This document shows, piece by piece, positions 1-38,829 of a stretch of 38,829 bases of DNA. Origin of the DNA: Planctomycetota bacterium. Its GTDB lineage: Bacteria > Planctomycetota > UBA1135. The translations under genes and the position numbers were made by a program. The stretch spans positions 1 through 38,829 of the forward strand of contig JAPKEZ010000003.1 of assembly GCA_028821845.1 (NCBI GenBank), written 5' to 3'. The notes beneath the pieces were generated by a model that saw only the letters and a program-made list of their open reading frames with translations, searched no databases and was not told where the DNA came from. The number at the start of each line of letters is the position of its first letter. The first letter of the stretch is position 1.

Positions 1-456
1 CCAATCAAGGAAAGCAGCCTGGAAAAACTTAATACTACGCTCGATGTTTTTGACCGTAATATTAGCGTGCTCTACAGAGACTGTTTCGCCGCCCTTAGCC
101 TGCAATATCTCGATGTCATAACCATCAGGGTCGTGCACAAAGATATACCGTGAGTTAGAAGTAGGCTTGCTTTCTCGATACCACCAGCCTTTGTCAATTA
201 CAGTTTGGCGCACGGCATCTAGGTCGTTAGTGGTTAGGGCGATGTGACCGAACTGATTGCCCAATTCGTAATCGCGACCATTGTGGTTGTGGGTTAGTTC
301 AAGATGATAGTGGCCACTGGAGTCCGTTAAGAAGACTAAAGTCGCTTCGTCGCCGAGCACTTTGCGCCGCACTTCGCGGAGCTTCAAGAAGTCAGTGTAG
401 AAGTCGAGCGACGCCTCTAGGTCGCGTACGCGGAGCATGGTGTGAGCGAGTTGCAT
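1..456 (-). CDS. VOC/glyoxalase I-like protein, partial (runs off left edge; a second VOC repeat appears to begin)
   Basis: Manual translation of the minus strand from ATG at 456: MQLAHTMLRVRDLEASLDFYTDFLKLREVRRKVLGDEATLVFLTDSSGHYHLELTHNHNGRDYELGNQFGHIALTTNDLD...FVHDPDGYDIEILQ; then VEHANITVKNIERSIKFFQAAF resembles the start of a second VOC module. Not in the ORF track because it is open at the edge. Confidence 0.85.
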   Translation of the reverse strand, partial: MQLAHTMLRVRDLEASLDFYTDFLKLREVRRKVLGDEATLVFLTDSSGHYHLELTHNHNGRDYELGNQFGHIALTTNDLDAVRQTVIDKGWWYRESKPTSNSRYIFVHDPDGYDIEILQAKGGETVSVEHANITVKNIERSIKFFQAAFLDW

Positions 457-485
457 GGTGTGACTGATAGTGTAGAATACAGGCT

Positions 486-824
486 ATGAATTTCAAAATT
501 ATAATCGCCTTAGTTTTACTGTTGTCTTTTACGCCAGCCATCGATTCGGACCTCGAAAATGCTGCTGTTGCCAAAATGAAAAAAGATGGTTATCAACCAG
601 TAGAAATATCATGGGCGGCAATCAAAGGAGAGCCGTGGTTAGTAGTTGAATATGGCTGGAATAAATATATGACCGATGAAATGCCTTCGGGAATTAGTAA
701 GCATTCAGCCGATGCGGGCAAGTACTGGGCAACGACCAAACCCTTTGGTGGCATTAGTGCGCTGGTTGATGAAGAGGGCAATGAGCATATTTTCACGTGG
801 TCTGATTGGAAGGATCTCGATTAA
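486..824 (+). CDS. small secreted hypothetical protein (112 aa, N-terminal signal peptide)
   Basis: ORF with hydrophobic N-terminus MNFKIIIALVLLLSFTPA; TAGAAT -10-like element 7 nt before ATG. Confidence 0.6.
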   Translation: MNFKIIIALVLLLSFTPAIDSDLENAAVAKMKKDGYQPVEISWAAIKGEPWLVVEYGWNKYMTDEMPSGISKHSADAGKYWATTKPFGGISALVDEEGNEHIFTWSDWKDLD

Positions 825-855
825 GTTACAGCCCAATTCCTCGCGTACTTGAATA

Positions 856-2739
856 TTAGCGACTCGTAAACTCAAAGAGCAACTGTTGCAGAACATCAAT
901 TTCTGGATGCTGCGGATAGCTGTCGATGAAATCATGCAACGGCCCAATCGCTTTGTTTCGCTTGTTGGCAGCATCGTAGAGCGCGACTAAGTTTAGTAGT
1001 AAAGAAAAATCGTGCGGCGCAAGATGTAAAGCATACTCGCTAGCGGTAATAGCTTCTTGGAAATTCGGGCTGCTAACACCTTCGATATTAACTAATTGCA
1101 CCAACGCTTTAGCTTTGCCAATGACCGCAGCGTCTATATTCGGGTTCTGCGACAACGCCGTATTAAAGGCATGAATGGCTGCTGAATAATGGTTTTTGGC
1201 TACTACGTTTTTTGCCTCGCTCCAGTAACCAAATGCTTGTTGCGAAGTGCAGTTGCCTAAGCCCAGGAATGCCTCTGGCGCTTTGGCGTAATGATCAATT
1301 GTCATCTGATAAACTTTTTTCGCATTGTCTATTTCTCCGGCAAGGAATAACGAATCGGCCTTGCCAACATTTGCTTTGTAGCGCTCGATGCTAGTGCAGA
1401 AGACTTTGTCCACATTAATAGCGTCAGTGCGGCTGAAGGATTCTGTGGCCAGTTCGGCATATGCTAGGCGCTTATCGGCATCGTCAGCACTTTGCGCCTT
1501 TTCGAGCATCAGTCGGCCAAATTCAATGTGACCTGTCATTGCCTGCGGGGCGACTCTTTGCGCCCAGCGAAATAAATCTGCTTCGGTGCGCCAATGTTTA
1601 CTACCCGAATACGACGAGTAAATGTTGCCGACTACCAGTAGGGTTATTAACACATAGCTTACACCACGATATGGGAAACGTATCATGGCAATTGCCAATA
1701 GAATCACAAAACCAGCGCTCGATAAATAACTGAATCGCTCTGCGAATGGGTACTGACCCAAAGCAAAGGTGTTAAGTACGGGTACGATACCCATGAACAT
1801 AATGCCGAGGCCAACTTTAAGGCTTGGCGAATCAGGGGAGCGGCGCGAATAAATCATCAGACCCACAATAAGAGAAATAGCTGCCCCAATCGCAGGGAAG
1901 AAGTTGTACGGTGCCAGCAAACCTTGATTCAGCATTAAGGGATGGAATGGTGAATGACCTATAGGTATTGCCATGAATCCGAGGTGCTGACCAAGAAGCT
2001 TGAAGCTCAGATCTATTTGTTCGAGTTGATTTAAACCGTGATGAGTGTTGACCCTGTCAAATCCAGCAGCGTAATCGTCGAAGGCAACTACGCGTAGAGT
2101 GTAGTACGCGGCTAGCACTAAAAAATATCGCCACCAAATGCGTCGTCGCTGGAGGATTACCGAGAAAAGGCACAGCAGCACAACGGCAATCGCTGACTCT
2201 TTACATAACAGCGCCAAAAATAATAAGAGTGGTGCACGAACATCACGCTCGACAACAAAATAACGCATTCCTAGTAGCGCGAATAAAGTCGCTAGTAAGT
2301 CGGGCTGTGAAGAAATCCAGGCTACTGCTTCTGCGTGTGAACCAAGAATCGCAAAAAATAAACCAGTAGCGCAGGCAATTGTTCTTTTCCAGCCGAGCGC
2401 CATGCATAACAACGTAAGCGCCACGGCGCAGGCGGCATGCAGTAGTATCGAGACTAAATGGAAAAAGTTTGAGTTGCCGTCACTGACAACCCAGCTGGTG
2501 GTAAACACCGTTGCCGCTAGCGGTCGATAAAAACCTACAGCATTTGCTTCGTCGTTTACCAACTCCCAGTAGGGGGTGATGAAAGCCTTCGGAATAATTC
2601 CGAGGCTTTGAAAATTAGGATTTAACTCTAATAAGGTACGGTCATCGTAAACAAAATCGGCGCTAAACGTGTGAGCGTACAGCAAAATCGCTGCCAGGGC
2701 AGGAATTAGCAGTGTCCAGATGCGTTTGTGAGTAGACAT
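856..2739 (-). CDS. multi-spanning membrane protein with C-terminal TPR-like repeats (TMTC / O-mannosyltransferase-like architecture)
   Basis: 627 aa; N-terminal luminal-type motif FVYDDRTLLELNP followed by many TM helices, then helical repeats (YAELATESFSRTDAI..., AKAPEAFLGLGN..., AAIHAFNTALSQNPNIDAAVIGKAKALV). Confidence 0.65.
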   Translation of the reverse strand: MSTHKRIWTLLIPALAAILLYAHTFSADFVYDDRTLLELNPNFQSLGIIPKAFITPYWELVNDEANAVGFYRPLAATVFTTSWVVSDGNSNFFHLVSILLHAACAVALTLLCMALGWKRTIACATGLFFAILGSHAEAVAWISSQPDLLATLFALLGMRYFVVERDVRAPLLLFLALLCKESAIAVVLLCLFSVILQRRRIWWRYFLVLAAYYTLRVVAFDDYAAGFDRVNTHHGLNQLEQIDLSFKLLGQHLGFMAIPIGHSPFHPLMLNQGLLAPYNFFPAIGAAISLIVGLMIYSRRSPDSPSLKVGLGIMFMGIVPVLNTFALGQYPFAERFSYLSSAGFVILLAIAMIRFPYRGVSYVLITLLVVGNIYSSYSGSKHWRTEADLFRWAQRVAPQAMTGHIEFGRLMLEKAQSADDADKRLAYAELATESFSRTDAINVDKVFCTSIERYKANVGKADSLFLAGEIDNAKKVYQMTIDHYAKAPEAFLGLGNCTSQQAFGYWSEAKNVVAKNHYSAAIHAFNTALSQNPNIDAAVIGKAKALVQLVNIEGVSSPNFQEAITASEYALHLAPHDFSLLLNLVALYDAANKRNKAIGPLHDFIDSYPQHPEIDVLQQLLFEFTSR

Positions 2740-2792
2740 TTCTTAAAAAAGGAATCCTAGAATTGCGCGCGCTGATAGGTTATTCTGCTTAC

Positions 2793-3860
2793 ATGACAAC
2801 ATCACAGCCGCTCACTAATTTGTGTCTTCTCTTCGGAGGTACCTCTGAAGAACATGAGATTAGTCTACGCTCTGCGCGTGCCGTTCGTGCTCATTTAAAC
2901 CCGCAACGTTACGCGATTTATCATATCGCAATCACCCGCGATGGTCAGTGGCTGGACGAAAAGAATTCGCGAGCGCTTTTAGATGGCGAGCAGTATGAGG
3001 TGACAGCCCGTGGTCCATATTTACCGTCAGATGCAGATGTCGTGTTTCCTGTTCTTCACGGTCCAGGTGGCGAAGACGGAAGCGTTCAAGGCTGGCTAGA
3101 AATGCAAGGCATGCCATTCGTTGGCAGCGGGTGCTTGGGTTCGGCGATGGCTATGGATAAATCTGTGACCAAACACATGTTGCGCTCGGCTAATTTGCCG
3201 GTGTTGCCATGGATTGATATATCAATTAGTGACTGGCAAGACGATGCACTAGAGGTGGCTTCAAATATTGCGCAGCGTTTCGGCTATCCAATGTATGTTA
3301 AGCCCACCCAGCAGGGTTCTTCAGTTGGTATTTCTCGCGTTGAAAACAAAGGGCAGTTAACATCAGCAATAGATAAGGCATTCGAATTTTCCGATTACAT
3401 CTTGGTCGAGCCGGCATCCGAAGGTGCAGAATACGAAGTGGCCATTCTTGATGGCAATGTGCCAGTGGTATCACTCCCGGGAGAAATTGAGGTCGATGGT
3501 TGGTACGATCACGACAATAAGTACAACAACGATAACGCTAAGATAATTGTGCCGTCCGAAACTATTTCATCGCGTATGGCCGAGCAATTGCGCGATGTGG
3601 CATTGAAAGCATTTCGCGTGTTACGCCTCGAGGGTTATGCCCGCGTCGATTTTTTACTAAACAGTAAATCCGGACGCTTCGCTTTGAATGAAGTGAATAC
3701 TATTCCTGGGTTCACTGACATTTCGATGTTCCCTAAGTTGATGCAACATTCTGGCTACGAGTTTGATGTGTTGATCGATAAGATGATCGACTTTGCAATG
3801 GCTAATAAGCCTGCTTCAAGCAAAATACCGAGCCGCCAGATAGTCGAAACTGTTGCGTAG
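2793..3860 (+). CDS. ddl: D-alanine--D-alanine ligase
   Basis: LLFGGTSEEHEISLRSA, PVLHGPGGEDGSVQGWLEMQGMPFVGSG, YVKPTQQGSSVGISRV, NEVNTIPGFTDISMFPKL; start set at internal Met (MTTSQPL) preceded by TATTCT-6nt-ATG. Confidence 0.95.
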   Translation: MTTSQPLTNLCLLFGGTSEEHEISLRSARAVRAHLNPQRYAIYHIAITRDGQWLDEKNSRALLDGEQYEVTARGPYLPSDADVVFPVLHGPGGEDGSVQGWLEMQGMPFVGSGCLGSAMAMDKSVTKHMLRSANLPVLPWIDISISDWQDDALEVASNIAQRFGYPMYVKPTQQGSSVGISRVENKGQLTSAIDKAFEFSDYILVEPASEGAEYEVAILDGNVPVVSLPGEIEVDGWYDHDNKYNNDNAKIIVPSETISSRMAEQLRDVALKAFRVLRLEGYARVDFLLNSKSGRFALNEVNTIPGFTDISMFPKLMQHSGYEFDVLIDKMIDFAMANKPASSKIPSRQIVETVA

Positions 3861-4689
3861 CAACTGGGTGCACCTTAAAACCACGGGCTGTCAACTTTTC
3901 ATATAACGAATCGCACCCTTGCTCGATGAACACGTTGTGGCCGTCGGCGCAAAAGGCATTGCCAGCGAATTGGTAAGCTTCAAAATCGCTAAGTGCAATT
4001 GCTTCGGGGAAGGCAGCATTGATGAGTTCTAGCCCGTCATCGTTAAAAGCATCGCCAATGAACAGCGTGGTTTTCTCATCGAGGCAAGCAAGGGCGGTGT
4101 CTAGGTGATAGAAATCTTGGTGACGTAACTCGTAAAGTAAGATGTCTAACTCGGGGTAAGCATCGTCAATTTCTTGCCATCCGCATAAATCACTGCGTTG
4201 CCCAACAGCGGCATGCAGCAATAATCGTTGCGGATGCCAAAGTCCGTCACCATGCCCTTCGAACTTAATGTCGGTGGCTGATAGGTGCTTTATCTCAAAA
4301 CCTTGATCAGTGAAAAATTGTTGGTGTACTTCGACTTCGGGACGTCGCGATAAGTGAGCCATGCTGCTGCACCACACGTGGCGGTAATGCGGCACGATAA
4401 AGGAGGGGTTAGCCGTAAATACCAAATCGTGCATTCCGCTTATCGCTGGCAGCACTTCTACGTTGAGTCCGTTATTAGCAAAGGAGTCGTGTAGTTGTTG
4501 CCACTGCTGCATTGCGGCTTGCTTGTCTATTTTCTGCAACTCGCCGTTCTCGTCGCGCATGTGATTGTTGTGCGCTTCCTTAACATCGAAGAAGTTGGCC
4601 GCAGCCATCAGCACAGATTGAGTAGCCTCAACAGTGGGGTAATCACCAGCACGTCTCTGCCATTCACTTAAAGTGCGAATAATCGCCAT
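3802..4689 (-). CDS. DDAH/arginine-deiminase-superfamily amidinotransferase-like protein
   Basis: Motifs DLVFTANPSF, FEGHGDGLW, FYHLDTALACLD and C-terminal catalytic-Cys motif SGGSVFCL. Confidence 0.8.
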   Translation of the reverse strand: MAIIRTLSEWQRRAGDYPTVEATQSVLMAAANFFDVKEAHNNHMRDENGELQKIDKQAAMQQWQQLHDSFANNGLNVEVLPAISGMHDLVFTANPSFIVPHYRHVWCSSMAHLSRRPEVEVHQQFFTDQGFEIKHLSATDIKFEGHGDGLWHPQRLLLHAAVGQRSDLCGWQEIDDAYPELDILLYELRHQDFYHLDTALACLDEKTTLFIGDAFNDDGLELINAAFPEAIALSDFEAYQFAGNAFCADGHNVFIEQGCDSLYEKLTARGFKVHPVATQQFRLSGGSVFCLKQAY

Positions 4690-5462
4690 TAATAAACGTC
4701 GCGCTTCTTGGCAGAAAGTTGCGCTAAATATAGCATGACTGCTGTTCCGGCCATCAAAACTAAAACGCTAAGCCAGTTTGATGGTGGGGTGGCGCTCGGC
4801 GGCAGTAAGCCAGTAGCTACTTTTTCTATGCCGCACATTGATTTGGCTAATCCCATCACATAATGATGCAGTGACCACATTTTTGCCTCGCCGGGTAATG
4901 AACCAACAACTGTTCCCCAGAAGAACAAAAAGAACGCTGCCCACAACAATGGTTTTTTAGACCATATAGCGAACAACAGGCAAAGCGCGCTGTAAGGGAT
5001 CACTGACAAAATTAACAATAAGCTGTGCATGAAGCCAAGGCTCATTACCTCACCGAATGATTCGGGCCTAAAAATTCCAAAAACTAGCGATGGCGCTAAG
5101 GCGGCGAGCAGTAACAAGGGTATTGCCGAGAGGATGCTTCCGACAAGTAAGCCACTCACGCATGCCCAACGCGGTACAGGTCGCGTGAAGATGTAAGCTA
5201 TCGCACCTTTTTCATAAAGCGAGGCGACCGTTGGCAAGGTTAAGAATAGAGCGATAAATGGTAGCGTAAAGTAAACGTTTATCGGCACGATGTACTCGCG
5301 CAGAAAATCTGCCGGATTCCCGATAGCTTTGTCAGCGTATTGAATCGCAATAAAACTTATAATGGCTGGAATTAGCGCGATTGCAGCAAACACAATAACC
5401 CCGGCATTTTTCATGCGACTACGCCAAGTAAAGGCAGCTAAGGATTTGATGGCGTTAATCAT
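4689..5462 (-). CDS. ABC-2 type transporter permease
   Basis: About 6 TM segments, located directly downstream of an ABC ATPase in an overlapping operon. Confidence 0.75.
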   Translation of the reverse strand: MINAIKSLAAFTWRSRMKNAGVIVFAAIALIPAIISFIAIQYADKAIGNPADFLREYIVPINVYFTLPFIALFLTLPTVASLYEKGAIAYIFTRPVPRWACVSGLLVGSILSAIPLLLLAALAPSLVFGIFRPESFGEVMSLGFMHSLLLILSVIPYSALCLLFAIWSKKPLLWAAFFLFFWGTVVGSLPGEAKMWSLHHYVMGLAKSMCGIEKVATGLLPPSATPPSNWLSVLVLMAGTAVMLYLAQLSAKKRDVY

Positions 5463-6388
5463 GCGTTGTCAGAGAGCAAGAGGCCATAAACTAGCTCGAG
5501 TTCTTGGTCGTCAGTTTCTAGGGTTTCGATAATTCCACTGCGACCGTAAACGCTGAGTTTTTCTAATAAAACAGGCAAGTCAAAAGTATTAAGATGAAAA
5601 CGTCCATCGATGTCTTGATTAAAACCGGTAATTAATTCGTCGCCGAGTAATTCGGAAATAAGTTGACGAAGATTCTCACCCTTAATTGTGGCGCGCCGCG
5701 GCTTGCGATCGATGAGCTTGCGAATATCCGATAACCGTCCCTCGGCGAGGAGTCGTCCGTGGTGCAACATCATCAAGCGGTCGGTGACAGATTCTACTTC
5801 ATGCAAAACGTGCGACGCGAGTAGCACAGTACGTCCACTTTCTCCCCATTCGCGCACCCTGTCAATAGTTTGGCGGCGATTTGCGGGATCCATGCCGTTA
5901 AGTGGCTCGTCGAGTAACAGTAAATCTGGCTCGAAGAGTAGGGCCTGGGCAACTTTCACTCGCTGACGCATTCCTTTCGACATTTCGCATAATCGAACGT
6001 TGGCTTTTTCTGCCATGCCCATAAAGTCGAGGGCTTCCATCGCACGTTTTGTTGCTGCCGCTCCATGTTCGCCACCTAGCACCGCTAGCATCTTCATGAA
6101 GTCGACAGCCGTCTCGTTCTCAAAATGGATGTCTTCACCAATCGAGTATCCGATGTGACGCAAAGCGTGGTAATTGCCAGGCACTATTGTTTCGCCAAAT
6201 ATTTTTATGCTGCCCCGTGAGGCGTGAATTTGCCCAGTAAGCAAGCGCATGAAAGTTGATTTGCCAGAGCCATTGGGGCCGAGCAAGCCGAAGACTCCTT
6301 TGTCGAGGGTGACATTTAATCCAGCCAAGCCCTGAACTTCGCCATACCAACGCGACAAGTTCTTACATTCAATTGCGGGATAATTCAT
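5459..6388 (-). CDS. ABC transporter ATP-binding protein
   Basis: Walker A GPNGSGKST, signature MSKGMRQRVKVAQAL, Walker B LLLLDEPLNGMDP. Confidence 0.95.
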   Translation of the reverse strand: MNYPAIECKNLSRWYGEVQGLAGLNVTLDKGVFGLLGPNGSGKSTFMRLLTGQIHASRGSIKIFGETIVPGNYHALRHIGYSIGEDIHFENETAVDFMKMLAVLGGEHGAAATKRAMEALDFMGMAEKANVRLCEMSKGMRQRVKVAQALLFEPDLLLLDEPLNGMDPANRRQTIDRVREWGESGRTVLLASHVLHEVESVTDRLMMLHHGRLLAEGRLSDIRKLIDRKPRRATIKGENLRQLISELLGDELITGFNQDIDGRFHLNTFDLPVLLEKLSVYGRSGIIETLETDDQELELVYGLLLSDNA

Positions 6389-7281
6389 CCTAAGAAAGTG
6401 CGGCGCTTCAAGCCGCGGTAAACAATTAGAAACGAAACAAGTGATGTGGTAAGCATTACCATGATTGACACATTTGGCGAAGACTTAAATAGTTGGCTAT
6501 TCGTTGGTATTTCGTTGAGCGCATACTCGCAAACTACACCAGTATTGTGCAATATAGATAATGCTAGCACATCCGAATTCCCCGTAATAGCGAATATAAT
6601 ATTAGCAAGTATCGATACGACAATGAAGATAAACACAAACGATATGTTGGTCCATAGCCCGCTTTTAGTGATTGTTGTAATCGCTTGCACTAGCAGTGAC
6701 AGAGTTACTGAAATTAGCAGCAGAGACCAAAACATACCAAACGGAACAATTGCGATTTGTTGGAAGTGCGTATCGCTGGAAGTAGCCCAATCGGAAATCC
6801 ATACCAATAGCATTGGCCCGAAAGTGGCAGTCATTAGAAAACCAACAAAAGCCGCGCTACGACCAAGAATGTAACTGAGCGGGCTAATCGGTCTCGAAAA
6901 ATATGCGTCGAGTGCGTTGGTTTCGATGTCTTTAGAGATTAGATCGTAACCAAAGAGCAGCGAGAGTGGCAGTAGAACTGGATTTACGAACAACTTTAGC
7001 AGGACTAAATACACGCCGGCATCAATCACGAAATCATCGCTATCGCCACCAGCGATGACCCCTATCTGCTGCGTAAGTTCGCGCCATGACGGCACAACCT
7101 GATTCAAGGCGTACATTATTATCATCATGACCGCGCCTTGCATAAGCGAAAGGCTGGTGATGCGCCTCACCCATTTCGATTTCCATCCGCGGCTTAACGT
7201 AAGCTCGGCGAGTGGTACCCAGGCGGGAATTCCCGATCGCGGACCGCTGTACCTTTGATATTCAGCTGCTTTAAATGTCAT
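6385..7281 (-). CDS. ABC-2 type transporter permease
   Basis: Multi-TM protein with ISKDIETNALDAYFSRPISPLSYILGRSAAF motif typical of ABC-2 permeases; ATGA overlap with the next gene. Confidence 0.8.
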   Translation of the reverse strand: MTFKAAEYQRYSGPRSGIPAWVPLAELTLSRGWKSKWVRRITSLSLMQGAVMMIIMYALNQVVPSWRELTQQIGVIAGGDSDDFVIDAGVYLVLLKLFVNPVLLPLSLLFGYDLISKDIETNALDAYFSRPISPLSYILGRSAAFVGFLMTATFGPMLLVWISDWATSSDTHFQQIAIVPFGMFWSLLLISVTLSLLVQAITTITKSGLWTNISFVFIFIVVSILANIIFAITGNSDVLALSILHNTGVVCEYALNEIPTNSQLFKSSPNVSIMVMLTTSLVSFLIVYRGLKRRTFLG

Positions 7282-7283
7282 GC

Positions 7284-8210
7284 TTAAGATTCGAGTGCTT
7301 CGAGGAAAGCGTCTTCAAGAGAGCGCGCTGCAGGGTGAACGCCCAGCAGCTTTGTTTTTGCGACTTCAGCCAACTCAAACATCATTGGCGAAGTAACAAT
7401 TTCTTCGTCCCGCGAGACGATGAATTCTCCGACGTGCTTGCCAGGAATAATGATGTAATTGTTGTTTTGCGCACAGTCATTAAATTGCTGGGCCTGTTGG
7501 TAATCGACGCGTACTCGTTTGGCGCCACGCGCGGCAGTGGTTAGCTCGGCAACCGTTGCGCTTTGTTTTAGATTGCCCTCGTCTAGCACCCATACTTGAT
7601 CGCAAAGGCGTTCGACATCGGGAAGCAAATGACTAGCTAGAACCAAGTGAATATTATGCTCGCTAGTGACACGCTCGATTAAACCCAGCATGCGCTCCCG
7701 TGATTTTGGATCGAGACCGTTAGTTGGCTCATCTAGAAACAGGATGTCAGGGTCGTGTGCCAGCGCCGCCGCCAATTTATAGCGCTGGCGCATGCCAACA
7801 GAATACGTCTCTACTTCGCGATAACGTTCTTCTCCGAGGCCGACAAAGTGCATGACATCGTGAGCCCGCAACATGGCGTCGTCGGCAGGGATACCGCATA
7901 TTTGCGCAAGATGGGCAATACCACGTACGCCAGAGATAGAACCGATAAACGAATCACGTTCAGGCATATAGCCGATTCGCGCTCGCAGTTGCATGCCATG
8001 TTTCGCGACATCCTGACCAAAGATACTTACTTTGCCAGAGTGCGGTCGAATGAGACCCAGGATAGAACGCAGCATCGAGGATTTGCCAGCGCCGTTAGCG
8101 CCGAGCAAGCCAAGGCATCCACCGCTGAAGTTGACGCTAACGCCATGGAGTGCTTCGTAGCTGCCATAGCGAACCACAAGATCGTTTAAGGAGAGTACGT
8201 TATTGCTCAC
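7284..8210 (-). CDS. ABC transporter ATP-binding protein (GTG start)
   Basis: Walker A GANGAGKSS, signature YSVGMRQRYKLAAALAHDPDILFLDEPTNGLDP. Confidence 0.95.
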   Translation of the reverse strand: MSNNVLSLNDLVVRYGSYEALHGVSVNFSGGCLGLLGANGAGKSSMLRSILGLIRPHSGKVSIFGQDVAKHGMQLRARIGYMPERDSFIGSISGVRGIAHLAQICGIPADDAMLRAHDVMHFVGLGEERYREVETYSVGMRQRYKLAAALAHDPDILFLDEPTNGLDPKSRERMLGLIERVTSEHNIHLVLASHLLPDVERLCDQVWVLDEGNLKQSATVAELTTAARGAKRVRVDYQQAQQFNDCAQNNNYIIIPGKHVGEFIVSRDEEIVTSPMMFELAEVAKTKLLGVHPAARSLEDAFLEALES

Positions 8211-9190
8211 AGAGTGATTGGAATTAAAATCGAACGAGTTACTTCGGAAGTGAGCTCGCTTAGCTTGGCGTATAGATTGTGGTTCACTAACGAGCGCCGT
8301 ACCTCATCTTTGAAAAGATGCAATTCAACAACACCTTTGGTGATAACAGATTCAAGGCGCGCGAGATAAATCCAGCTGTCTCCTATTATTGGTCCGCGCA
8401 ACATAATGCTGTCGATGAGTTTTGCGCCAAGGCCGTTAAAAAGCTGTCGACGAAATGTTTCTTCAAACTTCACATCGTTGCGTTTGATGTACCCGATTTT
8501 GCCTTGACGCTTGCTAGTGACGGGGTCTTTGCAATAAGATTTTACAGCGTCTTCCCAGTTGAGTTTTTCAGAGTTAATGCTTTCCGCGACTTTGTCTAAT
8601 ATCATATAACGCGCCATACGTTCGTCTTCACCGAGAGCGGCTCCGGTTTCACTGTTGAATAACGGCAGGCGAATCCATGATAGTTTGATGATGCCTGCGA
8701 ATTCGGGAATTGAACGATGGAAGTGAGTGCGTAACTCTGCTGTCGAGTAAGAGCTTTTCTGCAAAGCAATCAATCGTGCTCGCACTACAATTTCGAGACC
8801 GCCCTGAGCTAATGCCGCTTGTGGATTTATTGTTTGGGAACCACGTTCTGCCGCCCAAGATAAAGCTTCGCTGATTAACGCTTGCTGTGATACTTGAGAG
8901 ATCTCTTTGGCATCCAGAACCAGCTTATTGCTGAACCAGCGTACATGGTTGTAGAACTTTTGCGAATTGATATACAGTTTTAGGTAATCGTAATCGCGCT
9001 GCAATATTTCTTTTAAACTATCGTCGTTTTCGAAAAGATTTTGCAGCACATCCCTGGCCGAATAGTTTTCACCATTTTGCTGCAATACCGTTGTGCCCAT
9101 GACCTTCTCAATTTGCTGGTGCGTGTCACTTGTCTGTTGACCAGACAATGAGGCGCAGCACAGTAAGCCGAAAAACATCTGTTTTAGCAT
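8207..9190 (-). CDS. parvulin/SurA-like exported peptidyl-prolyl isomerase-type protein
   Basis: Signal peptide-like N-terminus; CKDPVTSKRQGKIGYIKRNDVKFEETFRRQLFNGLGAKLIDSIMLRGPIIGDSWIYLARLESV resembles a PpiC-type rotamase core. Confidence 0.6.
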   Translation of the reverse strand: MLKQMFFGLLCCASLSGQQTSDTHQQIEKVMGTTVLQQNGENYSARDVLQNLFENDDSLKEILQRDYDYLKLYINSQKFYNHVRWFSNKLVLDAKEISQVSQQALISEALSWAAERGSQTINPQAALAQGGLEIVVRARLIALQKSSYSTAELRTHFHRSIPEFAGIIKLSWIRLPLFNSETGAALGEDERMARYMILDKVAESINSEKLNWEDAVKSYCKDPVTSKRQGKIGYIKRNDVKFEETFRRQLFNGLGAKLIDSIMLRGPIIGDSWIYLARLESVITKGVVELHLFKDEVRRSLVNHNLYAKLSELTSEVTRSILIPITL

Positions 9191-9235
9191 GTAAATATTA
9201 TACGGTATTTTGCTACATTAGTTACTCGCTAAACC

Positions 9236-10411
9236 ATGACTAAATCATCTCGAATTATCGAAAACGGAACTGAGCATTTCGCTCAATTTAGCAAGCATGC
9301 TCCGCGGGTGTTTTTTGCACCAGGGCGGGCCAATTTGCTTGGCGCGCATATGGATTACAATGGTGGGGTGGTGATGCCGGTCGCCTTATCGAAGGGTACT
9401 TATGTATTTGCTGCTATTCGCAAAGACAACATTCTGCGCATTAGTTCGCAGCAATTTGGCGGTGAGGTAGTTGAGATGGAAATCAGCGACTTGCACCCAC
9501 AGCGCGCTAAGGGCTGGGCTAGCTATATCGAGGGTGCTTTGTGGGCGACACATCAACGTTGGCAGTGCTTGAGTGGCCTCGATGTTCACGTCGACTCAGA
9601 TTTGCCTATTGCGAAAGGCTTAAGCTCGTCGGCAAGCGTTATTTCGGCGGTTGTTAAAGCCGTTGCAAGTTTGTTTGACATCGACGCTGATTGCGACGAA
9701 ATGATCCACTTGTCGCATTTGGCCGAAAACCGCTACGTTGGAGTACGCTGTGGTGTGTTGGACCAAACAGCTATTTTCCTTGGGCAAAAAAATACAATAT
9801 TAATGTTCGATTGTCTTGAACTTACTAGAGTTCATGTGCCGCTAGACAGTCATGCTACACAAATAGCTATTATTGATTCTCAGATATCGCGCGAATTAGC
9901 GTCGTCGGAGTTTAATTTACGGGTTGCTGAATGCACTAGTGCATTGTCGGCAATGCAAAAACATGTTCCGGGGCTGACTTGTTTGCGAGAACTGACAGCC
10001 AATCAGTTTAGCGAGTACAAAGATAAGTTAAGCACAATCGAGCAAAAGCGCACGCGACACGTTATCGACGAAGTACAACGCACGCGCCGTGGGGCTAAAG
10101 CTCTGCGGGCCAATAACATTGCAGGATTTGGTGCTTGCATGACAGCGGCTCATTATTCGTTGCGCGACTTACTGGAAGTCTCAATAAACGAATTGGACGT
10201 TATCGTTAAGGCGGCTACCGATGTAGATGGTTGTTACGGCGCGCGATTAACTGGTGCAGGTTTTGGCGGTTGCGTGGCGGCGCTGGTGCATCCGCAAGCT
10301 AAAGCCGAATTCGAAAAACATGTTTGCGATGCATATAAGCAGCAGACTAATATCCAAACATCAGTGCAGTGGTTTTCGCCATCTGGCGTAGTTTGCGAAA
10401 TAAAAAACTAG
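9236..10411 (+). CDS. galK: galactokinase-like GHMP kinase
   Basis: APGRANLLGAHMDYNGG, LPIAKGLSSSASV (GLSSSA P-loop), GVRCGVLDQTAIFLGQ, GARLTGAGFGGCVAAL. Confidence 0.8.
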   Translation: MTKSSRIIENGTEHFAQFSKHAPRVFFAPGRANLLGAHMDYNGGVVMPVALSKGTYVFAAIRKDNILRISSQQFGGEVVEMEISDLHPQRAKGWASYIEGALWATHQRWQCLSGLDVHVDSDLPIAKGLSSSASVISAVVKAVASLFDIDADCDEMIHLSHLAENRYVGVRCGVLDQTAIFLGQKNTILMFDCLELTRVHVPLDSHATQIAIIDSQISRELASSEFNLRVAECTSALSAMQKHVPGLTCLRELTANQFSEYKDKLSTIEQKRTRHVIDEVQRTRRGAKALRANNIAGFGACMTAAHYSLRDLLEVSINELDVIVKAATDVDGCYGARLTGAGFGGCVAALVHPQAKAEFEKHVCDAYKQQTNIQTSVQWFSPSGVVCEIKN

Positions 10412-11397
10412 TGATTAACAACAGGCACAATAAACACCTTTAAGTACCGGCGCGAGTTGTCCTCAACTTCTTTGACCCACACTTCATCAGTATTGCTATA
10501 TCCAGACTGTTTAGCAATTTTCAGCAGCATCTCACTACCGAATTCGTCTTCCACACTATCGTAGGTTGCCCATCGTAGCCAAGTCTTGCCGGTGATGGAT
10601 TTAATGTTCTCAATTTGGAACTTGGGCTGTTGCTCAAACACGAAATAGCGTTCAGAGCGGTTAACCCACCACCAACCTTTTGGGAGTTCATCTTTGCTAG
10701 TGAATTCGTCTTCTGCGATGTAAAAAAAATCTTCGTTTACAATGCCAACGCGGTCGGCTAATGATTCGGAATCTGCATGCGCTAAGCGAATCGAGTCGAG
10801 TGGATTGAAGTCGGGTGGCACAAAAGCACTATCTAAAAACAAGGCACCGTCTTGCAGATCACTGAAAGTTTCGATGCGGATGCCGCCCGGTGTAGTCCAG
10901 TACCAAACGGTTGGATATAAGACGCCTTTTTTACCAAGCGCTTTGTAATTACTCAATTGCACGGCATACTCTCCTATAGAAACTTCGTCCGCTAAATTGT
11001 TGTCGTTTAGCGATGTCTTTACGTCGCTCCTGTACTTGCTCGAGGGCATGTTCAATATGTGCCATCGCAGTTTTGTTTCAACGCCAAAGACGTTGGCAGA
11101 CTCTGGATCTTCTTTGAAAGCTGCACCTGGCCTCTTGGCCCAACAGCCATTTTTGGCATCGAAGAGGAAAATATTTTTTCTATCTACAACGCCAACCGAA
11201 AATCTCATACGATCGTCACCGCCGAGCCATAATTCTCCTTGTTGCGAAACATCGCGATCGTCGAAGCGAAAAACAATTTCTCCGGTCATACGAAAGTGCT
11301 TGGAGGGTGAAACCTCTTTTCCGGAACGAATATTGGGCGCTTCTTGTTTTGCGCATGCTGCAGCAAGTAAAAAACAGAGAAGCGCGCGAGCTAACAT
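10408..11397 (-). CDS. lipoprotein, hypothetical
   Basis: Lipobox-like LLAAACAKQ; adjacent to another lipoprotein in an operon-like arrangement. Confidence 0.6.
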   Translation of the reverse strand: MLARALLCFLLAAACAKQEAPNIRSGKEVSPSKHFRMTGEIVFRFDDRDVSQQGELWLGGDDRMRFSVGVVDRKNIFLFDAKNGCWAKRPGAAFKEDPESANVFGVETKLRWHILNMPSSKYRSDVKTSLNDNNLADEVSIGEYAVQLSNYKALGKKGVLYPTVWYWTTPGGIRIETFSDLQDGALFLDSAFVPPDFNPLDSIRLAHADSESLADRVGIVNEDFFYIAEDEFTSKDELPKGWWWVNRSERYFVFEQQPKFQIENIKSITGKTWLRWATYDSVEDEFGSEMLLKIAKQSGYSNTDEVWVKEVEDNSRRYLKVFIVPVVNH

Positions 11398-12357
11398 TTA
11401 GTCTGAAACCGGCAGCCAGCTTTCTGGGTCTGGCCCAAGGTCGCGGCCATGAATACGGCTTAGCGAGGCGCGCGCAATGGCGGAGGTTAATTTGTCGGGG
11501 TCACTCAGGGCAGAAACAAGAGCGACTGTCGAACTGTTAGCACCAATGCGGCCTAGAGCCCAGGCGGCGGCGATTCTTACGTCAGGTGCAGTATCGGCGG
11601 ATAAGGCATTGGTGATTACACCGAGACAATGGTTAGCCGAGAACAAGCCTAGGGCTAAAATAGACTGGGCGCGAACCGAAGGGCTTGGGTTTTCTACGAG
11701 GCTAAGTAGCAACGAGCTGGCTAATCCGCTATCGTCATTCATGTCTGTTGAGCCAAGTTGGAACAAACAAAAGGCAGCGTTTGAAGATACTTCTGGATTA
11801 TAGCCAAGTCGTGCGACAGCATCGACTATTGGCGCCATTGCAGTATTTTGCGAAGACAGTATGCCAATCCCGAGTAAAGTTTTTGCCACGACGACAGCAT
11901 CATCACTGCCCAAGTTGTTGTGAAGAACGGGCAATACACTCTCGTCTCCACTAAAACCAAGGGCCGCACTCGCAATCCCTTGAAAGCGTGCTTTCCCGCT
12001 GATGGCTTGGTTCTCTATTTCGTCGCGATAGCGAGTTACAAATAAGCCAATTGCATTTGCTGAAATATATACTATTTCTTGATTATCTACAGTGCGTTGA
12101 CGCGCCATGGCCTGCCCCCAAGCAACTATTTGGCGGTCACATTCAGCAATAATTTGGCCGGCAGATAAGGCGCCATTGTTTTCGATCATCTCTCTGCCAG
12201 GGGATTCGCTGTCTTCGGAGTTCACTATAGTCTTATTCGAAGTGTTCTTCAGGGCCTCGAAACTCGGAAGTACAGGTTCGACGGTGGGCTCACTTGAGCA
12301 CGATCCGGTGAATACCGCCGCGCAAGCAACTAAAATTAGGGTGAGGCTGAATCTCAT
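11398..12357 (-). CDS. HEAT-repeat lipoprotein
   Basis: Lipobox-like FTGSCSSEP; repeats SVRAQSILALGLFSAN..., DVRIAAAWALGRIGANSSTVALVSALSDPD. Confidence 0.75.
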   Translation of the reverse strand: MRFSLTLILVACAAVFTGSCSSEPTVEPVLPSFEALKNTSNKTIVNSEDSESPGREMIENNGALSAGQIIAECDRQIVAWGQAMARQRTVDNQEIVYISANAIGLFVTRYRDEIENQAISGKARFQGIASAALGFSGDESVLPVLHNNLGSDDAVVVAKTLLGIGILSSQNTAMAPIVDAVARLGYNPEVSSNAAFCLFQLGSTDMNDDSGLASSLLLSLVENPSPSVRAQSILALGLFSANHCLGVITNALSADTAPDVRIAAAWALGRIGANSSTVALVSALSDPDKLTSAIARASLSRIHGRDLGPDPESWLPVSD

Positions 12358-12409
12358 AGTTTCACGTACAATAACAGACCCGCAAGGTGATAAACATCTT
12401 CCTTATAAA

Positions 12410-13444
12410 TTGGAACTTCTCGAAACAATGGCCCTTGAAGGCCACGAACAAATATTGGCAGTGCAAGACGCGCCGTCAGGGCTCCGGGCATGGATTGCCA
12501 TTCACGCCCTAAGCCCTCAGCCGGCTTTTGGGGGCATTAGAATCCTAAATTACCGCAGCGAGCGCGACGCTTTGTTCGACGCTTTGCGATTGTCGCGTAT
12601 TATGACTTATAAATGCGCGTTGGCTGGGGTGCAGGGTAGCGGCGCCAAAACGGTGGTCATCTCGAATAGTATCAACGATAGACCAGCTGCCATACGCGCC
12701 CTTGGCCGGCATATTGAAGGCTTGGGTGGTGTTTACCGAGCAGGCCCTGATGCCGGTTTTACCCACGATGATCAACAAGTGTTGATGGGAGAGACTCAAT
12801 ACATCGCTCATTTTGGCGTTGATGGCGGCATGCAGTCTTCCGGAGACGCCACTGCCGAGGGCGCTATGCATGGCATTTTGCGTGCTCTAGAATTGCGTAG
12901 CGAATTACAGATAGAAGAAATAACAGTAGCGATTCAGGGATTAGGTTCAGTGGGATTTTCTCTAGCCAAACGTTTTCTTGAATTAGGTGCGCGCGTTGTC
13001 GGCGCCGATGTCGATTCGAGCAAGATTGCCGCCGCCCAGAAACTTGGCGTCACAATTGTGCCGCCGTCTAAAATATTGTCTACTAGTTGTGACGTGTTGG
13101 TGCCGTGTGCGATGGGAGGCACAATTCACGATGTGTCTATTCCGGGCATTCAAGCGAGCATTGTCGCTGGCGTTGCTAACAACACTCTTGGTCACGATTC
13201 ACAGGCAGCTTTGTTAAAGGAAAGTAACATTACGTTTTTACCTGACTTCGCACTAAACGCCGGTGCTTTGATTGAGGGTAGTCACCACTTTCACACTAGC
13301 GAGAATAGTTGCCCTCAAAAAATTGCCGAGATTGGTGAAACGATTGTAAATATTCTTCAGCGCAGCGACGACGATAAACTTTCAACGATAGAGGCGGCCT
13401 TTGCTTTGGCCTCTGAAAAAGTAATCACCACTAAGAGTCATTAA
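12410..13444 (+). CDS. Leu/Phe/Val/Glu-type amino-acid dehydrogenase (leucine dehydrogenase-like)
   Basis: ILAVQDAPSGLRAWIAIHALSPQPAFGGIRI, MTYKCALAGVQGSGAKTVV, YRAGPDAGFT, AIQGLGSVGFSLAKRF. Proposed TTG start gives MELLETMALEGHEQ, resembling LeuDH N-termini; alternative ATG at 12428. Confidence 0.85.
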   Translation: MELLETMALEGHEQILAVQDAPSGLRAWIAIHALSPQPAFGGIRILNYRSERDALFDALRLSRIMTYKCALAGVQGSGAKTVVISNSINDRPAAIRALGRHIEGLGGVYRAGPDAGFTHDDQQVLMGETQYIAHFGVDGGMQSSGDATAEGAMHGILRALELRSELQIEEITVAIQGLGSVGFSLAKRFLELGARVVGADVDSSKIAAAQKLGVTIVPPSKILSTSCDVLVPCAMGGTIHDVSIPGIQASIVAGVANNTLGHDSQAALLKESNITFLPDFALNAGALIEGSHHFHTSENSCPQKIAEIGETIVNILQRSDDDKLSTIEAAFALASEKVITTKSH

Positions 13445-13637
13445 ACTCTTCAAGCCAAATCATTTGTATGGCCTCTAGTACTTTTTCGTTGCACTTGTCG
13501 CGCTCGCCGATGAACCCCGGCAGTGACAAGATACGTTCAATTAAGTCAGTGAAGCGAATTTGTAAGGGATTGTAGTCGGGGTCCCCCTCATATAATTCAA
13601 TAGCAATGTCATCGATGTTGTTCCAGTTTAGTTGCAT
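13431..13637 (-). CDS. iscX: IscX (Fe-S cluster assembly adaptor)
   Basis: LNWNNIDDIAIELYEGDPDYNPLQIRFTDLIERILSLPGF...NEKVLEAIQMIWLEEF; 3' end of isc operon. Confidence 0.93.
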   Translation of the reverse strand: MQLNWNNIDDIAIELYEGDPDYNPLQIRFTDLIERILSLPGFIGERDKCNEKVLEAIQMIWLEEFNDS

Positions 13638-13996
13638 TAATGCGCCTCTTTAACTTTGTTGCGGTTCCAGGTAGGGATTTCAATAATTACGTCGCCACTG
13701 CCATTCGCCACTGCTTGGCAAGCAAGGCGGCTAGTGAGCGTGAGCCCCGGTGCGTTGTCGAGCATATCCTCCTCATCTTCTTCCGCTGGTTCGAATCCAC
13801 TTTCGTCGCTGCGCACAATGATATGACAAGTCGAACAAGCATTGACGCCACCACACGCGTGGTCAATATCGATGTGATGTAGATCGGCAAGGTGTAAAAC
13901 GCTGCCATTCTCGCCATCATGAGCCTCGCCCAAGTTATCAGTGTCTACATCAACGGTTTTGTTGTCTGGTAAGAAAGTAATGCGGTAGGTACTCAT
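13637..13996 (-). CDS. fdx: ISC-type 2Fe-2S ferredoxin
   Basis: CGGVNACSTCHIIV plus C at SRLACQAV; position between hscA and iscX. Confidence 0.93.
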   Translation of the reverse strand: MSTYRITFLPDNKTVDVDTDNLGEAHDGENGSVLHLADLHHIDIDHACGGVNACSTCHIIVRSDESGFEPAEEDEEDMLDNAPGLTLTSRLACQAVANGSGDVIIEIPTWNRNKVKEAH

Positions 13997-15873
13997 GAAC
14001 TTAGGTCACTCACTTTTTGGTTTTTAACAGCGTTGTTGGCGACGTCGTTCATTAGAGACTCAGCCAAAGCTATGGAAGCCTCTTCAAGCTCGTCGACGCA
14101 ATTTTTTATTTGTTTGGCCTCTGTTGAGCCTTCGATGTTTTCAGCGGCGGCTGTCGCTTCGCGTAACTCTTCCCACGATTCTGGACTCAAATTTTCTTTA
14201 GCGAATTCTTGATGCTTATGCACAGCCCGTAAAACATTTTTACGTTGTGCATGCAAATCAATGATGCGCCGCGTTTCTAAATCTCGCTCGGCATTTTGCC
14301 AAGCATCCGCCAGCATATTTTCGACTTCATTGTCGGTTAAGCCATGTTTCGGTTCGATTGAAATAGAAGCCTCAACACCACTTTTTTCTTCTTTGGCGAA
14401 AACGCTCAGCATACCATTTGCATCGAGTTGGAAGCGTACGCCGATTTGTGGCAGACCCGCAGCCATCGGTGGAATGCCGCGTAGCTCGAATTCTCCTAAA
14501 GTGCGATTGTCTTTTACGAGTTCACGCTCGCCTTGTACAATCGTAAACTTAACAGCCGTTTGGCCGTCGACATAAGTAGTGAAGCCCTCTTTGGCTTGTA
14601 CTGGTATCGCAGAATTGCGATTGATGATTTTAGAAACCGTTCCTTCGGCGGTGCCGATGCCCAACGACAATGGTGTCACGTCGAGTAACAAAGCGTTTTT
14701 CACCTCGCCACCGAGGACGCCGGCTTGAATCGCCGCTCCCCGTGCAACCACTTCATCAGGATTGATGCTGTCATTGGCTGGACGGTTAAAGAGTTGGGCG
14801 ACTGCAGCCTTGACGAATGGCACACGAGTAGAACCACCGACCAAGATAATTTCGTCGATGCTATCAGGAGTTTGCTTGGCATCATGTAACGCGCTGACGC
14901 AGTGATCGAGTGTGCGCTGCACGTACGGGATAATCCAGTTTTGGAAGGTACGCCAATCAATGGTGCGGCGATAAGCGATGCCCGCATCTGCATCGTGATA
15001 AACGAACTCGGCATCTTCGTTAGACGACAATTGCTTTTTTACATCCTCGGAAATCATGCGCAAGGCCGCACGCGCTCGTGGGTCGGCAAGCACTTCAACG
15101 CCAGACTGCTCACGTATCTCAGCGGCGCAATGCACCATGATAGCTCGGTCAAAATCATCGCCCCCGAGATGAGTGTCGCCTGCCGTTGCGATAACTCGGA
15201 AGACATCGTCGTGTAGCTCAAGTACAGAAACGTCGAAGGTCCCACCCCCTAAATCGAAGACAACCACTTTGCAGTTGTCTTGCTTATTTAAACCGTAGGC
15301 AAGCGCTGCAGCTGTAGGTTCGCTGACAATGCGCATTACTTCAAGTCCGGCCAAAGAGGCAGAGCGGCGAGTAGCTTGGCGTTGCGCATCGTCAAAATAC
15401 GCTGGGACTGTGATGACAGCTTTTGTTAAACTTTTGGCATCGAGTTTGAGTTCGGCCGCGGCGCGGTCGCGGCATGCCTGCAGGATATGCGCACTAACTT
15501 CTTGCGGCGTAATGAGGCGTTCTCCTAAATCAATAATTGCCATGTCGCGCTTTTCTGAGTGCACCACCTTGTAAGGTAGAGTTGATATTTCGCGTTCAAG
15601 GTCTTCAACAGAGCGTCCAATTAAACGTTTGGCAGAATAAATGGTATGTAGCGGGTCTAGTAGCATTCGCTCGACGGCAGCTTTCCCGACTACCGGAGCT
15701 CCACCTTGCGGAAAAGAAACAACCGACGGAATGAGGGTATCGCCTTCACCGTCATGCAGTACGCGAGGTTCGCCATGTTGATATACAGCCACTAAGCTGT
15801 GTGTCGTGCCAAGGTCGATTCCGAGAATGAGCTCGCTGGTTTGTGGCTCTTGTCCGAGGATGGGGAGTTCCAT
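13993..15873 (-). CDS. hscA: HscA, Hsp70-family Fe-S chaperone
   Basis: GIDLGTTHSLVAVY, VPAYFDDAQRQATRRSASLAGLEVMRIVSEPTAAALAYGL, VFDLGGGTFDVSVLEL; isc operon position. Confidence 0.95.
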   Translation of the reverse strand: MELPILGQEPQTSELILGIDLGTTHSLVAVYQHGEPRVLHDGEGDTLIPSVVSFPQGGAPVVGKAAVERMLLDPLHTIYSAKRLIGRSVEDLEREISTLPYKVVHSEKRDMAIIDLGERLITPQEVSAHILQACRDRAAAELKLDAKSLTKAVITVPAYFDDAQRQATRRSASLAGLEVMRIVSEPTAAALAYGLNKQDNCKVVVFDLGGGTFDVSVLELHDDVFRVIATAGDTHLGGDDFDRAIMVHCAAEIREQSGVEVLADPRARAALRMISEDVKKQLSSNEDAEFVYHDADAGIAYRRTIDWRTFQNWIIPYVQRTLDHCVSALHDAKQTPDSIDEIILVGGSTRVPFVKAAVAQLFNRPANDSINPDEVVARGAAIQAGVLGGEVKNALLLDVTPLSLGIGTAEGTVSKIINRNSAIPVQAKEGFTTYVDGQTAVKFTIVQGERELVKDNRTLGEFELRGIPPMAAGLPQIGVRFQLDANGMLSVFAKEEKSGVEASISIEPKHGLTDNEVENMLADAWQNAERDLETRRIIDLHAQRKNVLRAVHKHQEFAKENLSPESWEELREATAAAENIEGSTEAKQIKNCVDELEEASIALAESLMNDVANNAVKNQKVSDLSS

Positions 15874-15875
15874 TA

Positions 15876-16388
15876 TTAATAACTAGTTTCGATGGTGCGC
15901 GCTAGGTAGTGCAGTTGGTTCAGCAACTGTTGTAGTTTAGGTAAATCTTGAGAACGATTCTGATCGGATTCCCATGTCGAGAAAAGTTGCGACAACTGCA
16001 TAAGCTCGCGCTGTTCCCTCTGACGTAAGTCAAAAATCAATTTGCTTAACGCCGTAGAGTCGTTACCACCTTTCGCCATGGCGAGTTCTTCTTTAATCTC
16101 AAGCATTTCCATTAAGAATTCCGGATCGGCATTAACCCCACTCGGATCGTAAGGACAAGCGAACACTTCGAGTAAGGCAATCGCTCGCTGCAACGGATTA
16201 CTTAAACAAGCATGCGCCATATTGAACTCGGCCATTTGTTCTTCTGCATGTTCGCGCTCAACCACGGGCGCGCAAGCAAAACGGTCAGGATGCCATTTTA
16301 AACCAGCAGCACGTAAAGCGCTGTCGATGTTGCTGGCCTCTAAGTTAAATGTAACCGGCAAGCCCAGTAATTCAAAAGGGGATGCCAT
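15876..16388 (-). CDS. hscB: HscB J-protein co-chaperone
   Basis: WHPDRFA (HPD motif), C-terminal HscB oligomerisation-type helices; upstream of hscA. Confidence 0.92.
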   Translation of the reverse strand: MASPFELLGLPVTFNLEASNIDSALRAAGLKWHPDRFACAPVVEREHAEEQMAEFNMAHACLSNPLQRAIALLEVFACPYDPSGVNADPEFLMEMLEIKEELAMAKGGNDSTALSKLIFDLRQREQRELMQLSQLFSTWESDQNRSQDLPKLQQLLNQLHYLARTIETSY

Positions 16389-16394
16389 CGGCTA

Positions 16395-16742
16395 TTAAAC
16401 AGAGAATGAATCTCCGCAGCCGCAAGTGCCAGTTGCATTGGGATTAATAAATTGAAATCCTTTGCCCTGTAGGCCGGTGGTGTATTCGAGTGTAATGCCG
16501 CTCAGGTACAACAATGACTTCGGATCACAAAACAAACGTACACCCTCAAACTCGAAAATCTCGTCGCCTTCTGCGGGAGACTTGTCGAAATTTAAAGTGT
16601 AAGTGAACCCAGAGCATCCACCTCCTTTAACACCAACGCGCACACCAGCTAATGCAGGCTCAAAATCAGTTTGCTCAATTAGACGCTTGACCTCGGCAAT
16701 CGCCGAAGCTGTCATGACAATTCTAGATGCGGTATCAGTCAT
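16395..16742 (-). CDS. iscA: IscA Fe-S carrier protein
   Basis: GVRVGVKGGGCSGFTYTLNF and C-terminal GTCGCGDSF. Confidence 0.95.
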   Translation of the reverse strand: MTDTASRIVMTASAIAEVKRLIEQTDFEPALAGVRVGVKGGGCSGFTYTLNFDKSPAEGDEIFEFEGVRLFCDPKSLLYLSGITLEYTTGLQGKGFQFINPNATGTCGCGDSFSV

Positions 16743-17118
16743 TGCCTTGTTTGCTTTCGTAGTCAGAGATAGCTTGCTTGATAGCGTCTTCAGCCAAAAC
16801 GGAACAGTGAATCTTTACCGGCGGTAATGCCAGCTCTTCTACGATATCAACGTTGCGAATTGCGGTAGCTTCTTCAACCGTTTTCCCTTTCAGCCACTCA
16901 GTAGCCAAAGACGAAGATGCAATTGCAGAGCCGCAGCCGAATGTCTTGAATTTGGCGTCGGTGATGACGCCTTCTTCGATTTGTACTTGCAGTTTCATTA
17001 CGTCGCCGCATTCTGGTGCGCCAACAACGCCAGTGCCGACGTTACTGCTTTCTTTATCGAGAGACCCAACATTGCGTGGGTTCTCGTAGTGATCGATTAC
17101 TTTATCAGAGTATGCCAT
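16735..17118 (-). CDS. iscU: IscU scaffold protein
   Basis: MAYSDKVIDHYENPRNVGSLD, GAPECGDVMKLQ, KTFGCGSAIASSS, PPVKIHCSVLAEDAIKQAI; start corrected to internal Met. Confidence 0.95.
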   Translation of the reverse strand: MAYSDKVIDHYENPRNVGSLDKESSNVGTGVVGAPECGDVMKLQVQIEEGVITDAKFKTFGCGSAIASSSLATEWLKGKTVEEATAIRNVDIVEELALPPVKIHCSVLAEDAIKQAISDYESKQGND

Positions 17119-17120
17119 GA

Positions 17121-18347
17121 TTAATGAGCCCCCCAAGATACGGAGGCGACGTCGATACCTTCGAGCGCCATCTCGTAAAGAGGTGACATGTCTCGCAGGC
17201 GTTTGACGGTAGAAATTGTTAATTCAGCAGCGCGGTCTACTTCTCGTTGAGTCGTGAAGCGGCCAAGGCTAAAACGGATGGATGAATGCGCGAGGTCGTC
17301 GCCGACACCCATAGCACGCAGAACGTAAGAGGGCTCGAGGCTTGCTGATGTGCAAGCAGAACCAGAGCTAACGGCAATGCCGCTCATGCCCATTAACATC
17401 GATTCGCCTTCAACGAATGCGAAGCTGATGTTTAAGCTACAAGCAAGACGGTTGTTCTCGTCGCCGTTAATGGTGAGATGAGTCAATTCGGCAGCAAGTT
17501 GTGCCTGCAGTGAATCACGTAGCGCAGTAATGCGCTGATGGTCAGAATCGCGATCGGTTTGGCAAATTTCAAACGCCTTGGCCATGCCGACAATACCCGG
17601 TACGTTAAGCGTGCCAGAACGCATGCCGCGCTCGTGGCCACCACCATAAAACACCGGTTCGATACGTACCCGCGGGTTGCGACGGCGTACATACAAAAAG
17701 CCAACCCCCTTTGGACCGTACATCTTGTGTGCAGAGCCCGACAACAAATCGATATTCATTTCTTGTACATTAATCAGTTCTTTGCCAACCGCTTGCGTGG
17801 CATCGGTGTGAAATAGCACGCCATTCTCATGGCATATATCGCCAATAGCCTTCACCGGGTGAATGGTGCCTATTTCGTTATTGGCCATCATCAGGCTAAC
17901 TAAGATGGTGTCTTCGCGGATAGCATTTCGCAATTCGTTGAGGTCAATGTTGCCTTTGGTGTCAACGTTAAGCACTGTAACCTCATAGCCTGCATTTTGC
18001 AGGGCAGCCATCGGATCGAGTACTGCCTTATGCTCAGTGGAGCAAGTAATAAGGTGCTTGCCTTTAGGGGCATACATCTTGGCAACACCAAGAATCGCCA
18101 AATTGTTGGACTCGGTCGCGCCAGAAGTAAAAACTATTTCGCGTGACTTGGCATTAATGCCAGCAGCCATCGTCTCTCTTGCACTTTGAGTAGCTTTCTC
18201 AGCATCCCATCCGAACTGATGATTGCGCGAGGCTGCGTTTCCGAACTTGTTATTAAAGTAGGGCAGCATCGCTTCGACTACACGCTCGTCGACAGCAGTT
18301 GTCGCTTGGTGGTCGAGATAGATTTGTTGAACGTCTGTTGAGGTCAT
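17121..18347 (-). CDS. iscS: IscS cysteine desulfurase
   Basis: IYLDHQATTAVD, GATESNNLAILGVA, SGSAHKMYGPKGVGFLYVR, SSGSACTSASLEPSYVLRAMG. Confidence 0.97.
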   Translation of the reverse strand: MTSTDVQQIYLDHQATTAVDERVVEAMLPYFNNKFGNAASRNHQFGWDAEKATQSARETMAAGINAKSREIVFTSGATESNNLAILGVAKMYAPKGKHLITCSTEHKAVLDPMAALQNAGYEVTVLNVDTKGNIDLNELRNAIREDTILVSLMMANNEIGTIHPVKAIGDICHENGVLFHTDATQAVGKELINVQEMNIDLLSGSAHKMYGPKGVGFLYVRRRNPRVRIEPVFYGGGHERGMRSGTLNVPGIVGMAKAFEICQTDRDSDHQRITALRDSLQAQLAAELTHLTINGDENNRLACSLNISFAFVEGESMLMGMSGIAVSSGSACTSASLEPSYVLRAMGVGDDLAHSSIRFSLGRFTTQREVDRAAELTISTVKRLRDMSPLYEMALEGIDVASVSWGAH

Positions 18348-18349
18348 GA

Positions 18350-18799
18350 CTAAACGGGGAAAACAAGATGATCAGCAGCCGGGTGGGGCTGATGATCGGG
18401 AGAGCCCTCGGCCAAATCAGCCAAAGTAGCATTGGTAAGAACCGAACGAATATCTTCGGCTAGTTTGACGATTCCAGACTTGATGATACACGATGGAGAG
18501 AGATTGCAATAACCTTCATCGGTGCAATCAACAACGTTAAGTGGTCCGTCTAGGCATTCTACGACTTCACATAAAGTGATTGCGGCTGGTTTCTTGTTGA
18601 GGCGATAGCCACCGCCAGGGCCGCGAGTTCCGCTAACAATCTGGCTACGTGACAAATGTTTAAGCACCTCGGCCAGTAAACGGCGCGGCACATTTAGCTC
18701 AGCGACAATTTCTTTGGCGCTAGTAAAGCCAGACTCATTTTGGGCCATAAAGGCCAAAGCCATGAGTCCGTACTCGGATTTCTTTGTGAGTCGAAGCAC
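18350..18799 (-). CDS. iscR: IscR Rrf2-family Fe-S regulator (GTG start)
   Basis: MLRLTKKSEYGLMALAFMAQ; cluster ligand motif CTDEGYCNLSPSC (C-x5-C-x5-C); heads isc operon. Confidence 0.92.
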   Translation of the reverse strand: MLRLTKKSEYGLMALAFMAQNESGFTSAKEIVAELNVPRRLLAEVLKHLSRSQIVSGTRGPGGGYRLNKKPAAITLCEVVECLDGPLNVVDCTDEGYCNLSPSCIIKSGIVKLAEDIRSVLTNATLADLAEGSPDHQPHPAADHLVFPV

Positions 18800-18805
18800 A
18801 TTGTA

Positions 18806-18811
18806 ATTATA
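18806..18811 (-). promoter_or_regulatory. iscR -10 element
   Basis: TATAAT followed by exactly 6 nt and the GTG start of iscR. Confidence 0.55.
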
Positions 18812-18826
18812 GCATGCTTTTAGTGC

Positions 18827-19267
18827 TTAATTACGTTTTCTGCCCTTTTTGTCGGGTGCAGCCGCCTTAAAAACCTCTATAAGGGACTCTGGGAGCGCAG
18901 TAGGCTTCTGTTCTGCCTTTGTTAGGCACCCAAGCTCAACTTCTCCAGTTGCGCATAGCCGCATTTCGCTCTTTTCAAATATTTCATAGCCATAGCGCAC
19001 TGTTGCAGCGGACCAAGCCAGAACATGAGTGCGAATTACCGCAATATCATCGAAACGTAGTGACGACACATAATCGCATCGGGCATGGGTTACAGGCAGC
19101 ATAAAGCCAAGCACCTCCTCCATGTCTCGATAAGAAAACCCCTGGTCGCGAACCCACTCGGTGCGTCCAAGCTCGAAAAGGTCTAGGTAGCGCGAATAAT
19201 ACAGCACGCCCATCTGATCAACGTCGCGATAAAGCAAACGGTACTCGGAGTCTTGGTAAACAGCCAT
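18827..19267 (-). CDS. acyl-CoA thioesterase, 4HBT/YbgC-like
   Basis: YRLLYRDVDQMGVLYYSRYLDLFELGRTEWVRDQGFSY; start moved to MAVYQDS at 19267. Confidence 0.85.
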   Translation of the reverse strand: MAVYQDSEYRLLYRDVDQMGVLYYSRYLDLFELGRTEWVRDQGFSYRDMEEVLGFMLPVTHARCDYVSSLRFDDIAVIRTHVLAWSAATVRYGYEIFEKSEMRLCATGEVELGCLTKAEQKPTALPESLIEVFKAAAPDKKGRKRN

Positions 19268-19273
19268 GAGAAG

Positions 19274-19283
19274 ATTGTAGAAT
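19274..19283. promoter_or_regulatory. overlapping divergent -10 elements (thioesterase - strand, DUF6677-like + strand)
   Basis: TACAAT (minus, 19279-19274) 6 nt before ATG 19267; TAGAAT (plus, 19278-19283) 8 nt before ATG 19292. Confidence 0.55.
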
Positions 19284-19291
19284 CTCCCCTC

Positions 19292-20131
19292 ATGATAACC
19301 CAAGACCTTGCCCCATGCGAATCCACGCGTGCACAAATTTCATCTACGGTTTGGTTTTCAGTGTTAATCCCTGGACTAGGGCATTTGCTGCAAAAACAAC
19401 GCGGATGGGCTCTATTTTGGTTTGCGGCTAGCCAATTTCTTTTAATTGGCGGCTTTTATCTAGCAGATTTCTCGCAATTAGATTACGGAAGCCCCATCGG
19501 TATAGGTGACAACACCATAATCTATTTCTTAATCCCGGAGAGCGGCAACTTTTTAAGTACTCAGATATTCGCCCGCATGTACGATAGCATCGAATCCGGC
19601 GGGCGCTACCCAACTGAAATCCCATGGCGTAATTTGGGCTACATCATGTCAGCGATGTCTGGTTTCTTTGGCCTCTTCAGTGCCGCCCACGCCGCCGGCA
19701 TGCTAAGTCGTAGCAGTGCAAGGTCATCTCATGCTAAAACGTTAATGAATCCTGGCAGAGCAGCCCTATTAAATTTTATTCTGCCGGGCTTGGGACATTA
19801 TAAAACGGGCCGTAAATTTAAAGGGGTGCTGCTTGGCAGTTCAATTATGGCTTTATTCATTGTTGGCATGATGCTCGGAAACTGGGCAGACTTTGATCGC
19901 CAGCGTCACTCATATTATTGGGTAGGGCAAATGTGTATGGGTGGCAGTGGTTGGCTTACTGCATTAATTAGCGAACCCGCTAAGTTCACTTCGGTAATGC
20001 CTTATCAAGACGTTGGTTTATTGTTCACAACCGCCGCTGGCTTCTTCAATATTGTCGCTTCGCTCGATGCCTTCCATCGCGCCGAGCACGATATCTTAAT
20101 TCTTGAACCAAGTAACGACATTTCAGAATAA
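19292..20131 (+). CDS. multi-TM protein (DUF6677-like), two internal PGLGH repeats
   Basis: LIPGLGHLLQKQRGWALFW and ILPGLGHYKTGRKFKGVLL; start moved to MITQDLAP. Confidence 0.6.
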   Translation: MITQDLAPCESTRAQISSTVWFSVLIPGLGHLLQKQRGWALFWFAASQFLLIGGFYLADFSQLDYGSPIGIGDNTIIYFLIPESGNFLSTQIFARMYDSIESGGRYPTEIPWRNLGYIMSAMSGFFGLFSAAHAAGMLSRSSARSSHAKTLMNPGRAALLNFILPGLGHYKTGRKFKGVLLGSSIMALFIVGMMLGNWADFDRQRHSYYWVGQMCMGGSGWLTALISEPAKFTSVMPYQDVGLLFTTAAGFFNIVASLDAFHRAEHDILILEPSNDISE

Positions 20132-20337
20132 TGATGGGCTCACCAATTGTAATGATTCTGCTACTGCTGTTTTTCAGTGCAGTACTTGGTGTAGTTGCTA
20201 GCTGTTACCGCTTCGATTCTAAAAAAGAAATATTAGATAGCTTGCCACGCCGCGCACTAACCTTTGCCTTAGTGGTAGCAGGATTCGCCGTCGTTGCTTA
20301 CTTGTTGTCGGCAACAGTGCTGATGCCATCGGCTTAG
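20131..20337 (+). CDS. small two-TM membrane protein
   Basis: 68 aa, hydrophobic; 1-nt overlap with upstream gene. Confidence 0.55.
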   Translation: MMGSPIVMILLLLFFSAVLGVVASCYRFDSKKEILDSLPRRALTFALVVAGFAVVAYLLSATVLMPSA

Positions 20338-20339
20338 GC

Positions 20340-21962
20340 TTAATCGTCGCTATAACCTAGTTGGCGCAATGTAGCTAGCACATCGGCTGGCAACTCAACT
20401 GCTTTCCCGTTGTATTCGAGTTGTTGATGACCGATAACAGAATAAGAGCCATCGGGATGAATGGTTTTACCACCAATATCACAACGGTATAGCGGATGCG
20501 TTGACGTAACCGAGAGGTCGGCATTAGAGTTTTTACCAAGCGCAGAGGCTGGCATCGAGTTTTCGATGTCTAAGTATTCGAGCAGGTAAGTGCCAATATG
20601 GTGCGCCGCTACAGGCTTAGCAATTTGACTAGGCTCGATGTTGCCCGCATGAATTATCGCCAACGGAACCTTCACGACACAATCAGCAAAAGTGTGACCA
20701 TGTTCGAACGACCCTTGATCCCAGAGTTCTTCGCCGTGATCTACGTGAATCACCACTACATAATCACTTGAAGTTTTACTTAACTCGGCGAGCGTTAGTT
20801 CTAGTTGCTCATCTAAATGCCTGATTTGCGCATTGTATGCTGCATGTACAGCGTCTTTTATGTTTTCATCTACAGCGAAGAAATCGCGTCGCTGTTGCGG
20901 AGTCTTGTCGAGGATGGAAAAGTCACTGATATTTTTGCCAAAGTATTTTTGCGCATCATCTTCGCTGGAGTACGGCCAGTGGGGCTCCATGAAATGCAGC
21001 ATTAATAATCGCGCACGGTGACTATTCGAATACCACCATTCGGTAGCAAGCTGCTGTGAAGAGTCGACGCGATCGGCGGTTCGCGCATACATATCAAAAC
21101 CTTGCTGAATGTTAGTCCAGCTTTCAAGGAAGGGGTTTTGGTGAATGAAGGCGGTGGCATAACCAGCAGCGCTAAAAGCTTCGGCGAAGGTAGGCACATC
21201 GCCTAGCGACATGAAATCGCGCTTATCAGCTTTTCCGCCTGCAACTTCTGCAAAAGCACCGCGCCCGGCACCGTGCTGCTGCGGGGTTAAGCCACTAACC
21301 ACTGAGGCGAAAGCGGGGAGAGTCCAGTTAGAGGGGGAGTAAGCGTTGGTATATTGACGACCTGTGGCAATTAACTTTGACAAGAACGGCGCTTGTGACA
21401 GCGCTGAACTGCGCATAGTGTCGATGCTAATAAAAATAACATCGCTTTGTGGAGGATGAAGCGATGCACTGAAGTCAGGAGTAGCCCATGCGATTTCTGG
21501 ACCCGCATCGCTAGCTGAGGACGGCATCGCGTAACTTGCATTAAGTAACAACTCGCCACCACCATTTAGACGAACTTGAATAGGGTGCCATTTATTATCG
21601 TTCACGCTTAAGCTGGTTAGAACCTCAAGCTCTTCGCCATTTTGTTGTACGACGCTAAAGGTAATTTCTTTATTAGGCGCAGTCGTACTTCGTACGGCAG
21701 TCGTAAAAACTTGTCCAATGGCCTCAGGAATTTTTACTAGCAAGCGTGATGGTGTATCACAAATTATCGCCTGTCGTCCCATGCTGAATAAATCAGGGGA
21801 ACTTGTGGTGCTTTCGCCACCATAAAGTTCACTCGCCTCTTCGCTAGCACCATAGCGCATCACACCAACCTGGGCACTAACAATTGCATTAGTGCGTGGT
21901 GTGGCATCTTTGCTACAGACAGCGGTGATGCAAAGAAAGATGATGGTGGCTAGTAATCTCAT
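20340..21962 (-). CDS. exported sulfatase/alkaline-phosphatase-superfamily protein
   Basis: VIFISIDTMRSSALSQAPFLSKLIATGRQYTNAYSPSNWTLPAFASVVSGLTPQQHG; VVIHVDHGEELWDQGSFEHGHTF. Confidence 0.85.
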   Translation of the reverse strand: MRLLATIIFLCITAVCSKDATPRTNAIVSAQVGVMRYGASEEASELYGGESTTSSPDLFSMGRQAIICDTPSRLLVKIPEAIGQVFTTAVRSTTAPNKEITFSVVQQNGEELEVLTSLSVNDNKWHPIQVRLNGGGELLLNASYAMPSSASDAGPEIAWATPDFSASLHPPQSDVIFISIDTMRSSALSQAPFLSKLIATGRQYTNAYSPSNWTLPAFASVVSGLTPQQHGAGRGAFAEVAGGKADKRDFMSLGDVPTFAEAFSAAGYATAFIHQNPFLESWTNIQQGFDMYARTADRVDSSQQLATEWWYSNSHRARLLMLHFMEPHWPYSSEDDAQKYFGKNISDFSILDKTPQQRRDFFAVDENIKDAVHAAYNAQIRHLDEQLELTLAELSKTSSDYVVVIHVDHGEELWDQGSFEHGHTFADCVVKVPLAIIHAGNIEPSQIAKPVAAHHIGTYLLEYLDIENSMPASALGKNSNADLSVTSTHPLYRCDIGGKTIHPDGSYSVIGHQQLEYNGKAVELPADVLATLRQLGYSDD

Positions 21963-23005
21963 TTAGGGCCCATTGTGCGATAGCTACCGTTTGCGGTGCG
22001 GCTGACTCTACCTTGGAGCTCTAATTCTAACAATTGCAGCTGTAGTTGGTCGTCGCCGATTGACAATTGCTCGGAAATTTCGTGTGCGTGCCAATTTTGC
22101 TCACTCATTATTTCGAGTATTGCCATCTGTTCAGTGTTGAGATTGGAATGTGCCGTGTTCTGCAATGAACGTAAAAAATCTTCACGGCTTAAAACGGGGA
22201 TGGCGCCCTCGTGAATCAGCCAATTAGTGCCTGAGCAAGCGAGATCGTCGATGGGGCCAGGTAGGGCGTAGATTTCTTTGCCCAACTTTAATGCCCAATC
22301 TGTTGTATTCATCGTTCCCGATTTATGCGTGGCTTGAATAACAAATAAAGCCCGTGACAACGCTGCAATTAAGCGATTGCGCCGTGGGAAATGGCCAGCC
22401 AATGGCCGAGTTGTAAATGAAAATTCGCTTAACACCAAACCACCTTGTGCAATTATTTGCTCGAGCATTTGAAAAGCTTCGCGCGGATAACACACATCTA
22501 ACCCCGAGCCTAGTACAGCAATTACTTTGCCGCCGGCATTAACCGAGGCCTGCATGCTAATCATGTCGATGCCACGCGCCGCACCACTGATGATAGTCTC
22601 TTGAGCAAAGGCCATAGATTTGCCAAACAGCTTAGCTTGCTCGCGCCCATAAACAGTACATGCTCGCGCCCCAACAATCGCCACCGCAGGAGGCTGTTGA
22701 TTGAGTAAGTCGATGTCACCCAATGCATGCAGCAGCGGGGGTGGATGCTCAAGGTGCGCCAACAACGTTGGATAGTACGCAGACCATTCGGGTACAAACT
22801 GCGCACTCATCTCCTGCGCAGTTTGACGCTGTTGTTGCATATTTTCATATAACCGCGCCGAATCAGGATGGCGTTGCACGAATTCGCACAGCTGACCGGT
22901 AGTGATTAACTTGTTAATACGTGCTGGTCCCATCCCAGGCATGCTGTTTAGGGCAATTAACGAGTCTTCTTGTTTCCATTCCACATTAGGTAGACGCAAG
23001 TGCAT
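21959..23005 (-). CDS. dprA: DNA processing protein DprA
   Basis: VGARACTVYGREQAKLFGKSMA, ISGAARGIDMISMQASVNAGGKVIAVLGSGLDVCYP, LSEFSFTTRPLAGHFPRRNRLIAALSRALFVIQA; start uncertain (23005 or 23041). Confidence 0.92.
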   Translation of the reverse strand: MHLRLPNVEWKQEDSLIALNSMPGMGPARINKLITTGQLCEFVQRHPDSARLYENMQQQRQTAQEMSAQFVPEWSAYYPTLLAHLEHPPPLLHALGDIDLLNQQPPAVAIVGARACTVYGREQAKLFGKSMAFAQETIISGAARGIDMISMQASVNAGGKVIAVLGSGLDVCYPREAFQMLEQIIAQGGLVLSEFSFTTRPLAGHFPRRNRLIAALSRALFVIQATHKSGTMNTTDWALKLGKEIYALPGPIDDLACSGTNWLIHEGAIPVLSREDFLRSLQNTAHSNLNTEQMAILEIMSEQNWHAHEISEQLSIGDDQLQLQLLELELQGRVSRTANGSYRTMGPK

Positions 23006-23021
23006 ATAATCGACACACAAA

Positions 23022-23594
23022 ATGCCAAAGATTCTTTTCATTGCTTACCTGATTTTGTTCGCCGTCTGCGCAGTCGAACCTTACGATCGTGCGGTATGGT
23101 TGGCCGAGAACGCTCCTGTACTACTAGTAGTCGCCGCAATAGCCATCAGCAATTGCTATCATAAGTACAGTAATCTTGCCTTGATGTTCATGGCGGTATT
23201 CATCACGCTACATACTATTGGCGGCCATTACACCTTCGAGCGCGTGCCATTTGATTGGTTCACCGACACCTTCGGCTTCGAGCGTAATCATTACGACCGC
23301 ATCGCCCACTTCAGCGTCGGCTTTTATGCCTTTCCATTAGCTGAAATATTAAAGCGCAACAATCTCGTAAACACCAATTGGTTGCTTTATTTGTTTCCGT
23401 TATTCGCCATCATCAGCGTGGCAGGTGTTTATGAATTATTCGAATGGCAATACGCCATCAGTGCCGATGCTGAAGCGGGTATCGCAGTTTTGGGTTCACA
23501 AGGCGACATTTGGGACGCCCAGAAAGACATTCTTTCCGATGCTCTGGGAGCGTTGTTTTCGTTGCTAATTTTTAAGCTTAGAAAATCGCCTTAG
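23022..23594 (+). CDS. YjdF/DUF2238-family membrane protein
   Basis: FERVPFDWFTDTFGFERNHYDRIAHFSVGF, ELFEWQYAI, QGDIWDAQKDILSDALGA. Confidence 0.85.
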   Translation: MPKILFIAYLILFAVCAVEPYDRAVWLAENAPVLLVVAAIAISNCYHKYSNLALMFMAVFITLHTIGGHYTFERVPFDWFTDTFGFERNHYDRIAHFSVGFYAFPLAEILKRNNLVNTNWLLYLFPLFAIISVAGVYELFEWQYAISADAEAGIAVLGSQGDIWDAQKDILSDALGALFSLLIFKLRKSP

Positions 23595-24135
23595 AGAAAT
23601 TAGCGTAAATCGTTTCAACCTGCGATTCGAGGTCGGCGCTTGGCCCCATGACTTTAAGGTAAACCGGACCGAAGTCTTTGACCATGATGGCGCCGATTAG
23701 CATCCAGTTCTCGCGCGGTTCGCCGCCACCTAACTGAGCTGTAGAATTGAGCGTGCCTTGCAACACCAGTTGATACATGCCGATGCCATCTACTTCTTTG
23801 ACGCCAAATTCGCGGCCTTCTTCAGGAGAAGAACCGGGTACTTCCCATTGTTTCATCCAACGATCGATGTTCATTGAGATAGACGCGGCATCGTAGTTGG
23901 ACCCCAAAAAGGAAACCGTTGCGCGGCCGCCATTGGGTAAATCCCATTTTCCCAGATAAAAAGACTGGTCTATGTCGAGTGCCGCCCAATCTTGTGGAAC
24001 GTCGATAGTCACGGTGGTCGGCGCTGGCGCGGTAATCACATTTTGCGCTGCAGGAGCAAACAAGGCCGGGTCAGGAGCTTTTACGCAACAAACCAACAGG
24101 CACATACTAAACAAAACAGTTCGAAGTGATAACAT
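23578..24135 (-). CDS. exported hypothetical protein
   Basis: 185 aa with hydrophobic N-terminus MLSLRTVLFSMCLLVCCVKA; TATAAT 8 nt before ATG. Confidence 0.6.
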   Translation of the reverse strand: MLSLRTVLFSMCLLVCCVKAPDPALFAPAAQNVITAPAPTTVTIDVPQDWAALDIDQSFYLGKWDLPNGGRATVSFLGSNYDAASISMNIDRWMKQWEVPGSSPEEGREFGVKEVDGIGMYQLVLQGTLNSTAQLGGGEPRENWMLIGAIMVKDFGPVYLKVMGPSADLESQVETIYANFSKAIF

Positions 24136-24163
24136 ACGCGCTAATTATACACTTGCGACCGCT

Positions 24164-25522
24164 GTGAAAAAAAGTCTGCTCCTACCCTTGGCCCTGCCGC
24201 TAGTCATTTCGTTTTGGCTGCGCTCCGCATTTGCTTGGGTAGACACTATCTTTGCCTCGCTTTTACACAGCGATGTTGATGGTGCAATTGGCGACGCTTC
24301 TATCGCGGCAATCGGATTAGCTTTACCTCTCGATTTCTTGCTGACGGCATTTTGGGTTGGCACATCTAATGGAGTGACGGCCCGTCTAGCTTCGGCAATC
24401 GGGGCCAACCGCAATGAAGAAGTCTTGCAAATAAAAAAGTCGACTTACAAAATAATATTCTGTCTGTGTTTGTTCGCCACACTTATTGCTGTCACAGTTT
24501 GGATGTATGCGGAACATATTGGTCTTAATCCAGTAGTGGCAAAACAATTTAAAATTTACGCCACCGTGATGATGCTCGGCTCGGCGCTCACATCGTTTTG
24601 GTCTATTATTCCAGATTCGATTGTAAAAGCACATTACGATACGCGTTCAACAATGTGGGCTGGCTTGTGGTCGAGCGTTACTAACCTCGTCCTCAATGCT
24701 CTGTTTTTGTTTGTATTCAAATGGGGTATTTTCGGTATTGCGTTATCAACGGTTATCGGCCGCGTCGCAGGATTTGTTTACGCTACCATCCGTGCGCGTC
24801 GTCTCGAGAGGCAACATCTGCAATCACTAAGCTCACCGGTGCTCGGAGTAGCTGCGAACCCAGTACGCAAGATATTGCTAGTTGCAATACCATCGTCAAT
24901 CACCTTCATGCTAATGGGCTTCGAATCGTTTGCAATCAATGGCATCTTGAAAGACACCGCCGATTCAGTTTCATCACTCGCAGCTTGGTCAATCTTCGAC
25001 CGCAGCGTGCGTTTTTTGACAATGCCAATCATTGCCGCATCAGTCGCAATGCTGCCGTTGGTGGCGCGCTTGCAGGGCGAAAATAAATGCGAGGACATCC
25101 GTCTAGAGTTACTTGCTGGCGTGCGGGTATCGCTGATTTATGTATTCATCTTCGTCACGCCGATTGTTTATTTCGTCGGACCACTAATTGCCAGCGCTTT
25201 GTCTGATTCATCAGCCACGCAACTCGCAACTCAAGATGTGATCTACTTAGTGCCGCTTGCCATTCTAGGTATCGCGCCATTCTTGTTATCGCGCGCAACA
25301 TTCGACGGATTGCAGCGCCCGCGTCCGGCATTAATTGCTTCAGGCGTACGCACCTTCGTCTGCGTTATACCGCTTGCGATTTACGGTTCAATCAACCACG
25401 GCTTGTTTGGATTAAGCCAGGTACAAGGAATAAGCCTAGGTTACATCGCAGGTTTAATGCTTAGCAGCCTAGGCTATTGGTTATGGACGACGAAAAATCT
25501 TAGTCGTCTGCAGAATCGCTAG
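24164..25522 (+). CDS. MATE-family efflux transporter
   Basis: 12-TM type protein; FWVGTSNGVTARLASAIGANRNEE, GLWSSVTNLVLNALFLFVFKWGIFGIALSTVIGR; proposed GTG start. Confidence 0.8.
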   Translation: MKKSLLLPLALPLVISFWLRSAFAWVDTIFASLLHSDVDGAIGDASIAAIGLALPLDFLLTAFWVGTSNGVTARLASAIGANRNEEVLQIKKSTYKIIFCLCLFATLIAVTVWMYAEHIGLNPVVAKQFKIYATVMMLGSALTSFWSIIPDSIVKAHYDTRSTMWAGLWSSVTNLVLNALFLFVFKWGIFGIALSTVIGRVAGFVYATIRARRLERQHLQSLSSPVLGVAANPVRKILLVAIPSSITFMLMGFESFAINGILKDTADSVSSLAAWSIFDRSVRFLTMPIIAASVAMLPLVARLQGENKCEDIRLELLAGVRVSLIYVFIFVTPIVYFVGPLIASALSDSSATQLATQDVIYLVPLAILGIAPFLLSRATFDGLQRPRPALIASGVRTFVCVIPLAIYGSINHGLFGLSQVQGISLGYIAGLMLSSLGYWLWTTKNLSRLQNR

Positions 25523-28034
25523 TTGCTTTCTGCTCACTGATATCAGCCGCCTCGCTAGGTATAGCGTGGAAGCTTAGCTTTTCGCCTTCTTTGTCTAAAT
25601 CCATTTCAAGGAATGAACCAGACTTAATGTTGTTGCGCAACAATTTTTCTGCCATCGGGTCTTCAATGAAGCGTTCGATTGCACGACGCAATGGGCGCGC
25701 ACCGTATTCAGGGTGGAAGCCCTTGTTGATTAAGAAGTCACGAGCCGAATCACTTAATGCAAAAGTGATCTTCTTTTCAGCCATTCGCTTTTCGACCTTT
25801 TTCATTTCGATATCGATGATTCGATAAAGATCGTCTTTTTCCAACGGGTTGAAAGTAATAATCTCATCGAGGCGGTTCAGGAATTCAGGACGGAATTGGC
25901 GTTGTACCTCCTCCATGATGCCTTCCTTCACACGCTTAGTTGTGTCCTCTTCTGAGGCAGTAAAGCCGAGGCCACCACCCGATTGCACAACCTTTGCGCC
26001 AACATTTGAGGTCATGATGATAATAGCATTTCTAAAATCAATGTGACGGCCAAGCGAGTCCGTTAAGCGACCTTCTTCCATGATTTGCAACAACATGTTG
26101 TACACATCAGGATGAGCTTTTTCTATTTCGTCAAACAAAATCACACTGTAAGGACGACGACGTACTTGTTCAGTAAGCTGCCCGCCTTCTTCGTGGCCAA
26201 CGTAGCCCGGAGGCGAACCGACCAGTCTCGAAGCGTTGTGCTTTTCCATGAACTCAGACATGTCGATTGCAATCAAAGAATCTTCGCTGCCAAACATGAA
26301 CTGCGCAAGCTGCTTCGACAACCAAGTTTTGCCCACACCGGATGGTCCTAAGAACAAGAATGAACCAGTAGGGCGGTTGGGGTCTTTAATGCCAGAGCGG
26401 CTACGACGAACGGCTCGCGCAACAGCGCTAATCGCTTCCTCTTGGTTGATAACCTTCTCGGCGATTTCGTCTTCCATTTGCAACAGGCGTTCGGCTTCTT
26501 CTTTAGCCAAGTTTTGCACCGGTATACCAGTCATAGTTGCAACAGTGGCAGCAATAACTTCGCGAGTCACTTCCGGTCGAGACTCGGGCTCATTTTCTGA
26601 GTTCTTCCAGGCAGCTAAAATGTTTTCACGCTCGCGCTTAGCTTCGTAAGCTTGATCGCGATGACTTGCAGCCACTTCAAAATCTTGGTTGGCTACGGCA
26701 TGCTCTTTGGCTTGTTCGTGCTCTTTGATTTTAAGACCGATTGACTCGATGTCTGGTGGAGGAGTCATGCTCCCTAAACGCAAGTGCGCGCCTGCTTCGT
26801 CGATTACGTCAATCGCCTTATCAGGTAAGAAACGGTTGTTGATGTATTTGATACTTAAATCAACTGCAGCCTCTAGAGCTTCGTCGGTGTAAGTGATCTT
26901 GTGGTGATCTTCGTAGCGGCTACGTAAGCCTAACAATATTGCAACTGTGTCGTCGCGAGAAGGTGGCTCGACACGCACCGATTGAAAACGACGTTCGAGG
27001 GCGCCATCTTTTTCGATGTGCTTGCGGTATTCATCGAGAGTAGTTGCGCCAACAACTTGGATTGCGCCACGCGATAGAGCTGGCTTCAACACGTTTGCCG
27101 CGTCAATCGCACCTTCGGCACCGCCGGCACCAACTAATGTGTGAATTTCGTCGATGAACAAAATCACATTCTTCGCAGCTTTCACTTCGGCCATTACAGC
27201 CTTAATGCGTTCTTCGAATTGCCCGCGGTACTTTGTTCCCGCAACCATGCCAGGCAAGTCAAGCGAGATAATACGCTTGTCGGCCAGTATGTCTGGAGTA
27301 GTGCCATTGACGATTGACTGCGCAAGACCTTCAATGATGGCAGTTTTGCCCACACCAGGTTCACCCAACAACACGGGGTTATTTTTTGTGCGACGTGATA
27401 ACACTTGCACGACGCGAGAGATTTCACTTTCGCGACCAATGACAGGGTCGAGCTCGTCGCGACGACAAGCCTCAGTCAAATCGCGGCCAAAGCCATCAAG
27501 GGCTGGAGTGTTTGTTTTACTACGTGCTGGCACAGATTCGCCTTCGTGATGTTCGACGTGTGGCATGTCGACATCAGCCTCGCCTTCGTCGCTAGAAACG
27601 CCACCGATAAATTCTATTACCGATTCACGAACTTCTTCTAGACGACAACCCATAGTGCGCAGAATATGTGGAGCGATGCCTTCGTTTTCACGAAGTAGGG
27701 CAAGTAACAAGTGTTCGGTGCCAACATGACCGTGGCCAATGTTCTTCGCTTCTTCGAGAGCTAACTCGACGGTCTTCTTAGCGCGCGGAGTAAACGGGAC
27801 CTGCATAGACGGCTCGTGCTTAGGACGTACTGTCAAGTTGCTGAGGACCTCTTTGCGCATTGCTTCAAGGTTTACACCGAGAGAAGTAATAACGCCAGCT
27901 GCGACACCGTTTCCTTCTCGGATCAAACCTAGCAAAATGTGCTCGGTGCCAATGTATTCGTGATTAAGTTCTTGAGCTTCGCGGCGGGCGAATCCCATGA
28001 CTTTTCTAGCTCTTTGTGTGAATCTGTCAAACAT
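25500..28034 (-). CDS. clpC: ATP-dependent Clp protease ATP-binding subunit ClpC
   Basis: Two N-repeat motifs ([31 protein letters not shown]), Walker [11 protein letters not shown] and [12 protein letters not shown]-type middle domain, two AAA+ modules. Confidence 0.95.
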
Positions 28035-28073
28035 GATGAATTTGGGCGTTTTTACCTAGTTATATATCGGATT

Positions 28074-28625
28074 TTAACCGCCTGAACTTAAATCTTTATT
28101 TAATTCAGATTGTAGCGCATTTATTTGGTCGCGAAGGCTTGCGCATGCCTCGTAATCTTCTCTTTTTACAGCTTGTTGCAATTGCCCATTTAGCTGTTCT
28201 AGTTGATTATCATTACGCCAATCGACGTGCTTTGTTTGACCATGCAAACGCTCGAACACATCAGCTAGATAATCTTTGAACACTAAATAGTCGTTAGGAC
28301 AACCCAGACGGCTTGTTTGCCTGAAATCGTCAAGCGTCCAGCCACACTTATCGCAACTAAGGACGCCTTGCGCAGCTTCACTTTTATTCGGTTTCATTGG
28401 CGAGGATTTATTTCCCTTATTCTTTTCAGCTGGCGGGAACAGTGCTTTAGTTAAAACACTGATAACCTGCGGAAAACATTCGGTGTTAGCTACGTTCAAG
28501 CCACTTTTTTGTGCACATCGTGAGCAAAAATCGCTATTTGCAAATACCGGAACGCCATCAGACCCGTACGTTACGTCGAGCTGATGCACAGTAGCGGCAA
28601 ATTTATTACAGGCTTGGCACTTCAT
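28074..28625 (-). CDS. McsA-like zinc-finger/UVR-domain protein
   Basis: CQACNKFA, FCSRCAQ, CDKCGWTLDDFRQTSRLGCPNDY; C-terminal UVR helix LNGQLQQAVKREDYEACASLRDQINAL. Confidence 0.8.
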   Translation of the reverse strand: MKCQACNKFAATVHQLDVTYGSDGVPVFANSDFCSRCAQKSGLNVANTECFPQVISVLTKALFPPAEKNKGNKSSPMKPNKSEAAQGVLSCDKCGWTLDDFRQTSRLGCPNDYLVFKDYLADVFERLHGQTKHVDWRNDNQLEQLNGQLQQAVKREDYEACASLRDQINALQSELNKDLSSGG

Positions 28626-28654
28626 GCGTCAAATAGCTGTCAGTAGTGTGGTGG

Positions 28655-29971
28655 TCACGCTTTGCTAACAGGTATCTCTTCGGTTAATTTAAGGAAAAGT
28701 TGCGCACGTTCGCTGAAATTATTAAATTCGTCAAAAGATGAAAAAGACGGCGAAAACAGCAGCGTTTCGTCAGATTGCAGGCCAGAAAGAGCCACTTCTG
28801 CCGCGATTTCGAAGTTTTCGTGAAAAGTGCAGTCAATTTTCGCTTCATCGCACAATTGAGCAAGGCGCAGGCCACCAGCGCCATGTAAACGTAGACGGGT
28901 TTTTTCGCGAGAGGCACTGATAATGTCTGACAAATCTAGTGACTTGTCTTTACCCCCAGCCAATAGCACTTTTTTGCCCCTAATCGATGTCAAAGCGGCA
29001 GCAGTTGGCGTGGGGTGAGTGGCAACGGCGTTATTGATAATCACCCGGTCGTGAATATCGACAAAGCGCTGCATTCGATGTTCGAGCCCAGGATACTGGC
29101 CTAGACCGAGACACTCGCGCTTTAGAATGCGCAGCGATCGCAAGGCAGCGAGCATAGATGGCATGCGGAATGATTCCGTGAAGGGTAGGTCTTCGGTGCT
29201 AAGGCCGAAGTCGTTGATTTTCCACCCATCGAGCTCTTCCCAATTGCCCTTAGCGGCGTGAGACCAATTAGTGGACTCGGCGTCACCACCAGCGATCAAG
29301 GCAAAACAGCTTTCATCTTGGTATTCGAGTAGCCGGCGCTTGGCAGCGGCATAGGATTCTAGATCACCGTGACGATCAAGGTGATCGGCGCCGAAGCAAG
29401 TCAGCACCGCAATGTGAGGCCACGCCGGTGGCGCAATCAACCGCTCGCATTGGAACGACGAGATCTCGAGCACAATAGTTTCGAGGTCGGGTCGACTTAG
29501 AACTTGCTCTAAAAACGAACCGCCCAAATTGCCTGCCAGCAAAGTGTTCTCGCCAAGTAAGTAATGTAACAGCGACGCGCAAGTTGATTTGCCGTGCGTA
29601 CCAGTGATCGCCACGGTTGGAATATTAGCGCTGCACGCAATCGCTAAATTAATTTCGGTAGTCAACTCACAATTATGCTTGCGCGCTAAATCCCAGATTG
29701 GCGCTTCGTTGGGCACGGCTGGGTTTACAACCACCACGTCAGTTCGTTCAAACAAATACTCAGGGTGCTCTTCAAAAACGAAATCAATCGCATAGCCAGC
29801 TAAGCTGTTGATACTAGTTTCAAGTTTGGATGCCGGCCGCAAATCACTTACGGTAACCTTGGCGCCTAATTCATGAAGGGCGCGCGCGCATCCTGCTCCT
29901 CCGCCGAAAGAGCCTAGGCCAAGAATTAATACCTGTCGGTTCTTGAGGTCGGCCGGGTGGATGAGATTCAT
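28655..29971 (-). CDS. murD: UDP-N-acetylmuramoylalanine--D-glutamate ligase
   Basis: ILGLGSFGGGAGCARALHELGAKVTVSD, VAITGTHGKSTCASLLHYLL, LEISSFQCERL, GLEHRMQRF, LLAGGKDKSLDLS. Confidence 0.92.
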   Translation of the reverse strand: MNLIHPADLKNRQVLILGLGSFGGGAGCARALHELGAKVTVSDLRPASKLETSINSLAGYAIDFVFEEHPEYLFERTDVVVVNPAVPNEAPIWDLARKHNCELTTEINLAIACSANIPTVAITGTHGKSTCASLLHYLLGENTLLAGNLGGSFLEQVLSRPDLETIVLEISSFQCERLIAPPAWPHIAVLTCFGADHLDRHGDLESYAAAKRRLLEYQDESCFALIAGGDAESTNWSHAAKGNWEELDGWKINDFGLSTEDLPFTESFRMPSMLAALRSLRILKRECLGLGQYPGLEHRMQRFVDIHDRVIINNAVATHPTPTAAALTSIRGKKVLLAGGKDKSLDLSDIISASREKTRLRLHGAGGLRLAQLCDEAKIDCTFHENFEIAAEVALSGLQSDETLLFSPSFSSFDEFNNFSERAQLFLKLTEEIPVSKA

Positions 29972-29978
29972 AAGGTGC

Positions 29979-30070
29979 TGGCGGAGAGAGAGGGATTTGA
30001 ACCCTCGGAACCGTCAAAACGGTTCAACACCTTAGCAAGGTGCCGCATTCGGCCACTCTGCCATCTCTCC
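29979..30070 (-). tRNA. tRNA-Ser(GCU), encoded CCA
   Basis: GGAGAGATGGCAGAGTGGCCGAATGCGGCACCTTGCTAAGGTGTTGAACCGTTTTGACGGTTCCGAGGGTTCAAATCCCTCTCTCTCCGCCA; 7-bp acceptor, long variable arm, anticodon GCT. Confidence 0.97.
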
Positions 30071-30134
30071 ATACAAGCGCTCAAAGTGTAGCGGTGCGGT
30101 CTTTATTAGACAATAGATTAGTTAAGATGTCTTC

Positions 30135-30749
30135 ATGAATGAAGCGCTAAAAAACGTGTCTGATTTTCGCGAGGTGTTACGCCACCGCCGATCAATTCGC
30201 CACTTTTCCGACCAGCCAGTGGCGTCCTCCCTGATTGAAGAAGTGGTGGGATGCGCGGCGACGTCTCCGAGTGGGGCCAACAAACAACCATGGCGATTCG
30301 TGTGCGTCAAAGACCCTGAGCTAAAGAAAAAAATCAGGATGGCTGCCGAAGTAGAAGAGCGTGAGTTTTATGAGAGCCGCGCTACCGATCAATGGAAGGT
30401 CGACTTGGCACCGCTTGGAACTGATGCCGATAAATCTTTTTTGGAAGTAGCACCGTGGTTGGTGGTTGTATTCAAATTGGTAAAAGGCGACGACGGCGGC
30501 AACGTTTATTATGCCGATGAGTCGGTCGGCATTGCGACTGGTATGTTGTTGGCCGCGGCGCAGGTGGCGGGGCTAGCTACCTTGACGCATACACCAAGCC
30601 CAATGAAGTTTTTGGAAGAAGTGCTTGAACGTCCTCCGAATGAGCGCGCATATATGCTAATACCGATGGGATGGCCGGCAATTGACGGGCATATACCTGT
30701 GGCAGCGCTGTGTAAAAAACCATTAACCGAAGTGATGGTTAAGCTCTAA
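30135..30749 (+). CDS. nitroreductase-family flavoprotein
   Basis: RHRRSIRHFSDQPV, ATSPSGANKQPWRFVCV, ESVGIATGMLLAAAQVAGLATL, IPMGWPA. Confidence 0.92.
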   Translation: MNEALKNVSDFREVLRHRRSIRHFSDQPVASSLIEEVVGCAATSPSGANKQPWRFVCVKDPELKKKIRMAAEVEEREFYESRATDQWKVDLAPLGTDADKSFLEVAPWLVVVFKLVKGDDGGNVYYADESVGIATGMLLAAAQVAGLATLTHTPSPMKFLEEVLERPPNERAYMLIPMGWPAIDGHIPVAALCKKPLTEVMVKL

Positions 30750-30799
30750 AAACTATTGTCTAAACTCGCTCGCCTCGCTAAACTTTGGCGCTTAAGTGC

Positions 30800-30890
<91 letters not shown>

Positions 30891-30895
30891 TTATT

Positions 30896-32047
30896 CTAGC
30901 GAGTCTCAGTAACAGGACCAGTAGACTTTTTATCGCGTGGATTGTCATCGCCTGTCATCGGACCAAATATTTTACGACTGAGTTCCATTGAGAAAACCAC
31001 TTCTTGCTCTTCCGGCACCGGCACGGGTGTCGGGGATAGTTGGCCACCTCAAGATTCGCAGAATTTGCCTGACCAAACTTCTTTACCAGATTCTTTGTCT
31101 GTGGCAATTATTTTTGGTGACTTCCCGCCAGGCATGAAATTGTAGTACTCTTCTTCGGCATTGCCGTAAAACCTTGGCACTTGCACGGTGATCGTTTCTG
31201 CATCGGTACGGTTAGTCTTGAAATCAAGGCGTAGTGGGCCACCCCAAGCTAGTTCATTAACTTTTCCAGATTCAATACTGATGGTCTTCATCGAGCCTTG
31301 ACGGACAGTAACGTTTTCAGTACCTTTCTTTACACTGGCGCGCGTAAGTTCGTATTCACCAGCAGGTACCACCATCCCTTTTTTCGCTTCTGACAGTTCA
31401 AAACTAAATTTACTATCGGTAGAGGTGAACACCGCGCTAGTCAGCTTGCCTTGCGAGTTGTAGCTATCAACGACATTAAACACACCAGACTCACCTTCAT
31501 ATGGAGTGACGCTTACAACATCGCCATTTCCGGAGGCATTAAAAGTAAACAGTTCGCCATCGAGATTCACAACCTCTGAAAGGTAACTAGCTGAGTTTCC
31601 TTTGCCCACAATAATGGCGTCGGTTCCGATTTCGTTCCAAATGCCGTTATTGTTTTGATCGATTAGAGAAACGTTTACGCCATTGACCTTGGCCGACATC
31701 AGACCAGCACATGCATATTGCCATCCGTTGCCGCCCGGGCGAACACGAATCGCGTATGAAAACTTAGAGCCATCTTCGCGCTTGCCACGCAAAAGTGCAT
31801 CGCCGCCACTACCTTTAATGTCAGTGTCAGGGCGCTCGTCGGCATTAGTGTCGATTTCTAATTTGAATTCGGTACTGTTTACAACGAAGCCATTGCCAAT
31901 CGCAATGCTGTCTTCGATGTTAGTCCATGATTCGTTTGGCAAATTTATCTGCCACTTCTTAACCTGCTTGAATTTTAGATTAGAAGTTTCGGCCTCGCCG
32001 CCGCCTGAAATCATCAAGCAGAGACCCGTTAGTAGGGCGTAATTCAT
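30896..32047 (-). CDS. probable exported selenoprotein with C-x-x-U motif (in-frame TGA at 31049-31051 read as Sec)
   Basis: ORF track protein (332 aa, signal peptide) ends ...[15 protein letters not shown]. The same frame continues [50 protein letters not shown] to TAG at 30896-30898. Hairpin downstream of UGA. If TGA is a true stop, the CDS is 31049..32047. Confidence 0.6.
31012..31033 (-). promoter_or_regulatory. candidate bacterial SECIS hairpin for the CxxU protein
   Basis: RNA CCGACACC-CGUGCC-GGUGCCGG: 7 base pairs with one A/C mismatch, 6-nt loop with G at loop position 2, loop begins 24 nt after the UGA (23-nt spacer). Confidence 0.5.
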
Positions 32048-32451
32048 TAACTCGATACTACCTTATTCCAGACAGTTTCGCTAATGTAAATGGGCGCGTT
32101 GAGCTGTAGGCACACTGCAATAGCATCTGAAGGTCGACAGTCTATCGAAAGAGCTTTGCCACTGCTGTCACTGAGGCGCAATTCAGCAAAATAAGTGCCA
32201 TTGTCGAAGTGGTGAATTTCGGTTTCATGGACGGTTCCATTTAGCCCGTGAATTATCGACGTGCACAACTCGCTAGTTATTGGCCGCGTATTTTTTTCAC
32301 TAACCAAAGCGCTGCGAATTGCTATTAGAGCATTGCGCTCGATCATCACTTCGAGTGTACGCTCGCCATCCGCTTCGCTGAGGTGAAGCAATTGATGAGA
32401 GTGACCGTCAACTTGTACCAGTTTGGTGACATGAGCAAGGGTGCGCGACAT
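32047..32451 (-). CDS. bifunctional nuclease-like (DUF151/BFN) protein
   Basis: ELRLSDSSGKALSIDCRPSDAIAVCLQLNAPIYISETV typical of DUF151. Confidence 0.85.
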   Translation of the reverse strand: MSRTLAHVTKLVQVDGHSHQLLHLSEADGERTLEVMIERNALIAIRSALVSEKNTRPITSELCTSIIHGLNGTVHETEIHHFDNGTYFAELRLSDSSGKALSIDCRPSDAIAVCLQLNAPIYISETVWNKVVSS

Positions 32452-32453
32452 GT

Positions 32454-32463
32454 TACTATTCTA
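32454..32463. promoter_or_regulatory. overlapping divergent -10 elements (MGMT + strand, DUF151 - strand)
   Basis: TACTAT (32454-32459, +) 6 nt before the MGMT ATG; TAGAAT (32463-32458, -) 6 nt before the DUF151 ATG. Confidence 0.55.
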
Positions 32464-32465
32464 GC

Positions 32466-32969
32466 ATGCAAACAGCAGTTTACGGTGCATCGGTTGAGAC
32501 ATCATTGTTTGGCAAGGTAGGCTTCACTTTTAATAATGGCGGACAGCTTTTAGAGTTATCCTGGCGGGAAGGTTTTTCAGAAGAGGTTAGTAAATTAGCG
32601 CAGTTAAAAGCACCATGTCCAAGTTTGGCGCAGTTGCGAAAATATATAACGGATTACGCGCGCGGATGTGGCCCGCAATTTCCCGGAGAGTATGTGTTCC
32701 CGCAGGTGGCGGTGTTTTCTACTAAGGTTTATAAGGTAGTAGAAAAGTTGAATTCGGGTCAGTCTTTCTCATACCAACAGGTGGCCGAGTTGGCTGGTTC
32801 GTCAAAGGCGTGCCGCGCAGTGGGAAACATTATGGGCAAGAACCCGTTACCTCTAGTGATTCCATGACACCGCGTTTTAGCTAGCGGCCAAGGTCTTGGC
32901 GGCTTCACTGGCGGAGTATCTTTTAAGCGCTTGTTGCTTGACGCTGAGGGGATTGAATACGGAGCCTAA
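32466..32969 (+). CDS. O6-alkylguanine-DNA alkyltransferase (MGMT/Ogt-like) with selenocysteine at the catalytic position (TGA 32865-32867)
   Basis: SFSYQQVAELAGSSKACRAVGNIMGKNPLPLVIP-[TGA]-HRVLASGQGLGGFTGGVSFKRLLLDAEGIEYGA-TAA. TGA sits exactly at the Cys of the PCHRV motif and the conserved C-terminal domain follows in the same frame. The ORF track truncates it at 32867. Confidence 0.88.
32883..32904 (+). promoter_or_regulatory. bacterial SECIS element of the MGMT gene
   Basis: RNA AGC-G-GCCAA[GGUC]UUGGC-G-GCU: 5-bp apical stem, GGUC loop, one G/G mismatch, then 3 bp. Loop starts 25 nt after the UGA (24-nt spacer). GGUC is the same apical loop sequence as in the E. coli fdhF SECIS. Confidence 0.8.
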
Positions 32970-34147
32970 GCTAACCAGCGGCCCGCGTTGAAGGCGAGTA
33001 AAATAAGAGTTGAGTTGATGAACAAACTATTTAGGTTAATTGCAGATTTGTTCTTCGGCCACGGTGTGTAAATGCAAATTAATGCTGCAGCGATACCGAT
33101 GTATAACCCGACATAATTCATGGCAAAGGCCATGATAGGTAACGCTAAAATGCTAAGCGAAACTTTATAAAGGTACTTGTGCGCCAAGTAAACGCATACA
33201 ATAACCGGAATGATAAACGCGAGTTGTCCTAATTCGACGCCGAGGTTGAAGCCGAGCAAGGACATCACTTTTGCATTTGAGGCTAAACCTATTTCACCGA
33301 GTACTCCTGCAAATCCGAATCCGTGTAATAAACCAAAGGCAAAGGCCGGAATCGCTGGATTTGCGTTTTGCACCCCCTGCTTTAGATGAGCTACTAGTAC
33401 AGCGATAATACTAATAGAAATCGCCGGTTCAACAAATGTGGATGGCAGCGACACGATATCTAAAGCCGAAAATGCCAGAGTTATTGAGTGCGCGACGGTG
33501 AATGCAGTTATTGCATAGACTAACTTGCGGAAACTGGCTACTCCTAGAAGCAGGGCGAGTAAAAATGCTAAGTGATCGTATCCGGATAAGACGTGTTCGA
33601 AGCCTAGGTCGAGATAAGTCGCTAGTGTTTCGAATTGAGTTGGCAGGTGTAATAAGTAGTCGTGTGTGTTTGCCGACAACACATAGTGCAGTGGTTCTGC
33701 TCCGAAGCCATCTACGGAAATAAATGTTTTGTGCTTGGGATTACCTGTCTCTAAAAACAATTCAGAGTGCACTACAAAATCATCGCCAGCATCGTTCACA
33801 GTGAACGAAGTGCTTAAAACGATGTCGGTGATCTCGACGTCACCTAAATATTCAATAGGCGTGAAAGTAGGAATGAATTGCTCGCCGTTAATCTCAAACC
33901 AAAAGTTTGATTGCAACAATGCGTCGACTTGCGGCCAGCTATCTTCGAATTCTGTTTGCGTGATATGCTCGTTACCGTCGGCGTCAATAACGAAAGTATC
34001 GACTTCGCGTAACGTCAACTCTTGAATTTTCAGTGTGGCGCTAACTTCGTTGCCGCTGAACTTTAAGTTCAGGTGCGACATTGCGGCTGGGTGCACCGCA
34101 CCAACGGCTAGCGCTATTGCGGCAGCGAGTTTGTAGTAGTAGCACAC
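32966..34147 (-). CDS. HupE/UreJ-family membrane protein with exported N-terminal domain carrying an EF-hand-like loop
   Basis: FEHVLSGYDHLAFLLALLL, FTVAHSITLAFSAL, FAFGLLHGFGFAGVL, FNLGVELGQLAFI; N-terminal DADGNEHITQTEF. Confidence 0.85.
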   Translation of the reverse strand: MCYYYKLAAAIALAVGAVHPAAMSHLNLKFSGNEVSATLKIQELTLREVDTFVIDADGNEHITQTEFEDSWPQVDALLQSNFWFEINGEQFIPTFTPIEYLGDVEITDIVLSTSFTVNDAGDDFVVHSELFLETGNPKHKTFISVDGFGAEPLHYVLSANTHDYLLHLPTQFETLATYLDLGFEHVLSGYDHLAFLLALLLGVASFRKLVYAITAFTVAHSITLAFSALDIVSLPSTFVEPAISISIIAVLVAHLKQGVQNANPAIPAFAFGLLHGFGFAGVLGEIGLASNAKVMSLLGFNLGVELGQLAFIIPVIVCVYLAHKYLYKVSLSILALPIMAFAMNYVGLYIGIAAALICIYTPWPKNKSAINLNSLFINSTLILLAFNAGRWLA

Positions 34148-35133
34148 GGAAATTCTTTGTAGGTCGATTCAAAGATAAGCACTAAATTGGGGTCAAACTG
34201 CGTGCCAGCTCCTTTCTGAATAATCTCTAAAGCAGCTTCGCTCGGTAGCGCCTTGCGATAAGGGCGCTCGGAACAAATAGCATCGTAAGTATCGGCAATC
34301 ATAATCAATCGCGAACCAAGTGGGATATCGTTACCGGCAAGACCATCTGGGTAGCCGTTGCCGTCCCAGCGTTCGTGTTCGTTACGAACAATGCGTTGCA
34401 CCTCGGGATAGTTTTTGGAAAGGGGTTCGAGAATCTTTGCACCGTGAATGGGGTGTAGCTTGACGATTTCCCATTCTTTGTCGGTTAGCTTACCTTGCTT
34501 GTGTAAAATAGTTAGTGGAATGCCAATCTTGCCTATATCGTGTAGCCAAGCGCCAACACGAATCTCGCGTATTTGTCGCTTAGTCATACCTGGAATTTTG
34601 CGCGCCATCAGCACTGCAAAAGCAGCAACTTTATTAGAATGATCACGCGTGTATTTGTCTTTAGCTTCGAGCGAGTTCACCAACGCCTGCACGCCAGTTA
34701 AAAACGCACGCACCTCTGCCATGTCGGCATTCTTTAGCTTGCGTTCGTCGGCAACAGTCTTGCTGCGGCGACTCATCGCACTCGCAATGTGCTGCGCCAC
34801 TGATGCCACGCTAGCAGGTTTCATCATGTACTCGTCGGCACCGTCACGCACAGCTTGGACGGCTGTTTTCACGTCATTCTCGCCGGTCAACATCAGGAAT
34901 GGTAAATCAGCATGGACACTGCGGATGTGGCGCAGTAATTCGTCGCCGCGCATGCCTGGTAGTCCAAGATCTGAAACCACGATATCGAATGACTCTAAAG
35001 CTAGCCGGTGTAATGCTGTCCGCGCATCACGCACCGCTGAGACGCGGTACCCCTGCTGACTAAGACCAGCTTCGAGTAATGCGCACTGATCTGGGTCGTC
35101 TTCTACGACTAGAACGTTATGGGATGGGGCCAT
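34114..35133 (-). CDS. HD-GYP domain response regulator
   Basis: Receiver VLVVEDDPDQCALLEAGLSQQGY...IVVSDLGLPGMRGDELL; HD-GYP core GAWLHDIGKIGIP, HPIHGAKIL, NEHERWDGNGYPDGLAG. Start 35133 or 35151. Confidence 0.93.
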   Translation of the reverse strand: MAPSHNVLVVEDDPDQCALLEAGLSQQGYRVSAVRDARTALHRLALESFDIVVSDLGLPGMRGDELLRHIRSVHADLPFLMLTGENDVKTAVQAVRDGADEYMMKPASVASVAQHIASAMSRRSKTVADERKLKNADMAEVRAFLTGVQALVNSLEAKDKYTRDHSNKVAAFAVLMARKIPGMTKRQIREIRVGAWLHDIGKIGIPLTILHKQGKLTDKEWEIVKLHPIHGAKILEPLSKNYPEVQRIVRNEHERWDGNGYPDGLAGNDIPLGSRLIMIADTYDAICSERPYRKALPSEAALEIIQKGAGTQFDPNLVLIFESTYKEFPCATTTNSLPQ

Positions 35134-35189
35134 TGCTGGCAATGTTATCACAGTTGCATATGCGGATACAAGCGTGCTATAGTGGCTGT

Positions 35190-35588
35190 ATGGCTAAAAA
35201 CATCTTCGCTGTAATCCTTGGGTTGGCGGTTGGTTCGGCTATAAACATGGGATTTATTGAGCTTGGCTCTAGAATTATTCCCTGGCCCGGCGACATCTGG
35301 AATGGTGAAGAAGGGATGAAGGCTTCGGCGCATTTGCTTGAGGCGCGGCATTTCATTTTCCCGTTTATCGCACATGCGGCTGGTTCTTTAGTTGGAGGAT
35401 TTATCGCGTACATGATTGCGGCATCTCACAAGATGATTTGTTCGGTCGCAGTTGGCGTGGCGTTCTTGGCCGGCGGTTTGATGATGCTGTTTATGTTGCC
35501 ACCGCCGATTTGGTTTATCGCCGCTGATATTGGCCTTGCTTATATTCCCGCAGCAATGTTGGGTGGCAAGTTAGCAATGCGCCGATGA
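35190..35588 (+). CDS. small multi-TM membrane protein
   Basis: MAKNIFAVILGLAVGSAINMGFIELG...; start chosen at the Met preceded by TATAGT-6nt. Confidence 0.65.
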   Translation: MAKNIFAVILGLAVGSAINMGFIELGSRIIPWPGDIWNGEEGMKASAHLLEARHFIFPFIAHAAGSLVGGFIAYMIAASHKMICSVAVGVAFLAGGLMMLFMLPPPIWFIAADIGLAYIPAAMLGGKLAMRR

Positions 35589-35617
35589 GAATCTCAAAAG
35601 ATGCTATCCTGTGAGAC

Positions 35618-36199
35618 ATGCAGCGTTACAAGCACCGCCAAATATTAGATGCCGCCGGCGTCTCTGTGGCATTAGATGAACTTGCTTTAAAGCTTCACCC
35701 GCTGCTTGGCGATGATGAGGTGACCGCAATTCCAATCATGGGCGGGGCGATGATTTTCGCCGCCGATTTGGTGCGCCGTCTACCACCAGGCTTAGTTATG
35801 GATTTCATCCGTATTCAAACTTATGGCGATTCGACTTCACCACAAAGCGAGCCTAAAGCCGATTGGGTGCCGCAGGCTGAAAACGTAACTGGCAAGCACA
35901 TTTTACTTATGGACGACATTCTAGACACCGGTCGTACCATGAACTATGCGCGTAATTTTTTAATTAATGAGATGGGCGCCAGCAAAGTTACAGTCGCCGT
36001 GTTGATTGATAAGCCAGCGCGGCGTGCAATCGACATCGTGCCGGATGCCGCGGCGATTAACCTCGATGAAGATTTGTTCTTAGTCGGTGTCGGTTTAGAT
36101 TTTAAGGGCCGCTACCGTAACGTTCCTAATTTGTTAGCGCTAGAAACAGGCATTGATGGTATGCCAATAGAAAACGAAAAATGGAAAACCTCGCAGTAA
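35618..36199 (+). CDS. hpt: hypoxanthine phosphoribosyltransferase
   Basis: PRPP motif HILLMDDILDTGRTM; IPIMGGAMIFAADLVRRL; VGVGLDFKGRYRNVPNL. Confidence 0.9.
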   Translation: MQRYKHRQILDAAGVSVALDELALKLHPLLGDDEVTAIPIMGGAMIFAADLVRRLPPGLVMDFIRIQTYGDSTSPQSEPKADWVPQAENVTGKHILLMDDILDTGRTMNYARNFLINEMGASKVTVAVLIDKPARRAIDIVPDAAAINLDEDLFLVGVGLDFKGRYRNVPNLLALETGIDGMPIENEKWKTSQ

Positions 36200-37173
36200 C
36201 CGCTGAATGGAAAGGCTGCTTGCTCGACGAGTACATCGTTGCGCATTGGCCTGATATATCTAAAGGACGTCTTCGCGATTTGATTCGTGGTGGCGCCATC
36301 AATATCGAGGGCATGAGCGTGCAACCGAGTGCTAAGTTGAAAGAAGGCCAGTTGATATTGATTGACCATGACATGTCAACCGAAAAGCGTATGAAGAGCG
36401 CTGACATTGATTTAGAAATTCTTTATCAAGATGAGCACTTGGTCGCGGTAAATAAACCAGCCGGCATTCCGGTTGAGCCAAGTCGCTGGGGAGAACATCC
36501 CTTACACCTTAGTGGTGCACTTTTAAGTTGGGCGCAAAAACGTGAGCTCGAAGGCCCGCTGCAACAACGTCCGCGTGCTTTGCACCGTATTGATTTGGGT
36601 ACTACGGGGGTGATGCTTTATGCGTTGTCGCTAGAGGCCGAGCGCTATTACCGCGAGTTGTTTGCCAACCGTAAGATCGATAAGAAATATCATGCACTGG
36701 TATTGGGAGAAGTACATTACCCCGGAGTTGTTGATTCGCCGATTGCTCCGGATGCGAGCGCCGGAGGTTTGATGCGCGTGTATAAGCACGGTAAAGAGTC
36801 GTTAACCGAATACGAAGCGCTAACAATTTTTCATGGCTATACTTTAATCGAGGCTAGGCCAAAGACAGGGCGCACGCATCAGATTCGTGTTCACATGTCA
36901 TCGGTGGGGCATCCGTTGGTAGTAGACCCGCGTTATGGCGGTGCGGAAAGTTTTATGCTGTCGGAAATTAAACGCGACTACCGACCTAAAGCAGGACGTC
37001 CTGAAAAACCGCTAATCGACCATTTGACTCTGCATGCGCATTCAGTTGGTCTTCCTAAGTTCGGTAGCGACGAGATGTTGCATATCGAAGCGCCTTATCC
37101 GAAAGATTTGCGAGTCACTTTGCGTAACTTAGCTAAGTGGCGCGAGGCGCGTGTTGGGCCGTGGGGTAATTAA
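36181..37173 (+). CDS. RluA-family pseudouridine synthase with S4-like N-terminus
   Basis: AVNKPAGIPVEPS, ALHRIDLGTTGVMLYAL (catalytic Asp), EARPKTGRTHQIRVHMSSVGHPLVVDPRYG. Confidence 0.93.
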   Translation: MENLAVTAEWKGCLLDEYIVAHWPDISKGRLRDLIRGGAINIEGMSVQPSAKLKEGQLILIDHDMSTEKRMKSADIDLEILYQDEHLVAVNKPAGIPVEPSRWGEHPLHLSGALLSWAQKRELEGPLQQRPRALHRIDLGTTGVMLYALSLEAERYYRELFANRKIDKKYHALVLGEVHYPGVVDSPIAPDASAGGLMRVYKHGKESLTEYEALTIFHGYTLIEARPKTGRTHQIRVHMSSVGHPLVVDPRYGGAESFMLSEIKRDYRPKAGRPEKPLIDHLTLHAHSVGLPKFGSDEMLHIEAPYPKDLRVTLRNLAKWREARVGPWGN

Positions 37174-37240
37174 CATCGAGCGCTGAGCAGTGGCAGGTAC
37201 GGCGCCCACGGTAATAATCAGCAGTAAATGGGTATTTGGG

Positions 37241-37269
37241 TATAATATGCCTGACGGCATTTCCCGTCA
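37241..37269 (+). promoter_or_regulatory. TATAAT -10-like element and 5'-leader hairpin upstream of truD
   Basis: TATAAT at 37241-37246; perfect 6-bp stem TGACGG-CATTTC-CCGTCA at 37252-37269. Confidence 0.45.
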
Positions 37270-37292
37270 CCACTGCATAATGTAAATGACCC

Positions 37293-38829
37293 ATGCGATT
37301 AAAACGCACCGTAAATGATTTCCGTGTTAGCGAATTGCTAGACGACGACTCCCTGCCCCATATGGGCGGTAATTTTACGATTTATCGTATTACTAAAAAG
37401 GGGCTAACTACTTTCGAGGCCGCCGATATTTTGGCGAAAGGCGCCGGCGTTGAACGCGCTAATGTCAAGTATGCCGGTTTGAAAGACAAAGATGGCATCA
37501 CTTCACAGGTGATGACTGTTGAAGGTGGCAAAACTGTCAGCTTTCGCGATCAGTCTTTGACGATTCGCCTGTTGGGCAAAACTAATCGTCATGTCGAGTC
37601 GACTGACAGCGAGGGTAACTCGTTTGAGATTGTTGTGCGCGACCTTGAAGCCGATGACATGCGGCGCTTGCGGGTGAATATGCTCGAGTTGAACAAACTG
37701 CATATTCCCAATTACTTTGATGACCAACGTTTCGGTTGTCTACGCCACGGCCAAGGATTCGTGGTACGCCAGTTGTTGAAAGGCCGACCCGAGTTGGCGT
37801 TACGTGCAATGTTGGCAGCGCCGTCTCCTTACGGGCCCGACGTTATTGAAACATTCAAGAAGGGCATTCAGCGTCGTTGGGGTAACTGGGAAGAGTTAGC
37901 CAGTTACACTAAGCATCGCCGTGGTTCATCAGCATTTGAATTTTTACATCAAAACGGCGATGATTTTGTTGGTGCGATTGAGCGGGGCATTGCGTCACGT
38001 GAGAAAACGATTCACTTGTTCGCTTACCAGTCCTTCTTATGGAATCGCGCCGCTACACATTTCGTGAAGTCGGTAGTTGGCGAAGAAAATGTTGCATGGC
38101 TTCCACATGATGCGGCACCGCTTGCTGTATACCGTGAACTGACTGATGAGCAACGCGCTAAATTGCAAGCCTTTAAGTTGCCGCTGTTAGGCCCTGGGGT
38201 TGAGTTGAATGAAGATGCAGCACGCTGTTATAAATTAGTCTTCCGTGAAGAAGGTTTTGACATGCAACAATTCTTAGACCTCGACATTTCAGGGTTCCGC
38301 CCATTACATGAAGAGCGTCAGTTTTTAATTACACCAGAATTTTTGCGCGGAGCTCCGGCTGAGTCTGATGAGATTTATAAGCGTCGTCATAAGATGCGTA
38401 TTCGTTTTTCATTACCGCGCGGGCATTATGCCACCTTGGTGTGTAAACGATTGCTGATGCCGACCGAGAAAGATTATATGCATTTGCGTATTTGGGTGGC
38501 ACGCCACTCGCTCGATTGGCCAGATGAGATGGGCCGTGCCAAAACTCTAGATGTCGCCGCAGAAAAGTTATACCATGACGAGCGGACACGTCGCGTGCTC
38601 AATAAATACGATCGCGCTCATCCTGAACAAGCGCGCAAGCGTTATGGCAGTGGTGACGGATACCGTGGCAACCGCGAAGGCAGTGGCAGCGGTGGCGGGT
38701 ATCGTGGCAACCGTGAAAGTAGCGGGAGCAGTGACGGATACCGTGGTAATCGCGAAAGCAGCGGCAGTGGCGGCGGATACCGTGGCAACCGCGAAGGCGG
38801 CAGAGACGGTGGATACCGTGGCAACCGCG
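37293..38829 (+). CDS. truD: tRNA pseudouridine(13) synthase TruD with Gly/Arg/Tyr-rich repeat tail, partial (open at right edge)
   Basis: Manual translation: MRLKRTVNDFRVSELLDDD..., YAGLKDKDGITSQVMTV (catalytic Asp), NYFDDQRFGCLRHGQGF, FAYQSFLWNRAAT; then the repeat tail. Not in the ORF track because open at the edge. Confidence 0.93.
   Translation, partial: MRLKRTVNDFRVSELLDDDSLPHMGGNFTIYRITKKGLTTFEAADILAKGAGVERANVKYAGLKDKDGITSQVMTVEGGKTVSFRDQSLTIRLLGKTNRHVESTDSEGNSFEIVVRDLEADDMRRLRVNMLELNKLHIPNYFDDQRFGCLRHGQGFVVRQLLKGRPELALRAMLAAPSPYGPDVIETFKKGIQRRWGNWEELASYTKHRRGSSAFEFLHQNGDDFVGAIERGIASREKTIHLFAYQSFLWNRAATHFVKSVVGEENVAWLPHDAAPLAVYRELTDEQRAKLQAFKLPLLGPGVELNEDAARCYKLVFREEGFDMQQFLDLDISGFRPLHEERQFLITPEFLRGAPAESDEIYKRRHKMRIRFSLPRGHYATLVCKRLLMPTEKDYMHLRIWVARHSLDWPDEMGRAKTLDVAAEKLYHDERTRRVLNKYDRAHPEQARKRYGSGDGYRGNREGSGSGGGYRGNRESSGSSDGYRGNRESSGSGGGYRGNREGGRDGGYRGNR
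38641..38829 (+). repeat. degenerate in-frame coding tandem repeat (about 13-aa unit GSGSGGGYRGNRE)
   Basis: YGSGDGYRGNRE / GSGSGGGYRGNRE / SSGSSDGYRGNRE / SSGSGGGYRGNRE / GGRDGGYRGNR. Confidence 0.9.

Follow-up and report, generated by a model that had tools for sequence, protein, structure and literature searches.

An RG-rich repeat tail on a planctomycete TruD pseudouridine synthase is a clade-level feature and may act as an auxiliary RNA-binding arm

The window analyzed here is a whole contig of 38,829 bases (G000:C114) from a Planctomycetota MAG of 1.83 Mb, which comprises 196 contigs and is about 85% complete. Near its right-hand end we found a conserved cluster on the forward strand, as are the parts of the window's truD given below. 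The cluster begins with an hpt-like phosphoribosyltransferase gene (35618..36199; Pfam PF00156, E = 3.9e-22) and continues with a gene for an RluA-type pseudouridine synthase (36181..37173; Pfam PF00849, E = 1.7e-29), which is also the upstream neighbor of truD in relatives. Then comes truD itself (37293..38829), recognized from its ORF and from Pfam and PDB matches, which encodes a core, a family-specific extension, and an RG-rich repeat tail. As a sequence-only reading of this DNA had stated, the truD frame is open at the window edge; we found that this edge is the contig end and that the contig breaks off inside the repeat. Family members keep the gene order hpt-like, RluA-type synthase, truD, mtnP-like (with YigZ/IMPACT-like after it in some), and sister families keep part of it. 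At many loci, truD ends within or immediately before the start of the next gene. This arrangement excludes a separate gene for the tail and suggests that truD and the downstream gene are translationally coupled. Clusters with overlapping starts and stops were seen across the order (window 35618-38829; L161-L178). Elsewhere, the window contains a small tandem repeat (25259-25294; period 17, 2.1 copies).

By its sequence, the window protein has an intact TruD core. It matched PF01142 (E = 1.8e-55, 188.9 bits) over residues 2 to 386, corresponding to positions 17 to 411 of the 412 in the profile. The NCBIfam TruD models matched it with E values down to 5.2e-70, yet under their curated cutoffs, which marks it as a divergent TruD subfamily. 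The closest solved chains were all TruD or PUS7 proteins (1z2z, E = 3.3e-19; E. coli 1szw, 1sb7, and 1si7). Alignment to 1szw and 1z2z identified D65 (codon 37485..37487) as the catalytic aspartate, in AGLKDKDG where E. coli TruD has AGQKDKHA, and placed the motif NYFDDQRFG (NYFGAQRFG in E. coli) at residues 140 to 148 (37710..37736). Both are invariant in our TruD alignment (A1).

Searches with the protein and with PF01142 returned one TruD in each family genome examined, so the tailed enzyme is probably the family's housekeeping Psi13 synthase. Some relatives in the order have a second, compact TruD. The tRNA-Glu(UUC) of a related genome (G003) begins GGTCCCATCGTCTAG and has a U at position 13, in the GTCTAG context also found in E. 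coli. The TruD of Vibrio cholerae makes a single Psi13, in tRNA-Glu (PMC12588516). At G133:C13:24289-25290, in a genome with two other TruD copies, a single open frame holds two PF01142 pieces side by side, possibly an extra, rearranged TruD.

Past the Pfam core, the window protein continues with a conserved extension (residues 390 to 417; 38460..38543) that contains PTEKDYMHLRIWVARHSLDWPD, which is present in the family and missing from the compact TruD of L005. A charged, variable linker follows (residues 418 to 449; 38544..38639). We then found a TRF array at 38646-38829 with a period of 39, 4.8 copies, and 79% matches. Read in frame, it consists of unit 1, RYGSGDGYRGNRE (38640..38678); unit 2, GSGSGGGYRGNRE (38679..38717); unit 3, SSGSSDGYRGNRE (38718..38756); unit 4, SSGSGGGYRGNRE (38757..38795); and a shorter unit 5, GGRDGGYRGNR- (38796..38829), cut by the contig end. 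The earlier description of at least five 13-residue copies was thus right about the array and slightly generous in its count, as four units have 13 residues and the fifth is shorter and cut.

The complete gene lies in a near-identical genome (L002; JAQWRF010000360.1), whose sequence reads through the whole of truD. Its TruD has 595 amino acids and seven YRG[N/K]R units. After the repeats come a unique stretch and a terminal ADSPW motif, ADSPWAQAKRDKANDND; the C-terminal stretch is PSSDAPADSPWAQAKRDKANDND. The stop codon overlaps the ATG of a downstream mtnP/phosphorylase-like gene by 8 nt. Between the window and L002, the core differs at 28 of 1,348 bases, 26 of them at third positions, with one amino acid change (A442D). 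The repeat units of the two genomes differ in number, order, and kind, which shows that the array is mobile in evolution. Within the GYRG[N/K]R anchor of 12 units, 12 of 12 departures from the majority base fall at third codon positions, a count that is indicative and not a formal test since the rows are related. With anchor variation confined to third positions, the tail looks as if it is translated in the TruD frame and selected at the protein level. The earlier argument that codon variation speaks against an artifact therefore held, and the read-through copies agree with it. That the tail is real and part of TruD is likewise upheld by the in-frame ORF (37293-38829), the TRF array, and the complete gene in L002.

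We found that the composition of the tail is extreme for the source genome. R+G makes up 55% of the last 62 residues of the window TruD versus a mean of 13%, and among 13,923 windows from 259 kb of the source genome, those within 10 points of this value came solely from the TruD tail. The window tail is nearly charge balanced, with D/E interspersed with R, and its RG dipeptides are about 13 residues apart. Thandapani and colleagues reportedly defined the RGG/RG box in 2013 as RG or RGG repeats separated by 0 to 4 residues. Neither the window tail nor the L002 tail has this spacing, and we therefore call the tail RG-rich and not an RGG box. Several relatives' tails do have di-RG or di-RGG spacing; di-RG is present in 11 of the 25 tails from the family and in 9 of the 13 from the order. 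The composition supports intrinsic disorder. An AlphaFold2 model of the L002 protein has pLDDT values below 50 at residues 452 to 581, within a model that is poor as a whole (mean 45.9, five-row alignment) and thus says no more than that confidence in the tail is low. When the tail was used as a protein query against the source genome and three related genomes, it matched truD itself and no similar tails, as such searches discount similarity of low complexity. In six genomes, a DNA pattern for RG dipeptides two residues apart was uninformative at their high G+C.

The sequence-only reading had taken the tail to be unusual for its clade. This was not borne out: we obtained TruD from 25 of 26 family genomes, and all 25, from 16 genera, have at least 61 residues past core position 390. 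Such tails are routine in the clade, an outcome that the reading itself had named as a refutation, and the idea of a local oddity gives way to a clade-level feature. The first ~28 to 35 residues are the conserved extension, and the remainder is polar and mostly R/G-rich. Four of the 25, including the window protein, are truncated by contig ends, and the other three also end in the tail. Some family tails have only about 60 to 80 residues and few RG dipeptides (G018 and G021). Most TruDs of the sister families also have a polar tail. Across the 13 genomes added from elsewhere in the order, the tails of the TruD orthologs range from 4 to 621 residues and are long and R/G-rich in most. The frame of the tailed TruD has 1,008 residues from match to stop in a two-contig genome (G179), 925 in G280, and 709 in G116, which has its own GGHRSDGGGYQ-type repeats. 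The orthologs of G219 and G250 are almost without a tail, which indicates that TruD chemistry does not generally depend on one.

In a tree of the core, the tailed TruDs form one clade (100/94 support, 37 rows), and the compact TruDs of G179, G280, and L005 fall outside it. Two lineages that adjoin the tailed clade (G302 and G069) have R/G-rich tails too. In the rest of the phylum, most TruD frames are near core length, stop-to-stop frame lengths being upper bounds. These comparisons draw on a sample that includes MAGs, in which tails often coincide with contig ends and the G003 frames contain masked bases; outside Planctomycetota, they covered the PDB and control genomes. The sequences show that tail length and repeat order evolve fast, and tail sequence diverges freely outside a short motif, SPW.

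SPW occurs 17 times in 14 of the 20 complete family tails, and 12 of these occurrences are in the last 45 residues. When each tail was shuffled (2,000 trials), SPW appeared in a mean of 0.36 tails and a maximum of 4, versus 14 observed; this test ignores relatedness, but 9 of the 15 genera are represented among the 14 tails. In one genome (G011), the TruD frame has 970 residues, includes three Pfam S1 RNA-binding domains with RG-rich stretches on either side, and ends in SSPWGR. This fusion (L163:4449-7361; G011:C25) is in frame, with mtnP 4 nt downstream. We found no TruD-S1 fusion in the other family genomes. The S1 part was also sought as a stand-alone tailed protein in the family, and the inspected matches were S1 domains of PNPase, Tex-like, and other proteins.

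Prokaryotic proteins that bind or process RNA are enriched in arginine-rich low-complexity regions (PMC6821194). We scanned 1.52 Mb (47%) of the G003 genome, comprising 1,349 non-overlapping ORFs, for RG-rich stretches and found them in a Tex-like/S1 protein, PNPase, a DeaD helicase, an RRM protein, an RlmI-like methyltransferase, an N6/N4-methylase-like protein, and a protein with a Card1-like nuclease match; a RhlE-like helicase has a G-rich tail. The carriers in the scanned part are mostly RNA proteins. Consistently with the earlier remark that the TruD tail resembles those of RNA-binding proteins, such tails occur in this relative on helicases, PNPase, an RRM protein, and an S1 protein. 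In the source genome (259 kb sampled, at the thresholds used), TruD was the sole match, so the RNA-enzyme pattern rests on G003. In the closest genus, the RlmI-like methyltransferase carries SPW or NPW in an RG-rich stretch at its N terminus.

Individual carriers have features of their own. The RlmI-like rRNA methyltransferases of the closest genera (L114:6714-8153 in G003:C14; L181-L187) have an MGSPW start or NPW/SPY variants in the N-terminal RG-rich stretch. The N6/N4-methylase-like protein (L106:18246-19187; G003:C6) has a C-terminal RRGGGGGRSGGGGQRRGGGGGPWNSGR tail with PW near its end. The Card1-like nuclease match is weak, and the protein (L132:4055-6628; G003:C8) has long RG-rich and lysine/alanine/proline-rich disordered regions.

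The reading that we lean toward, and hold to be somewhat probable, is that the only TruD of this family bears a disordered auxiliary RNA-binding arm that includes a short docking motif. We base it on analogy with the R-rich regions of prokaryotic RNA-binding proteins, on the capture of S1 domains in G011, and on the RNA proteins that make up most of the other RG-rich carriers in G003. According to this model, the arm would bind RNA with low specificity, its arginines and tyrosines contacting the RNA backbone and bases. Such contacts would keep TruD near structured RNA, that is, tRNA-Glu and probably other transcripts. The tail would thereby raise substrate capture and perhaps help to remodel the D-arm so that U13 becomes reachable. 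SPW would be the short motif through which a shared partner docks. Slippage or recombination could alter the number of repeats and leave function intact, since composition alone would be constrained. Several observations weigh against this reading: the window tail is nearly charge balanced and lacks canonical RGG spacing, the tails of G018 and G021 are short with few RG dipeptides, the orthologs of G219 and G250 are almost tail-less, and the tail query retrieved no similar tails from the source or three related genomes.

It is possible, although rather unlikely in our judgment, that the tail is instead an assembly or addressing device, in which RG/Tyr stickers and SPW would bring TruD and similarly tailed RNA enzymes into an RNP condensate or a multienzyme complex, much like BR-bodies or the tails of Cbf5 and Gar1 in the nucleolus. 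The recurrence of RG-rich stretches on RNA modification and decay enzymes of one genome (G003) fits this proposal, as do the SPW or [SN]P-aromatic motifs beside RG-rich stretches at the N terminus of the RlmI-like methyltransferase in the closest genus (MGSPWDN..., NNPWGN..., and GRSPWDD...). In addition, PNPase condenses together with RNase E in the known BR-bodies (PMC10412687), and the disordered tail of the pseudouridine synthase Cbf5 is required for Cbf5 condensation (PMC11528048); by analogy, condensation of tailed TruD is possible. In contrast, SPW was found in just one other clearly disordered terminus among the 1,349 G003 ORFs, which lends little support to a common address tag, and the motif of the RlmI-like enzyme is limited to part of the family and absent from the window's genus.

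We consider it improbable that a tolerant C terminus has merely gained low-complexity sequence in a largely neutral way and stays in frame only owing to the overlap with the downstream gene. Tail lengths of 61 to 621 residues, the lack of sequence conservation outside SPW, the different repeat number and order in two near-identical genomes, and the few orthologs without a tail all fit neutrality. Neutrality accounts poorly for a tail in 25 of 25 family members from 16 genera, a consistent polar, R/G-biased composition, base changes in the repeat anchor at third positions only, a conserved SPW, and S1 domains captured in one lineage. Finally, although the window contig ends in the repeat, as is common for assemblies, and three other family contigs end in the tail, we dismiss as extremely unlikely an assembly artifact or a fusion with a separate gene, which the sequence-only reading had also named as a refutation: independent assemblies (L002, L003, and L004) read through in-frame tails to a stop directly at the conserved mtnP, and codon-level variation between units also counters misassembly.

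The protein resembles bacterial TruD (E. coli, PDB 1SB7/1SI7/1SZW; PF01142) in its core, catalytic aspartate, NYF..QRFG motif, and U13 in a tRNA-Glu. Solved bacterial TruDs have 368 to 379 amino acids, whereas the family protein, complete in L002, has 595, with a short conserved extension and an RG-rich tail ending in SPW. In being R/G/Y-rich, of low complexity, and at the end of an RNA enzyme, the tail is like those of RNA-binding proteins such as DEAD-box helicases, RRM proteins, and the PNPase of the clade. It differs from RGG/RG-box proteins in the wide RG spacing of the window tail and in its carrier, a tRNA pseudouridine synthase. A disordered, charged tail on a pseudouridine synthase or its partner also recalls the KKE/D tail of Cbf5/dyskerin and the GAR domains of Gar1/Nop1, which affect recruitment and condensation (PMC11528048). 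Cbf5, however, is a TruB family enzyme with a lysine-rich tail, whereas TruD is of an unrelated subfamily and uses no guide RNA. The C-terminal disordered region of RNase E in BR-bodies is another disordered tail on a bacterial RNA enzyme; RNase E has motifs that recruit partners, whereas the TruD tail offers composition and SPW.

We think it a long shot that TruD, the RlmI-like methyltransferase, PNPase, the DeaD/RhlE helicases, and the RRM and S1 proteins, through RG-rich tails and, on some, SPW, gather RNA modification, folding, and decay into one RNP body, a bacterial counterpart of the snoRNP tails that organize the nucleolus. In the open-license literature searched, we found no description of an RG-rich tail on a bacterial TruD, which is weak evidence of absence, and no paper on TruD in planctomycetes. 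Among modification enzymes, TruB and TrmA are the only ones known to chaperone tRNA (PMC11301382). If the tail binds RNA, a strictly tRNA-specific bacterial enzyme would have gained a general grip on RNA across a whole family. It would then become testable how disordered tails change the range of targets that a stand-alone pseudouridine synthase acts on, and the conserved SPW offers a concrete handle for a partner search.
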